Positions 1 to 64,000 of a DNA stretch of 64,000 nt are shown here, in pieces. The position numbers and the translations under genes were made by a program. The first letter of the stretch is position 1. Every line of letters begins with the position of its first letter. The notes beneath the pieces are model-generated. The model saw only the letters and a list, made by a program, of their open reading frames with translations, ran no database searches and had not been told where the DNA came from. This stretch comes from Niallia sp. Man26 (GTDB lineage: Bacteria; Bacillota; Bacilli; Bacillales; Cytobacillaceae): contig NZ_CP095743.1 in assembly GCF_022049065.2 (NCBI RefSeq), forward strand, positions 387,001 to 451,000, read 5' to 3'.

Positions 1-95
1 AAGGAGAAACGAATGAAAGCCTTCAAGCGAAAATCCAAAGCATCGAGCATGGACTGTATCCGAAGGTAGTTCAATCATTAGTCCTTTCCAATTGA
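1..95 (+). CDS. purN: PurN C-terminus (partial): phosphoribosylglycinamide formyltransferase
   Basis: The open frame beginning at base 3 encodes the last 30 residues of a protein ending ...GLYPKVVQSLVLSN before a TGA at 93-95. The Q-x-I-x-x-x-E-H-x-x-Y-P pattern is the normal end of PurN, which transfers a formyl group to GAR in purine synthesis. It lies directly upstream of purH and purD, as in B. subtilis. The start lies outside the window. The call rests on a short tail plus position. Confidence 0.8.
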   Translation, partial: GETNESLQAKIQSIEHGLYPKVVQSLVLSN

Positions 96-143
96 GTAAT
101 TGCAGCAATAGACTACTATATGAAACAGGGGGAAATAAAGGAA

Positions 144-1679
144 ATGAAAAAGCGTGCATTAATAAGTGTTTCAGATAAAACAGGAATTACAAGCTTTGCA
201 AAAGAGCTTCATGAATTAGGATTCGAGCTGATTTCTACAGGTGGAACAAAAAAGGCCATTCAAGAGAGCGGCATCCCAGTACTTAGTGTCAGTGACGTAA
301 CTGGATTTCCGGAAATCCTGGAAGGCAGGGTAAAAACTTTAAATCCGTATATTCATGGCGGTCTTTTGGCGAAATTTGACGAACCTGGACACCAAGCACA
401 GCTTGAGGAGCATAAAATTCAGCCAATCCAGCTAGTTTGTGTGAATCTTTATCCTTTCCAAGCAACAATTGCGAAGGAAGACGTAACAGTGGAGGATGCC
501 ATTGAAAATATTGATATCGGCGGTCCAACAATGCTTCGCGCTTCTGCAAAAAACCATCAATATGTAACAGTTGTAGTGGACCCAAGTGATTATACAACGG
601 TTGTCGATGAACTAAAGCAAGATGGAGAAGTGAAGTTTGAAACAAGAAGAAAGCTTGCTGCTAAAGTGTTCCGTCACACTGCTGCTTACGATTCCATGAT
701 TTCTCAATACATGAGCGATCTTTCAGGTGAAGAAAATCCTGAATCATTGACTGTCACATATGAACTGAAGCAATCTTTAAGATATGGAGAAAACCCGCAT
801 CAAAATGCAGCGTTTTACCGTAAGCCTTTAGGTTCTGCATTTTCTATTGCGAATGCAACACAGCTGCATGGCAAGGAGCTTTCTTACAATAATATCAATG
901 ATGCAGATGCTGCAATTCAAATCGTCAAAGAATTCACAGAACCAGCAGCTGTTGCAATTAAGCATAGCAACCCATGCGGAGTTGGAACAGGCGAGGATAT
1001 TTTCACTGCGTACACAAGAGCATTTGAGGCAGATCCTGTTTCTATTTTCGGAGGAATTGTCGCATTGAACAGAGAGGTTGACGCTGCAACAGCTCAGAAG
1101 CTGCATGAAATCTTTTTAGAAATCGTCATTGCGCCATCTTATTCAGAAGAGGCTTTAGAGATTCTTAAAGGGAAGAAAAACATTCGTCTGTTAACTATTC
1201 CATTCTCTGCAGGCAACAAGAAGGAAATGAAATTTACGACAATTGAAGGCGGCTTGCTTGTTCAAGATTTCGACCATTTTACATTGGATGATGCAACAAT
1301 CACTATCCCAACTGACAAAAAGCCGACAGATGAAGAATGGGAAGCACTGAAGTTTGGCTGGAAGGTTGTTAAGCATGTGAAATCGAATGCGATTGTCGTT
1401 AATAATCAGGAAATGACTTTAGGAGTAGGTGCAGGTCAAATGAACCGTGTTGGTTCAGCAAAGATTGCCTTGGAACAGGCTGGAGAAAAGGCAGTTGGAG
1501 CAGTATTGGCTTCCGATGCGTTCTTCCCAATGGATGATACAGTCGAAGCAGCAGCAAAAGCTGGAGTCACTGCAATCATTCAAACAGGCGGCAGTATCAG
1601 AGATGAAGATTCCATCAAGAAAGCAAACGAGTATGGAATTGCCATGGTATTGACAGGAGTAAGGCACTTTAAACACTAA
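144..1679 (+). CDS. purH: PurH: bifunctional AICAR transformylase / IMP cyclohydrolase
   Basis: PurH catalyses the last two steps of IMP synthesis: formylation of AICAR, then ring closure. The N-terminal MGS-like cyclohydrolase domain (about residues 1-190) starts [12 protein letters not shown] and carries [19 protein letters not shown] and [12 protein letters not shown]. The AICARFT domain follows with [19 protein letters not shown] and ASDAFFP. The frame is open from 120, but ATG 144 gives the usual 511-residue length, begins at the conserved KRALIS block, and has AGGGGGA at 127-133 as its ribosome site. It follows purN and is followed by purD with a 24-bp gap, so it belongs to the purine operon. 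Confidence 0.97.
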
Positions 1680-1688
1680 AAGCTTTGA

Positions 1689-2960
<1,272 letters not shown>

Positions 2961-2964
2961 TATG

Positions 2965-2993
2965 AAAAAAGATCCCAGTTGGGATCTTTTTTT
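2965..2993. terminator. Bidirectional intrinsic terminator between purD and the SDR gene
   Basis: The hairpin GATCCC-AGTT-GGGATC is flanked by an A run on the left and a T run on the right, so it can stop transcription from purD and from the convergent minus-strand dehydrogenase gene. Confidence 0.9.
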
Positions 2994-2994
2994 G

Positions 2995-3879
2995 TTAGGC
3001 TAGTTCAATACCGCCTGTAATTCCATATACTTGTGCTGTTACGTAGCTTGATTCCTCAGATGCAAGGAACACATATACGGAAGACAATTCAACAGGCTGT
3101 CCGCTTCGCTGCAACGGTGTATTTTGACCAAATTGTGGAATTTTGTCACTAGGCTGTCCTCCAGTAACCTGCAATGCTGTCCAAATTGGACCTGGTGCCA
3201 CCGTATTTACACGAATGCCTTTTGAGGCAACTTGTTTAGCCAACCCGCGTGTAAATCCGGTAATCGCAAATTTAGTAGAAGCGTAATCAAGCAGGTTCGG
3301 GCTTGGATTATAGCCTTGAACAGAAGTAGTCGTAATAATGGAAGCCCCTTTTGGCAGAAGTGGCAACGCTGCTTTTACAACCCAGAACAATGAAAATACA
3401 TTAATTTCAAATGTGCTTCGAAGCTGTTCTGTCGTCAAATCAGCAATATCTTCAACTGCTTGCTGCTTGCCTGCTACTAACGCCAGCACATCAAGACCGC
3501 CGAGCTCATCATATGCTTTTTTAACTAATTCACCACAAAAAGCCTCATCACTTAAATCACCAGGGATAAGAACAGCTTTTCGTCCTTCCGCTTCAATCAG
3601 TTCCTTTACTTCTTCTGCATCGGGCTGTTCTTCTGGCAGATAATTGATTGCGACATCTGCCCCTTCTCGAGCATAAGCAATAGCAGCTGCACGGCCGATA
3701 CCAGAATCTCCTCCGGTTACAAGAGCTTTGCGGTTTGTCAATCTGCCATTTCCTTTGTAGCTTTTTTCTCCGCAGTCAGGCACTGGCTCCATTTTTTGCT
3801 GCAGTCCTGGCGGGTCCTGATATTGCTTAGGGAAGTCTCCTGTAAAGTATTGTTCTAATGGATTGTTTAGATTAGACAA
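2995..3879 (-). CDS. General-stress-type short-chain dehydrogenase/reductase (YdaD/GSP39-like)
   Basis: A 294-residue NAD(P)-dependent short-chain dehydrogenase. It has the cofactor motif TGGDSGIGR near residue 57, a catalytic Ser in ITTTS, the YASTK catalytic Tyr/Lys pair, and VAPGPIWT after it. The long N-terminal lead with the PPGLQQKM segment is typical of the YdaD/YhdF/GSP39 subgroup, whose substrate is uncertain. The start codon is TTG with AAGGAGAG placed about 7 nt upstream. A SigB-type promoter lies upstream at 3939-3964, which fits the general-stress role known for the family. It converges with purD on a shared terminator. The family call is firm; the substrate is unknown. Confidence 0.92.
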
Positions 3880-3938
3880 TGCAATCTCTCCTTTTTGTTT
3901 TATTTCCGTTTACTCTTTTTTCATGCTTCTCTATTTGG

Positions 3939-3964
3939 ATTCCCAATCATACACAACAATAAAC
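3939..3964 (-). promoter_or_regulatory. Probable SigB (general stress) promoter
   Basis: Read on the minus strand, GTTTAT (3964-3959), a 14-nt spacer and GGGAAT (3944-3939) match the SigB consensus GTTTAA/GGGWAW. A start site near 3930 would give about a 50-nt leader before the TTG start of the dehydrogenase. Confidence 0.7.
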
Positions 3965-4041
3965 AATACTTTGGTGAAAAATTACAAAGAGAAATAAAAG
4001 TAAGAGGTATGGATAATGAGTCTTTTGCATATTATTTACGA

Positions 4042-4079
4042 ATACAATAAGAAGCCTGCAGGCTAGCAAGGCTGCAGGC
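4042..4079 (-). terminator. Probable terminator of the DUF2892 gene
   Basis: An inverted repeat GCCTGCAG / CTGCAGGC at 4054-4079 with a 10-nt loop is followed, on the minus strand, by the T-rich TTCTTATTGTATT. It lies just past the stop of the small membrane protein gene. Confidence 0.65.
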
Positions 4080-4088
4080 ATTAGTGGT

Positions 4089-4448
4089 TTATTTTTTCAT
4101 ATCCTCAGGTGAAAAGATGGTTGCAGGATTAAATTCGCTCATGATGTTTTGAATGTCCGCAGGAGAAGCTTTTTCACTATCCTTAGGTTTTTCCTTATTT
4201 TCCTTGTGGGCAGTGTGCTCATTGTCTTTTTTAGGTGTATGTCCCTTACTGTTGTCAAATAGAGCAACAATCGGACAATAACGCACAATTCCTTCTGCGA
4301 TTTTCATTCCAGCAAGCATAGCTATCCATAAATAGGATTGCTGATTAGGTCTTTTTGCGAGCTTAGCTGTGCTCCAGGCTAAAAAGGTAAAGCCAAGTGT
4401 GATGCGAATCATTGCATTTATCAAGCTGATATTTTGCTTAGGGTTCAT
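4089..4448 (-). CDS. DUF2892 / YgaP-like small membrane protein
   Basis: A 119-residue protein. Its first 65 residues hold two hydrophobic segments (INAMIRITLGFTFLAWS and SYLWIAMLAGMKIAEGI) followed by the RYCPIVALF signature of the DUF2892 (YgaP-like) inner-membrane family. The rest is a charged Lys/Glu/Asp-rich tail. The function of the family is unknown. GGAGG lies just upstream of the start. It is divergent from yerA with a 139-bp gap between them. The family call is good; no role can be read from the sequence. Confidence 0.8.
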   Translation of the reverse strand: MNPKQNISLINAMIRITLGFTFLAWSTAKLAKRPNQQSYLWIAMLAGMKIAEGIVRYCPIVALFDNSKGHTPKKDNEHTAHKENKEKPKDSEKASPADIQNIMSEFNPATIFSPEDMKK

Positions 4449-4587
4449 AATAAAAACAGCCTCCTTAGAAAATTTAACGCAATAGTAATATTAGAAAAAT
4501 CTTTCTGTGATAAAATGATTTTAATGATAAACATTTCCATTTTTTTAAAATAAAAACAAAAGCTGCAAATACAAAGGGGAGAAAACA

Positions 4588-6333
4588 ATGTTAGAGCAAC
4601 GTTACCGTTGGAAAAACAAATTGTTAAGAAAACATGTTTCCGTCCTAAATGGCGAAATTGCGCCATCCATCATATTGCAAAACGCAAAATATCTTAATCA
4701 GATTTTGCGAAAATGGATTTGTGCAAACATTTGGATATACCAAGATAGAATCATTTATGTCGGGCAAGAGATGCCTGGAAATGTCCGCGGCAGTGAAATT
4801 ATTGATTGTGATGGTCAATATTTAGTGCCGGGCTATATAGAACCGCATTCCCATCCTTTTCAAATATATAATCCCCTTACACTTGCTCAATATACATCTC
4901 AATTTGGAACAACAACGCTCATAAATGATAACCTTCTATTGGCTTTGCAGTTAGAAAAAAAGAAAGCGTTTTCTTTTATGAGTCAGATGCGGAACCTTCC
5001 AACGTCAATGTTTTGGTGGTGCCGGTATGATTCTCAGACAGAGCTTGCAGAAGAGGAAAAAGTATTCTCCCACAGCAATGTTAAAAGCTGGCTTGAGCAT
5101 GATGCTGTCATTCAAGGTGGGGAGCTTAGCGGTTGGCCGCAACTGTTGGATGGTGATGATATGATGCTCCATTGGATTCAAGAGACGAAACGGATGCGAA
5201 AGCAAGTAGAGGGACATTTTCCCGGAGCATCGGAAAAAACATTAGCAAAGCTGATGCTGCTTGGAGTTGACAGTGATCATGAGGCAATGACAGGCAAGGA
5301 AGTGCTTGACCGGCTGATGCAAGGTTATATGGTCAGTCTCAGATACTCATCTATACGCCCTGATTTGCCAAAGCTTGTCAAAGAAATGAAGGAGCTTGGA
5401 ATCAGCCAGTTTGATAAATGCATGCTGACAACAGATGGGTCTCCGTCCTATTTTTATGAAAGCGGGCATATTGACCAGCTTATCCGCATAGCAATGGAAC
5501 AAGGAATTCCTTCTGTGGATGCCTATAATATGGCAACCATAAATATTGCAAGATACTACAATATTGAGCACCTGCACGGAAATATTGCGACTGGCAGAGT
5601 CGCTAATATTAATTTCCTAAAGGACATCGCTGATCCAACACCTCACTCTGTTTTGGCAAAAGGAGTCTGGGTAAAGCGGGCAGGTGAGATAGTGACAGAG
5701 GCGTACCCTTCCATTGATTGGGTGGAATTTGGTTTTGAGCCATTAAAGCTGGACTGGGAATTGACTTATGACGATATGCAATTCTCCATGCCATTCGGAA
5801 TAAAGCTTGAAAACTCTGTTATCACAAAACCATACTCCATTTCCATTGATGTATCTGGTGAGGCGCTTTCCCAAAATCATGATGAGTGTTTCTTTATGCT
5901 GTTAGGAAGAAACGGAAATTGGAGAATAAACACACTTCTTAAAGGATTCTCGAAGGAAATAGGCGGTTTGGCAAGCTCTTATACAGGCGATGGAGATATT
6001 ATCCTCTTAGGAAAAAATCAGAAAGACATGATAAAGGCTTTCAATAGGATGAAAGAGATAGGCGGAGGAATTGTCATATACAAGGACGGCCAATTGGCTT
6101 TAGAGCTGCCGCTGCCTTTAAAAGGTGTAATGGCTGATATGTCTGTTAATGAATTGATTAAGACAGAAAAAAAGTTATTACAATATATTAAGGATGCTGG
6201 CTTTCCTTTTGACGATCCAATATATACGCTTGTTTTCTTTTCCGCTACCCATCTACCGTATATAAGAATTACCCAGAGAGGTTTATATGATGTCATGAAT
6301 AAAAATGTACTCTTTCCGTCAATAATGCGTTAA
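4588..6333 (+). CDS. yerA: YerA: adenine-deaminase-family amidohydrolase
   Basis: A 581-residue member of the adenine deaminase branch of the amidohydrolase superfamily, colinear with B. subtilis YerA. Visible features are the metal-binding HSH in YIEPHSHP, the YNPL and FGTTTLINDN strands, the later TTDG metal Asp motif and the DAYNMATINIARYY stretch that ends the barrel. The C-terminal third matches the AdeC-type second domain. AdeC enzymes turn adenine into hypoxanthine, but the YerA branch departs from AdeC around the metal site (EPHSHP and TTDGSP in place of the AdeC DGHIH and TDD forms). The true substrate is therefore uncertain. The start has AAGGGGAG upstream. It is followed by yerB and yerC as in B. 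subtilis. Confidence 0.88.
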   Translation: MLEQRYRWKNKLLRKHVSVLNGEIAPSIILQNAKYLNQILRKWICANIWIYQDRIIYVGQEMPGNVRGSEIIDCDGQYLVPGYIEPHSHPFQIYNPLTLAQYTSQFGTTTLINDNLLLALQLEKKKAFSFMSQMRNLPTSMFWWCRYDSQTELAEEEKVFSHSNVKSWLEHDAVIQGGELSGWPQLLDGDDMMLHWIQETKRMRKQVEGHFPGASEKTLAKLMLLGVDSDHEAMTGKEVLDRLMQGYMVSLRYSSIRPDLPKLVKEMKELGISQFDKCMLTTDGSPSYFYESGHIDQLIRIAMEQGIPSVDAYNMATINIARYYNIEHLHGNIATGRVANINFLKDIADPTPHSVLAKGVWVKRAGEIVTEAYPSIDWVEFGFEPLKLDWELTYDDMQFSMPFGIKLENSVITKPYSISIDVSGEALSQNHDECFFMLLGRNGNWRINTLLKGFSKEIGGLASSYTGDGDIILLGKNQKDMIKAFNRMKEIGGGIVIYKDGQLALELPLPLKGVMADMSVNELIKTEKKLLQYIKDAGFPFDDPIYTLVFFSATHLPYIRITQRGLYDVMNKNVLFPSIMR

Positions 6334-6567
6334 AATATAAAAGAGATCCTTTTATAAATGAGAATATTCTGATATATGTATAAAAAGGCAACAATATAGC
6401 AATAAAATATTGATTGTAGCCCGTGTAACAGCAAATCAATCTGGTACGTATTCTTAGTAAGTGCAGCCTTTTTAGCCTATTTTTACAGAGAACCACTGTT
6501 TGCCTTCAGCGTTTTTCCGCCCATTCTTCCTAGCAGGTTTAAAAAAAACGCGCTATTAGGAGGATTT

Positions 6568-7620
6568 ATGAAAAAGAGCATAGTATTGTTTTTGGCGGCA
6601 GTTTTTCTTTTATTGACAGCATGCAGCAAAGAACCGGAAAGTGTAGGCACACATGATGAAAATCATCAGGGCGGTGATGCTGGCAAGGACGAAGGCAGTG
6701 TGGAGGATTTAGGGTATACATTTCCTCTGACAGGCCTGTCTGCAGATGTGAAAAGCAGTGAGCGAGCAGTCAGCGTTATGGTGAATAATCATCCGAAAGC
6801 AAGGCCGCAGACTGGTTTAACTGATGCTGATATTGTATATGAGGTTCTGGCTGAAGGAGAGATAACAAGGTTTCTTGCCATCTATCAGAGCAAGGCTCCA
6901 AAGCTGATTGGGCCTGTCAGAAGCGCAAGAGACTACTATATTGAACTTGCTAAAGGTTATGATGGCCTTTATATTGCGCATGGTTATAGTCCGGAAGCAA
7001 AGAGGCTGTTGACAGAGGGCTTTATTGATAATCTTAACGGTATGCAGTATGACGGAACATTGTTTCAGCGTTCCGCTCAAAGGCAAGCGCCTCATAATTC
7101 GTATATCAGCTATAGCAATATATTAAAAGGGGCGCAACAAAATAATTATGATATGGATGTATCACCTAGACCGCTCACCTTTTTAAATGAACAAGAGGTA
7201 AACCAAATACAAGGGGAAGCAGCGAATAAAATATCCATATATTATGGTTCGAACCCACAGTACAATTCTTTATTCTATTATGATAAAGACACTGAAAAGT
7301 ATATCAGGTATTCAAACGGCGAAAAAACCGTGGATTACGAATCCGGCATGCCTGTTGCCGTAAGCAATGTGTTCATTTTGGAAGCAGAACATCACACAGC
7401 CGACAGCAAAGGCAGACGAGATATAGATTTGCAATCTGGTGGAGATGGCTACTTGCTTCAAAAAGGCAAGTGGAATAAGGTTGAATGGAAAAACATAGAT
7501 GGCCGGCTTCTTCCGTTTGACGGTGACCGGCAAATAGGACTTGTTCCCGGAAAGACATGGATAAATATCATACCTTCTGATCCTGGATTAGACGCAGCCG
7601 TTTCATTAGAGACACAATAA
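6568..7620 (+). CDS. yerB: YerB: DUF3048 lipoprotein
   Basis: A 350-residue exported lipoprotein. It starts with a lipoprotein signal peptide ending LLLTAC, with the lipidated Cys at residue 19, then an acidic linker. The body carries the DUF3048 signatures: PLTGL near the start, VMVNNHPKARPQTGL, IVYEVLAEG and the IGPVRSARDYYIELA block. The function of the family is unknown. AGGAGG lies just upstream of ATG 6568. The 234-bp gap after yerA contains no gene, and yerC follows 31 bp downstream, so yerB and yerC are probably co-transcribed. Confidence 0.9.
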   Translation: MKKSIVLFLAAVFLLLTACSKEPESVGTHDENHQGGDAGKDEGSVEDLGYTFPLTGLSADVKSSERAVSVMVNNHPKARPQTGLTDADIVYEVLAEGEITRFLAIYQSKAPKLIGPVRSARDYYIELAKGYDGLYIAHGYSPEAKRLLTEGFIDNLNGMQYDGTLFQRSAQRQAPHNSYISYSNILKGAQQNNYDMDVSPRPLTFLNEQEVNQIQGEAANKISIYYGSNPQYNSLFYYDKDTEKYIRYSNGEKTVDYESGMPVAVSNVFILEAEHHTADSKGRRDIDLQSGGDGYLLQKGKWNKVEWKNIDGRLLPFDGDRQIGLVPGKTWINIIPSDPGLDAAVSLETQ

Positions 7621-7651
7621 ACTAATATATGTAACCGATGGAGGTCATGAA

Positions 7652-7969
7652 ATGCAAATTGATAAACTAAGAGGGAAAGAGCTGGATCAGCTATTTAAAT
7701 CCATCCTTTCATTAGAGAATTTAGAAGAATGCTATCAATTTTTCGATGATTTATGCACAGTTAATGAAATTCAATCACTTTCACAGCGTCTTGAGGTTGC
7801 AAGAATGTTGCGAGAAGGAAATACCTATCATAGCATTGAAAAAGAAACTGGTGCTAGCACAGCTACAATCTCCCGTGTGAAAAGATGCTTGAACTACGGC
7901 AATGACGCCTATGTTATGGCATTGGACAGAATTCAAGAAGACAAGACTTCGGAAGAAGAAAGTGAATAA
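7652..7969 (+). CDS. yerC: YerC: TrpR-like helix-turn-helix regulator
   Basis: A 105-residue protein of the TrpR/YerC/YecD family. The central segment LSQRLEVARMLREGNTYHSI and the following ETGASTATISRVKRCL form the two-helix DNA-binding unit of this family. Its regulatory target in Bacillus is unknown. It has a good ribosome site (GATGGAGGT) and is closed by a strong terminator at 7983-8007. Confidence 0.9.
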   Translation: MQIDKLRGKELDQLFKSILSLENLEECYQFFDDLCTVNEIQSLSQRLEVARMLREGNTYHSIEKETGASTATISRVKRCLNYGNDAYVMALDRIQEDKTSEEESE

Positions 7970-7982
7970 GATATTTTCCTGA

Positions 7983-8007
7983 GCAGGCAATGATTGCCTG
8001 CTTTTTT
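7983..8007 (+). terminator. Intrinsic terminator of yerB-yerC
   Basis: The perfect hairpin GCAGGCAATGATTGCCTGC is followed by TTTTTTG. Confidence 0.92.
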
Positions 8008-8212
8008 GTTTAGTTAAAAAAGCTGAGCTTGCTGAAACATTGTCTCTTACAAAATCGTCCTATTATAAAGCAGAACTACGTGAAACTTATTGTTATTCAT
8101 AACGAAATATCCTGCAAATATTTACATGCATAATTCCCGCCTTTCATTTCTTTTTTGTAACATACACAAATGCTATAATGATGTAATGGAAGTTAGAATG
8201 GAGGATTTTTGC

Positions 8213-8902
8213 ATGTACAATGTCCGTGAGTGGCGTCACGTTTTTAAATTAGATCCGAATAAAGAAATTTCAGATGAACATTTAGAGAAAATAGCTGAAT
8301 CAGGAACAGATGCGATTATCATTGGCGGGACAGATGGGGTTACGCTTGAAAATGTGCTGAGCATCATGTCCCGAGTCAGAAGATATACAGTTCCTTGCAT
8401 ACTAGAAATATCAACAATCGATGCTATTACTCCCGGTTTTGATCTTTACTTCATACCAACTGTCTTAAACAGCAAGGATACAAAATGGGTGACAGGTCTG
8501 CATCATGAAGCAGTAAAGGAATATGGTGAGATTATGAATTGGGAAGAGATACTTGTCCAAGGCTATTGCATCTTAAACAGTGATTGCAAAGCAGCTAAAG
8601 CAACAGATGCGAATACCGACCTCGATGCCCTTGATGTTGCTGCATATGCAATGATGGCAGAGAAAATGTTGCACCTGCCTATTTTTTATCTTGAGTACAG
8701 CGGTTCTTACGGAGACGTGGAGGTTGTCAAGGCAGCGAAAAGAAATCTGACCGATACTGTCCTTTTTTACGGCGGAGGAATAAGATCACTGGATGACGCG
8801 CAGAAAATGGCGCTCGAGGCAGATGTAGTGGTTGTTGGAAATATTATTTATGATGATATAGCGGCTGCTTTAAGCACCGTGAAAATAAAGAATCTGCATT
8901 GA
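8213..8902 (+). CDS. pcrB: PcrB: heptaprenylglyceryl phosphate synthase
   Basis: PcrB is a TIM-barrel prenyltransferase that joins heptaprenyl diphosphate to sn-glycerol-1-phosphate, giving an archaeal-type ether lipid in Bacilli. Signatures are HVFKLDPNK at the N-terminus, [31 protein letters not shown] and FYGGGIRS near the phosphate site. The frame is open from 8090, but ATG 8213 (MYNVREW) fits the family length of 229 residues and has GGAGG at 8200-8204. A TATAAT at 8174-8179 probably belongs to its promoter, although no good -35 lies at the right distance. pcrA follows. Confidence 0.96.
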
Positions 8903-8927
8903 TTACAAAAACGGAAAAAGGTATTAT
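8899..8927 (+). promoter_or_regulatory. SigA-type promoter for pcrA-ligA-camS
   Basis: TTGATT, a 17-nt spacer and TATTAT lie 30 bp before the pcrA start. The -35 overlaps the pcrB stop codon. Confidence 0.55.
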
Positions 8928-8956
8928 AGAATATATGTTCTTATGGCGGTGAGATA

Positions 8957-13202
<4,246 letters not shown>

Positions 13203-13207
13203 TGTTG

Positions 13208-14377
13208 ATGAAAAGAAGCTTTTTATTTATAGCCAGTCTCGTTTTTCTACTTACTGCCTGTGCCCCCAACTTCCAGAAAGAAGAGGAAGTAAAGAGTGAA
13301 ACAGGCGATAATGAAACGGAGACAGCCATCCTGCCGAAATTCAAAATATCGGATGAGTATTACAGCATGAGTCTTCCTTTCAAAACATCGGAGGCGAGAG
13401 GGCTTGTCGTCAATAATTTAAATTCAAGGTACGACATCAGTGAGTTTGAGAGCGGTTTGATGCGAGTTGCCCAAAACACATTCAGTACAGAAAACTATTA
13501 TTTTCAAGAGGGGCAGTATTTGAATAGTTCAACAGTTGCTTCATGGCTGAACAGAAAGTACACAGCGAAGGAACTGAAAGATAAGAAAATGTCTGAAAGT
13601 GACAATGTCGGGTTGAATCCTTCTGATGAAGATAAGAGCCAAGCAGAAAGTGGAGAGATGGATCCGATATATCTTGCACATATTCTCGAGCATGATTATT
13701 TAGTGAAAAATGAAGAAACAAATAAATTGGAGCTGGGCGGTGTGACAATCGGCCTTGCACTAAATTCGGTTTATTATTATCAGGAAAAAAATAACGGATC
13801 TACAAAAAAGAAAGATATTAGTCAGCAAACACTTCAAAGAGAAGGGAAGAAAATTGCTGCAGAGGTTATCAAAAGGCTCAGAAAAATCGAAGGCTTAGAA
13901 AATGTACCAATCAACATCGCCTTGTTTGAACAAAAAGAGACGTCCTCTGTTGTACCAGGCAATTTTATTGCTTATGCGAATGCAGGAAGTGGAGAATCTT
14001 CTTTAGGTGAGTGGAAAAGTATAAATGAGAAGTATGTGATTTATCCGAATAATGATAGCCAGTATAAAACAGAAAATGCTGCCTTCTCAAAATTTCAAAA
14101 TGATATTGAAGAATATTTCCCGAATTTCAATGGTGTAATCGGCAAAGGATTTTATATAAACAATAAGCTGCGGAGCCTCAGCATTGAGATGAAGATACAA
14201 TTTTATGGAGCGACAGAAGTCATCGGTTTCTCCCAATATGTAGCTGGGAAAGTGATGGATCGTTTCAAAGACACAAACCAGGCAGTACAGGTTAGCATAA
14301 CTTCTGCAAATGGAGAAGAAGCACTGATAGTCAGAGATGCAGGTCAGGATGAACCGTTCGTTCATATTTATCAGTAA
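13208..14377 (+). CDS. camS: CamS family sex-pheromone precursor lipoprotein (YerH)
   Basis: A lipoprotein of the CamS family. In staphylococci its signal peptide is the source of the cAM373-like peptide pheromone; elsewhere the mature function is unknown. The signal peptide ends FLLTAC (Cys 18 from ATG 13208) and the mature part contains YSMSLPFKTSEARGL, NRYDISEFE-type and VPGNFIAYA segments of the family. ATG 13202 overlaps the ligA stop as TAATG. AAAGGTG at 13191-13197 gives better spacing to 13208. The tight junction implies an operon with ligA. Terminator at 14386. Confidence 0.92.
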   Translation: MKRSFLFIASLVFLLTACAPNFQKEEEVKSETGDNETETAILPKFKISDEYYSMSLPFKTSEARGLVVNNLNSRYDISEFESGLMRVAQNTFSTENYYFQEGQYLNSSTVASWLNRKYTAKELKDKKMSESDNVGLNPSDEDKSQAESGEMDPIYLAHILEHDYLVKNEETNKLELGGVTIGLALNSVYYYQEKNNGSTKKKDISQQTLQREGKKIAAEVIKRLRKIEGLENVPINIALFEQKETSSVVPGNFIAYANAGSGESSLGEWKSINEKYVIYPNNDSQYKTENAAFSKFQNDIEEYFPNFNGVIGKGFYINNKLRSLSIEMKIQFYGATEVIGFSQYVAGKVMDRFKDTNQAVQVSITSANGEEALIVRDAGQDEPFVHIYQ

Positions 14378-14385
14378 GGTATAAA

Positions 14386-14415
14386 GATTATCCCAATACG
14401 GGGTAGTCTTTTTTA
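14386..14415 (+). terminator. Terminator of pcrA-ligA-camS
   Basis: GATTATCC pairs with GGGTAGTC (two G-U pairs) and is followed by a run of Ts. Confidence 0.75.
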
Positions 14416-14504
14416 TTTTCCTTTTTTTGCAACAATTTCAATGACTGTAGGTGGAATTTTTTTAGTATAGTGGTAAAGAGTATCTATATAAGGAGTTGGA
14501 AAGA

Positions 14505-14942
14505 ATGACAAATCCAAATTTAGATGATTACCTGCAGCAAGGTATGTACGGCACTAAAGAAACAAAGCCTGAAGAAAGAAGGCAGTTTCTCGGAACAATC
14601 AGGGAAAGGATTGTTCTTGCTTTGAGGCAGAGCCAAGTAAGAGAACCAGATGTCTATAAAGAGGCAGAGGAAGCTATTAAAGGCAATAAGGGGGCAAAAC
14701 TTTATTTAAACGGCCACTTGGATTATTCCTATTTGTCTAAGTACTTAAAAATCGCCAATCAGCAAAACATGGAATATACAATTGTAACAAATAACGATTA
14801 TAACAGTGATATCGGTTTGCTGATAGCATATGACCATGCAGTAGACAAAGAAGATATTTATGTAACAGAAAATTCAGCAGAAAAGAAGGCAGACGAACCG
14901 AAAGAGAAAAAAGGATTTTTTGCTAAGCTCTTCAAAAGATAA
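14505..14942 (+). CDS. yueI: YueI: DUF1694 family protein
   Basis: A 145-residue soluble protein. It matches the YueI/DUF1694 family by its opening DDYLQQGMYGTKETKPEERR, the FLGTIRERIVLAL segment, the LYLNGHLDYSYLSKYLKIA block and a Lys-rich tail ending FAKLFKR. The family fold is expected to bind a ligand, but no function is established. The start ATG 14505 has AAGGAG at 14490-14495; an in-frame TTG at 14496 touches the ribosome site and is unlikely. It stands alone between two terminators. Confidence 0.85.
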   Translation: MTNPNLDDYLQQGMYGTKETKPEERRQFLGTIRERIVLALRQSQVREPDVYKEAEEAIKGNKGAKLYLNGHLDYSYLSKYLKIANQQNMEYTIVTNNDYNSDIGLLIAYDHAVDKEDIYVTENSAEKKADEPKEKKGFFAKLFKR

Positions 14943-14959
14943 TAAGGTTTATGGCGAGA

Positions 14960-14991
14960 GGGAAAAGAATGCTGATTCTTTTCCCTTGTTT
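14960..14991 (+). terminator. Terminator of yueI
   Basis: GGGAAAAGAAT and ATTCTTTTCCC form an 11-bp stem with a 4-nt loop, then TTGTTTCTTT. Confidence 0.85.
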
Positions 14992-15098
14992 CTTTAGATG
15001 AGGTTTAAAAGGGACAGGCACGTGATATACAAAAAACAACAGGATATTTCGTTTATTTATGGGAAATGTAAAAAAAGTAAGTTATATAACTTGTAATG

Positions 15099-15130
15099 TA
15101 AAATTAAATTGTGTACAATACAATTGTGTA
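15099..15130 (+). promoter_or_regulatory. Two abutting OhrR-type operators before ohrA
   Basis: Two imperfect palindromes, TAAAATTAAATTGTGTA (15099-15115) and TACAATACAATTGTGTA (15114-15130), resemble the OhrR operator TACAATT-AATTGTA known from B. subtilis. They share two bases and end 28 bp before the ohrA start, the right place to block transcription. Confidence 0.72.
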
Positions 15131-15158
15131 AAACATTATTTAATTGGAGGGTTTAACT

Positions 15159-15587
15159 ATGTCAGAAACATTGTTCACTACATCTGTAAAAGCGGTTGGC
15201 GGAAGAGAAGGAAGAGTAGAATCAGAGGATTATGTCATTCAATTAGAAACAGCAATGCCTGGCACACCAAGAGCAAAACAGCTTGAGGATGCAACTAACC
15301 CAGAGCAGCTGTTTGCAGCAGGCTATGCAGCTTGTTTCGATGGAGCTCTTCAGATGATCGCAGGAAAAGAACGTGTGAAATTTGAATCAGAAGTGACAGC
15401 AAGTGTCAGCCTTATAAAAGATCCAACAGACCAAGGTTTTAAACTTGGTGTTAAATTGTCTGTCAAAGGTACTGGCGTAGATAAAGCTACTTTAGAAGAT
15501 CTTGTTCATAAAGCACATAATTTCTGCCCATACTCTAAAGCAACTAGAGGCAATATTGACGTTACACTTGAAGTTATTGCTGCATAA
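15159..15587 (+). CDS. ohrA: Ohr: organic hydroperoxide resistance peroxidase (OsmC family)
   Basis: A 142-residue Ohr enzyme that reduces organic hydroperoxides through two cysteines with a lipoyl or thiol donor. The two catalytic Cys are C59 in AAGYAACFDGAL and C126 in NFCPYSKATRGN, both in canonical context. It starts at ATG 15159 with GGAGGG at 15146-15151; the in-frame TTG at 15144 overlaps that site. The upstream operators and the convergent ohrR gene give the classical peroxide-sensing arrangement. Confidence 0.96.
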   Translation: MSETLFTTSVKAVGGREGRVESEDYVIQLETAMPGTPRAKQLEDATNPEQLFAAGYAACFDGALQMIAGKERVKFESEVTASVSLIKDPTDQGFKLGVKLSVKGTGVDKATLEDLVHKAHNFCPYSKATRGNIDVTLEVIAA

Positions 15588-15598
15588 TAAATCAAAAA

Positions 15599-15627
15599 AC
15601 CATCGCCTACATGTGATGGTTTTTTTA
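15599..15627 (+). terminator. Terminator of ohrA
   Basis: ACCATC and GATGGT form a stem around a 10-nt loop, followed by seven Ts and preceded by an A run. Confidence 0.85.
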
Positions 15628-15632
15628 TACCT

Positions 15633-15668
15633 AAAAAGAAGCGCCTTTTTAAAGACGCTTCTTTTTTA
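15633..15668. terminator. Bidirectional terminator between ohrA and ohrR
   Basis: AAGAAGCG-C and G-CGCTTCTT arms are flanked by A and T runs. It mainly serves the convergent ohrR gene and overlaps its stop codon by a few bases. Confidence 0.8.
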
Positions 15669-16103
15669 TTTGGCAAGCTGCTGTAAAAGATGAGCCAGGG
15701 AATTTTTTAACTGACTAAATTCCTGTGGTTCTTTATTAGAAAGCTTGAATATTTCTGCTGGAATGCAGGCTGCTTTTTCTTTAAGGCTTTTGCCTTGTTC
15801 TGTTAACGATACCATAACAGAGCGCTCGTCTTCTTGGGAACGTTCCCTCTTGATAAGACCGTTCTGTTCCATCCGTTTTAACATTGGAGTTAATGTGCCT
15901 GAATCAAGGTACAGCTCTTCTCCCATGCTTTTCACACTTAGCACCTCATGCTCCCATAATAACAGTAGAACTAAATATTGAGGATAAGTCACATCAAGAT
16001 CCTCAAGCAAAGTTTTGTATTTTTTAGTCATTTCTCTTGAACTGGCGTAAAGCAAAAAACAGAGCTGATTTTCCAGTTTAAGCATATCTATTTCATTTGC
16101 CAT
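15666..16103 (-). CDS. ohrR: OhrR: MarR-family organic peroxide sensor/repressor
   Basis: A 145-residue winged-helix MarR protein. The sensing cysteine C15 lies in LENQLCFLLYASSR, the exact context of the one-Cys B. subtilis OhrR; no other Cys pair near the C-terminus suggests a two-Cys type. The DNA-binding segment LDSGTLTPMLKRMEQNGLIKRERSQEDERS is typical. When oxidised by organic peroxide it leaves the ohrA operator. It is convergent with ohrA rather than divergent. GGTGA precedes the ATG. Confidence 0.95.
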   Translation of the reverse strand: MANEIDMLKLENQLCFLLYASSREMTKKYKTLLEDLDVTYPQYLVLLLLWEHEVLSVKSMGEELYLDSGTLTPMLKRMEQNGLIKRERSQEDERSVMVSLTEQGKSLKEKAACIPAEIFKLSNKEPQEFSQLKNSLAHLLQQLAK

Positions 16104-16308
16104 TGTAGTTCACCAACTTTAAAGTATCTTAATAATATTACTATTGTAATCCAATTATAGCTTTTTTCCTAATGAAGTAAATTGGGGCAGCCTTATAAAG
16201 GCAAGATTTTTGGAAGGATAACAAATACTTCATTGTTCTTGTTGCCTTAATAGAGGCTTGTTTGATATCATCAGATTATTGCATGGAACGTACTTGGAGG
16301 TGACAATT

Positions 16309-16599
16309 ATGTCAAGGATTACAAAAGAAGAAGTAAAGCATGTTGCAAACCTTGCGAGGCTTGCGATTACAGAAGATGAAGCTGAAAAATTTCAGAAACA
16401 GCTTGATGCAATCATTTCATTTGCTGAGCAGTTGAATGAGCTGGATACAGAAGGTGTTGTACCAACATCCCATGTGCTCGATACGAAAAACGTATTGCGT
16501 GAAGATGTTGCAGGAAAAGGCCTGCCAATCGAGGATGTCCTGCGAAATGCTCCAGAGCATCAGGACGGCCAGATCAAGGTGCCATCAATTATTGAGTAA
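16309..16599 (+). CDS. gatC: GatC: Asp/Glu-tRNA amidotransferase subunit C
   Basis: A 96-residue small subunit that holds GatA and GatB together in the amidotransferase that makes Gln-tRNA(Gln) and Asn-tRNA(Asn). The opening [17 protein letters not shown] and the PTSHVLD...LREDV motif are diagnostic. The frame is open from 16258, but ATG 16309 with TTGGAGGTGA at 16294-16303 is the family start. It is first in gatC-gatA-gatB. Confidence 0.97.
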
Positions 16600-16611
16600 G
16601 GAGGGAAGAGG

Positions 16612-18069
16612 ATGAGCTTATTTGATCAAAAAGCGGCAGATTTACAAGAAATGCTGCTTAAAAAAGAACTTTCTGTTACAGATTTGGTGCAGGAAGCATA
16701 CACGAGAATTAAGGACGTAGATGAAAAAGTACAAGCCTTTATGACATTAGATGAGGAAAATGCCTTTAATCAGGCGAAGCAGCTTGATGCAAGATTGGCT
16801 ACAGGTGAAACGACAGGTCCACTGTTCGGTTTGCCAATCGGGATAAAGGATAATATTGTCACTAAGGATTTAAGAACAACATGTTCTAGCCGCATATTGG
16901 AGAACTTCCAGCCAATCTACAATGCGACAGTTATGGAGAAATTACATAATGCAGGCACGATTACAATCGGGAAGCTGAATATGGATGAGTTCGCGATGGG
17001 GTCATCAACAGAAAACTCCTATTATATGAACACAAAGAACCCTTGGAGTTTAGATAGAGTGCCAGGTGGTTCATCAGGCGGATCAGCAGCTGCAGTTGCT
17101 GCAGGAGAAGTTCTGTTTTCACTTGGATCTGACACAGGCGGCTCTATCAGACAGCCGGCTGCCTATTGCGGAGTTGTCGGCTTAAAGCCTACATACGGAC
17201 GTATTTCACGTTTTGGTCTTGTGGCATTTGCGTCTTCTTTAGACCAAATCGGACCGATTACAAGAACAGTTGAAGACAATGCCTTCTTGCTGAAAGCTAT
17301 TTCAGGAGTAGATCCGATGGACAGCACATCAGCAAATGTGGCAGTTCCGGACTTTACGAAGAGCTTAACAGGTGATATTAAGAACTTGAAAATCGCAGTG
17401 CCAAAAGAATACTTAGGCGAAGGTGTAAGCGAGGAAGTGCGTCAATCTGTGCTTGATGCTCTTAAGGTGTTAGAAAAGCTTGGAGCAACATGGGAAGAAG
17501 TATCATTGCCACACAGCAAATATGCGTTGGCAACTTATTATCTGCTGTCTTCTTCAGAGGCTTCTGCTAACTTGTCCCGCTTTGACGGAATCCGCTACGG
17601 CTACCGTGCAGAAGATGCAGGAAGCTTAATTGAACTCTATAAAAAGACTAGGGCAGAAGGCTTCGGAGATGAAGTGAAACGCAGAATCATGCTTGGAACT
17701 TTTGCATTGAGCTCTGGTTATTATGATGCTTACTATAAAAAAGCACAAAAAGTCCGCACACTTATTAAGAAGGACTTTGAGGATGTATTTGAGAAATACG
17801 ATGTAATCGTAGGACCTACAACCCCAACACCAGCATTCAAAATCGGTGAAAATGTGAATGATCCATTGACGATGTATGCAAATGACATTCTGACAATTCC
17901 AGTAAACCTTGCTGGAGTGCCTGGAATCTCTGTTCCTTGCGGATTCACAAACGGATTGCCGCTTGGCTTGCAAATTATCGGTAAGCACTTTGATGAAGAA
18001 ACTGTTTATAAAGTGGCATATGCATTTGAACAAGCAACGGACTATCATAAGCAAAAACCAACGCTGTAA
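16612..18069 (+). CDS. gatA: GatA: Asp/Glu-tRNA amidotransferase subunit A (amidase)
   Basis: A 485-residue amidase that releases ammonia from glutamine. The Ser-cis-Ser-Lys triad is present: Lys in PIGIKDN (residue 79), the first Ser in [12 protein letters not shown] and the nucleophile Ser in [30 protein letters not shown] follows as usual. It begins 12 bp after gatC with GGAGGG upstream, and gatB follows 12 bp later, so one operon. Confidence 0.98.
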
Positions 18070-18081
18070 GGGGTGAAATAA

Positions 18082-19509
18082 ATGGAATTTGAAACAGTCA
18101 TAGGACTTGAAGTCCATGTGGAATTAAAAACAGAATCGAAGATATTTTCTGCAAGCCCGAACCATTTTGGGGCTGCACCAAATACAAATACGACAGTTGT
18201 CGATTTAGGTTATCCAGGCGTATTGCCGGTCTTGAACAAAAAAGCTGTCGATTACGGTATGAAAGCGTCAATGGCATTGAACTGCCAAATTGCAACAGAA
18301 ACAAAGTTTGACCGTAAAAACTATTTCTATCCAGATAATCCGAAAGCATATCAAATTTCTCAGTTTGATAAACCAATCGGTGAGCATGGCTATATCGATA
18401 TAGAAGTGGACGGTTATAAGAAAAGAATCGGAATCACACGTGTTCATATGGAAGAGGATGCTGGAAAGCTGAACCATGGTGACGGTTATTCTCTAGTCGA
18501 CTTTAACCGCCAAGGAACACCTTTGATTGAGATTGTTTCAGAGCCTGATATCAGAACACCAAACGAAGCATATGCATACCTGGAAAAACTGAAATCAATC
18601 ATCCAGTATACTGGAGTATCTGACTGTAAGATGGAAGAAGGCTCTTTACGCTGTGATGCGAATATTTCCATTCGCCCTGTTGGACAAGAAGAATTCGGAA
18701 CAAAAACAGAATTGAAGAACTTAAATTCATTTAACTTTGTTAGAAAAGGTCTTGAATACGAGGAAAAGCGTCAGCGTGAAGTTGTTCTTGGCGGCGGTGT
18801 GATAGAGCAGGAAACACGTCGTTATGATGAAGCAGCAAATACAACAATATTGATGCGTGTTAAGGAAGGTTCAGATGATTATCGATATTTCCCAGAGCCA
18901 GACTTAATGGACCTATATATCGATGAAGATTGGAAAGCTAGAATTCGTGCGGAAATTCCAGAGCTTCCTGATGCTCGTCAGAAGAGATATGTAGAAGAAT
19001 TAGGCTTGCCTGAATACGATGCTAATGTATTGACTGTTACGAAAGAAATGGCAGATTTCTTTGAAGCGACAGTAAATGCTAAAGCAGATCCTAAGCTTGC
19101 CTCTAACTGGATTATGGGTGATGTATCAGCATACTTGAATGCAGAAGGAAAAGAGCTGGCAGATGTTGCACTGACTCCAGAGAGTCTTGCAAGCATGATT
19201 AAACTCATTGAAGATGGGACAATCTCCAGCAAAATTGCTAAGCAAGTGTTCAAAGAGCTGATTGAAAACGGCGGCGACGCAGAACAAATCGTTAAAGATA
19301 AAGGATTAGTGCAAATTTCGGATGAAGGAGCTCTCCTTCAGGTGATTTCCGAAGCATTGGACAATAATCCGCAATCAATTGATGACTTCAAGAACGGCAA
19401 ACAAAAGGCTGTCGGCTTCCTTGTTGGTCAAATCATGAAAGCAACAAAAGGACAGGCTAACCCGCAAATGGTCAACAAGCTGCTTGTTCAAGAAATAAAC
19501 AAAAGATAA
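18082..19509 (+). CDS. gatB: GatB: Asp/Glu-tRNA amidotransferase subunit B
   Basis: A 475-residue kinase/tRNA-binding subunit. It has the EVHVEL opening, [42 protein letters not shown] and [14 protein letters not shown] blocks around the magnesium/ATP site, then the helical and YqeY-like C-terminal domain that grips the tRNA ([13 protein letters not shown]). The operon ends in the terminator at 19516. Confidence 0.98.
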
Positions 19510-19515
19510 TGTAGA

Positions 19516-19546
19516 AAAACCAAGAGCTAACTGCTCTTGGTTTTTT
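19516..19546 (+). terminator. Terminator of gatCAB
   Basis: The stem CCAAGAGC/GCTCTTGG with loop TAACT is flanked by As and followed by six Ts. Confidence 0.92.
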
Positions 19547-19642
19547 CATTTATTTCGACATTTTCTCTGCATATTTCCCAGGAAAAGTGTTCTCTTGGCA
19601 ATTTTCGAACTTTTTTTGCAAAGCTTGTCCTAATGAAGATAC

Positions 19643-20260
19643 TTAGCTAATCTTTTTCGGTCCGATGCGGTCTTTTTTTATTGTTTTATCATTTATTTTC
19701 GGTTCAGTGTGATTAAAGAAATTAATAATATTGGATCTGTGCAAGTATATAAGCAGTAAAAGATAGATGATAAATATAAGTTCATGTTCTAAAGTAGCAT
19801 CGAATAGGGCATACAGCAATATCGTAATTCCGACAGATATGCTGCCGAGGAATACATATTTAGTTATCCAGATAACAGCGATAAATGTTAAGTAGACAAC
19901 CAAGAACATAACAGGATTTGCGACAATCAGCATACCTGCTGTAGTGGCGATGGCCTTTCCGCCACGGAAGCCTGCGAACACAGGGAAACAATGGCCGATT
20001 ACAGCCGCCAAACCTGTGTAAATCGGATCGATATCCTGGTGCAATAAAATTGGAAGAGCTGCAGCTAGTGCACCCTTGCCGATATCGAAGATGAGTACGG
20101 CGAGACCAGCTTTTTTCCCAAGAACGCGAATAGAGTTCGTTGCTCCTGGATTAAAGCTGCCGTGCTTTCTTATATCGATACCAAAAAACATCTTACCTAT
20201 TATAATGGCAGCTGGAATAGATCCTATTAAATATGCGATTAATATCGTATACAAAAGCAT
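19643..20260 (-). CDS. plsY: PlsY-family glycerol-3-phosphate acyltransferase, variant motif
   Basis: A 205-residue integral membrane protein with five to six hydrophobic spans. It carries the PlsY signatures YLIGSIPAA, HGS-N-GATN and GHCFPVFAGFRGGKAIAT, so it should move an acyl group from acyl phosphate to glycerol-3-phosphate. The first active-site loop reads HGSFNPGATN, where most PlsY proteins have GSGN; the Gly-to-Phe change is unusual and suggests a paralogous branch. The C-terminal tail is longer and more basic than in B. subtilis PlsY. ATG 20260 sits very close to AAAGGAGA; the in-frame TTG two codons on has better spacing. Confidence 0.88.
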   Translation of the reverse strand: MLLYTILIAYLIGSIPAAIIIGKMFFGIDIRKHGSFNPGATNSIRVLGKKAGLAVLIFDIGKGALAAALPILLHQDIDPIYTGLAAVIGHCFPVFAGFRGGKAIATTAGMLIVANPVMFLVVYLTFIAVIWITKYVFLGSISVGITILLYALFDATLEHELIFIIYLLLLIYLHRSNIINFFNHTEPKINDKTIKKDRIGPKKIS

Positions 20261-20359
20261 TCTCCTTTGACGGTATGATAAATATTCCCATTTCCTATGT
20301 TAGTATATGCAAGCAGAAAAGTATACTTGTTCCTGAATAACATGATTTTAAAAAAACGG

Positions 20360-20393
20360 CAAAAAAGCCGCCAATTTTAATTGATAGGCGGCT
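20360..20393 (-). terminator. Terminator of the large membrane protein gene
   Basis: On the minus strand AGCCGCC...GGCGGCT (14-nt loop) is followed by TTTTTTGCCGTTTTTTT. Confidence 0.85.
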
Positions 20394-20410
20394 CTTGTGA
20401 CAAATATAGT

Positions 20411-22087
20411 CTATTCAAATCCTGCCATGACAAGTTCTTGGACACTGACAACAACCTCTTCTGTATCCATATATTTCACAGAAACATTCATCCCTTTTTC
20501 TAGGAAGATGCTGTAAGGGAAATCATTAGATGACACTTGGAATATTCGTTTATCTTTATCTACCATAAAGCGGACGACAGTGCTGCCTTCCATTTCTGAT
20601 TTATAGACATTGCTGATTGTCCCTTGTAATTCCTTCATATCAGCCAAATCGGTAGGAACTGTGTTATCGTCCTTTAGCAATGTAGCAATTGCATATTTAT
20701 AATCATTAAATAGCTTTGATTTTTCATTGCTGTAGCTGTAAACCTTCTCATCCTTGGCGTTGACAAGAACAATTTGCCTCAGCACGTTGTTGCTGTCCAT
20801 CAAAGGAACTACCCATGTAAACTGGCCATAGATCGTATAAAGTATAGGCGTGCCAGCTTCATATTTTTCCGCTCTGAATGTCTTTTCCGCCACATTGATG
20901 GCAGACTTTCCATTTAACGATCCATTTGCATTCTCATAGAATGTGAGCTTGCCATCTCTGGCATTTATGAGAGAGTAGCCGACCATGCTGCCGCTGTCTG
21001 ATTTAGGACGAGTGAAATCTGTAAACCAGTTTAACGCAAGATCCTTATTGAACACTCCGTTCACTTCATCTATGTCTTCCCATTCTGTTGGCACCTTTAT
21101 ATCTTCTTTAGAGAAAATAGTATTCCAGAAGCCATGCACATATTTTCCATACCATTCATTCCAATCTTCCGCTACACTTGTTGGGATGACATGATCGATA
21201 AATGCAGGAATCTCGTTCATCTTATAATCTTTTATTTCCCCGCTTTCTGGGTCAATAATATAAATGCCCTTTACATCGACAATTTCCCTAAATTTATTGT
21301 AGTCCCCATATGGAACAACATAATAGGGCTTATCATTATCATCGGGTTCAAAGCTTGCTTCGAGCAGGACAGAGTCCTTGTGTTTTTTTCTTACAAGACG
21401 CTTTAAGTCTTCGTTGAAATAGGCAGATGGAACATAAGTCATTTCTGATTTTACTAAAACGGCATCTTTATTTTCATCCTCTGCACTCATTTTAACGAAT
21501 CCAGGAACAGGCACATCTTTCATCCATTTAAAGAAGCCTGTGTATTCAATGGGCGTTACCCAATAAAGATGATCGTCGATTTTTTGCAAAGTAGATTCCC
21601 CGAGGTCATAGTAGGAGGCATGTGACAGCTCCCCAAGCTTTTTTTCACTTCGATACCTTGCGTATTTTTCCGGAACCACAGCAATATGCTGTTCATCTGT
21701 AGATTCTTCTTGCTCTTTGGCAACAGTGGCCTTTGCTGCTACAAAATCATACTTATCATTAGCTATTGTCAAAGGATAAACAAATTGGAAGTAAGCACTT
21801 GCGACCAGCATGGCAATCCCGAGAAAGCTTGTGTAATAAAATCCTTTTGCTTTCCGATAAATGATGTCAGCCAAAAAGAACAGCGCTAAATAAAATAAGC
21901 TAAACTTAATTGCAGCCTGCACAGAATAATCGATAAGCTGGAAATAAGTTAAAATAAAGATGATAATCGCTCCAAGTATGACGCGCAGAAGCTGTGTGTA
22001 TAAAAAAACTTTACTGCGATAATAAGCTTTCCAAACAATTGGATTAAGCGTTAACGCGAGCAATGATAATAAATATATCATTAACAT
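20411..22087 (-). CDS. Large membrane-anchored protein of unknown function
   Basis: I do not recognise this 558-residue protein. It begins with about four membrane spans in the first 110 residues (MLMIYLLSLLALTLNPIV, then LLRVILGAIIIFILTYF, a third and a fourth), followed by a large polar domain of about 440 residues, probably outside the cell. That domain contains YYVVPYGDYNK, GIYIIDPESGEIKDY and a later LINARDGKL strand that loosely recalls PepSY-like repeats; this is only an impression. The frame is open to 22147, but ATG 22087 has AAGGAGG at the right distance and lies downstream of an ECF-type promoter (22120-22146). It is divergent from the ECF sigma operon and may belong to its regulon. 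Confidence 0.8.
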   Translation of the reverse strand: MLMIYLLSLLALTLNPIVWKAYYRSKVFLYTQLLRVILGAIIIFILTYFQLIDYSVQAAIKFSLFYLALFFLADIIYRKAKGFYYTSFLGIAMLVASAYFQFVYPLTIANDKYDFVAAKATVAKEQEESTDEQHIAVVPEKYARYRSEKKLGELSHASYYDLGESTLQKIDDHLYWVTPIEYTGFFKWMKDVPVPGFVKMSAEDENKDAVLVKSEMTYVPSAYFNEDLKRLVRKKHKDSVLLEASFEPDDNDKPYYVVPYGDYNKFREIVDVKGIYIIDPESGEIKDYKMNEIPAFIDHVIPTSVAEDWNEWYGKYVHGFWNTIFSKEDIKVPTEWEDIDEVNGVFNKDLALNWFTDFTRPKSDSGSMVGYSLINARDGKLTFYENANGSLNGKSAINVAEKTFRAEKYEAGTPILYTIYGQFTWVVPLMDSNNVLRQIVLVNAKDEKVYSYSNEKSKLFNDYKYAIATLLKDDNTVPTDLADMKELQGTISNVYKSEMEGSTVVRFMVDKDKRIFQVSSNDFPYSIFLEKGMNVSVKYMDTEEVVVSVQELVMAGFE

Positions 22088-22119
22088 AAACCTCCTTATG
22101 ATAATTGCTTCCATTGTAA

Positions 22120-22146
22120 TACGGAATGTTCCCCATAATAGTTTCA
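22120..22146 (-). promoter_or_regulatory. Candidate ECF-sigma promoter for the large membrane protein
   Basis: On the minus strand TGAAAC (22146-22141), a 17-nt spacer and CGTA (22123-22120) match the ECF consensus of SigW/SigM-type promoters (TGAAAC, 16-17 nt, CGTA/CGTC). A start near 22112 leaves a leader of about 25 nt before ATG 22087. The promoter rules out the upstream in-frame start at 22147. Confidence 0.6.
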
Positions 22147-22257
22147 TAAATCATTCCTAACTTAATCCGACAAAAAACATCTTTATAAGATCAGAAAAAT
22201 GTTACTATAAAAAAGTATGACTCGCTGGAAAGCTTATTAATTGAAAAAAATATAACA

Positions 22258-22288
22258 TTGGTGTAGGGGTTGAGCATTTTATAACGTC
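22258..22288 (+). promoter_or_regulatory. Possible promoter of the ECF sigma operon
   Basis: TTGGTG, a 16-nt spacer and TATAAC (22280-22285) could be a weak SigA promoter. The overlapping CGTCTA (22285-22290) looks like an ECF -10, but I find no matching TGAAAC/TGTAAC at the correct distance. Whether the operon is autoregulated therefore stays open. Confidence 0.3.
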
Positions 22289-22300
22289 TATTATGTGAAC

Positions 22301-22864
22301 ATGTTTAGAAGGGGGGAGAGAATAATAGCAGATCAAGAGTTGATTGAGTTAGTCAAACTTGGAGATGATGATGCATTTAGACAGCTCGTCGAGAAGTATC
22401 GCCAAGATGTATTTCGCACAATTTACAGCATCCTGAAGGATCAGAAGGAAGCTGAAGATGCTGCACAGGAAGTATTCCTTAAAATTTATTACTCTCTCCC
22501 TAAATATGAAAACCAAGGATTTAAGACTTGGATAACGAGAATTGCTGTCAATCATTCGATTGATGTTAAGCGAAAACAGCAAAGAAGAAAAGAGGACATT
22601 ACAGAACAAATCGAGCTGGATACAGGAAAAAAAGACAATGTAGTAGCAGAAGTGCTCATTAGGCAGCAGCGCAAGCTGTTAAGAGAAAAGCTCAACGATA
22701 TTCCAGATAACTACCGTGATGTTATTTATGGCTACTATATTGCGGAAAAGAGCTATCAGCAATTGGCAGAAGAGCAAAATGTTCAAGTCAAAACAATTGA
22801 AACAAAACTGTACCGGGCAAGAATCTGGTTGAAGAAGCATTGGAAGGAGGAGGATTTCTTATGA
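22301..22864 (+). CDS. ECF-family RNA polymerase sigma factor
   Basis: A group 4 sigma factor of about 180-188 residues. Region 2 runs from QELIELVKLGDDDAFRQLVEKY through EDAAQEVFLKIYYSLPKYE and FKTWITRIAVNHSID; region 4 includes NYRDVIYGYYIAEKSYQQLAEEQ and VKTIETKLYRARIWLKK. The start is odd. ATG 22301 and GTG 22295 have no ribosome site, while AGGGGGGAG at 22310-22317 lies within the frame, 7 nt before an ATA codon (22325) at the point where homologues usually begin (xADQELIELV). The stop overlaps the anti-sigma start as ATGA. I cannot assign it to a named Bacillus ECF factor; it is closest in layout to SigYlaC/SigM-type systems. Confidence 0.9.
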   Translation: MFRRGERIIADQELIELVKLGDDDAFRQLVEKYRQDVFRTIYSILKDQKEAEDAAQEVFLKIYYSLPKYENQGFKTWITRIAVNHSIDVKRKQQRRKEDITEQIELDTGKKDNVVAEVLIRQQRKLLREKLNDIPDNYRDVIYGYYIAEKSYQQLAEEQNVQVKTIETKLYRARIWLKKHWKEEDFL

Positions 22865-23349
22865 TAACACACTATTCTTTTGAACAATGGCTAGAGTATG
22901 CAAAGGATGAACTGGACGAGGGTAATCGTTCACAAATGGAAGACCATCTATATGGATGTGATCATTGTCTTGATTTGTATGTCCAAGCAGTAGAAGCACA
23001 AGAACAGGAACTACCGTCTATTTCGGATGTGGAAGGCTTCACAGATCAAATCATGCAAAAAATTACACAGGAACAGGCAGAATTAATGGATATACCTGTT
23101 GTAAAACCGAAAAAGAAAAAATCATTCTATCAATCCTCTATCTTTCACTACGCAATTGCGGCCAGCATTACACTAGTTTTGATGACGACTGGAGTTTTCC
23201 AATCGATTATCAAACATACTGAAAGCATTCAGAAGGCAGAAATGCCAATGAAACAGGAAGAGGTAAAAGTAGGCTTTGTTGATAAAACATTTTCTTGGCT
23301 AAATACATTTGATGGGAGTATGAGTATGAAGGAGGAAAAGAAAAAATGA
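22861..23349 (+). CDS. Zinc-binding (ZAS) membrane anti-sigma factor
   Basis: A 162-residue anti-sigma factor. The zinc motif H29-x3-C33-x2-C36 (EDHLYGCDHC) lies in the N-terminal cytoplasmic domain, which should bind the cognate sigma factor. A single membrane span follows a Lys-rich stretch (about residues 95-113, AIAASITLVLMTTGVF), leaving a short outer tail that could be the sensor part or protease target. ATG 22861 overlaps the sigma stop codon and has AAGGAGGAGG at 22844-22853; the in-frame TTG at 22840 is too early. The overlap suggests translational coupling, which keeps sigma and anti-sigma in balance. Confidence 0.92.
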   Translation: MITHYSFEQWLEYAKDELDEGNRSQMEDHLYGCDHCLDLYVQAVEAQEQELPSISDVEGFTDQIMQKITQEQAELMDIPVVKPKKKKSFYQSSIFHYAIAASITLVLMTTGVFQSIIKHTESIQKAEMPMKQEEVKVGFVDKTFSWLNTFDGSMSMKEEKKK

Positions 23350-24437
23350 AAAACCCGTTTGCCGCATTTATATTAGCTTTCTTTCCGGGAGGCGGACTAT
23401 TTTACATTGGAAACCGGATAAGAGGGTCCTTGTATGGAGCAGCTGTATTCGGACTGGCTGTATTCTCGATATTTCTGTTTAGCATGTCTGGATATATGGA
23501 TGGGGTTGTTGCAGCCGTTATTTTTATTGGCTTTCTCATCTATTGCATAAGCATTTTGGACACTTATATTACAGCTAGCCGCTATTTTAAAAGACAGGTT
23601 CTCCCAAGCAGTCAGACAGGTGATGGAACGGAGAGAACAGTGCTTGTAAATACAATAGAATCACAGCGTTTTTACACCATTGTTTTATCCTTTGTGCCTG
23701 GTTTAGGACATATTCAATTAGGATTGATGTACCGAGGGATAACACTATTGTCCACTTTCTTAGGGCTGATTATCATGGTGCTGTTTGTTTCCATATTGAC
23801 AGGTGCAGGAGAGTTTCTGCTGTTTCTTGCTATCCTGCCGGTCATTTGGGTATATGGATTTTTTGATGTGATGCAGCAGTTTACCAAAAAGCAAAATGGA
23901 GAGGAATTGGTTGACCAGACGATTTTCCAAGACTTTGAAAAAAATCGTGAAGACGGAAAGAAAAGCAAAATCATTGCCACTTTTTTATCCATTTTTCCAG
24001 GAGCCGGCCATCTTTATTTAGGGTTGCAGCAAAGGGGGCTGCAGCTGATGGCAGCATTCCTGTTTGCAATCTTTTTAATCAATGAGCTTTACTTAGGGAT
24101 TTTCCTATTTCTAATTCCGATTATTTGGTTCTACAGCTTTTTCGATGGACTCCAAAAAGCATCTAAAATAGGAGAAGTGGAGCTGGAAGATACACCTGTT
24201 ATCGCCTATTTGACCAATTATCAAAAATGGGTTGGAGTTGGACTTCTTCTTGTAGGCTTCTATTACATGATCGTTAATATCCTGCTTCCTGCCTTTTCTT
24301 CAAGGCTGAAGGTATGGCTTGGAATTGATTTGCAATTCTTGTTCTATCATTATTTCCAGACAGGAGTAGTCTGCATCATTCTTATTCTAGGCGGATTGCG
24401 GGTGCTTGTCGGCAATAAGAAAAATACAGACAAATAA
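23346..24437 (+). CDS. Membrane protein with three TM2-like repeats
   Basis: A 363-residue polytopic protein without an assigned function. It is built from three copies of one unit: a proline-glycine turn followed by Arg-Gly, then two hydrophobic spans. The turns are FFPGGGLFYIGNRIRG (residues 12-27), FVPGLGHIQLGLMYRG (116-131) and IFPGAGHLYLGLQQRG (216-231). The second and third units end in YGFFDVMQQ and YSFFDGLQK; the first ends in a related ILDTY. This resembles the TM2 domain repeated three times. It starts ATGA on the anti-sigma stop with AAGGAGG upstream, so it is co-translated with the sigma/anti-sigma pair. A final hydrophobic span pair closes the protein. Confidence 0.85.
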   Translation: MKNPFAAFILAFFPGGGLFYIGNRIRGSLYGAAVFGLAVFSIFLFSMSGYMDGVVAAVIFIGFLIYCISILDTYITASRYFKRQVLPSSQTGDGTERTVLVNTIESQRFYTIVLSFVPGLGHIQLGLMYRGITLLSTFLGLIIMVLFVSILTGAGEFLLFLAILPVIWVYGFFDVMQQFTKKQNGEELVDQTIFQDFEKNREDGKKSKIIATFLSIFPGAGHLYLGLQQRGLQLMAAFLFAIFLINELYLGIFLFLIPIIWFYSFFDGLQKASKIGEVELEDTPVIAYLTNYQKWVGVGLLLVGFYYMIVNILLPAFSSRLKVWLGIDLQFLFYHYFQTGVVCIILILGGLRVLVGNKKNTDK

Positions 24438-24480
24438 GCAGTCAGCAAAAAAAGATTGCATAAAGGGGGAGAAGCACGGA

Positions 24481-25422
24481 ATGAGAACATGGAGAGTTGG
24501 AACATTTTCGATGGGGTTGTCACTTTTGTTTCTGGGGGTTTTCTTGTTATTGTCGCAAATATTGGATTGGAATATCACAACGGCATTAAAGCTGTGGTGG
24601 CCTGTCATTCTTGTAGTCCTTGGGTTGGAAATCCTTGTGTATCTGTTCCTTAGCAAGCAAGAGAAGCCATATTTGAATTTTGACCTTTTCAGCATCGTTA
24701 TCGTTGGGATATTAGGTACAGCAGGGGTCATCATGGTTTTTTTGCAGACTTCAGGCGTTATGGATTTAATTCAAGATGAAATTAAAAAGGAAGCAATAAC
24801 ATTGGACCTTCCAGCCTTTAACCAAGATATAAGCAAGGATATTAAAAGAGTCGTAGTAGAAGGTGACGGCATAGAGCAATTTAGAGTCGAAGGAATAAAC
24901 GAAAGAAATGTCTCCATGTTTGGTACATACAGACAAGACAGTACAATCGAAAAGATAGAAAAAGCAGAGGATTATCTTACCATTACGGATAAAGGAGATA
25001 CACTGTATATTAGGGTGAAGGAGCGTCCGCATCAAACAGGATTGTATGAAGATTATTCAAGTTTGGATGCTACTCTGCTTGTGCCGACAGATGTCCAACT
25101 GGAGCTTGCTGATCTTTGGAGCAATATTTCTCTTAATCCAAGAAATTTGAACAGTGATTGGAAAATAGCAGGTACAGGGGAGATCGGATTGGATATTAGA
25201 GAGACAGATAATGTTCGTGTCTCCGTCCAAAATACGGACATATACAATAAAGAGGACCAGAATTGGAAGTTTGCTAAGCTGGATAATGACATAGACGGGA
25301 ACGCGGATTCAGCTAGTGAAATGGAAGTCACAACGCCTAATGCTACCCTTGAAAAAGGAAAAGCGGAAAATCATATATATGTATCCAATAGTGACACATT
25401 GATCTTAAATAATATGAAATAA
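24481..25422 (+). CDS. LiaF-like membrane protein (DUF5668-type N-terminus)
   Basis: A 313-residue protein with two N-terminal spans in the LiaI/LiaF-like arrangement (FSMGLSLLFLGVFLLLSQ, then WWPVILVVLGLEILVYLF), a further span near residue 75-95, and a long beta-rich polar domain with repeated short strands (VVVEGDGIEQFRVEG, LYIRVKERPH, ATLLVPTDVQLEL). The latter resembles the cell-envelope-stress LiaF/DUF4097 'toast-rack' fold. It starts at ATG 24481 with AAAGGGGGAG at 24463-24472, 44 bp after the TM2-repeat gene, so it is the last gene of the sigma operon. In B. subtilis LiaF restrains a stress-sensing kinase. A similar dampening role here is inference only. Confidence 0.82.
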   Translation: MRTWRVGTFSMGLSLLFLGVFLLLSQILDWNITTALKLWWPVILVVLGLEILVYLFLSKQEKPYLNFDLFSIVIVGILGTAGVIMVFLQTSGVMDLIQDEIKKEAITLDLPAFNQDISKDIKRVVVEGDGIEQFRVEGINERNVSMFGTYRQDSTIEKIEKAEDYLTITDKGDTLYIRVKERPHQTGLYEDYSSLDATLLVPTDVQLELADLWSNISLNPRNLNSDWKIAGTGEIGLDIRETDNVRVSVQNTDIYNKEDQNWKFAKLDNDIDGNADSASEMEVTTPNATLEKGKAENHIYVSNSDTLILNNMK

Positions 25423-25426
25423 GAAT

Positions 25427-25446
25427 TTAATCAAACGTTTGTTTAA
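25427..25446. promoter_or_regulatory. 20-bp palindrome with AAACGTTT core
   Basis: TTAATCAAACGTTTGTTTAA pairs at 9 of 10 positions around a central CG. It lies 4 bp past the LiaF-like stop and about 24 bp before a putative dgkB -35. There is no T run long enough to make it a clear terminator. It looks like an operator for a LacI- or TetR-type repressor. Confidence 0.4.
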
Positions 25447-25469
25447 TTTTATAAAACAGGCAAAAGCGG

Positions 25470-25496
25470 TTGGAACGCCTATTATTAGGGTATAAT
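25470..25496 (+). promoter_or_regulatory. Probable dgkB promoter
   Basis: TTGGAA and TATAAT with a 15-nt spacer, shorter than ideal. A leader hairpin ATCCTGC/GCAGGAT follows at 25514-25539. Confidence 0.4.
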
Positions 25497-25625
25497 TGAT
25501 AGCAGATTTCTAAATCCTGCAGAGCATTTTTCGCAGGATACTAAATATTGCCTAATGAAGTAGTTTTCGTATATGATGTTAGATGGTAGAAACAAGTCAT
25601 GAAATTATGAAATAGGATGATGGGT

Positions 25626-26573
25626 ATGAAAAGGGCTAGAATTATATATAATCCTACATCAGGCCGGGAAGCTTTTAAGAAGCATTTACCGGAGGTGCTG
25701 AAAAAACTGGAGAACGCAGGGTATGAAACATCCTGCCATGCTACGACAGGTCCAGAGGACGCTACAACAGCGGCAAGGATTGCAGTAGAAAGAAGATATG
25801 ATCTTGTTGTTGCTGCAGGCGGTGACGGGACGATTAATGAAGTAGTAAATGGGCTTGCAGAGCAGGAGTACCGGCCGAAGCTTGGGATTATCCCAGTGGG
25901 AACGACTAATGATTTCGCAAGAGCCTTGCATATCCCCCGAGATATTGAAGCTGCTGCCGATATAATTGCAAAAGGAGACACAATTCCTGTTGATATCGGA
26001 CGGCTGAATGAAGATAAGTACTTCATCAATATTGGCGGCGGAGGCAATTTGACAGAGCTTTCTTATGAAGTGCCAAGCAAGTTAAAAACAATGCTTGGAC
26101 AGCTTGCCTATTATTTAAAGGGTATGGAAAAGCTGCCTTTCATTAAAGCAACGAAAGTAAAGATAGAATACGACGGCAAATTGTTTGAGGGAGAAGTCAT
26201 GCTGTTTTTAATTGGGCTGACTAACTCTGTCGGAGGGTTTGAGAAACTTGCGCCAGGCTCTTCCATTAATGATGGTCTATTCTCTTTGCTAATCTTGAAA
26301 AAGGCAAATTTAGCTGATTTTATTCGAATCGCTACATTGGCTCTGCGCGGAGAGCATATTAATGATCCAAGCGTTATCTATGTTAATGCCAACCACATTA
26401 AAGTAACATCAGAGGAAAAGGTTCAACTAAATCTCGACGGTGAATTTGGCGGGGTTCTTCCAGCTGAATTTGTTAATTTGTACAGACATTTTGAAGTGTT
26501 TGTTCCAATAGACAGTATCCGTGATGAGGACCGTCCTGATAAAGAGACAGCAGTAAAAGAAACAGACGAGTAA
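25626..26573 (+). CDS. dgkB: DgkB: soluble diacylglycerol kinase
   Basis: DgkB phosphorylates diacylglycerol to phosphatidic acid and recycles the lipid left by lipoteichoic acid synthesis. The sequence is close to B. subtilis DgkB (YerQ): KRARIIYNPTSGRE at the start, the nucleotide motif AAGGDGTINEVVNGL near residue 65, IPVGTTNDFARAL, DIGRLN, and VQLNLDGEFGG near the C-terminus. About 315 residues from ATG 25626; ATG 25617 is less likely because homologues begin at MKRAR. It precedes rlmCD as in B. subtilis. Confidence 0.96.
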   Translation: MKRARIIYNPTSGREAFKKHLPEVLKKLENAGYETSCHATTGPEDATTAARIAVERRYDLVVAAGGDGTINEVVNGLAEQEYRPKLGIIPVGTTNDFARALHIPRDIEAAADIIAKGDTIPVDIGRLNEDKYFINIGGGGNLTELSYEVPSKLKTMLGQLAYYLKGMEKLPFIKATKVKIEYDGKLFEGEVMLFLIGLTNSVGGFEKLAPGSSINDGLFSLLILKKANLADFIRIATLALRGEHINDPSVIYVNANHIKVTSEEKVQLNLDGEFGGVLPAEFVNLYRHFEVFVPIDSIRDEDRPDKETAVKETDE

Positions 26574-26577
26574 AGCT

Positions 26578-26602
26578 ATAGAGTGAGGATGACTCACTCT
26601 AT
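26578..26602 (+). terminator. Hairpin after dgkB, possible terminator
   Basis: ATAGAGTGAG and CTCACTCTAT form a perfect 10-bp stem with a 5-nt loop directly after the dgkB stop. The T run is poor, so termination may be partial. Confidence 0.5.
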
Positions 26603-26751
26603 CCACCACTCTTTTAACCCCCAAAAAAGCCCCTTTTTTCCATTGTTTTCAACTGACCAAAAACGAACAAGGATTATAGATTACAGGAAAAGTATGATAC
26701 AATTTGTTCGGTATACTTTTTAAAAGATAAATGTAGCAAAGGAAGTAGACA

Positions 26752-28119
26752 ATGAGCAGAACATTGCCCGTTCAAAAGAACGATATAATAGATATAGTAT
26801 TTGAAGATTTGACACATGACGGCTCTGGTGTAGCAAAAGTTGAAGGTTATCCACTGTTTATCCCCAATGGACTTCCTGGAGAAAAAGCAAAAGTTAAAGT
26901 TATTAAAACGAATAAGAATTACGGCTTTGGCAGAATGCTCGAGCTGGAGGAAAAAAGCCCTTACCGAGTGGAAGCACCATGTCCTATTTATAAAGAATGC
27001 GGCGGCTGCCAGCTTCAGCATCTTAATTATGAAGGCCAGCTTATAATGAAGCATAAGCATGTCCAGGACGTTCTTACAAGAATCGGGAAAATAGACGCTG
27101 TTGTACACCCGACTATCGGGATGCGTGAGCCGTGGCGCTACCGCAACAAAGCACAAGTGCCGATAGGAGAGCATGAAGGCGGATTGATAGGCGGTTTCTA
27201 TCAGCAGCGCAGCCACCAAATTATCAATATGGAAGCTTGCCTTATTCAACAAGTGGAAAATGATGATGTCGTAAGAGCAGTGAAAGAAATCTGCCAAAAA
27301 CACGGAGTAAAGGCATATAATGAAGAGCGTCACAAGGGTGAGCTTCGTCATATTATGGCCCGCCGCGGGTTAGTTACCGGTGAAATTATGGTTGTTCTTA
27401 TCACCAGAACAAATGAAATTACTAACAAAAATAAAATTGTGGATGAAATTGCACAAGCTGTTCCAGGCTTAAAATCAATTATCCACAATGTGAATAACAA
27501 AAAAACAAATGTAATTATGGGAGATACGACTAAGGTATTATGGGGACAAGAAACAATCACTGATTATATTGGTGATGTTAAGTTCGCTATTTCTGCCCGT
27601 TCTTTCTATCAAGTGAATCCAGAACAGACAAAGGTTCTCTATGAAAAGGCGCTCGAATATGCTAATTTGCAAGGAGAAGAAAGTGTTATTGATGCCTATT
27701 GCGGTATAGGCACCATTTCCTTATTCCTCGCTAAAAAAGCGAAAAAGGTATTCGGTGTAGAAATCGTTCCCCAAGCAATAGAAGACGCAGGCAAAAACGC
27801 CTTGCTCAATGATATCCACAATGTGGATTTTGCTGTCGGCAAAGCAGAAGAAGTTATCCCCAACTGGTATAAGGAAGGGAATACAGCAGACGTGCTCGTA
27901 GTCGATCCGCCAAGAAAAGGCTGTGATGAAGCACTATTGCAGACAATCATTGACATGAAACCGAAAAAGGTCGTATACGTTTCCTGTAATCCGGCAACAT
28001 TAGCAAGAGATTTACGCGTCCTTGAAGACGGCGGCTATAAAACACTTGAAGTACAGCCTGTGGATATGTTCCCGCAGACAATGCATGTAGAGGCTGTTGC
28101 GCAGTTGGTATTAAAATAG
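26752..28119 (+). CDS. rlmCD: RlmCD: 23S rRNA (uracil-5-)-methyltransferase
   Basis: A 455-residue RumA-type enzyme; the B. subtilis homologue (YefA) methylates both U747 and U1939 of 23S rRNA. An N-terminal TRAM domain is followed by the iron-sulfur cysteines C77, C83 and C86 in [11 protein letters not shown], and the SAM site [16 protein letters not shown]. The catalytic Cys 412 lies in [14 protein letters not shown], preceded by [10 protein letters not shown]. Ribosome site GGAAG precedes ATG 26752. It stands alone with its own terminator. Confidence 0.95.
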
Positions 28120-28125
28120 AATGCT

Positions 28126-28163
28126 TCCCGGGTTTCTTTCATGAAATCCGGGATTTATTTTTT
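28126..28163 (+). terminator. Terminator of rlmCD
   Basis: An 11-bp stem TCCCGGGTTTC/GAAATCCGGGA (one G-T pair, 6-nt loop) is followed by TTTATTTTTTT. Confidence 0.92.
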
Positions 28164-28698
28164 TATGCATCTAATTTTAAAGTGCGGGGGAGCTATATGT
28201 AGAATTTAAAAGGGGAACTATTAACAGCATAAATAGCAACTAGACTTAGGGATTAATGTGTAAGGATGAAACTATTTATTTTTTTATGGAGTTATTGCTT
28301 AAAAACCATTGTTTCTTTCCAATTTTTTTAGTTGGAGCTATTGCCATCACTATCACCGCCTTGAGTTCATATACGATAAGTAAAGAATTAATCACCTGTG
28401 CATCAAGAAATGTGCCCCATTTTTCTCTTAGTCTTATCTAATGATTCTTGCGTTCTATATCTATCTTCACTATCTCATAACCATTTCTCCTCCTCTATGC
28501 TTCCGTTAATGAGTAGTTGATTATTCTGTGAACAACAAGATAACTTAAAGGGAAGCCTCTAGTTAAAAGTCGAAATTCCTCGAAAAATAAAGCTATTCAG
28601 TTATTGACAGAGCCTATACAGCAACTTATAATTAACCTGTAAATTGAAAGGGTTTTCACTTTTGGGTTATCACTTTATGTGATATTTTTTTGATGTAT
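28164..28698. other. Gene-free stretch before the mdx promoter
   Basis: About 530 bp without a recognisable gene. A 61-codon frame at 28256-28441 opens with GTG, has no ribosome site and no family resemblance, so I do not call it. The region is AT-rich and may be the worn remains of a lost gene. I see no RNA gene in it. Confidence 0.5.
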
Positions 28699-28716
28699 TG
28701 ATAAAACGTTTAATCA
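28699..28716. promoter_or_regulatory. LacI-type operator 1 upstream of mdxE
   Basis: TGATAAAACGTTTAATCA pairs at 8 of 9 positions around a central CG, as LacI-family operators do. It is identical to operator 2, with centres 67 bp apart. Confidence 0.75.
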
Positions 28717-28736
28717 TTTTTTACTTAAATATATAG

Positions 28737-28766
28737 TTGGTTTTATTCCTATATTTTTTACATAAT
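28737..28766 (+). promoter_or_regulatory. Probable mdxEFG promoter
   Basis: TTGGTT, an 18-nt spacer and CATAAT end exactly where operator 2 begins, so a repressor bound there would block the start site. Confidence 0.5.
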
Positions 28767-28783
28767 GATAAAACGTTTAATCA
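28766..28783. promoter_or_regulatory. LacI-type operator 2 at the mdxE start site
   Basis: A second TGATAAAACGTTTAATCA. The nearby LacI-type regulator gene (32602-33651) is the obvious candidate binder; CcpA could also recognise the CG-centred sequence. Confidence 0.75.
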
Positions 28784-28826
28784 ATTTTTTTATGCTGCAA
28801 AATTATATAAAAGGTGGGGAAAATGA

Positions 28827-30146
28827 ATGAAAAAATCTTTGTCAGTAATACTAGTTTTCATGTTGATTGTGTTGGCTGCTTGCAGTAAACCTGGCAGCAG
28901 TTCAACGGGAGGAAATGAAGCAAGTTCTGATTCTTCGAATGACTCTAAACAGGAAAACAGCGCAGAGATAGAACCGGAGGATGGAGCCGAGCTGGTGATG
29001 TGGACAAATGGAGATGAAGAAGCAGAATGGTCCAAATTTGTTGCAGAAAAGTACACCGATAAATATGGGGTTCCTGTCAAAATTGAAGAGGTGAGCCATG
29101 TGGAGGCTGCCGGGAAACTGGAAACAGACGGACCAGCAGGGCTGGGTGGTGATGTATTTACCGGGGCACATGATCATGTAGGGACAATGAACGCAGCAGG
29201 ACTAATTTATGAAAACTATTTTGCTGATGAATATAAACAGCGTTTCATGGAAGGAGCCATCACTGGAGTTTCTTCAAAGACAGATGAGGAGATGAAAGTT
29301 TATGGATATCCAGTTGGTATTGAAACAATAGGATTATTTTACAACCAAGATTTATTAGATGAGATGGGCTTTAAGCCGGCAGAAACGATGGATGAGCTTA
29401 TTGACCAATCAAAGCAATTTATGGAAAAGAATCCTAAGTCATACGGATTTATGGTTGAGCCAGGCAACTATTATTTAGTGCATGGGTTTCTTGGAGGATA
29501 CGGCGGTTATATCTTTGGTGAGGATAATACAAATCCAGAGGACATTGGTTTGAACGGGGAAGGCGGACTTAAAGCTGCAGAGCTGATGACAAAAATACAT
29601 AATGAAATTCTGCCGCTTAAAAAAGAAGACATTACTGGTGATGTTATCAGTTCCCAGTTTAATGAAGGAAAGTTGCTGTACTATATAACAGGTCCATGGG
29701 CAGTAAAAGGGCATCAAGATGCTGGAATTAACTTTGGTGTTAAAACAATGCCTTTATTGGACAATGGGGAACATCCTCAAACCTTCTCAAGTGTTAAATC
29801 ATTATTTGTAAACGCATACAGCAAATATCCAAAGGCTGCAACATTACTTGCACAATTTGCAACCTCTGACGAAATGCTGCTGGAACGTTATGAAATGACA
29901 GGGCAATTACCGCCTGTAAAAACATTGATGGAGAATGAAACAATTAAAGCAGATGAGATGAATGCTGCTTTCTTGGAGCAAGCGCAATATTCTATATCAA
30001 TGCCTAACATCCCAGCAATGCAGCATGTGTGGGCAAGTATGGAAGTCGCATTTACAGCATTATGGAATGGCCAGTCTGAACCAAAAGAGGCCCTTGATAA
30101 AGGTGTTCAGCAAATTAAAGATGCAATTGCTTCACAAACTGAATAG
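28827..30146 (+). CDS. mdxE: MdxE: maltodextrin-binding lipoprotein
   Basis: A 439-residue extracellular solute-binding lipoprotein of the MalE type. The signal peptide ends VLAAC (Cys 19), then a Ser/Asn-rich linker. The mature fold starts AELVMWTNGDEEAEW and has GDVFTGAHDHVG, YGYPVGIETIGLFYNQDLL and ITGPWAVKG, typical of maltose/maltodextrin binders. AAGGTGGGGA precedes ATG 28827. The permease genes mdxF and mdxG and a neopullulanase follow, so maltodextrins are the likely substrate. A perfect stem-loop separates it from mdxF. Confidence 0.93.
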   Translation: MKKSLSVILVFMLIVLAACSKPGSSSTGGNEASSDSSNDSKQENSAEIEPEDGAELVMWTNGDEEAEWSKFVAEKYTDKYGVPVKIEEVSHVEAAGKLETDGPAGLGGDVFTGAHDHVGTMNAAGLIYENYFADEYKQRFMEGAITGVSSKTDEEMKVYGYPVGIETIGLFYNQDLLDEMGFKPAETMDELIDQSKQFMEKNPKSYGFMVEPGNYYLVHGFLGGYGGYIFGEDNTNPEDIGLNGEGGLKAAELMTKIHNEILPLKKEDITGDVISSQFNEGKLLYYITGPWAVKGHQDAGINFGVKTMPLLDNGEHPQTFSSVKSLFVNAYSKYPKAATLLAQFATSDEMLLERYEMTGQLPPVKTLMENETIKADEMNAAFLEQAQYSISMPNIPAMQHVWASMEVAFTALWNGQSEPKEALDKGVQQIKDAIASQTE

Positions 30147-30151
30147 ACATG

Positions 30152-30185
30152 TGTTGAGCCAATGCCTTCTTGGGATTGGCTCAAC
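30152..30185 (+). other. Intercistronic stem-loop between mdxE and mdxF
   Basis: TGTTGAGCCAAT and ATTGGCTCAACA form a perfect 12-bp stem with a 10-nt loop. There is no T run, so it probably protects the mdxE message or stops only part of the transcripts, keeping the binding protein more abundant than the permease. Confidence 0.7.
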
Positions 30186-30210
30186 AGCATAACTAAGGAG
30201 GGAATGATAA

Positions 30211-31596
30211 ATGGCAACACCAGAACGGAAGCTGAATGAGGGTCTGTTGACAAACAACGAAAAGGAGGCACCGCCTGTAAAGAAACAGTTCTTTACAAAA
30301 CCTATGCTTGCAGCAGGTTTATCTGTTCTTTTTATGGGCCTCGGACAGCTCTATAATAAACAATACTTAAAGGGATTAACTTTTCTGTTGCTAGAATTGT
30401 ATCTTCTTATTTTTTGGACAGTGCCCTTCCAATGGGCGATGTGGGGTCTCACAACTTTAGGAGAAACTGTTCAGACCAGACAAGGGTTTGAAATTATTCA
30501 AGGAGACCATTCCATCTTTTTAATGATTGAAGGGATATTGTTTCTGATTTCATTCTTGCTGTTCCTGTGGTTTTATTATTTAAATATTCGCGATGCCTAC
30601 AAGGTTGCTGCTAAAGCAGAAAAAGGCATCAAGCCTAATAATGCGAAACAAATGCTCAAAAACATTTGGGATAATGGGTTTCCTTATATTCTTTTGACTC
30701 CCTCTATCCTCTTTACCGCCTTCTTGACCATTTTGCCTTTGCTGTTCGGAGTATTGATTGCTTTTACAAACTACTCAGCACCAAACCATTTGCCGCCGAA
30801 GGCTTTAGTGGACTGGGTAGGTTTTGACACGTTTGTTCAACTTTTCAAAATGAAAACATGGAGCGCTACATTTTATGGTGTGTTTTCTTGGACAGTTATC
30901 TGGGCTGTTCTAGCGACGATTACAACTTATTTTCTGGGACTTGTTTTTGCTGTTTTGATATCCCAAAAAGGAATAAAACTGAAAAAGTTTTGGAGAAGTA
31001 TATTTATCTTGCCATGGGCAATTCCACAGTTTGTATCCATTTTAATCTTCCGCAATATTTTTAATGGAGAGTTTGGACCAATTAATAAGTACTTAATGGA
31101 CTGGGGAATTACAGACCAGGCAATTCATTGGCTTTCAGATCCAATTTTAGCAAAGCTTACACTGGTTATTGTAAACATGTGGTTTGGCTTTCCGTTTTGG
31201 ATGGTGCTGATGAGCGGTGTTATGACAAGTGTGGATAAGGAAATTTATGAAGCTGCAGAGGTGGATGGTGCTTCTTCTGTACAAAAGTTTTGGAAAATTA
31301 CAATGCCGCTTATCATGTTCTCAACAGCTCCACTGGCAATCATGTCGTTTGCGAACAATTTTAATAACTTCAACATTATTTACTTAATGACACAGGGTGG
31401 ACCAGTTAATACTGATTACTCATATGCAGGTTCCACAGATATCTTAATCAGCTGGATTTATAAACTGACATTAGATAATAGCCAGTTTGCTGTTGCATCT
31501 GTTGTGTCTATCCTGATTTTCATTATTATCGCGATATTCTCCATCTATAATTTCAGGAAAACACGAGCATTTAAAGAGGAGGATATGATGTCATGA
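30211..31596 (+). CDS. mdxF: MdxF: maltodextrin ABC transporter permease
   Basis: A 461-residue MalF-type permease with about eight spans. The binding-protein-dependent permease motif that docks the ATPase is EAAEVDGASSVQKFWKITMPL. An N-terminal extension of about 140 residues holds two or three extra spans and the turn FMGLGQLYNKQYLKG, which resembles a TM2-like unit. AAGGAGGG precedes ATG 30211. It overlaps mdxG by 4 bp (ATGA). No ATPase gene is present in the operon. Confidence 0.93.
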   Translation: MATPERKLNEGLLTNNEKEAPPVKKQFFTKPMLAAGLSVLFMGLGQLYNKQYLKGLTFLLLELYLLIFWTVPFQWAMWGLTTLGETVQTRQGFEIIQGDHSIFLMIEGILFLISFLLFLWFYYLNIRDAYKVAAKAEKGIKPNNAKQMLKNIWDNGFPYILLTPSILFTAFLTILPLLFGVLIAFTNYSAPNHLPPKALVDWVGFDTFVQLFKMKTWSATFYGVFSWTVIWAVLATITTYFLGLVFAVLISQKGIKLKKFWRSIFILPWAIPQFVSILIFRNIFNGEFGPINKYLMDWGITDQAIHWLSDPILAKLTLVIVNMWFGFPFWMVLMSGVMTSVDKEIYEAAEVDGASSVQKFWKITMPLIMFSTAPLAIMSFANNFNNFNIIYLMTQGGPVNTDYSYAGSTDILISWIYKLTLDNSQFAVASVVSILIFIIIAIFSIYNFRKTRAFKEEDMMS

Positions 31597-32432
31597 TAGG
31601 GATATCTTTAAGAGAGAAAATAAGCAAATTTTTCACTTATACTATTTTAGTCATTACAGCCATTTTCGTCTTGTATCCTGTTATTTGGATTATAACTGGA
31701 TCTTTAAATCCCGGGGATTCACTATTTTCTACAAGTCTCATTCCAGATTCCTTATCATTAAAACACTATGTTTATTTATTCAATGAAACAGATTATTTAA
31801 ATTGGTATAAAAATACGCTGAAAATTGCTTTTTGGAATATGATTTTATCTACCTTCTTAGTAGTAACAGCAGCATACGCCTTTTCCAGATTCCGCTTTCC
31901 AGGCAGAAAGCAGGGGCTGATGACCATGCTTGTCTTGCAGATGTTTCCAGGATTTATGGGAATGATTGCAATCTATATGCTGTTATTGCAGCTTAATCTA
32001 TTAGACAATCATTGGGGATTGATTTTAGTTTATGCAGGTGGTTCAATTCCATTTAATGCATGGCTCGTAAAGGGTTATTTTGATGGCATGCCGAGAAGCC
32101 TGGAGGAAGCAGCAAAGATAGATGGTGCCAGCAATGTGAAAATTTTCTACAAGATTATGATGCCGCTTTCCAAACCAATCTTAGTTTTTGTGGCGGTAAC
32201 TAACTTCATCGGACCATGGATGGATTTTATTTTTGCCAGATTAGTATTGCGCTCAAGCGAGAAAAAAACATTGGCTATCGGACTTTTTGAAATGGTGACT
32301 GGGCGCGGGAACAGTGAATTTACTACATTTGCAGCTGGAGCAGTTCTAGTGGCAGTGCCAATTACTATTCTGTTCTTTATCTTCCAGGATCAGCTGACAG
32401 ACGGCCTAAAGGCAGGAGCTAATAAAGGTTGA
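31593..32432 (+). CDS. mdxG: MdxG: maltodextrin ABC transporter permease
   Basis: A 279-residue MalG-type permease with six spans. It has the ATPase-docking EAA loop EEAAKIDGASNVKIFYKIMMPLS and the typical AYAFSRFRFPGR segment. Its start overlaps the mdxF stop codon. Together with MdxE and MdxF it forms an importer whose ATPase must be supplied from elsewhere, in B. subtilis by MsmX. Confidence 0.94.
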   Translation: MIGISLREKISKFFTYTILVITAIFVLYPVIWIITGSLNPGDSLFSTSLIPDSLSLKHYVYLFNETDYLNWYKNTLKIAFWNMILSTFLVVTAAYAFSRFRFPGRKQGLMTMLVLQMFPGFMGMIAIYMLLLQLNLLDNHWGLILVYAGGSIPFNAWLVKGYFDGMPRSLEEAAKIDGASNVKIFYKIMMPLSKPILVFVAVTNFIGPWMDFIFARLVLRSSEKKTLAIGLFEMVTGRGNSEFTTFAAGAVLVAVPITILFFIFQDQLTDGLKAGANKG

Positions 32433-32601
32433 TTCCTTTAAAACTGCGCTCATATGGATAAAAAAATAGCTTCTTCTTAGATTGGGAATCTTAGTTATTT
32501 ATAGGTTTGGCGTGATAAAATACAATTACTCTATAAAGATGGAATGATACAAACCAATTTAAGAACAGCAATTGATTTATATATATGAGAGGAAAGCCAT
32601 A

Positions 32602-33651
32602 ATGGAGAAACCAACAATTAAAGATATAGCAAGAATGGCTAATGTTTCAATAGGCACTGTTTCCAATGTAATAAACGGAAAAGGAAGATACTCTGTTGAA
32701 ACAAAGAAGAAAATTGACAAAATCATTAAAGAACTAAACTTTATGCCAAATGTGGCAGCAAGAAGCTTAAAGGATAAATTAAACCCATTAATTGCACTGG
32801 TTGTGCCATTTGCCGATAAAGGAGAAGTCTTTGTTAATCCATTTTTTACACAGCTCATTTCTGGTGTTGAAAGCGGAGCAAGAGACAGGAATTTTCATGT
32901 GATTGTTGCTGCGGTCAAAGATGAACCTCAATTATCTGTTTTGCTGGAGAAGCAAATAAATGGTTTGATTGTTTTTGGTGCAAATGAAAACCAAGTAATA
33001 CTGGAAGAGATAAAAAAGCTGAGACTGCCGACGGTTTTTATGGACAGCTATCTTTCTGATCCTGAGCTTTATCAGTTAGTGATAGATGACGAATTGGGAG
33101 GATACTTAGCAACGAAATATTTAATCAGCTTAGGGCACAAGTCAATCAATGTTATTGCTGGCAATCTTGATCCTATCGGCAATCCGGCAGAAAAGACAAA
33201 AATGAATACAGTCGGCCATTTGCGGCTTTTTGGTCATATAAAGGCATTAGAAGAAGCAGGAATTGAGTTTGAACCAAGCTTAGTTTTTCCACATGAATTT
33301 TCAGTAGAGGGCGGTTATACAGCCGCACAGCAAATTATAAAACAAAAGGGGAATTCGACTGCTGTATTTGCTTTTTCAGATATGACAGCCATGGGAGTTA
33401 TTAAAGGCTTTTATGATCTCGGTGTCTCTGTGCCAAATGATTTCTCTGTAGTAGGATTTGATGATTTGTACTTCTCGGAATATTTAACACCAGGATTGAC
33501 AACTGTTAGACAGGATATTTATGGAAGAGGTCATTCTGCTGTAAAACTTCTCATCGATCAAATAGAGGAAAAGACTATGGAACACAATCGCAAAATAATT
33601 TCTCCAGTCAGTCTAAAGATTAGGCAAAGCACGGCTTCGTTCAATAGCTAA
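32602..33651 (+). CDS. LacI-family transcriptional regulator of the mdx locus
   Basis: A 349-residue LacI/GalR repressor. The helix-turn-helix opens TIKDIARMANVSIGTVSNVI and includes the hinge helix PNVAARSLKDK. The periplasmic-binding-like effector domain carries VVPFADKG, FAFSDMTAMGVIKGF and VVGFDDLYFSEYLTPGLTTV. The frame is open from 32572, but ATG 32602 with GAGGAAAG upstream is the family start. It sits between the mdx permease genes and the neopullulanase, so it probably senses maltose or maltodextrin and binds the paired operators before mdxE. B. subtilis places its equivalent (YvdE) beside the same set. Confidence 0.92.
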   Translation: MEKPTIKDIARMANVSIGTVSNVINGKGRYSVETKKKIDKIIKELNFMPNVAARSLKDKLNPLIALVVPFADKGEVFVNPFFTQLISGVESGARDRNFHVIVAAVKDEPQLSVLLEKQINGLIVFGANENQVILEEIKKLRLPTVFMDSYLSDPELYQLVIDDELGGYLATKYLISLGHKSINVIAGNLDPIGNPAEKTKMNTVGHLRLFGHIKALEEAGIEFEPSLVFPHEFSVEGGYTAAQQIIKQKGNSTAVFAFSDMTAMGVIKGFYDLGVSVPNDFSVVGFDDLYFSEYLTPGLTTVRQDIYGRGHSAVKLLIDQIEEKTMEHNRKIISPVSLKIRQSTASFNS

Positions 33652-33729
33652 TCTTATAGGAGCAAAAACGTAGAAAAGCTTCTGTAAGGCACACTGACGC
33701 ATATCCCCTTATCCTAAAGGGAGGGATAA

Positions 33730-35487
<1,758 letters not shown>

Positions 35488-35541
35488 AATAATATTGAAA
35501 AGCTTGTGGATAAGCTATCAACACTTAAATGAAATTAGTTG

Positions 35542-35577
35542 AAAGTCTCCTGTTGTGGATGGGGGGCTTTTTTTTGT
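35542..35577 (+). terminator. Terminator of the mdx locus
   Basis: AAAGTCTCC pairs with GGGGGCTTT (two G-T pairs) around a loop, followed by eight Ts in total. Confidence 0.8.
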
Positions 35578-35609
35578 GGATATCTTCTTATTAATTAGAA
35601 GATATCCAC
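35576..35609. repeat. Perfect 13-bp inverted repeat
   Basis: GTGGATATCTTCT and AGAAGATATCCAC flank an 8-nt spacer. It lies directly after the mdx terminator, has no T run, and is not explained by a neighbouring gene. Confidence 0.7.
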
Positions 35610-35684
35610 AATGTAATCAATAGTTTCTATTTTCTCTAAAGGGATAAATTATAAAAGTGTCATTATTTTGTCAAAAAGCAATAG

Positions 35685-35712
35685 TTAGCAATTAGAAAAG
35701 GAATAGTATACT
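35685..35712 (+). promoter_or_regulatory. Promoter of the RpiR-type regulator gene
   Basis: TTAGCA, a 16-nt spacer and TATACT. A start near 35719 leaves a leader of about 117 nt that contains the terminator at 35732. Confidence 0.5.
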
Positions 35713-35731
35713 TTAAAATAATAGAATTTCT

Positions 35732-35784
35732 CCTCTATAAGAAGAATTAGCCGAATAGACTGATTTTCTTCATAGAGGTTTTTT
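35732..35784 (+). terminator. Leader terminator upstream of the rpiR-type gene
   Basis: CCTCTAT and ATAGAGG close a long hairpin whose stem is extended by AAGAAGAA against TTTTCTTC, followed by six Ts. It lies between the promoter and the gene, so it is a candidate attenuator. Confidence 0.7.
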
Positions 35785-35835
35785 AGTGTGGCTATAGGTT
35801 TCTAAGGGACACATATCAAGAAGAGGGAGGTAGAA

Positions 35836-36627
35836 ATGAATATAGTAATTAATAGAATTAATGAACATTTAAGAAGACTATCACCAGCACATAAATCACT
35901 TGCTAACTATATACTGGATAATCCAGATCAGGTTGAAAGCATGACAGCAAGAGATTTAGCTAAAAGGACACATAATGTTCCAAGTACAGTAATTTCTTTT
36001 TCTAAAAAAATTGGTTTTAAAGGATTTAACGAATTAAAATTTCAATATTTAAATGATGAGCAAAATAATCATTCTATCAATGAAGAAATCATTTATTCTT
36101 TTAAGAAAGCGGAGCAAGTGACAAAGAATCAAGCTTTTATAGATGCTGTTCAGCTGTTAATTTCTGCACGTAAGATATTTATTATGGCGTTTCAGATGTC
36201 CCAAATACCAGCAAAAGACTTTTATTTTAGAATGAGAAAGATAGAGCCAGCAAAAATGATTTTCTTTGATTCGTATGCAGATCAATTCCGAATGGCGTCT
36301 CTCATGGAGGACAAGGATGTTATTCTAATTGTATCTAACAGTGGTGAATCTGATGAAATACTTGATATTGAAAGAGAGTTAAGTAAAAAAAACTGTAGGC
36401 AAATATTAGTGACGAATGGAGTTAATAGTTCTCTAGCTAAATATGCAACTATTGAATTAAGCATTGGTTATTTAGAGGAAAATCCAATTCTGTTTAAGGA
36501 AGCTCCTACAACAGCTAGATATGCTTTAATTTATCTGTTAGAGAAACTATATTTAAACATTCTTCATGCTAATTATGATGAATCATTTCAGCGAATAAAA
36601 GAAACGAGTCAGTTCTTTAAATATTGA
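35836..36627 (+). CDS. RpiR-family regulator (HTH plus SIS domain)
   Basis: A 263-residue regulator. The N-terminal HTH_6 domain (about 1-75) has LARDLAKRTHNVPSTVISFSKKIGFKGFNELK-type helices, and the C-terminal SIS domain (about 105-230) has ILIVSNSGESDEIL, the phosphosugar-binding loop. RpiR proteins sense phosphorylated sugars. It has its own promoter, leader terminator and terminator, and stands upstream of a PTS and an alpha-mannosidase, whose phosphorylated product is its likely signal. GAGGGAGG precedes ATG 35836. Confidence 0.93.
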   Translation: MNIVINRINEHLRRLSPAHKSLANYILDNPDQVESMTARDLAKRTHNVPSTVISFSKKIGFKGFNELKFQYLNDEQNNHSINEEIIYSFKKAEQVTKNQAFIDAVQLLISARKIFIMAFQMSQIPAKDFYFRMRKIEPAKMIFFDSYADQFRMASLMEDKDVILIVSNSGESDEILDIERELSKKNCRQILVTNGVNSSLAKYATIELSIGYLEENPILFKEAPTTARYALIYLLEKLYLNILHANYDESFQRIKETSQFFKY

Positions 36628-36636
36628 TATGGTATT

Positions 36637-36666
36637 AGACAAATGATAAAATTTGTCTTTTTTTTA
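36637..36666 (+). terminator. Terminator of the rpiR-type gene
   Basis: AGACAAAT/ATTTGTCT with a 6-nt loop, followed by at least seven Ts. Confidence 0.88.
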
Positions 36667-36704
36667 AAAGGAGTGCGAACAAATTTCCAAAAGTTATTAA
36701 GCCA

Positions 36705-36733
36705 TTGAAAATCTGTTTCTATGTCTGTACTAT
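36705..36733 (+). promoter_or_regulatory. Promoter of the PTS-mannosidase operon
   Basis: TTGAAA, a 17-nt spacer and TACTAT. The expected start site falls inside the palindrome at 36736-36759. Confidence 0.5.
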
Positions 36734-36735
36734 CT

Positions 36736-36759
36736 ATTTTAGAAAGCGCTTTCTAAAAT
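36736..36759. promoter_or_regulatory. 24-bp perfect palindrome, cre-like (CcpA) site
   Basis: The core AGAAAGCGCTTTCT matches the CcpA cre consensus except at the outermost bases, and the symmetry continues 5 bp further on each side. It sits on the expected start site of the PTS operon, a position for repression. The RpiR-type protein is an alternative binder. Confidence 0.7.
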
Positions 36760-36784
36760 CTCTTGATTCAATGGAGGAGTAAAC

Positions 36785-38263
36785 ATGGCAGTTAAGTTTT
36801 TTGTTGCAGTGACTGGTTGTGCAGCAGGGATAGCACATACGTATATGGCGCAAGGGGCGCTGGAAAAAGCAGCAGAAGAATTAGGAATAACAGCAAAGGT
36901 TGAAACTCAAGGAACAATTGGTACAGAGAACGAATTAACAGAGCGAGAAATTGAGCAGGCTGATGTAGTTATTATTGCAGCAGATATCCATGTTGATAAA
37001 AGCCGTTTTGTAGGGAAAAAAATACTTGAAGTAGATACAAATCAGGTATTAAAAGATGCAAAGAGTTTGATTGAAACTGCTTCAGAAAAAGCTGTGCTAT
37101 TCAGTGGAAAAGGAATGAAAGTCGGAAAGAACATGGAAGTGGGTTCATCATCAAACAAAGTGGTCAAGTTCCTAATGTCAGGCTTAACGGACATGATTCC
37201 TATTGCAATAGCGGCAGGGTTACTGCTAGCTTTTGCCAATACATTTGCTTTTCAACCAGATCCAAATAATGCTGATCTAGTTGTCTGGGGATTCTCCGAT
37301 GATGCGAAGGGAATGTTTTTCTCAAAGCTATTCGATTTAGGGAAAATAGGCTTTACTTTAATGATTCCAATATTTGCGGCAGGAGTTGCTAGAGCAATTG
37401 GAGACAAGCCAGCTGTTGCTCCTGCTTTTATTGCAGGATATATGATTAATGATGCAGGGTTCTTAGGAACAGAGACAGGGGCCGGCTTTTTGGGAGCGAT
37501 TATTGTTGGCTTTGGCGTTGGCTACCTTGTCCGTTTGCTGAAGAGTATCCCTTGGCCAAATATGCTTAAACCTGTTGTGCCTATTTTGATTATCCCACTC
37601 ATCTCAGCTTTTATTTCGTTTATTGTCATCTACTACTTAATCGGACAGCCAGTAGCTTTAGGTATGAATTCTCTCTATACCTTTATTAATGATATTACAA
37701 AAAATTACGCTGCTGCTCCTATCATATACGGAGCAATATTAGGCGGCATGATGGGAGTGGATTTAGGAGGTCCAATCAATAAAACAGCAATATTAGTTTC
37801 CCAAGCGATTTTTGTTGATACGATGGCGCAATTTGGGCCAGATGGGGTTAATGCCATTCCGCAAGCAGCGGCATGCTCTGCGATTGCAGTAGCGCCACTA
37901 GGAGCAGCGTTTGCTACATGGCTGTTTAAAAAATATTTTACGACAGATGAACGCGCACTGGGATCTTCAGCGTTTGTTATGGGGATTGTGGGCATTACTG
38001 AGGGAGCAATACCTTTTGCAGCAGCACATCCTAGTCTAATCATAGCTAATACAATATCATCAGCAATTTCAGGGGCATTTATTGCTGCTGTTGGAATACA
38101 ATTTTACGGCGGAATTGGTTCACCGCTAGGAGCCTTTATAGGGTATACAACAGGTCCAACCCTTGCCTGGCTATGGTGGATTTTGATTATTTTATTTTCT
38201 GCATTAATTAATGCGGTACTGTACAGAATGACATTAAGAAAGCGGGTAATTGTAAATGGCTGA
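36785..38263 (+). CDS. PTS EIIBC, fructose/mannosylglycerate family
   Basis: A 492-residue membrane permease of the fructose PTS family. The EIIB domain (about 1-100) carries its phospho-accepting Cys 12 in VTGCAAGIAHTYMA; most relatives read CPTGIAHT. The EIIC domain (about 120-490) has about ten spans and the family blocks GDKPAVAPAFIAGY, GGMMGVDLGGPINK and GITEGAIPFA. It starts at ATG 36785 with TGGAGGAG upstream. The EIIA gene overlaps its end by 8 bp, and a GH38 mannosidase follows. In E. coli a single protein, MngA, holds A, B and C domains for 2-O-mannosylglycerate. Confidence 0.92.
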   Translation: MAVKFFVAVTGCAAGIAHTYMAQGALEKAAEELGITAKVETQGTIGTENELTEREIEQADVVIIAADIHVDKSRFVGKKILEVDTNQVLKDAKSLIETASEKAVLFSGKGMKVGKNMEVGSSSNKVVKFLMSGLTDMIPIAIAAGLLLAFANTFAFQPDPNNADLVVWGFSDDAKGMFFSKLFDLGKIGFTLMIPIFAAGVARAIGDKPAVAPAFIAGYMINDAGFLGTETGAGFLGAIIVGFGVGYLVRLLKSIPWPNMLKPVVPILIIPLISAFISFIVIYYLIGQPVALGMNSLYTFINDITKNYAAAPIIYGAILGGMMGVDLGGPINKTAILVSQAIFVDTMAQFGPDGVNAIPQAAACSAIAVAPLGAAFATWLFKKYFTTDERALGSSAFVMGIVGITEGAIPFAAAHPSLIIANTISSAISGAFIAAVGIQFYGGIGSPLGAFIGYTTGPTLAWLWWILIILFSALINAVLYRMTLRKRVIVNG

Positions 38264-38705
38264 GATTTTTAATGAGAATAATATTTTTATAGTTGAAGAC
38301 AATTTGGAAGATAAGGAACAGTTATTTAAACTTATTGCAAATGATGCATATAATTTGGGATATGTAAAATCAAATGAGGAATGCTTTAGGGGTCTTTTAA
38401 CACGTGAAAGTCAACAGACTACAGGATTTCAAGATGGATTTGCTATACCTCATTGTAAAGATCAAACTGTACAAAATCCAAGATTATTAATATACAAAAC
38501 CTCACCTATTCCGTGGAACAGTCTTGATGGACAGGCAATCGTGTTTTCTTTTGTTCTGTTGATACCTGAAGATTCTGCTAAAGAGCATTTGCGATATTTA
38601 GCTAAAATTTCAAAGTCATTAATAGATGAATCATTTCGGCAAAGATTGAAAACAGCTGATAAAATAACCATTCATCAATTAGTTTGCAGGAACTTGGAGG
38701 TGTAA
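38256..38705 (+). CDS. PTS EIIA, fructose type
   Basis: A 149-residue EIIA of the fructose/mannitol type. The phosphorylated histidine is H66 in GFAIPHCKD; TTGFQDG and the LLIPEDSAKEHLRYLAKISKSL helix are typical. It passes phosphate from HPr to the EIIB Cys of the preceding gene, which its start codon overlaps by 8 bp. The mannosidase gene begins one base after its stop, so the three genes are a tight unit. Confidence 0.93.
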   Translation: MAEIFNENNIFIVEDNLEDKEQLFKLIANDAYNLGYVKSNEECFRGLLTRESQQTTGFQDGFAIPHCKDQTVQNPRLLIYKTSPIPWNSLDGQAIVFSFVLLIPEDSAKEHLRYLAKISKSLIDESFRQRLKTADKITIHQLVCRNLEV

Positions 38706-38706
38706 A

Positions 38707-41316
38707 ATGAGTAAAGTTCATATCGTTAACCATACTCATTGGGATCGGGAATGGTATTTTACAACAGCAGATGCTTTAGTGTTAAGTGAGAGTTGTTTTA
38801 CACAAGTTCTAGATGAGCTAAACAATAATAAGGATGCAATGTTCTGTTTGGATGGGCAAACGTCTATTTTAGATGATTATGTAAGATTAAAGCCTGAGCG
38901 TGCCAAACAAATTGAATCCTTTATAAAGCAGGGACGATTAGCTATTGGCCCATGGTATACGCAGACAGATGCTTTTTTTGTAAATGCAGAGTCTATTATC
39001 CGAAATCTTACTATTGGTATTAGAGACAGTCTGAAGTATGGGGGATACATGAACGTAGGCTATTTGCCAGATACATTTGGATTTAACGCACAAATGCCTA
39101 CTATTTTAAAGAATTGTGGCATCGACAACATTGTTTTTTGGAGAGGTATTAATTTTAAAAAACATGCTATTGGACCCTATTTTAATTGGCAGGGTCTTGG
39201 AGGCCAAGAAATAATTGCTGTTAATTTAGTAGACGGGTATGGTGCAGCGGCACATCTTCAGGATACAGATGAGTATATTGCAAAGAGACTAGTTCCAGTT
39301 ACAAATAAACTAAAGCAATTAACGGACAGTGATGAGATTATAATGGCGTCAGGCGGAGACCAACTGGATATTATTCAAGATTTGCCTCAGAAATTAACAA
39401 CTATAAATAAACAAACGAAAGACTGCTATGAAGTAAGCACATATGCACATTTTCTTGAATACCTCAGGCAACAAAAAAATCTGAAACTATACATCGGTGA
39501 ACTTAGAGAACCTTGCGAATCCCGTGTGCATAAGTCGATAGGTTCAGTAAGATATGATATTAAGCTTAATAGCTTTTTGCTGGAGCAAAAGCTTCTGTAC
39601 CGTGTTGAACCCATGATGGCTATTGCTAGGGCAAAGGGAATTCATATTGGAGAAAAATTACTTTCAGTAGCTTGGAAAAAGTTACTTGAGGGCCATGCGC
39701 ATGACAGTATGGGAGGATGCATATCAGATGATGTAGCAACTGATGTACTTCATCGCATGAAAGAAGCAAACGAAATTGCTGACGGCATCGAAAATATGAT
39801 GAAGAAGCGGTTATCTGAACAGATGCAGTTAACCGAACAAGAGTTATTGATTGTTAATACAACACCTTTTCCATTTAGTGGTTTAAGAATCATAGAATTT
39901 ATGAGTCCTTCAAAAAATATTAAACTAGTGGACTGTGAGGATGCTGTTATACTAGAGGCAATCTATTATGAAGGTAGGAGTAACATCCTCTTAGAAACAC
40001 CGAAAGGACCAAGGTATATACAGGAAGAACCTTACTACATGCTGAGGGTGCTAGCTCCTATTGAGATACCAAGTATGGGCTATCGTGTCATTAAATACGA
40101 AAACTCTAATCATTCACTATTAGAGTTGGAATCATCTAGTGATACGTCTATTGCTAATAAATATTGCAAAATTTTCTTCGAAGAGGACCAACTCAAGCTA
40201 ACTACTCATTTTGGTAAAACTATCGACAGCTTTATAGAGTTTGAAGACTGTGCAAATGATGGAGATACTTATGACTTCTCTCCGTTGAAAGGCGATATAC
40301 CAAAACTACTTTCATTAGAACTTAAAAAAGTTAGGAAATCTTCACTTATGGAAATGATGACATTAGAAGGTACTTTTCATTTACCTCTAAATTTAAAAGA
40401 GAGACTCAAAGAAAATGGTAGAACAGGTACGCTTTCTATTAAGTTGCAAATTAGCTTGCTGAAAGACGTAGATCGGGTTGAGTGCGTATGTATAGTAGAC
40501 AATCAAGTATATACCCATCGGTTGCGTGCAAAAATTAACACAAATATAAAGGCAAAAGAAACAATCTCATCGGTGCCCTTCGGTTTCATTAATCGTCCAG
40601 TTTTAAACGGTGATCCAGTAGACTGGGAAAATGAATATGTGGAAATCCCAACAGATATAGAACCTTACGATGCTTCTGTAGCAGTGGAGAGCAACGAATA
40701 TCATTTCACTGTGTTCAGCAAGGGGATGAAGGAATATCAATTTATTGAAGATTGTTTTTACCTGACATTATTTGCATCGACAAGTCAGCTAGGGAAACCG
40801 GACCTGCTTTATAGACCTGGACGTGCTTCTGGAGATACAACAAAAAAAGGGCATGTAATGATTCCAACCCCAAAAGCAGAACTGATTGGAACACACCAAT
40901 TTAACTTTGCTTTTCGAATTGCAGAAGATAAGTATGATGAGGATTCTACTGCAAAGTGTTGGGAGGACTACACTGTAGAGCATATAAGCTATCAATCTCA
41001 AACACTAAATAAGTTTATTCATCGTCTCGATAATAAGCTTCAGCCTCGTGAACAAGGACAACAGCTATCCTATGTTTTTTCATTATTGGAAGTACCTAAA
41101 GACAATCATTTCAGCAGTTTGTCCCCGTCTCTGTATGAAGATAATGCATTTTTATTACGGTTGAAAAACCCAACAGATAAATTTAAACGTCTAACCGACT
41201 ATAAATTTCCAAGTTTTACAAAGATAGCTAAAGTAAATTGTATTGAAGAAATACTAGAAGAGGATGAGTATATTATTCCTCCATATGATATGTTGACTCT
41301 TAAACTTTGGCTGTAA
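38707..41316 (+). CDS. mngB: GH38 alpha-mannosidase (MngB-like)
   Basis: An 869-residue cytoplasmic glycoside hydrolase family 38 enzyme. Zinc ligands H11 and D13 are in VNHTHWDREWY, the nucleophile is D122 in GYLPDTFGFNAQMP, and a further zinc His lies in LEGHAHDSMGGCISD. E. coli MngB hydrolyses 2-O-(6-phospho-mannosyl)-glycerate delivered by the PTS permease MngA. The same pairing with PTS EIIBC and EIIA here supports a phosphorylated mannoside as substrate, but the exact sugar is not proven. There is no signal peptide. Ribosome site TGGAGG lies in the end of the EIIA gene. Confidence 0.92.
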   Translation: MSKVHIVNHTHWDREWYFTTADALVLSESCFTQVLDELNNNKDAMFCLDGQTSILDDYVRLKPERAKQIESFIKQGRLAIGPWYTQTDAFFVNAESIIRNLTIGIRDSLKYGGYMNVGYLPDTFGFNAQMPTILKNCGIDNIVFWRGINFKKHAIGPYFNWQGLGGQEIIAVNLVDGYGAAAHLQDTDEYIAKRLVPVTNKLKQLTDSDEIIMASGGDQLDIIQDLPQKLTTINKQTKDCYEVSTYAHFLEYLRQQKNLKLYIGELREPCESRVHKSIGSVRYDIKLNSFLLEQKLLYRVEPMMAIARAKGIHIGEKLLSVAWKKLLEGHAHDSMGGCISDDVATDVLHRMKEANEIADGIENMMKKRLSEQMQLTEQELLIVNTTPFPFSGLRIIEFMSPSKNIKLVDCEDAVILEAIYYEGRSNILLETPKGPRYIQEEPYYMLRVLAPIEIPSMGYRVIKYENSNHSLLELESSSDTSIANKYCKIFFEEDQLKLTTHFGKTIDSFIEFEDCANDGDTYDFSPLKGDIPKLLSLELKKVRKSSLMEMMTLEGTFHLPLNLKERLKENGRTGTLSIKLQISLLKDVDRVECVCIVDNQVYTHRLRAKINTNIKAKETISSVPFGFINRPVLNGDPVDWENEYVEIPTDIEPYDASVAVESNEYHFTVFSKGMKEYQFIEDCFYLTLFASTSQLGKPDLLYRPGRASGDTTKKGHVMIPTPKAELIGTHQFNFAFRIAEDKYDEDSTAKCWEDYTVEHISYQSQTLNKFIHRLDNKLQPREQGQQLSYVFSLLEVPKDNHFSSLSPSLYEDNAFLLRLKNPTDKFKRLTDYKFPSFTKIAKVNCIEEILEEDEYIIPPYDMLTLKLWL

Positions 41317-41415
41317 ACATTTAAAGTGAAAAGCATAGTTTATGCCATTGGAGAGAGTTTAACTGTAACCATTAGACCAATACATTAACTCTGAAAAAAA
41401 TCTCATATATGAAAA

Positions 41416-41449
41416 AACAATATCACCGAAAACAGATATTGTTTTTTTT
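41416..41449 (+). terminator. Terminator of the PTS-mannosidase operon
   Basis: AACAATATC/GATATTGTT with a 10-nt loop, preceded by As and followed by seven Ts. Confidence 0.9.
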
Positions 41450-41479
41450 GTCGAATTTCCACTTTATTTTGCCAGATTA

Positions 41480-41508
41480 TTGAAATATAAATATGTAAGC
41501 GCTATAAT
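41480..41508 (+). promoter_or_regulatory. SigA promoter of kdgT-kdgK
   Basis: TTGAAA, a 17-nt spacer and a perfect TATAAT. The -10 is covered by a cre site and the start region by an inverted repeat. Confidence 0.75.
41494..41507 (+). promoter_or_regulatory. CcpA cre site on the kdgT promoter
   Basis: TGTAAGCGCTATAA differs from the cre consensus TGWAANCGNTNWCA at one position and overlaps the -10. A weaker cre-like TGTAAGCGTATTCC lies further on at 41588-41601. Confidence 0.68.
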
Positions 41509-41515
41509 TATATTA

Positions 41516-41541
41516 TGGAACAATGTACCACATCGTGGAAC
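41516..41541 (+). promoter_or_regulatory. Candidate KdgR (IclR-type) operator
   Basis: TGGAAC-AAT-GTACCA (41516-41530) is an inverted repeat with one mismatch, placed at the expected start site; another TGGAAC half-site follows at 41536-41541. KdgR is encoded by the convergent gene at 43867. Confidence 0.55.
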
Positions 41542-41830
41542 GTTAAAAGAGGTGATGGATAGAGAAATTATTTTTTACCATTAAAAATGTAAGCGTATTC
41601 CAACTATTGAAAAGCAGCAGTATGACTTTAGCAGTAATGTTTTTCTGGCTTTATCTATCGTTAACTACTAAACAAGCAAGAAGAATTGGATGACGCGTTT
41701 AATGGTATTTGGAAAGGACTAAAATCCTTTTACAGAACTGTATAAGCTATTAGACTACATAATTACTTATATTATATGCAGCGTCTTTTTCGATTGCTTA
41801 ATTACCTATATGGAAAGGTAAGGATGCCGA
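41542..41830 (+). other. Long leader of kdgT
   Basis: About 290 bp of transcribed leader lie between the operator and kdgT. It holds a weak second cre-like site and a small AAAGGA/TCCTTTT hairpin near 41713, but no open frame I would call a gene and no riboswitch I recognise. Confidence 0.45.
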
Positions 41831-42820
41831 ATGAAAATCATGAAGTCGATTGAGAAGATTCCAGGGGGCCTAATGCTGGTTCCGTTGTTTTTAGGAGCTA
41901 TTATTCATACGTTTGCACCAAAATCAGGAGAGTATTTCGGTTCATTTACGAATGGGCTGATGACAGGTACAATTCCCATTCTTGCTGTTTGGTTTTTCTG
42001 CATGGGGGCAGGGATTAATTTAAAGTCGACAGGAGTAGTTTTGCGGAAATCAGGAACGCTGCTGGTGACAAAGATTGGGGTTGCATGGATTGTTGCCCTT
42101 TTGGCCGGAGCATTTTTGCCGGAAGGCGGAGTGCAGACAGGCTTTTTTGCCGGGTTTTCGATTCTGACACTTGTTGCGGCGATGGATATGACAAATGGTG
42201 GTTTATACGCGTCGATGATGCAGCAATATGGAACAAAGGAGGAGGCTGGGGCATTTGTTTTGATGTCGCTGGAATCCGGTCCTCTTGTGACGATGCTTAT
42301 TCTTGGTTCAACTGGAATAGCGTTTGAGCCTCAGGCATTCGTCGGAGCGGTGCTTCCATTTTTGATTGGATTTATTTTAGGTAATCTAGATTCTGATTTC
42401 AGAAATTTTTTCAGCAAAGCTACACATACGATGATTCCGTTCTTTGGATTTGCGTTAGGTAATACGATTGATCTTGGCGTTATTGTGAAAACTGGCTTTG
42501 CCGGTATTTTACTAGGCATTCTTGTCATTGTTGTTACAGGCATTCCGTTAATGCTGGCTGACAAATATATTGGCGGAGGAAACGGAACGGCCGGAATTGC
42601 TGCATCAAGTACTGCTGGAGCAGCGGTTGCTAACCCGATGATTATTGCTAGCATGAAGCCTGAATTTATGCCAATTGCCCAGTCTGCAACGGCACTGGTC
42701 GCTGCATCTGTAATTGTTACGTCTATCCTAGTGCCGATATTGACTGCTTCCTGGTATAAATATATGCAAAAGAAAAATAAAACAAGCAGCGGTAGCGGCT
42801 TGGACTCACGGGCAATTTAG
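41831..42820 (+). CDS. kdgT: KdgT: 2-keto-3-deoxygluconate permease
   Basis: A 329-residue proton-coupled carrier of the KdgT family with about ten spans. Signatures are [50 protein letters not shown] and [18 protein letters not shown]. It imports KDG, a product of pectin and glucuronate breakdown. AAGGTAAGGA precedes ATG 41831; ATG 41840 is possible. It pairs with kdgK 38 bp downstream. No KDPG aldolase gene is in the window, so it must be elsewhere. Confidence 0.95.
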
Positions 42821-42858
42821 GAGCAGTTTCTTCCTATATATATAGAAGGAGTTGGTGA

Positions 42859-43809
42859 ATGATGAGCAGGATTGTCACTGTAGGTGAACCGATGGCCCTT
42901 TTTGCTGCAGAGTATGAGGGGCTGTTGGAGGAAGCAGAGAAATTTAGTCGGTTTGTAGCAGGCGCAGAAGTAAACTTTTCAATTGGAATGGCTCGGCTAG
43001 GTCATCAAGTAACTTATATAACTAAGCTTGGAAATGATCCGTTTGGTAAAAATATTCAAACATTTTTAGAAAAGAACAATATTGATACTAGTTTTGTTTC
43101 CTATGATGATAAGCATGTTACAGGTATGCAATGGAAGCAAAAGGTTGTTAAGGGAGATCCAGAGGTGTTCTCTTTAAGAAAAAACTCAGCAGCCTCAAAT
43201 ATGGATATTCAATCAATCAGCTCCTTGCAGTTTGAGGATTTCGATCATCTGCATTTAACAGGCATTCCTCCCGCTTTATCTCCAAGCTGCCGGGAGTTGG
43301 TTTATGAATTGGCACAAAATGCTAAGCGATCAGGAGTACCGATATCGTTTGATCCTAATATTAGACCAGCTCTCTGGCCGGATAAACAAGAGATGGTTAA
43401 AGTGATTAATAACGTTGCAGTACTAGCAGATATTGTCTTCCCGGGAATGGAAGAGGGAAGGATTTTGACAGGCAGAGAAACGCCAGAGGGAATAGCCCAA
43501 TTCTATCATGATGCTGGAGTAAAGACAGTAGTCATTAAACTCGGACCTCAAGGTGCTTTTACAAGCTCATTAGATAAGAGTTTCTATACAAAAGGCTTTA
43601 AGGTCAGCAAGGTGATTGATACGGTAGGGGCAGGCGATGGATTTGCGGTTGGGGTTACAAGTGCATTGCTGGAAAATCTGCCTTTGGAAGAAGCCATTAT
43701 AAGAGGTACAGCCATCGGCGCACTTGCCGTGATGTCCCCTGGAGATAATGATGGACTGCCGGACAGGGAAAATCTGAATGCCTTTATGGAACTTAAATTA
43801 AACAGATAA
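42859..43809 (+). CDS. kdgK: KdgK: 2-keto-3-deoxygluconate kinase
   Basis: A 316-residue PfkB-family sugar kinase making KDPG from KDG. It has VTVGEPMALFA at the N-terminus, the GAEVNFSIGMARLG sugar-binding segment, SFDPNIRPALW and the PfkB signature DTVGAGDGFAVG with catalytic D260. AAGGAG at 42846-42851 fits ATG 42859, with ATG 42862 next to it. It is co-transcribed with kdgT and closed by a bidirectional terminator shared with kdgR. Confidence 0.95.
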   Translation: MMSRIVTVGEPMALFAAEYEGLLEEAEKFSRFVAGAEVNFSIGMARLGHQVTYITKLGNDPFGKNIQTFLEKNNIDTSFVSYDDKHVTGMQWKQKVVKGDPEVFSLRKNSAASNMDIQSISSLQFEDFDHLHLTGIPPALSPSCRELVYELAQNAKRSGVPISFDPNIRPALWPDKQEMVKVINNVAVLADIVFPGMEEGRILTGRETPEGIAQFYHDAGVKTVVIKLGPQGAFTSSLDKSFYTKGFKVSKVIDTVGAGDGFAVGVTSALLENLPLEEAIIRGTAIGALAVMSPGDNDGLPDRENLNAFMELKLNR

Positions 43810-43813
43810 ACAT

Positions 43814-43862
43814 AAAAAAAGAGCAATGGAATGCCTTGATAGGCAATCCTTGCTCTTTTTTT
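43814..43862. terminator. Bidirectional terminator between kdgK and kdgR
   Basis: AAAAAAAGAGCAA and TTGCTCTTTTTTT frame an inner hairpin TGCCT/AGGCA, giving T runs in both directions. Confidence 0.93.
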
Positions 43863-43866
43863 ATGT

Positions 43867-44631
43867 TTATGAGCTGATCCAGCCGAAGTGCCGGGAAATT
43901 TCTGTACTGTATTGCTTTACTTTATCAACCAAGATGTCATTAACAGCATCCATTGTAACCCTTGTACTAGGGCCTGAGATGCTAAAGCTTGCGATAATGT
44001 TGCCTTCATGATTGTAAATAGGAGCGGCAATACAGCGTAAGTCTTTTTCATTTTCGATATTATCCAGTGCAAAACCTTGCAATTTCACCTTTTCAATTTC
44101 TTCTCGAAGACTTTCCTTTGAAGTAATAGTGGCAGGTGTCTTGCTTATGAATTCGATTTTGGACAGCAGTTCTTCCTGGATATCAGAATCAAGCCCTGAT
44201 AACAGTACCTTGCCGACCGCTGTACAGTACATTGGCGCCCTGCTGCCGATACGGGAAAACATACGGATTGTTTGAGTGCTTTCAATCTTGTCCACATAAA
44301 GGACTTCTTCGCGATCTTTAATACATAGATGGATTGTTTCGTTTACTTCATTTGACAATTTAGAAAGAAAAGGCCTTGCTGTTTGGACGAGGGTATTGCT
44401 GTTTAAGAAGTTCCTAGCGAGAAACAGTGTCTGCAAACCTAATTTATATTTGTCCGTATCTGCATTCTTTTCCACATAGTTCATGTTTGTCAATGTTGCT
44501 AAGAGCCGGTGCACAGTGCTTTTGGAGAGTCCAACCTGTTCAGACAGCCGGGCGATTTGAAGTCCGTCTGGATATTCAGCCAGTTTGTTTAAGATGGTTA
44601 ATGCTCTTTCAAGTGATTGAACGTTTGACAT
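43867..44631 (-). CDS. kdgR: KdgR: IclR-family repressor of KDG use
   Basis: A 254-residue IclR-type regulator. The winged helix (about 1-65) has LQIARLSEQVGLSKSTVHRLLATL and the effector domain (about 75-250) has SRIGSRAPMYCTAVGKVLLS and RCIAAPIYNHEGNIIASFSISGP. It converges with kdgT-kdgK, so it is the natural regulator of those genes. B. subtilis uses a LacI-type KdgR, whereas this IclR type recalls enterobacterial KdgR. The effector is probably KDG or KDPG, by inference. Confidence 0.9.
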   Translation of the reverse strand: MSNVQSLERALTILNKLAEYPDGLQIARLSEQVGLSKSTVHRLLATLTNMNYVEKNADTDKYKLGLQTLFLARNFLNSNTLVQTARPFLSKLSNEVNETIHLCIKDREEVLYVDKIESTQTIRMFSRIGSRAPMYCTAVGKVLLSGLDSDIQEELLSKIEFISKTPATITSKESLREEIEKVKLQGFALDNIENEKDLRCIAAPIYNHEGNIIASFSISGPSTRVTMDAVNDILVDKVKQYSTEISRHFGWISS

Positions 44632-44816
44632 AGTTTTTACCTCTTCATCTAAGTCGGAATAGGACCATTTAAATCTATATTACGCCACATCCAATCTTTT
44701 GTAAATTAACGGATTAGCAGTAAAAATGACGGAAACAGGGATATATTTTAGGTTTTTCCTACTATAAAAATAGGTCTATAACCACTTTTTCGACAAATAT
44801 GCACAAAAAACCCGCC

Positions 44817-44855
44817 TTTACAAAACCTTTACAAATGATTCAAACAGCATTAATA
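44817..44855 (+). promoter_or_regulatory. PhoP box: four direct repeats before pstS
   Basis: TTTACA, TTTACA, TTCAAA and TTAATA begin at 44817, 44828, 44839 and 44850, exactly 11 bp apart, matching the B. subtilis PhoP repeat TTHAHA. A -10 (TATTCT, 44865-44870) follows at the spacing used by PhoP-activated promoters. Confidence 0.88.
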
Positions 44856-44917
44856 GTTTTCCCTTATTCTAATTCTTGTAGGACAAATCCAACATATCCT
44901 TAGGGGGAATTAAAGAA

Positions 44918-45823
44918 ATGAAAAGTTTGAAAAAGCTAAGCCTGCTTCTGCTAGTTGCAGCACTAATGGCGTTCATTGCTGCATGCGGAGGAAATAACGA
45001 CACAAGTGGATCTAACAATGATGATAATGGTTCAGAAGAAGAAGCACTGTCAGGCACTTTGACAATTTCAGGTTCATCTGCAATGCAACCATTGGTAGCA
45101 GCTGCTGCTGAAGAGTTTATGGCTGAGAATCCAGAAGTTGATATCCAAGTTAATGCTGGTGGTTCTGGTACAGGCTTATCACAAGTTTCTGAAGGTTCCG
45201 TTGATATTGGAAACTCTGACGTTTTCGCTGAAGAAAAAGAAGGAATTCCTGCTGATGAGCTAGTTGACCACAAAGTTGCTGTAGTTGGTATGACAGCTGC
45301 TGTTAACCCATCTGCTGGAGTTAAAGATATAACTAAAGAAGATTTAATTAAAGTATTTACAGGTGAAATCACTAACTGGAAAGACCTTGGCGGAGCTGAT
45401 CAAAAAATCACTCTAGTAAACCGTCCTGATTCTTCTGGTACACGTGCTACTTTCAATAAATATGCATTAGACGGCGCTACACCTGCTGAAGGAGTTACAG
45501 AAGACTCTTCAAACACAGTTAAGAAAATCATCTCTGAAACAGAAGGAGCTGTAGGTTACCTTGCACTTTCTTACTTCACTGATGACACTGTAACACCACT
45601 TGCAATTGACGGTGTAGAAGCTACAGATGAAAACGTAAAATCTGGTAAATTCCCAGTTTGGGCTTACCAACATGCTTATACAAAAGGTGAACCTACTGGA
45701 CTTGCTAAAGCGTTCCTTGACTACATGGCTGCTGATGAGCAAAAGCAATTGATTGAAGATCAAGGTTACATTCCTGGTGGCGACATGGACGTAGAGCGTG
45801 ACGCTGAAGGAAATCAAAAATAA
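44918..45823 (+). CDS. pstS: PstS: phosphate-binding lipoprotein
   Basis: A 301-residue high-affinity phosphate-binding protein. The lipoprotein signal ends FIAAC (Cys 23), followed by an Asn/Asp/Ser linker. Phosphate-binding segments are ISGSSAMQPL, NAGGSGTGLSQV, IGNSDV and NRPDSSGTRATF. Codon use is notably biased toward preferred codons, as expected for an abundant protein. It is the first gene of pstSCAB1B2-phoU, under a PhoP box. A stem-loop separates it from pstC. Confidence 0.97.
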   Translation: MKSLKKLSLLLLVAALMAFIAACGGNNDTSGSNNDDNGSEEEALSGTLTISGSSAMQPLVAAAAEEFMAENPEVDIQVNAGGSGTGLSQVSEGSVDIGNSDVFAEEKEGIPADELVDHKVAVVGMTAAVNPSAGVKDITKEDLIKVFTGEITNWKDLGGADQKITLVNRPDSSGTRATFNKYALDGATPAEGVTEDSSNTVKKIISETEGAVGYLALSYFTDDTVTPLAIDGVEATDENVKSGKFPVWAYQHAYTKGEPTGLAKAFLDYMAADEQKQLIEDQGYIPGGDMDVERDAEGNQK

Positions 45824-45836
45824 ACGAAATAAGTAG

Positions 45837-45864
45837 GGGGCAATGCCAAGTTGGCGTTAGCCCC
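45837..45864 (+). other. Intercistronic stem-loop between pstS and pstC
   Basis: GGGGC-AATGCC pairs with GGCGTTA-GCCCC around AAGTT. In B. subtilis a structure in the same place gives far more pstS message than downstream message. The lack of a T run fits partial termination or processing rather than a full stop. Confidence 0.7.
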
Positions 45865-45897
45865 ATTATGACGTAAATTAGGGGTGCTTCAAAAATT

Positions 45898-46821
45898 ATG
45901 GAAAAGTCATCACTTCCTGTTAGGGAAAGATTAATTAAATCTAATAAAACAAGGCTTAATGGTGAGGTACGGGGTAGAGTTTTAGTAACATTATGTGCAA
46001 TTATTATGATTTCTGCGACAATTGCAATCACAATTTTCCTAAGTACAAAAGGTTTACAGTCTTTCATTAAAAACGGTGTAAGTCCGATTGAGTTCTTAAC
46101 CAGTACAAATTGGAATCCTACCGATCCAGAAAGCCCGATGTATGGGGCGCTGCCTTTTATCTTTGGTTCTTTCGCTGTAACAATGCTTGCGGCACTAGTT
46201 GCAGCACCACTTGGAATTGGAGGAGCTATTTTCATGACAGAAATCGCTCCGTCATGGGGGAAGAAGATACTTCAACCGGTAATTGAATTGCTAGTTGGTA
46301 TTCCTTCCGTTGTTTATGGGTTCATAGGGCTTACAGTATTGGTGCCTTTTATCAGAGAGCATGTAGGCGGACTAGGTTTCAGCTTATTGTCTGGAACAAT
46401 AGTTTTAGCAATCATGATCCTGCCGACAGTTACGACTATTGCAACAGATGCGATGGCAACATTGCCTAAATCATTGCGAGAAGGATCTTATGCACTTGGT
46501 GCAACAAGATGGCAAACAATCAGGAAAGTGCTTGTGCCAGCTGCACTGCCATCTCTTTTAACAGCAGTTGTTCTAGGTATGGCAAGAGCGTTTGGAGAAG
46601 CTTTAGCAGTTCAAATGGTTATTGGAAACACAAGAATTATTCCTGAAAGCATCTTAGATCCAGCCGGAACATTGACAACAATCATTACATTGAATATGGG
46701 TCATACAACATATGGAAGTATTGAAAACAATACTTTATGGTCAATGGGTCTGATTCTACTAATTATGTCATTCGCATTTATCTTGCTAATCCGTTATCTG
46801 TCATCTAGGAGGAAAATTTAA
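45898..46821 (+). CDS. pstC: PstC: phosphate ABC transporter permease
   Basis: A 307-residue permease with six spans. The permease motif lies in REGSYALGATRWQTIRKVLVPAALP, and LVGIPSVVYGFIGL and ARAFGEALAVQMVIGN are PstC signatures. Ribosome site AGGGGTG. Its stop overlaps the start of pstA (TAATG). Confidence 0.96.
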   Translation: MEKSSLPVRERLIKSNKTRLNGEVRGRVLVTLCAIIMISATIAITIFLSTKGLQSFIKNGVSPIEFLTSTNWNPTDPESPMYGALPFIFGSFAVTMLAALVAAPLGIGGAIFMTEIAPSWGKKILQPVIELLVGIPSVVYGFIGLTVLVPFIREHVGGLGFSLLSGTIVLAIMILPTVTTIATDAMATLPKSLREGSYALGATRWQTIRKVLVPAALPSLLTAVVLGMARAFGEALAVQMVIGNTRIIPESILDPAGTLTTIITLNMGHTTYGSIENNTLWSMGLILLIMSFAFILLIRYLSSRRKI

Positions 46822-47708
46822 TGAACAGCAGAGTTGCAGATCGTATCGCAACCAGTGTTTTTGTTGCGATAGCTATTGTTATTGTATCCGTACTTGTCGG
46901 ATTGTTTTCATATATTTTGTTTAATGGCGTCAGCCACATCTCTCTTGATTTCCTGACTAATCCTTCCAGTAATGTTCGTGCAGGGGGCGGAATCAGAGAT
47001 CAATTATTCAATTCATTTTATATTTTGTTTATCACAATGTTAATCACTGTTCCGCTTGGGGTTGGCGGCGGAATCTATATGGCAGAGTATGCAAAACCAG
47101 GTCGAGTAACAAATACAATTCGTACTTGTATCGAGGTGCTTGCATCACTTCCTTCTATTGTTATTGGTATGTTCGGTCTATTAATGTTTGTTAACTTAAC
47201 TGGATGGGGCTATTCAATCCTTGGTGGTGCGTTGGCACTAACAGTGTTCAACCTGCCTGTTATGGTACGTGTAAGTGAAGATGCACTACGTTCTGTACCG
47301 CGTGATCAAAAAGAGGCTAGTCTTGCATTAGGAATTACACATTGGCATACAATTAAAACGATTCTGTTACCAACGGCATTTCCATCTATTCTAACAGGCG
47401 CTATTCTTGCTTCAGGAAGAGTGTTCGGAGAAGCAGCTGCTCTATTATTTACATCTGGATTATCAACACCAAGACTGGATTATGCAAACTGGAATCCATT
47501 CGTTGAAAACTCACCACTAAATATTTTCAGACCTGCAGAAACCTTAGCTGTTCATATCTGGTCTGTTAATACACAAGGGCTGATTCCAGACGTTGAGGAT
47601 ATCGCAAACGGTGCGTCCGCTGTATTGATTCTGTCTGTGCTGATTTTTAACCTAGGTGCTCGTATAATCGGAAGTTTAATCCATCGGAAACTTACAGCAT
47701 CTAAATAA
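46821..47708 (+). CDS. pstA: PstA: phosphate ABC transporter permease
   Basis: A 295-residue partner permease with six spans. EVLASLPSIVIGMFGL, the ATPase-docking PRDQKEASLALGITHWHTIK and SGRVFGEAAALLFTSG are characteristic. TAGGAGG within the end of pstC is its ribosome site, and the two genes overlap by one base, which implies coupling. Confidence 0.96.
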   Translation: MNSRVADRIATSVFVAIAIVIVSVLVGLFSYILFNGVSHISLDFLTNPSSNVRAGGGIRDQLFNSFYILFITMLITVPLGVGGGIYMAEYAKPGRVTNTIRTCIEVLASLPSIVIGMFGLLMFVNLTGWGYSILGGALALTVFNLPVMVRVSEDALRSVPRDQKEASLALGITHWHTIKTILLPTAFPSILTGAILASGRVFGEAAALLFTSGLSTPRLDYANWNPFVENSPLNIFRPAETLAVHIWSVNTQGLIPDVEDIANGASAVLILSVLIFNLGARIIGSLIHRKLTASK

Positions 47709-47726
47709 CGATTAAGGATGATGAAA

Positions 47727-48554
47727 ATGAATACAAGTACATTGCCAAGAACTGCCGTCCTTAACAGAGAACAGATTTCTGAAACGTCAGTTACAAATAA
47801 AGAGTTAATCCTTCAAGTGAAGGATTTAGACATATATTATGGAGAAAAACGTGCAGTAAATACAATTTCAATGGATATTGAAAAAAATTCAATCACAGCA
47901 CTAATTGGACCTTCTGGCTGTGGTAAGTCGACATTCCTTCGCAGTATTAACAGAATGAACGACCTTATCCCTGGTGCTAAAGCAAAGGGAGAAATCCTGT
48001 ACGAAGGCTTAAATATCCTTGGCGATAATATTGATGTTGTTGCCTTAAGAAAAGAGATCGGAATGGTATTCCAAAAGCCGAATCCATTCCCGAAATCAAT
48101 CTATGAAAATATCGCTCATGCCTTGAAATTCTCTGGTGTTAAGAAAAAAAGTGAACTGGATGTTATTGTTGAAGAAAGTTTGACGAAAGCAGCACTTTGG
48201 GATGAAGTAAAAGACAGACTTCATAAATCTGCTTTATCATTGTCAGGCGGACAGCAGCAACGGTTATGCATCGCCCGTACAATTGCTATGAAACCATCGC
48301 TTATGCTTCTTGATGAGCCTTCTTCTGCTCTTGACCCTATTTCAAATGCGAAGGTCGAGGAGCTGATTGTAGAATTGAAGAAGGAATACTCCATTCTTAT
48401 CGTTACGCATAACATGGGGCAGGCTTCGAGGATTTCGGATAAGACAGCTTTCTTCTTGAGCGGAGATTTAATTGAATTTGACGCGACAGAAAAGATCTTT
48501 ACTAACCCATCTGTTAACAAGACAGAAGAATATATTTCCGGCCGATTTGGATAA
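47727..48554 (+). CDS. pstB1: PstB1: phosphate transporter ATPase
   Basis: A 275-residue ABC ATPase: Walker [10 protein letters not shown], the PstB Q-loop [14 protein letters not shown], signature [16 protein letters not shown], Walker [15 protein letters not shown] and THNM switch His. In-frame ATGs at 47718, 47721 and 47727; AAGGA at 47714-47718 fits the last. An N-terminal tail of about 25 residues precedes the ATPase core. It is followed 11 bp later by a second pstB, the duplicate layout also found in B. subtilis. Confidence 0.95.
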
Positions 48555-48565
48555 GGAGGACTATC

Positions 48566-49339
48566 ATGTCAACTGTTGTTGCGCAAGCACCTGTATTTGA
48601 AATAAATGACTTAAACCTTTGGTATGGTGACCACCATGCATTAAAAAATATCAATTTTCCAATAAACCGTAATGAGGTTACAGCTATTATCGGTCCTTCC
48701 GGCTGCGGAAAATCAACATTCATCAAAACGTTAAACTTGATGATTAACATGGTACCGAGTGTTAAGATGTCTGGGGAAATCAACTATAAGAACAAAAATA
48801 TCATCAATAAAAAAATCGACCTCGTCGATCTTCGTAAAAATGTCGGAATGGTGTTCCAAAAGGGAAATCCATTTCCGCAGTCCATATTTGAAAATGTGGC
48901 TTATGGTCCGAAGATTCACGGTGAAAAACGAAAAAAAGCATTAGAAGAGATTGTGGAAAAATCACTTCGTGACGTTGCACTTTGGGATGAGGTAAAAGAC
49001 CGTCTGCATAGTCCTGCTATGGGGCTATCTGGTGGACAGCAGCAGCGCCTTTGTATCGCAAGAGCTCTTGCGACAAAGCCGGATGTGCTGTTGATGGATG
49101 AGCCGACATCTGCACTTGACCCGATTTCAACATTGAAGATAGAAGAGCTGATGCTTGAACTGAAAGAAAAATATACAATTGTTGTTGTTACACATAATAT
49201 GCAGCAGGCAGCACGTGTATCTGACAAGACGGCGTTTTTCTTAATGGGAGAGCTTGTTGAGATTGATGAAACATCTAAAATTTTCTCAAGACCAGCTGAC
49301 CAAAGAACTGAAGACTATATTTCCGGACGTTTCGGATAA
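48566..49339 (+). CDS. pstB2: PstB2: second phosphate transporter ATPase
   Basis: A 257-residue ABC ATPase, clearly a duplicate of PstB1 without its N-terminal tail. Walker [40 protein letters not shown] and [12 protein letters not shown] are all intact. Both copies end in the same [13 protein letters not shown] sequence. AAGGAGG upstream. Both are likely functional; the division of labour is unknown. Confidence 0.95.
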
Positions 49340-49354
49340 ATTGGGGTGCGATGA

Positions 49355-50014
49355 ATGAACACTAGGACGAATTTTGACAGCAATCTTAAAGAATTGAAGC
49401 AAAGCCTTTTAGATATGGCAGAGGAATCGGAATATGCCTTAAAGAAAGCAATGGCATCCTTGATTAACCAAGATTTGCAAAAGGCGGAAGAAGTGATAGA
49501 AGGAGATAACAAGATTGATGAGATGGAAAATAAAATCAATGATCAGGCAATCTTGTTAATCGCAAAAGAATCACCTGTAGCAACAGATTTAAGAAAGATT
49601 ATTGTTGCCCTCAAAATTTCGTCTGAAGTCGAGCGGATTGCCGACATGGCTGTTAACATCGCCAAATCAACGATTCATATTGGCAAGGAGCAGCATATTA
49701 AAGACATAGTAGAAATCCCGCAAATGATGGAGAAGGCTTTAAATATGCTGAGAGAATCCTTGACAGCATTCTATACAGAGGATACGGTTATTGCCAAAGC
49801 AAGCGCAGAAAAGGATGACGAAATTGATGCTATGTACGGCAGACTCATCCAAGAATTAATGGGCTATATCCGTGAAAACCCGTCTGAAACAAAGCAGGTA
49901 ACACAGCTTGCATTTGTTTGCAGATATATTGAAAGAATCGGTGACCATGTCACAAATATTGCCGAGAATGTCATCTATTTAGTGACAGGAAAAAGATACG
50001 ATTTGAATAATTAA
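49355..50014 (+). CDS. phoU: PhoU: phosphate signalling regulator
   Basis: A 219-residue all-helical protein with two PhoU repeats. Each has the E-x2-ID-x-M-E/D-x-x-I metal-binding pattern (IDEMENKINDQAI; IDAMYGRLIQEL) followed by R-IADMAVNIA and RIGDHVTNIAENVIYL. PhoU links Pst transport to two-component signalling in many bacteria. B. subtilis 168 has no phoU in this operon, so its presence here is a real difference. It is last in the operon; terminator at 50016. Confidence 0.96.
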   Translation: MNTRTNFDSNLKELKQSLLDMAEESEYALKKAMASLINQDLQKAEEVIEGDNKIDEMENKINDQAILLIAKESPVATDLRKIIVALKISSEVERIADMAVNIAKSTIHIGKEQHIKDIVEIPQMMEKALNMLRESLTAFYTEDTVIAKASAEKDDEIDAMYGRLIQELMGYIRENPSETKQVTQLAFVCRYIERIGDHVTNIAENVIYLVTGKRYDLNN

Positions 50015-50015
50015 T

Positions 50016-50042
50016 CAGCAGAGTTTTCTGCTGGTTTTTTTT
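50016..50042 (+). terminator. Terminator of the pst-phoU operon
   Basis: CAGCAGA/TCTGCTG with loop GTTT, followed by eight Ts. Confidence 0.92.
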
Positions 50043-50153
50043 ATGTAATTAATGTGTAAAATTTCTGTAAATTTGTAGATAATGAGCGCTAAATCCTGCA
50101 TATTGGTAAGTGGGTATATTGTCTTATTTATCATTATTTGCAGGAGGAAAGTC

Positions 50154-51953
50154 ATGTCTGGTAAATGGAAATGGAAGCTGAAAACTAAGAAAAAAAGTAA
50201 TACTGCCAAGCGGGCATGGTTTAAGAAAAAAAGTCTTGAAAAGGTGAAAAACATCTTTAAATGGAAAGACATTCAAATCCGTTCCAAGCTTTATTTACTG
50301 TTCGGTTTTAATGCCATTCTTTTCTTTGCTACAACTGTTATTGTCATTTTCCTGCTCAACATGGTTTGGGCAAAAACAGTCGATATTAAGAATCAAGGCG
50401 AAAAGGCGGCAGCAATTGAGGAGATAGGCTCACTTATCAGAGCAAAGGATATTCGGATTGCAGACTATATCACCTTCTTAAAAGAAGATGATATTAAAAG
50501 CTATCGGGAACTTCGGAATGAACTAAATGTATCGCTAGAAAGCTTAAATGAGACATTGGACAATAAGGAACAGCAGCAGCTGACAAAGAAAATAGAGGTA
50601 AATAATAAACGAATTGATGAGCTGTTCATCAGTGTTGTCGCACCTGCTGTTGTCAGGCTCGATGAACAGATATATACAGATGCGAGGATGGAAATAGCTC
50701 AGCTTCGCGAGGAAAATGCAGCAACACTTCAGGATTTAATCCAGGATGTGGAAGCAGACAGGAATAATACGATGCAGAATATGGAGCAAAGTATGACGCT
50801 GTTTGTTTGGCTGATAATCGGCGCCGCAGCTTTGTCTGCGATTTTCAGCGGCGTGTTTGTCTTCTTTGTATCCCGGTCACTTAAAAACAACTTGGCAAGG
50901 ATTGTAGGAAGGGCCAAACGGGTCGCACAAGGTGACTTGGAGGAGGATGTGTCCACTTATGATGGCAAGGATGAAATAGGCCAGCTGGAGAAGGCAATCA
51001 GCGGTATGGTTGACAGCTTAAGGAAAATGGTGAATGGCATTGGAACTGCAGCTGTCTCTGTCCATAAGAACAGTGAGGAGCTTGCTCACAGTTCATCCAA
51101 TGTGAAACATTCCAGTCAGCAAATTTCTGAAACGATGGCAGCACTGTCAGTCAGTGCAGAAAAACAGGGAGAAGGGACAGGCCAGCTGATCGCTGCATAT
51201 AATTCTTTTAATACCCAGCTAGGAGTGGCAGCAGATAATGGAGCAATGGTGAACGAAGGCTCAGCAAAAGTACTCTCTGTGACACGGAGCGGCCATGAAT
51301 CGATGAAGGAATCTATTAAACAGACGAATATTGTTTATGAAATGATCAGAAACACATATGAAGAAGTGCTGGGAATGGAAGAAAAGACAAGAAATATTCA
51401 TACACTTGTTGAGTCCATTAAAGGGATTGCGGCTCAAACCAATCTATTAGCATTAAATGCGGCAATTGAGGCAGCTAGAGCTGGTGAGGCAGGCAGGGGT
51501 TTTGCGGTAGTCGCAAATGAGGTCAGAAAACTCGCCAATCAAGTGGAAGATTCGTTAGTAGAAATAAACAGTACTGTAATAGCTGTGCAAAATGTTTCTG
51601 AAGCAGTTTCTCGCTCTCTTAAGGACGGTTTCCAAGAATTAGAGGATGGAACGGCGAAAATAAGGAAAACTGGCGAAGGGCTTGAAACGATCAAATCAGA
51701 GGTAGAAGACATGGTTTGTAACATTGCTGTAATATCCAACACACTCGCAGACTTAATGGCTGGCTCAAAGGAGATAAAAGCGGGCGTGGAAGAAGCTGCA
51801 GAAGCCTCCCAAACCTTTGCTGCAGGAGCAGTTTCTTCGTCTGGATCGCTTCAGGAGCAGGATTCTGAGCTTGAACATATCTTTGCGAGGACGAATAAGA
51901 TGCTGTCAGAAGCTAATAATCTATCTGCCCTTGTTAAGAATTTTAAGATGTAA
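50154..51953 (+). CDS. Methyl-accepting chemotaxis protein
   Basis: A 599-residue chemoreceptor. A basic N-terminal tail (Lys/Trp-rich, residues 1-40) precedes the first span (about 48-70), then an outer four-helix-type sensor of about 145 residues, a second span (about 218-242), HAMP ([14 protein letters not shown]) and the signalling coiled coil. The hairpin tip around 425-465 is canonical ([20 protein letters not shown], then [14 protein letters not shown]). The ligand cannot be read from the sequence. The frame is open from 50082, but ATG 50154 with CAGGAGGAAAG is the start. It is monocistronic and not obviously tied to the pst operon. Confidence 0.95.
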
Positions 51954-52028
51954 TCTAACTAGGCAGCTTGGTAAATAGTAGTATTTTTAATAGGAATTAA
52001 ACCCATTTATAGCAGTATGTTCTAGCAT

Positions 52029-52045
52029 GTAAGCGTTTTTTAAAG
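52029..52045 (+). promoter_or_regulatory. WalR-like (or cre-like) site
   Basis: TGTAAG-CGTTT-TTTAAA is close to the WalR repeat TGTWAH-N5-TGTWAH, with one base off in the second half. The same bases also resemble half a cre. It lies 4 bp upstream of the -35, where WalR sits at cell-wall hydrolase genes. Confidence 0.4.
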
Positions 52046-52049
52046 GAAT

Positions 52050-52078
52050 TGACTTGCGAATTTAATAGAATTGTAATT
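52050..52078 (+). promoter_or_regulatory. Strong SigA promoter of the 3D-domain gene
   Basis: TTGACT, a 17-nt spacer and TGTAAT. The expected start at about 52085 places the RNA 5' end at the first arm of the hairpin. Confidence 0.7.
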
Positions 52079-52084
52079 TAACAC

Positions 52085-52118
52085 CCCCTTTCATATGTTA
52101 TAACTTAATGGAAAGGGG
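52085..52118 (+). promoter_or_regulatory. 5'-end hairpin covering the ribosome site
   Basis: CCCCTTTC (52085-52092) is perfectly complementary to GAAAGGGG (52111-52118), which is the Shine-Dalgarno of the next gene. The stem would begin at the very 5' end of the message and hide the ribosome site. Confidence 0.6.
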
Positions 52119-52125
52119 TTTTAAG

Positions 52126-53322
52126 ATGAGTCTGATAAAAAAGATGATGGTTTTATCATTAATATGTGCTTCATTCTTTTCAACTACATTGATGGCACAT
52201 GCAGAAACGAGTCAAGAAACACTTACAAATGGTAAAAGCAAACTAGAAGAGAAAGATAAATTGCTCGACGAAAAAGAGCAAGAACAGCAGCAGGCATCAA
52301 AAGAGCTTCAAGCTGTTCAAGACGAGCTGAAATCTACAGAAAGCCAATTAGAGGCAAGTAAAAATGAGATTTCAAGCATCGAAAGCAAGATAGAAGAAAC
52401 GAAACAAAAGATAGAAGAGAAGAAAGAACAGATAGTTGTTTTAGAAGATAAAGTATTAGAACGTAAGGATGTTATGAAAGATAGACTCGTAACCTTACAA
52501 AACACAGATAAAACAAACATAATTATGGAAGTTATACTTAATGCTCAAGATTTATCCGATTTCTTAGATCGTGCAGCAGCTGTATCAGCTTTCTATAATG
52601 GAGATAAAGACCTTCTGGAACAGCAGCAGCAGGATCTTGAGACGATTGAAGCAGAGAAAAAGGATATTGATGCAAAAGAAGCAGAACTGCAGGAGAGTTA
52701 TGAGTCTTTAGCTGAAAATCAAGCAGCTCTAGAAGAGAATCTCGAAAAAAGACAGGCAGCTGTAGAGAAGGCTAATAAGGAATACGAAAGCATCTCGAAA
52801 GAAATTGAGATTGCGGAGTCAGAAAAGGTAGCAATTCAAGCAGATTTGAAGAAAGCCGAAGAATCAATTAAGAAGCAGCAACAAGAGGCTGAGGCTCGCA
52901 AAAAAGCGATTGTACAGCAGCAAACAGCAGTTTCTGCTGAAACAACGGAGGCGCCGAAATCTTCCTCTTCATCTGCATCAAAATCAAAAGGTAAAAACAA
53001 TTCAAGTTCTTCTTCAAAAGAAGAAAGCAGCAGTTCAAAGACAATCTATGTCTCTGCAACAGCGTACAGCCATGAGAGCACGAAGTCTGATTATACTGCG
53101 CTAGGGTATAACATTAAAAAGAATGCGAACATGAAGCTGATTGCGGTTGACCCGTCTGTTATTCCACTAGGTACTAAAGTATGGGTTGAAGGCTATGGAG
53201 AAGCAATTGCAGGTGACACTGGCGGTGCCATTAAAGGTCACAAAATTGATGTTCTCATGCCTAACAACAAAAAAGCGAAGGCCTGGGGTCGAAAAACAGT
53301 AAAAGTGAAAATCCTTGACTAA
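52126..53322 (+). CDS. Secreted coiled-coil protein with C-terminal 3D domain
   Basis: A 398-residue exported protein. A signal peptide ends MAHAE (about residue 26). Residues 30-265 form a long coiled coil of the PcsB/CwlO type, rich in Glu, Lys and Gln. A low-complexity Ser/Lys linker (about 275-305) follows, then a 3D domain (about 307-398) with SATAY, the catalytic-type AVDPSVIPLGTKVWV and GDTGGAIKGHKIDV, carrying the three conserved Asp residues. 3D domains occur in MltA-like lytic transglycosylases and in YocH. It probably acts on cell-wall glycan. B. subtilis CwlO has the same coiled coil but an NlpC/P60 enzyme domain, so this is a different fusion. Confidence 0.9.
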   Translation: MSLIKKMMVLSLICASFFSTTLMAHAETSQETLTNGKSKLEEKDKLLDEKEQEQQQASKELQAVQDELKSTESQLEASKNEISSIESKIEETKQKIEEKKEQIVVLEDKVLERKDVMKDRLVTLQNTDKTNIIMEVILNAQDLSDFLDRAAAVSAFYNGDKDLLEQQQQDLETIEAEKKDIDAKEAELQESYESLAENQAALEENLEKRQAAVEKANKEYESISKEIEIAESEKVAIQADLKKAEESIKKQQQEAEARKKAIVQQQTAVSAETTEAPKSSSSSASKSKGKNNSSSSSKEESSSSKTIYVSATAYSHESTKSDYTALGYNIKKNANMKLIAVDPSVIPLGTKVWVEGYGEAIAGDTGGAIKGHKIDVLMPNNKKAKAWGRKTVKVKILD

Positions 53323-53330
53323 TAAAGTTT

Positions 53331-53361
53331 AGGTGCAAAGCTCGCGCTTTGCACCTTTTTT
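53331..53361 (+). terminator. Terminator of the 3D-domain gene
   Basis: AGGTGCAAAGC/GCTTTGCACCT with loop TCGC, then six Ts. Confidence 0.95.
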
Positions 53362-53387
53362 GTCTTTGTATGAAATTTAGGAATATT

Positions 53388-53402
53388 TGAGAATTATTCT
53401 CA
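53388..53402. promoter_or_regulatory. Fur-type palindrome at the -35 of the NlpA-family gene
   Basis: TGAGAAT-T-ATTCTCA is a perfect 7-1-7 repeat, a known Fur-box form (consensus TGATAATNATTATCA), extended by two more symmetric bases on each side. A TATAAT -10 lies at 53421-53426 and the best -35 (TTCTCA) lies inside the palindrome, so binding would block transcription. Confidence 0.7.
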
Positions 53403-53479
53403 AAAATAACTGATTCATGCTATAATTACTTCTGGTCATGGAGCCAGAAAATAATGGAGAAAGACAGAGGGGTATATAA

Positions 53480-54298
53480 ATGAAAAAAATCATGATGTTT
53501 ATTTTGTTTAGTGTCCTATGCCTTGCAGGATGCGCAAGCAATGCAGATAAAGAAGAGCCAAAGGAAGAGAAAAAGGAACAGACACTTAAAGTGGCTTCCT
53601 TAATTCCTCCGATGACAGACATATTGGAAATAGCAAAGCCGCTGATGAAAGAGGAAGGCATTAATTTGGAGATTGTTGTTCTTAACGATAATGTTCAACC
53701 AAATAATGCCCTGCAAAACAAAGAGGTCGATGCTAACTTCTTTCAGCATGTTCCTTATATGGAGCAGTACAATCAAAACTCAAATGCAGATTTAGTAGCA
53801 GTACAGCCAATCTACCATGCAGTATATGGAGGATATTCTCCTAAGTATAAATCATTGGAAGACCTCCCGGATGGAGCTACTGTTGCAATTGCGAATGACC
53901 CGACAAATATCAGCAGATCTCTTGCGCTTATGGACAAATACGGGCTGATTAAGTTAAAAGATGGTGCAACTAGTACGACTGCAACAGAAGCAGATATCGC
54001 TGAAAACAAACATAACTTTGAAATCAAAAAAGTAGACTTACTTATGCTGGCACGTGTCTATGAAGATACAGACCTTACTATCATGACGCCTGCTTATGCA
54101 GAACCGCTAGGCTTAAAGCCGAACAAAGACGCTCTATTAACAGAAGGAGTAGAGTCTGCATTTGCCATCACGCTCGTAGCACGAGAGGATAATGCCGATT
54201 CTGAAGCAATCAAGCTTCTAGCAGAAAAAATGACTGGACCTGAAGTGAAGAAATTCTTAGAGGAAGACTATAAAGATTCAGCGTTGCCAGCATTCTAA
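53480..54298 (+). CDS. NlpA/MetQ-family substrate-binding lipoprotein (orphan)
   Basis: A 272-residue lipoprotein: signal peptide ending CLAGC (Cys 18), a Lys/Glu linker, then the NlpA fold with QTLKVASLIPPMTDILEIA, DANFFQHVPYMEQYN, ATVAIANDPTNISRSLALM and FAITLVAREDN. Most family members bind methionine and sit beside metN and metP. Here no ATPase or permease gene is adjacent, there is no S-box riboswitch in the leader, and the promoter carries a Fur-type site. The ligand may thus be something tied to iron or metal status rather than methionine, or the methionine system may be split. The leader also holds a small TCTGG/CCAGA hairpin. Confidence 0.88.
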   Translation: MKKIMMFILFSVLCLAGCASNADKEEPKEEKKEQTLKVASLIPPMTDILEIAKPLMKEEGINLEIVVLNDNVQPNNALQNKEVDANFFQHVPYMEQYNQNSNADLVAVQPIYHAVYGGYSPKYKSLEDLPDGATVAIANDPTNISRSLALMDKYGLIKLKDGATSTTATEADIAENKHNFEIKKVDLLMLARVYEDTDLTIMTPAYAEPLGLKPNKDALLTEGVESAFAITLVAREDNADSEAIKLLAEKMTGPEVKKFLEEDYKDSALPAF

Positions 54299-54309
54299 TA
54301 CAAAAAAAG

Positions 54310-54333
54310 ATCCAGCTAATTACTTAGCTGGAT
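54310..54333. terminator. Terminator hairpin after the NlpA-family gene
   Basis: ATCCAGCTAA/TTAGCTGGAT with a 4-nt loop. It has seven As on the left and only TTC on the right, so it is stronger for minus-strand transcription. Confidence 0.65.
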
Positions 54334-54486
54334 TTCAAATATATCTATTTCAAGGGGGAACTTGAAAAAGAGTTAGTGTCTTAACATATTCTTATTGTAC
54401 CCTCTAATTATGAAGAAACTATGACAAAACTATCAACTTTTCATAACAAGTTTGTGAAGCTTTGAAGACTATAGGTTAATTAAAAA

Positions 54487-54516
54487 AGCAGTGTGTCTCT
54501 GTGAGGGAGAACACTG
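54487..54516. terminator. Terminator-like hairpin, copy 1 of a near-duplicate pair
   Basis: GCAGTGTGTCTC and GGAGAACACTGC form a stem with an A run on the left and TTTAA on the right. It closely resembles the hairpin at 54619-54648. Confidence 0.65.
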
Positions 54517-54618
54517 CTTTAATACTATCGTTTAATTAACGGAGCAAACTAGGGAGGATTTTCCGCTGACTGCCCTTTATATCATCTTTTGTATTCATAC
54601 TTAGTCTACATACGAAAA

Positions 54619-54648
54619 AGCAGTGTTTCTCATAAAAGAAACACTGCT
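54619..54648. terminator. Bidirectional terminator of the sugar ABC operon, copy 2
   Basis: AGCAGTGTTTCT/AGAAACACTGCT with loop CATAAA, flanked by five As and TTTTT. It is the first stop for the minus-strand operon ending at 54666. Confidence 0.9.
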
Positions 54649-54665
54649 TTTTATTGCTGCTAAAG

Positions 54666-55958
54666 TTATTTCTTCAGCTTATTCCAAGTTTCATCAAGTG
54701 CTTTCATTGTTTCTTCTCTTGTACTTTCTTTGCCTACATAAGCTTGCAGGCTAGAACCAAATTCTTGGCCAGCACCGTCTGGATATTTCATGAACTGCCA
54801 AGTGTATGTTTTGCCTTCTTGAGAATACTTTTGAATCTCTGCGCCTAATGGACCGATATCATCAGCACTTGCTTCAATTGTTTTGAATGCAGGTACATAT
54901 TTGAAGTCTTTTACTAACATTGTTTTAGCTGTATCAGAAGTAACAGTCCAGTTTAAGAAATCTAGAGCCGCTTCTTTATCAGCATCTGGAGCGCCATTGT
55001 GAACAACCCAGTTAGTTGGAACGTCTACCATCAATTTGTCTGATTGTGCTTCATCATCGCTAAGCGGCATTGGAATAAAGCCGACTTCCATATTAGGGCT
55101 CAATTTATCCAGCATCGGCTGAATCCAGTTTCCTTGTTGAATCATTGCTGCTTCACCTGTAGCGAATAAAGTGACCTGTGTATTATAGTCAGTTGTTAAA
55201 GGATTTTTGTTACCATTATCCAGTGTCAAGTCCAATAGATCAAAGTACTTGTTAAAATACTCATTGCCCTCAATCTTGCTCGTGCCATCATTCAAGCCTT
55301 TAATGAACGCATCTGCATCATCTTGATAAGCAAAAGGTACATTCAAGCCGTGGTTTGCAAGCACCCACCACTCGCCATAGCCGATTGAGAAAGGAGTAAT
55401 GCCCGCAGATTTTAGTTTCTCTGCTGCTGCTTCTAACTCAGTGAAAGTAGTAGGAAGGTCTGTGATGCCTGCTTTTTTGAATAGCTCTTTATTATAAGCG
55501 AAGCCGTAACCTTCTAAGTTTACTGGCTGACCGTAAAGTTTCCCATCAATTGTCATTGGAACTAAGGCACTTTCATAAGCATCCTTCACCCATGGCTGAT
55601 CAGATAAATCCTCGAGCTTATCCTTCCAAGTAATTGCTTCCTGGTAGCCGCCATTACCAAAAATATCTGGAGCTTTATTAGAAGCAAATTTAGCTTTCAG
55701 AGCAGCTGCTCCGTCTGCACCGCCTCCGACAGATTCGATATTAAAGGATACGTCAGGATGTTCTTTTGTATATGCATCTGTTAATGCTTTTAATTGATCA
55801 GCAATTTCAACTTTCCCGTTGAATATATCAACAACTACTTTTCCGTCCTTGCTGCCTGAGCTATCAGAAGCAGTTTCATTAGAACATGCTGTTGCAAGAA
55901 GAAGTGTTGCTGATAATACACCTGCTGCTAGTGAATATTTTTTGAATTTAAAACCCAT
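54666..55958 (-). CDS. Sugar ABC transporter substrate-binding lipoprotein (MsmE-like)
   Basis: A 430-residue extracellular solute-binding protein of the sugar ABC class. The lipoprotein signal ends LLATAC (Cys 25). The mature part has VVVDIFNGKVEIADQ, GGYQEAITWKDKLEDLSD, GQPVNLEGYGFAYNKELFKK and AMIQQGNWIQPMLDKL, typical of oligosaccharide binders of the MsmE type. The frame is open to 56099, but ATG 55958 with AGGAGGGG upstream is the start. It is the last gene of a minus-strand operon after the two permease genes. The nearby GH13 glucosidase suggests an alpha-1,6- or alpha-1,4-linked glucoside, by inference. Confidence 0.92.
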   Translation of the reverse strand: MGFKFKKYSLAAGVLSATLLLATACSNETASDSSGSKDGKVVVDIFNGKVEIADQLKALTDAYTKEHPDVSFNIESVGGGADGAAALKAKFASNKAPDIFGNGGYQEAITWKDKLEDLSDQPWVKDAYESALVPMTIDGKLYGQPVNLEGYGFAYNKELFKKAGITDLPTTFTELEAAAEKLKSAGITPFSIGYGEWWVLANHGLNVPFAYQDDADAFIKGLNDGTSKIEGNEYFNKYFDLLDLTLDNGNKNPLTTDYNTQVTLFATGEAAMIQQGNWIQPMLDKLSPNMEVGFIPMPLSDDEAQSDKLMVDVPTNWVVHNGAPDADKEAALDFLNWTVTSDTAKTMLVKDFKYVPAFKTIEASADDIGPLGAEIQKYSQEGKTYTWQFMKYPDGAGQEFGSSLQAYVGKESTREETMKALDETWNKLKK

Positions 55959-55999
55959 TGGTTTCCCCTCCTGAATTTTAGGAAAAATTTTATATGGAT

Positions 56000-56023
56000 C
56001 TCCATCCTTTAAAAAGGATGGAG
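56000..56023 (-). other. Intercistronic stem-loop before the binding-protein gene
   Basis: CTCCATCCTTT/AAAGGATGGAG form an 11-bp stem between the permease and binding-protein genes, without a following T run on the minus strand. It probably protects the 5' end of the processed binding-protein message. Confidence 0.65.
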
Positions 56024-56046
56024 GCTGATCCCGAATGTAGCTGTGC

Positions 56047-56874
56047 TTATTTGATAGAACCGCTTGTGATACCTTTGATAATATGTTTTTGCATCGCAAA
56101 GAAGAAAATCAATAATGGAATGATGCCGAGCATTAATGCGGCTAGTGCTAGATCCCATTGCTTTGTATATTGGCCAAAGAAGAAGAAGGTAGCCAAAGGA
56201 ATTGTCCGCAATTCTGGATTCTGCAAGACAAGGGATGGAAGCAGATAATCATTCCAAATCCATAAGCTGTTAAGGATAACAATTGTTACAGTGATTGGCT
56301 TTAACAGCGGGAAGACGATGCGCCAGAATAAACCGAAACGTGAACATCCATCGATAATTGCAGCTTCTTCTAATTCCACTGGTATTCCTTTAATGAATCC
56401 GTGATATAAGAAGATAGTCATACCTGATCCAAATCCTAAGTACATGATGACAAGCCCCCAGATGCTGTTCAGCAAGTTCAGGTTGCCGGCTGTCTTAATT
56501 AATGGAATCATGATGGATTGGAACGGGATAATCATTGCAGCAACAAAGGACATAAAGATGATATTAGAAATTTTCTTTTTAGTCCTTACAAGCATATACG
56601 CAGCCATTGAACAGAACACAACTAATACAATATTGCTTGCGATGGTGATAATTAAAGAGTTGCTTAGTACCTTTAAGTAATCAAGCTTTTCAAATGCACT
56701 TACATAGTTTTGGAACTGAAGCACCTTAGGCAATGCTGATGTATTCGTCAAAATTTCAGCAAATGGCTTTAAGGAGTTGGCGATTACATAATAGAATGGT
56801 ACGAGAAACACAAGTCCAATCAGTATCGCGAATATTTCCAGAATAAAGGTTTTTCCAGTATATTTGCTGCCCAT
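56047..56874 (-). CDS. Sugar ABC transporter permease (MsmG-like)
   Basis: A 275-residue MalG-type permease with six spans. The ATPase-docking loop is ELEEAAIIDGCSRFGLFWRIVFPL, and SLKPFAEILTNTSALP near the N-terminus is typical of the family. It starts ATG on the stop codon of the preceding permease (TAATG), with AAGGAGG upstream. Confidence 0.93.
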   Translation of the reverse strand: MGSKYTGKTFILEIFAILIGLVFLVPFYYVIANSLKPFAEILTNTSALPKVLQFQNYVSAFEKLDYLKVLSNSLIITIASNIVLVVFCSMAAYMLVRTKKKISNIIFMSFVAAMIIPFQSIMIPLIKTAGNLNLLNSIWGLVIMYLGFGSGMTIFLYHGFIKGIPVELEEAAIIDGCSRFGLFWRIVFPLLKPITVTIVILNSLWIWNDYLLPSLVLQNPELRTIPLATFFFFGQYTKQWDLALAALMLGIIPLLIFFFAMQKHIIKGITSGSIK

Positions 56875-57842
56875 TAGGATTCAACCTCCTTCTTCTTAGA
56901 CAGTGTAACTTGAAGGACAGAGATTGTTGCCACAACAAGGAAGAATATTAATGCTTTTGCTTCGCCAATTCCGTAGCGGTTGTTAACAAATGCTTCTGTG
57001 TAAATGTTAAGCGCTAACATTTCTGTTGACTTAAATGGGCCACCATTTGTCAGGGACAGGTTTGCGTCAAAGATTTTGAAGGAAGACGCAGTTGTTAAGA
57101 ACAGACAGATTGTTACCGCTGGCGCAACTAAAGGTAAAGTGATATGACGCAATATTTGCCATTTATTTGCTCCGTCAATCTTAGCTGCTTCAATAAGCTC
57201 TTGCGGAACATTTTGTAATGCAGCAATGTAAATAATCATAATATATCCAGCACCTTGCCAGACGCTGACAATAACAATTCCCCAGAATGCGGTATTTGCA
57301 TCTCCGAGCCATGCCAGCTCAAAGAGCGGAATGCCAGTTAACTCTCCAATTGAAGCGAAGCCTCTTACAAAGATGAACTGCCAGATGAATCCTAGCAATA
57401 AGCCTCCAAGAAGATTCGGCATGAAGAAAACTGTCCGAAGAATATTTCTTGTTTTCAGCATTTGTGTAACTAAAAGTGCTAAGCCGAAGCCAATTAAATT
57501 CGTCAATACAATGGCGACAATTGTATACTTTGTCGTCAGCAGGAATGACGCTTGAAATTGCTTATCCTCTGTAAACAAGTATTTAAAATTATCCAGTCCA
57601 ACCCATTTTACTTGTCCTGTAATGCCGTTCCAATCAGTAAAAGAATAATAGATTCCGGTAAAGAATGGGATTAAGACAATAATGGTAAAGGCGAGAAACA
57701 CAGGACCCACAAATAGTGTGAACAGCCCTGCATTTTTCAGTCTCTTTTTCTTGGCTGTTGTAATAGGCTTTTTGGTATTTCTGTTAATAGGTGTAACAAT
57801 AGTGGAATTATTATGTTCCTCTAATTTATTTTGGTTGTTCAC
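56874..57842 (-). CDS. Sugar ABC transporter permease (MsmF-like)
   Basis: A 322-residue MalF-type permease with six spans, an N-terminal basic tail, and the docking loop QELIEAAKIDGANKWQILRHITLPL. The frame is open from 57851, but that GTG lies inside the AGGAGG ribosome site; GTG 57842 has correct spacing. It is the first gene of the operon; an upstream regulatory element is described at 57889-57937. No ATPase gene accompanies the two permeases. Confidence 0.92.
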   Translation of the reverse strand: MNNQNKLEEHNNSTIVTPINRNTKKPITTAKKKRLKNAGLFTLFVGPVFLAFTIIVLIPFFTGIYYSFTDWNGITGQVKWVGLDNFKYLFTEDKQFQASFLLTTKYTIVAIVLTNLIGFGLALLVTQMLKTRNILRTVFFMPNLLGGLLLGFIWQFIFVRGFASIGELTGIPLFELAWLGDANTAFWGIVIVSVWQGAGYIMIIYIAALQNVPQELIEAAKIDGANKWQILRHITLPLVAPAVTICLFLTTASSFKIFDANLSLTNGGPFKSTEMLALNIYTEAFVNNRYGIGEAKALIFFLVVATISVLQVTLSKKKEVES

Positions 57843-57888
57843 TTTCCGCACCTCCTGTATGTATAATGTAAGTTATAAAATGATTTTA

Positions 57889-57937
57889 TGAAACGGCTTA
57901 CATTGACGACAAGGGTGGAAAATATTAAACCGCCCTT
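57889..57937 (-). promoter_or_regulatory. Shared regulatory element, msm-side copy
   Basis: On the minus strand the order is AAGGG, GTT-AATAT, TTCCACCC, then TCAATGTAAGCCGTTTCA. The same order and spacing (one base longer) occurs before the glucosidase gene at 61546-61595. The two-component genes lie between the copies, so their response regulator is the likely binder. The final GTTTCA occupies the -35 place, with a TACATT -10 about 18 nt on. Confidence 0.75.
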
Positions 57938-58087
57938 TTTAGGCGCGGTGATGATAATAGAGATATATTAAATAGGAAGAGTGTGCACAAAGCAGATAAA
58001 AGTTGCTCATACTTCCACACTTATGCTCGTACATATAGAAGGGAGGGCAGGTCAGGAGAGAACACCTTTGAACTGCTGACCAGATTA

Positions 58088-59905
58088 ATGAGATGGGGAA
58101 TCCGGAAAAAACTGATACTGCTGCTGATGATAGCGACCATTCTTCCTTTTGGAACGGGGATTATCATCACCTATTATTATACGATTGACTCTATTAAGGA
58201 AAGGTCTGTCACAACTAACTATGACTTTATTAAAAAGGGAGAAGAGGAGCTTTCTGTTTATTTAGAGGATATTGCGCAGATGTCTTCTGTATTGTACCGG
58301 TATACTCCTTTCATGAATGTGCTTGTAAATGGGATTGAGGATGACAGTTCTGTTAATGAGGAGGAGGTAAGACGACTGCTGGCGTACTTGTTTAACACAA
58401 GAACAGAAATTGAACAGATGCATCTGTACATTGATAATGGGAAAGATTCTTATACAAATTATCATAGTAAAATCAGCGGCAGGGTAAAGTATGAAAATGT
58501 TTTTGACCATCCGTACTATGCGCAATTTAAGACAAACAAGGCGGACTATTCTCTTATTGAAGCACCGCATGAAATTTACAGCTATAATAATATCTCTGAA
58601 ATTCCCAATTCAGAGAAAAATAATGTCTTAAGCTTTCATAATATAATCCGCAATATACCTGCAGAGGATTTCCTAGGTTATTTGTCGATTGACATCAATC
58701 TTTCGAGGATTGAGAGCATCGCCGAGCGCCTGTACACAGCAGGAGAAGAGGATTTATATATTGTTGATGACAAGAAAAAGATTATCTATTCTTCAACCAA
58801 AGAGGAAATTGGCAATGGAATGACAGAGGCTTGGTATGAAAAGATGCTTGATACGCGTGCAGAACAAAGCTATGAGTGGGAAGATGACGAGTTTTCCGGT
58901 GTAATCGTATTCCAGAAGTTCTCAGTTCAAGAGAATGACTGGTATATAGCAAAACGTATTCCGTATGCAATTTTATACCAGACTGCAAGAGAAACGGTTG
59001 TTATGAATAGTTTAATAGGAGTTATTGCTTTGGCAATCGTGCTGTTGGTCACATCACTCGTATCGGTAAAGGTGACAGCGCCGATTAAAGTGCTGATTGC
59101 CAATATGAAAAAAGTTGAAAGCGGTCAGCTGGAAGCAGACTTCGATTCTTTAGGCAATGACGAAATCGGGATGCTTGGGAAGCACTTTAAATCAATGATC
59201 GGAAAAATTAACTTGCTGATTGATAAAGAGTATAAGTTAGAAATCGAAAATAAGGCGTCACAGCTGAGGGTATTGCGGTCTCAGATAAATCCTCACTTTT
59301 TGTATAACAGCCTACAGTCGATAGGTACACTTGCATTAAAGTCGAAGGCAGCAAATGTATACTCCTTGTTGACATCCTTATCGAATATAATGCGGTACAG
59401 CATGAATATGCAGGAGGATATTGTTCCATTTTCGATGGAAATAAAGCATGTACAAGCATATTTATCGCTGCAAAAGCAGCGCTTTGATGAACAGTTTGAA
59501 TTCAATATCCATGTATCACCAGGCCTTGGAAATATCCTTGTCCCGAAAATGATTTTGCAGCCAATCGTTGAAAACTGCTTTAAACATGGGTTTGCAGATC
59601 AAGTTAAGCTGGCAACAATCACTATTCAAGCTTCGTTATTGAACGATTATATTGTTTTGTCGGTCAGTGATAATGGTAAAGGAGCTAGCATGGAGGAGCT
59701 TCAGGAAATCAGGCAGAAGCTCTATAAGAAGGGGAATATAGCAGAACCTGGACAAAGGGAATCAATCGGACTTAAGAATATTTATGAACGAATCCAGATT
59801 TATTATGGAAATCAAGCTGAGATGATTATCAGCGGTAAGGAAGATCAAGGATTCATGGTAGAAATATATATTCCAAAGATAATTAATGGGGTGCAGGAAC
59901 AATGA
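58088..59905 (+). CDS. Sensor histidine kinase, YesM family
   Basis: A membrane kinase of about 605 residues. A first span (about 8-30), an outer Cache-like sensor of about 270 residues, a second span (about 305-328), HAMP (KVESGQLEADFDSLGNDEIG), a His_kinase domain with the phospho-acceptor H403 in INPHFLYNSLQSIG and an HATPase domain with VENCFKHGF and SDNGKG. It phosphorylates the response regulator encoded next. The frame is open from GTG 57983; ATG 58088 lacks a clear ribosome site, while AGGAGAG at 58054-58060 lies within the frame, so the start is uncertain. Its stop overlaps the regulator start (ATGA). Such kinases often sense sugars together with a binding protein. Confidence 0.9.
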   Translation: MRWGIRKKLILLLMIATILPFGTGIIITYYYTIDSIKERSVTTNYDFIKKGEEELSVYLEDIAQMSSVLYRYTPFMNVLVNGIEDDSSVNEEEVRRLLAYLFNTRTEIEQMHLYIDNGKDSYTNYHSKISGRVKYENVFDHPYYAQFKTNKADYSLIEAPHEIYSYNNISEIPNSEKNNVLSFHNIIRNIPAEDFLGYLSIDINLSRIESIAERLYTAGEEDLYIVDDKKKIIYSSTKEEIGNGMTEAWYEKMLDTRAEQSYEWEDDEFSGVIVFQKFSVQENDWYIAKRIPYAILYQTARETVVMNSLIGVIALAIVLLVTSLVSVKVTAPIKVLIANMKKVESGQLEADFDSLGNDEIGMLGKHFKSMIGKINLLIDKEYKLEIENKASQLRVLRSQINPHFLYNSLQSIGTLALKSKAANVYSLLTSLSNIMRYSMNMQEDIVPFSMEIKHVQAYLSLQKQRFDEQFEFNIHVSPGLGNILVPKMILQPIVENCFKHGFADQVKLATITIQASLLNDYIVLSVSDNGKGASMEELQEIRQKLYKKGNIAEPGQRESIGLKNIYERIQIYYGNQAEMIISGKEDQGFMVEIYIPKIINGVQEQ

Positions 59906-61500
59906 AAGTTTTGATTGTGGATGATGAAAAGCATGTCAGGGAAGGCATTCGGCTTCTTGCAAATTGGGAAGAGAACAATATTAATGAGATCTATGAGGCA
60001 AGCAATGGGGAAGATGCAATCGAGCTTATTGAACGCTACAAGCCAGAGTTGATTTTTTCTGATATGAAGATGCCGAAAATGGATGGAACGAAATTGCTGG
60101 AATGGATTAAGCAAAATCAGCCGACTAGCAAGACTGTCGTCATTACAGGCTATGATGACTATGATTACATGCGAAAAGCCATTCATTTCAACAGCTTTGA
60201 TTATTTACTAAAACCTGTAGATCCAGAGATATTAAATAATACCCTGAAGAATGCCGTGGAAAGATGGAACGAAGAAGAAGTGGACAGGAAAAGGAAGGTG
60301 AATTCAGATCAGCTTATTAATAAGATGAAGCCAGCATACCGGGACAGAAAGCTGACCCATTTTTTAACAAGCAGATCTGTCAATGAAGAGGTCTTACGCG
60401 AATTCCAATTCTATTTAGCAAGTGAATACAGGGTTGCTGTTATGTGCATCACAGAAAAAACAATTGAACAGTTTAACAGAGACAGGGAGTTAGCTTACTT
60501 TTCCATCTTGAATATTATCACGGAGGCACTTAGTGAAAGAAGGAGCGGGATTGCGTTTCGCTATCTGGCTAATAAAGGTGAAATCGCGATTATCCTGTGG
60601 AATAAATCGGAGGATGTTGACCCTTTACTCACAGAAATTTATAAAAAAATTCAGCATACATTTGAAGTTTCCTGTCCGATTGCAGTTGGCGGTCCTGTCG
60701 GGGAGCTTGCGAAATTAATGGACTCTTATGAGGCGGGGAAAGAGCTGCTATATTCCATGAATGTTTTAGAAAAGCGTGCAGTTAGGGTGTACAGCGGGTC
60801 TTTGCTGCCAAAGCTAGAATGGAAAAGTTTAATGAAGCACAACTCAGCGATTAAAATGGCGATGCAGACAGGAGAAATTGGTGCTTTTCGAGAATTATTA
60901 GAGCAAGTTGCAGCAGAATATACCGAAAATGGATTTCTATCATGGAAGCAGCTTTTACATTTTGAGAAGGAATATAGAGTCGTCGGAGAACGGTGGTATA
61001 AGAACTATCAAATAGCTTTCCCGGAGGCATGGGAAAGTGCTGAAAACAGAACAGATAGCTTTTTTGAGTCAGATGGAAGCTTTCAGCTAGAAGCATATAA
61101 AACATATATAAAAAGAGAAATTGCTGTGTTTCTGAAAAAGGTGAAGCGGGCTTCTGCAACGAAAGAAAGCAGCATCATCTACGAGATTGAAAAGTATTTG
61201 CACGCGAATTTCAACAGAGATGTCAAATTACAGGAGCTTTCCGAACGCTTTTTTATCAGCAGGGAATATATCTCAAGAAAATTTAAAAAGGAATTCCAAG
61301 TAACCATTACGGATTACTTAACGAAAATCAGGATTGAAAAGGCTAAATCCCTGCTTGTAAACAGCTCGCTAAAGATATATGAGATTGCCAGTATGATAGG
61401 CTATCAGGATGACAAGTACTTCCGCAAGCTGTTTAAGAAAACAGTTGGTGTCACTCCAAATGAATATAGAGATGCACAAATCACCAATACGTTAAAGTAA
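59902..61500 (+). CDS. Response regulator with AraC-type output, YesN family
   Basis: A 532-residue regulator. The receiver domain (about 1-120) has the acidic pair D7-D8, the phosphorylated Asp 54 in IFSDMKMPKMDG and the Lys in YLLKPVDP. A long central region (about 130-420) follows, and a C-terminal AraC/XylS double helix-turn-helix (about 427-528) with ISREYISRKFKKEFQVTITDYL and KIYEIASMIGYQDDKYFRKLFKKTVGVTPNEYR. It starts on the kinase stop codon. It is the leading candidate for binding the paired elements at 57889-57937 and 61546-61595. Confidence 0.95.
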   Translation: MKVLIVDDEKHVREGIRLLANWEENNINEIYEASNGEDAIELIERYKPELIFSDMKMPKMDGTKLLEWIKQNQPTSKTVVITGYDDYDYMRKAIHFNSFDYLLKPVDPEILNNTLKNAVERWNEEEVDRKRKVNSDQLINKMKPAYRDRKLTHFLTSRSVNEEVLREFQFYLASEYRVAVMCITEKTIEQFNRDRELAYFSILNIITEALSERRSGIAFRYLANKGEIAIILWNKSEDVDPLLTEIYKKIQHTFEVSCPIAVGGPVGELAKLMDSYEAGKELLYSMNVLEKRAVRVYSGSLLPKLEWKSLMKHNSAIKMAMQTGEIGAFRELLEQVAAEYTENGFLSWKQLLHFEKEYRVVGERWYKNYQIAFPEAWESAENRTDSFFESDGSFQLEAYKTYIKREIAVFLKKVKRASATKESSIIYEIEKYLHANFNRDVKLQELSERFFISREYISRKFKKEFQVTITDYLTKIRIEKAKSLLVNSSLKIYEIASMIGYQDDKYFRKLFKKTVGVTPNEYRDAQITNTLK

Positions 61501-61545
61501 ATTAAAAGTAACGTCTATATTGTTTTAATCACTAATATAAGGGTA

Positions 61546-61595
61546 AAGGGAAGTTCAATATATTCCACCCTATTTGCTCAATGTAAGCAGTTTCA
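61546..61595 (+). promoter_or_regulatory. Shared regulatory element, glucosidase-side copy
   Basis: AAGGG, GTT-AATAT, TTCCACCC, a 7-nt spacer after CCC, and TCAATGTAAGCAGTTTCA. The last block differs from the msm copy at one base of 18. Its end (GTTTCA) is followed 17 nt later by TAAAAT (61613-61618), which looks like an activator-dependent promoter with a poor -35. Confidence 0.75.
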
Positions 61596-61705
61596 ATCTG
61601 GGGGATATGCTTTAAAATATAAAGGAAACATATCAATTATTAAAAAGGCTTTTTTGTAAACTAGCAGAGTGTTTGGACTTTTTAAAATAGATGAGGTGCA
61701 TATAG

Positions 61706-63376
61706 ATGAACAAAAAATGGTGGAAAGAATGCGTAGCCTATCAAGTATATCCGCGAAGCTTCATGGACAGCAACGGCGATGGAGTGGGAGATTTAAAGGG
61801 AGTTACCTCCAAGCTTGATTACTTGAAAGAGTTAGGCATTGATGTTATTTGGCTATCCCCGATGTTTAAATCACCGAATGATGACAATGGTTATGATATC
61901 TCAGATTATCAGGATATTATGGAGGATTTCGGTACGATGGAAGACTTTGATGAGCTTCTTCACGAGGTACACGCTAGAGGGATGAAGCTTATACTTGATT
62001 TGGTTATTAATCATACGAGTGATGAGCATCCTTGGTTTATTGAATCTCGTTCATCTAAGGACAATCCAAAACGAGATTGGTATATATGGAGAGATGGCAA
62101 GGATGGGAAAGAGCCGAATAACTGGGAATCGATTTTCAGCGGCTCTGCCTGGAAATATGATGAGGAAACAGAGCAATACTTCATGCATATATTCTCGGGG
62201 AGACAGCCTGATTTAAACTGGGAAAACCCTGAGGTGCGGGAAGCTCTCTATAACATGGTTAACTGGTGGCTTGATAAGGGGATAGACGGTTACCGGGTTG
62301 ATGCTATTTCTCATATTAAAAAAGCACCAGGCTTGCCGGATTTATACAATCCTGACCATTTGGAATATGTTCCGAGTTTTCCTTACATGATGAATGTACA
62401 CGGAATTGATGAGTTCTTAACAGAATTTGCTGATAAAACAATCAAAAACTATGACATTATGACAGTCGGAGAAGCAAATGGTGTCGGCCTTGATGATGCG
62501 GACAAATGGGTAGGCGAAGAAAACGGTTATTTCAACATGATATTTCAGTTTGAGTTCTTAAGTTTATGGAATAAAGATGATGAAGACAAAGTCGATATTA
62601 TTGCCTTAAAAAAGGTGCTGTCCAAATGGCAAAAGGGTTTAGAAGGCCGAGGCTGGAATGCTTTGTTTATCGAAAATCACGATCAGCCGCGCAGGGTGTC
62701 TTCCTGGGGAAATGATAAGCGCTATTGGAAAGAGAGCGCGAAAATGCTTGCATCTATGTATTTCTTAATGAAGGGAACACCATTTATTTATCAAGGTCAG
62801 GAAATTGGCATGACAAATGTTCAATTCCCTTCTATTGATGATTATGATGATGTTGGCATGGTTAACTTCTATAAAGTGGAATCGGAAAAGGGAGTTCCTC
62901 ACGAGGATATTATGAAGGTTGTCTGGAAGCAGGGCCGTGATAATGCCCGGACGCCGATGCAATGGAATGCAGAAAATATGGCTGGCTTTACAACATCAAA
63001 CCATACATGGATAGGAGTAAATCCTAATTATCTGGAAATCAATGTAGCTAATCAAGAGCAGGACCCTGATTCCATCCTTTCGTTTTATAAAGAGCTGATT
63101 AAACTGAGAAAAGGAAGCCCTCTGTTCACTTACGGAAGCTACCAGCTTTATTTGGCGAATCATCCAAGATTATTTGTATACACTAGAACTTTAGGTAAAA
63201 GAAAGGCTATCATTATTAATAACTTCAGTGATAAGCCGACCATTTTCAAGGTTCCATCAGAGCTTGTGTATCAATATTCTGAGCTGGCTTTAACTAATTA
63301 TGAGGTTAAGGATAAAAAGCTCCGCAAGAAAACAGCTCTTAAACCATTTGAGACAAGAGTATACTTTATTTCATAA
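61706..63376 (+). CDS. malL: Oligo-1,6-glucosidase / alpha-glucosidase (GH13_31, MalL-like)
   Basis: A 556-residue cytoplasmic GH13 enzyme. The opening WWKECVAYQVYPRSFMDSNGDG is typical of oligo-1,6-glucosidases and trehalose-6-phosphate hydrolases. Catalytic residues are D199 in DGYRVDAISHI, E256 in TVGEANGVG and D326 in ENHDQPRR. It hydrolyses isomaltose-type or sucrose/maltose-type sugars; the sequence does not fix the bond preference. The promoter carries the shared element, so it is probably co-regulated with the ABC importer at 54.7-57.8 kb. ATGAGGTG precedes ATG 61706. Confidence 0.92.
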   Translation: MNKKWWKECVAYQVYPRSFMDSNGDGVGDLKGVTSKLDYLKELGIDVIWLSPMFKSPNDDNGYDISDYQDIMEDFGTMEDFDELLHEVHARGMKLILDLVINHTSDEHPWFIESRSSKDNPKRDWYIWRDGKDGKEPNNWESIFSGSAWKYDEETEQYFMHIFSGRQPDLNWENPEVREALYNMVNWWLDKGIDGYRVDAISHIKKAPGLPDLYNPDHLEYVPSFPYMMNVHGIDEFLTEFADKTIKNYDIMTVGEANGVGLDDADKWVGEENGYFNMIFQFEFLSLWNKDDEDKVDIIALKKVLSKWQKGLEGRGWNALFIENHDQPRRVSSWGNDKRYWKESAKMLASMYFLMKGTPFIYQGQEIGMTNVQFPSIDDYDDVGMVNFYKVESEKGVPHEDIMKVVWKQGRDNARTPMQWNAENMAGFTTSNHTWIGVNPNYLEINVANQEQDPDSILSFYKELIKLRKGSPLFTYGSYQLYLANHPRLFVYTRTLGKRKAIIINNFSDKPTIFKVPSELVYQYSELALTNYEVKDKKLRKKTALKPFETRVYFIS

Positions 63377-63391
63377 CTTGCTTGCATAAGG

Positions 63392-63427
63392 AAGGCTTAG
63401 CCAAAGAGGGCTAAAGCCTTTTTTTGT
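63392..63427 (+). terminator. Terminator of the glucosidase gene
   Basis: AGGCTTAGCC pairs with GGCTAAAGCCT (one bulged A), followed by seven Ts. Confidence 0.8.
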
Positions 63428-63494
63428 TTGTATATAATATGTTTATGTGTATAGTTGGTTGTAGGATTAAACAGTTAAGAAAGGAGCGGGGAGA

Positions 63495-64000
63495 ATGAAG
63501 GGAAAAGATTATGACAAAATACTGCGTATCAAGACAGAAGGAGAGCAGGCAGGCTTCAACAGCTCCTTCCATTACCACCGTTATGAACCGACACCATATG
63601 GGTATTTGACAGCATTTTTTGAGGAGTACAAGCTAAAAGAAGCAGATCGTATTGTTGACTTCGGATCGGGGAAAGGGAGACTGCTATTTTTGCTTCACCA
63701 TTTATTCCAAACCACAGGCATTGGTATCGAGATGAATGAGCAGTTCCATACAGAGGCTATAACCAATAAATCGAGCTATTTTGCTAACAAGAAAAAGCAG
63801 GGAGAGCAAATACAGTTTCTCTTATGTAAAGCAGAGGATTACGCAATCCATCCTAATGATACTATCTTTTATTTCTTTAATCCTTTTTCTGTGCAGATCT
63901 TTCGGAAAGTCATCAATAATATTTTACTGTCTGCAGAGCAGCATGCCCGAGCTATCAGAATCATCTTATATTATCCATCAGATGAGTATATTTACTTATT
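63495..64000 (+). CDS. SAM-dependent methyltransferase (partial, runs off the window)
   Basis: The first 168 residues of a class I methyltransferase-like protein. The SAM-binding motif I is RIVDFGSGKGRLLFLL (near residue 55), followed by TGIGIEMNEQFH (motif II acidic residue) and FYFFNPFS in the motif IV place. The N-terminal segment FNSSFHYHRYEPTPYGYLTAF is distinctive, but I cannot name the substrate. AAGGAGCGGGGAGA precedes ATG 63495. No stop codon occurs before the window end. Confidence 0.82.
   Translation, partial: MKGKDYDKILRIKTEGEQAGFNSSFHYHRYEPTPYGYLTAFFEEYKLKEADRIVDFGSGKGRLLFLLHHLFQTTGIGIEMNEQFHTEAITNKSSYFANKKKQGEQIQFLLCKAEDYAIHPNDTIFYFFNPFSVQIFRKVINNILLSAEQHARAIRIILYYPSDEYIYL

Follow-up and report, generated by a model that had tools for sequence, protein, structure and literature searches.

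A conserved element repeated before sugar importer and alpha-glucosidase genes as the probable operator of the AraC-type response regulator encoded between its copies

Sensor kinases and response regulators of the YesM/YesN kind from Bacillus subtilis, and AraPST and XynDC from Geobacillus, control sugar-oligomer uptake genes; their targets differ from those of the system described here, and the likeness is one of protein kind. To our knowledge, little is firmly established about the operators that AraC-type response regulators use. XydS/XydR of Ruminiclostridium cellulolyticum is similar in that a sensor kinase and a 532-aa receiver/AraC-type regulator adjoin their targets, and XydR binds upstream of two target loci which have common sequences on and upstream of the predicted -35 boxes (PMC3572039). 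Its targets, however, are cellulosomal hemicellulase and related genes, the likeness being by description, and in the available part of that paper the common sequences are short and yield no clear operator (PMC3572039). The AraC-type two-component regulators of Caldicellulosiruptor bescii, in the accessible text, exert local control of CUT1 sugar importers, and three of five have predicted tandem-repeat sites upstream of promoters and were inferred to be activators; they come from another lineage with other substrates, and resemble the present system by description, not by motif (PMC8579813).

In the window, the 64,000-nucleotide stretch of Niallia sp. Man26 DNA analysed here, a kinase gene and a regulator gene of this kind lie between two copies of one element, arranged as follows.

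54666..55958, minus strand: sugar-binding lipoprotein, about 56% identical to PsMBP
56047..56874, minus strand: CUT1-type permease 2 (PermG)
56874..57851, minus strand: CUT1-type permease 1 (PermF)
57889..57930, minus strand: element copy 1, 42 bp, upstream of the importer operon, with the -35 TTTCAT (57893-57888) overlapped by its end
58088..59905, plus strand: YesM-type sensor kinase, 605 aa
59902..61500, plus strand: response regulator with receiver, middle region and AraC-type DNA-binding domain, candidate binder of the element
61553..61595, plus strand: element copy 2, 43 bp, with one extra base between halves, before the glucosidase gene, its end overlapping the -35 TTTCAA (61591-61596)
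61706..63376, plus strand: GH13 alpha-glucosidase, closest solved relatives 2ZE0 and 5ZCB

We argue, with a probability of about 85%, that the element serves as operator for the response regulator whose gene the two copies flank, and that this regulator would switch on the importer and the glucosidase. The first-pass annotation had named the intervening genes as a YesM-type kinase and an AraC-type response regulator, and Pfam agreed: the HAMP, His_kinase (PF06580) and HATPase domains of the kinase all exceeded the cut-offs, as did Response_reg (94.5 bits) and the C-terminal HTH_18 (77.7 bits) of the regulator, and a match in the kinase to the extracellular Cache-type sensor domain dCache_1 (E 1e-07, 32.2 bits) stayed under its cut-off of 45. 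The kinase likely, if not certainly, starts at 58088, an ATG where the compared relatives mostly begin, in preference to the open reading frame start at 57983; in some relatives (L039, L063 and L083) the frame is also open further upstream. For the binding protein the start at 56099 was replaced by 55958, an ATG behind AGGAGG which matches the length in relatives. The GH13 protein matched solved alpha-glucosidases over its full length and carries the DAISHI segment of 2ZE0 and 5ZCB, the Ala of which we take to be a mark of 1,4- over 1,6-specificity.

Self-comparison of the window aligned 57889-57938 with 61595-61545 over 51 columns (42 identities, one gap, 49.1 bits), while over 30 shuffles that preserved dinucleotides the top self-match of each ranged from 33.7 to 42.8 bits; the earlier claim that the two copies are more alike than chance allows is thus upheld, and both lie where it had placed them. 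The stretch TCAATGTAAGCNGTTTCA occurred twice without mismatch in the 5.7-Mb genome, and a sequence-only profile of the element, built from 40 input sequences including the window's two copies, gave these copies 52.2 and 51.1 bits, the next-best place in the genome reaching 16.0 bits. The host genome has two copies of the element and nothing close besides. The conserved element reads GTTCAATATTTTCCACCCTA-NNN-GTCAATGTAAGC(C/A)GTTTCAT and holds 70.8 bits over 43 columns. Of the blocks first listed as shared, AAGGG falls outside the element, the columns from -10 to -1 carrying at most 0.31 bit each among 102 canonical short-spaced copies; an AAGGG/CCCTT inverted repeat of copy 1 was dropped likewise, its upstream columns being unconserved. 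The one-nucleotide change of spacing is real between the window's copies but only local, as 107 of 112 distinct copies are of the short form, and the five of the long form stand at glucosidase promoters, one in the window and the other four in the close relatives L039-L042. A near-identical pair within 4 kb might also be a dispersed or mobile repeat without regulatory role. However, there are one to three copies per genome (E <= 0.001; 58 family genomes with any match), which precede the same kinds of gene and have unconserved flanks, and on low copy number and constant gene context we rejected this idea as having next to no probability.

Conservation of the motif in relatives and its tracking of the regulator gene were checks proposed for the operator reading, and both, run in silico, came out in its favour. 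Every one of 50 flanks fetched around regulator orthologues (identity 50% or higher) contained the element, 45 with at most two mismatches and five in a common divergent form; none of the five flanks of paralogues at 31-40% identity did. In a family survey, 53 of 193 genomes had a response-regulator orthologue and all 53 had a strong element, as against 3 of the 140 genomes lacking the orthologue. Part of this association is due to linked inheritance, since the regulator genes and copy 1 adjoin. Ten regulator-less genomes keep a ThuA/Gfo-Idh-type operon, with no element in eight, a decayed copy in one and an intact copy in one; as eight of ten such operons are without it, the element is not merely tracking its target genes. 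It may be noted that in G118 the ThuA operon is preceded by an intact element, yet the genome has only a 39% paralogue of the regulator, which counts against our reading, and that in G161, which has no regulator, a weak profile match (25.5 bits) upstream of the ThuA operon represents a decayed copy. Another weak profile match, of 22.9 bits in G005, fell within a coding sequence and was attributed to chance. In a wide scan of 84,980 species all 85 classified occurrences preceded either GH13/ThuA genes or an importer, the latter being the same one, a related one or a decayed one, and a regulator with 54-60% identity was present in 10 of 12 tested genomes behind the scan. The make-up of the regulon varies: of 40 genomes which have both the regulator and a close Gfo-Idh gene, 7 have no element at the operon of that gene, and none was found at the window genome's own ThuA operon.

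Furthermore, five regulators of about 50% identity have a common divergent element along with divergent HTH residues; judged by sequence, this one clade shows joint divergence of site and regulator. Two short-form regulators, consisting of receiver and HTH with most of the middle region missing, still have the canonical element, and mean identity among canonical regulators is 80.1% in the HTH, 81.2% in the receiver and 54.8% in the middle region. One may suppose that the element is bound by another protein, for instance the one-component AraC-type regulator whose gene lies beside some ThuA operons, and that the two-component system is a mere neighbour. In many relatives such a gene does occur close to that operon (e.g. 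L045:8157-8927), but in the window and in L039-L042 neither copy has one next to it, and similar AraC-type genes adjoin ThuA-type operons which have no element (L247, L255 and L256); on the loci compared, we regard this as very improbable.

The promoters fit the operator reading in their layout, with two -10-like hexamers read from the sequence.

57865..57870, minus strand: -10-like TACATT of the importer promoter, 18 nt after GTTTCA of copy 1
61613..61618, plus strand: -10-like TAAAAT of the glucosidase promoter, 17 nt after GTTTCA of copy 2

The copies had been described as ending at a -35 followed 17-18 nt later by a -10, and the distances are indeed 17 nt for copy 2 and 18 nt for copy 1; a -10 hexamer with at most one mismatch stood exactly 17 nt past the element in 90 of 112 copies. 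Since the end of the element overlaps the -35 and the -10 follows at a nearly fixed distance, the geometry is that expected of an activator site. A consensus promoter scan was uninformative (13 sites against 12.8 expected). TCAAT recurs in the element 22 bp apart, but shuffling gave weak statistics, with P of 0.10 for the canonical consensus and 0.017 for the variant by longest run, and 0.24 and 0.36, respectively, by total matches; the bipartite direct-repeat reading is only suggestive, and we did not accept the repeat as proof of a dimer site. We propose that a sugar-related signal would activate the YesM-type kinase and lead to phosphorylation of the regulator, which would occupy the element, probably as a dimer, each half of the site being contacted by one AraC-type domain. 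Bound with the downstream half over the weak -35, the regulator would recruit RNA polymerase, and the alpha-glucoside importer and cytoplasmic alpha-glucosidase would be induced together, the importer cargo probably being of maltose or trehalose type.

The consensus of the cre box is WTGNAARCGNWWWCAW, the central CG included. Against this consensus the 112 distinct copies gave no perfect match, 108 with one mismatch and four with two. The stretches in the window are these.

57888..57903, minus strand: near-cre stretch in copy 1, one mismatch
61581..61596, plus strand: near-cre stretch in copy 2, one mismatch

Such likeness would suit a composite site, in which the regulator would take the upstream half, and the cre-like downstream half over the -35, ATGTAAGC(C/A)GTTTCAT, would be bound by CcpA or a different member of the LacI family; the promoter would then fire when the inducing sugar is present and the preferred sugar absent. 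Only seven one-mismatch cre matches occur on both strands of the 64-kb window, two of them being these copies, and two proteins would account for the high information content (70.8 bits, 43 columns). On the other hand, no copy has a perfect cre and 106 of 107 canonical copies lack the central G, whereas the central CG is present in 1173 of 1303 LacI-family motifs according to the available part of a survey (PMC4052901). Moreover, in the regulator-less G161, a single case, the downstream half decayed with the rest, and the copies are of common ancestry, so that their cre likeness represents few independent events. We consider a composite site unlikely. Scanning 16 element-less ThuA-type loci revealed no perfect cre box, hence no sign of CcpA taking over there. 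It is similarly doubtful that the operator has been kept as a near-cre site just a single step short of being recognised by CcpA, in which regulator contacts would be selected, and CcpA binding selected against or weakened, in the same half. Such joint selection would leave the cre box broken at different bases in different lineages; the break is at the central G in those 106 canonical copies, and in the terminal CA arm in the lone canonical copy with the central G and in five variant-clade copies. If this were true, the site would be an anti-crosstalk or a graded dual-input operator. We return to the plain operator of the response regulator as the preferred reading. The analysis showed the repeat and its conservation, its occurrence together with the regulator, the promoter geometry and the target set, and the earlier suggestion that the regulator acts through the element appears well supported.

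The importer resembles that of PsMBP from Paenibacillus sp. FPU-7, in which two permease genes adjoin the gene of the ~56% identical binding protein (PMC13311272). Of the PsMBP contacts to the first two glucose units, Lys62, Glu64, Glu162, Trp211, His216, Trp291 and Trp398 are kept in the window protein, while Phe61, Trp400 and Glu407 are changed. With most disaccharide contacts kept, the lipoprotein seems to resemble a maltose/trehalose binder, and it differs from PsMBP, as far as the available text describes it, in the contacts to the third and fourth sugar (PMC13311272). The same text makes no mention of a two-component system, operon or response regulator. In Paenibacillus sp. JDR-2 an importer, ThuA and an oxidoreductase are ~8- to 10-fold up on maltose, the same gene kinds which the window-type regulon joins in relatives, the likeness being by gene kind; no regulator or operator is described in the part of the text examined (PMC4765114). 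A search of open-licence papers found no earlier report of the regulator or the element, and a search with two element stretches gave none on the subject, by title, among the matches listed. The element would be an unusually well conserved case of an ordinary gene switch, a YesMN/AraC-type regulon. Thereby a YesMN-type two-component system that occurs in Bacillales of at least nine genus names would be assigned an operator, its targets and a likely class of substrate, and 78 distinct sites from regulator flanks, a divergent clade with its own variant and a decayed site in a regulator-less genome make its recognition rules directly testable.

We found that the ~42-bp element does precede both the importer operon and the glucosidase gene, as the first-pass annotation had claimed. 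On self-comparison of the window the two copies showed 42 identities over 51 columns (49.1 bits), while the best self-matches of 30 dinucleotide shuffles ranged from 33.7 to 42.8 bits, all below the copy pair, which confirmed that both copies are real. The features of the locus are as follows.

57889-57930, minus strand: element copy 1
57888-57903, minus strand: near-cre stretch in copy 1, one mismatch
61553-61595, plus strand: element copy 2
61581-61596, plus strand: near-cre stretch in copy 2, one mismatch
Minus strand: two CUT1-type sugar permeases and a sugar-binding lipoprotein
Plus strand: YesM-type kinase, AraC-type response regulator and GH13 alpha-glucosidase

Comparison with relatives suggests that the kinase starts at 58088 and the lipoprotein at 55958. 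The downstream block of the element has two mismatch-free occurrences in the genome. A sequence-only profile built from 40 operator sequences, among them the pair from the window, gave the window copies 52.2 and 51.1 bits, against 16.0 for the next-best place in the genome. Elsewhere in the window, two neighbouring ABC ATP-binding genes, PstB-like by eye (47718-49339; 341/504 DNA columns identical), look like a tandem duplicate and are followed by a PhoU-like gene; a strong inverted repeat of ~65 bp lies at 43806-43870 (58/66 columns), and closely spaced direct and inverted repeats of 40-94 bp at 28683-28789.

The regulator was searched in 193 family genomes, and flanks of up to 9 kb were fetched for the 50 orthologues, the window's own excluded, that reach 50% identity, and for seven paralogues or partial matches. 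The element was present in 50/50 orthologue flanks; its best copy had at most two mismatches in 45, while five (L084-L088) had in common a divergent form with 6-7 mismatches. The canonical element was also noticed beside the two partial matches L094 and L095, and none was found in the five paralogue flanks searched (L089-L093) or in 524,931 bases of mononucleotide-shuffled sequence. For these regulator-flank copies up to 9 mismatches were allowed, which makes the set less biased than the exact-pattern wide scan; the 73 distinct short-spaced ones have an information content of 70.8 bits in 43 columns, of which 23 are invariant. The partial matches L094:9001-9786 and L095:9001-9768 are short regulators (~260 aa) which keep the receiver and HTH, have lost most of the middle region and adjoin the element. 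A second, weaker copy in genome G109 (L079:16127) precedes genes for a PfkB-type sugar kinase and a GH13-domain protein, and it seems that the regulon takes in further sugar genes in some strains. At L044 (genome G125) the kinase, permease, Gfo-Idh and GH13 genes are apparently broken across several frames, which appear to reflect decay or sequencing errors.

Profile matches at E <= 0.001 were obtained in 58/193 genomes, 56 of them strong (at least 43 bits) and two weak. The orthologue search at E <= 1e-60 returned 55 genomes, reduced to 53 when G118 (39%) and G155 (31%) were dropped as paralogues. A strong element was found in all 53 orthologue-bearing family genomes and in only 3 of the 140 others, so the motif does follow the regulator gene in related genomes, as had been proposed for checking. 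The assembly of G154, with a strong element and no orthologue counted, is fragmented, and the kinase beside the element runs off its contig. G010 retains the element together with a truncated gene for the binding protein; a search of this genome revealed neither a permease match of the importer kind nor a regulator orthologue, and its element locus is a relic. In G118 the ThuA operon is preceded by an intact element though the orthologue is absent, an exception to this pattern.

The operon behind the second copy often encodes ThuA, two oxidoreductases of the Gfo/Idh/MocA type, a TIM barrel resembling xylose isomerase, and the GH13 enzyme. As a control we took the ten regulator-less genomes, G154 apart, whose Gfo/Idh gene shares 78% identity or more with the one at locus L045. 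Eight of them, including G112 and G068 where ThuA was not found beside the Gfo/Idh gene, showed no element within 2 kb upstream (best 13-16 mismatches, as at other element-less loci); in G161 the copy upstream of the Gfo/Idh operon has decayed to 8 mismatches, and G118 is the one genome with an intact copy. This control points to the regulator rather than the targets as the partner of the element. Among 40 regulator-bearing genomes with such a Gfo/Idh gene, the element stands before the gene in 33 and is absent in seven (G119, G120, G134, G135, G147, G171 and G173), which counts against a simple picture. A copy does stand in front of GH13 in G171 and G173, and in G147 a ThuA-GH13 pair is preceded by one. 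In the window genome itself the ThuA operon (L250) lacks the element and is therefore presumably under other control; this ThuA/Gfo-Idh/TIM-type operon (L250:6470-10321, contig C1) adjoins an AraC-like gene.

A scan of an 84,980-species collection yielded 82 stretches with the exact pattern, and a looser scan of the 80 loci listed gave 85 occurrences, some of which may be counted twice owing to overlapping loci. By neighbour these were permease 1 (44), ThuA (31), GH13 (6), a related binding protein (2), the binding protein (1) and a Gfo-Idh gene (1). The regulator, searched in 12 genomes behind the listed loci, was present in ten at 54-60% identity; the two without it were Bacillus sp. V3-13, which is the relic G010, and a Sphingomonas-labelled assembly. 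The locus of the latter, L137 (JARUXA010000050.1, Sphingomonas sp. PsM26 by its label), is a short contig bearing this Bacillales importer promoter, probably contamination from Bacillales. The label Paenibacillus sp. BSR1-1 of L156 (NZ_JAQMWQ010000009.1) looks outdated, as the record seems to correspond to G151, a genome of the window's family placed in the genus group of Neobacillus records.

Furthermore, across 46 canonical regulators, the window's included, mean identity was 80.1% in the HTH, 81.2% in the receiver and 54.8% in the middle region, which puts the conservation of the HTH level with that of the receiver. Arg508 of the second HTH is present in 46/46 canonical, 5/5 variant and 2/2 short regulators and in 0/5 paralogues. 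The five variant regulators, which form one clade, share His438, Gln482, Glu483 and Ser518 where canonical ones have Asp/Asn, Lys, Ser/Thr/Ala and Thr, respectively, and their genomes also have the divergent element in common. These comparisons indicate that site and regulator diverge together in this clade.

The terminal GTTTCA(T) of the element doubles as the -35, and a TAAAAT/TATAAT hexamer starts exactly 17 nt downstream without mismatch in 81/112 copies and with one mismatch in 9 more. Copy 2 keeps exactly this distance, and in copy 1 the hexamer, TACATT, lies one base farther downstream. The downstream half also resembles the familiar cre consensus, with one mismatch in 108 of the 112 distinct copies from relatives, two in 4 and a perfect cre in none; the whole window holds seven one-mismatch cre matches, two of them in element copies. 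The central G of cre is missing in 106/107 canonical copies; the single canonical copy having it (L079:16127) has a broken CA arm, as do the five variant copies, in which the G is present. Because the copies share ancestry, these cre-breaking patterns amount to few independent events, and the likeness may be fortuitous, mark a weak CcpA site or reflect avoidance of such a site.

With respect to substrate, the binding protein is ~56% identical (218/392 aligned columns) to PsMBP of Paenibacillus sp. FPU-7, reported to bind maltose at 31.5 nM and trehalose at 47 nM (PMC13311272). The window protein retains PsMBP residues Lys62, Glu64, Glu162, Trp211, His216, Trp291 and Trp398 but not Phe61, Tyr96, Asn328, Trp400, Phe401 and Glu407. 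The nearest relatives of the GH13 enzyme are the alpha-glucosidases 2ZE0 and 5ZCB. In Paenibacillus JDR-2, maltose is reported to raise an ABC transporter with ThuA/ThuB-like genes ~8- to 10-fold (PMC4765114). From these likenesses we infer a maltose- or trehalose-type disaccharide as the cargo; the similar PsMBP transcript reported for FPU-7 on maltose, trehalose and a chitin sugar (PMC13311272) counts against a simple substrate reading.

The earlier proposal that the regulator binds the element and activates import and hydrolysis together is supported as far as comparison reaches. A signal would act on the kinase, which would phosphorylate the regulator; the phosphorylated regulator would occupy both elements and recruit polymerase, switching on sugar import and hydrolysis jointly. 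The recurrence of TCAAT at a 22-bp interval within the element, statistically weak as a repeat, would suit tandem AraC-type domains and is only suggestive. No earlier report of this regulator or element was found among the matches listed from the open-licence literature. As regards known systems, three of five AraC-type two-component regulators of C. bescii are described with tandem-repeat sites upstream of promoters and as inferred activators (PMC8579813), and XydR is reported to bind the upstream regions of two target loci but not those of its own genes (PMC3572039). The element and its putative regulator constitute an unusually well conserved case of a known kind, itself new.
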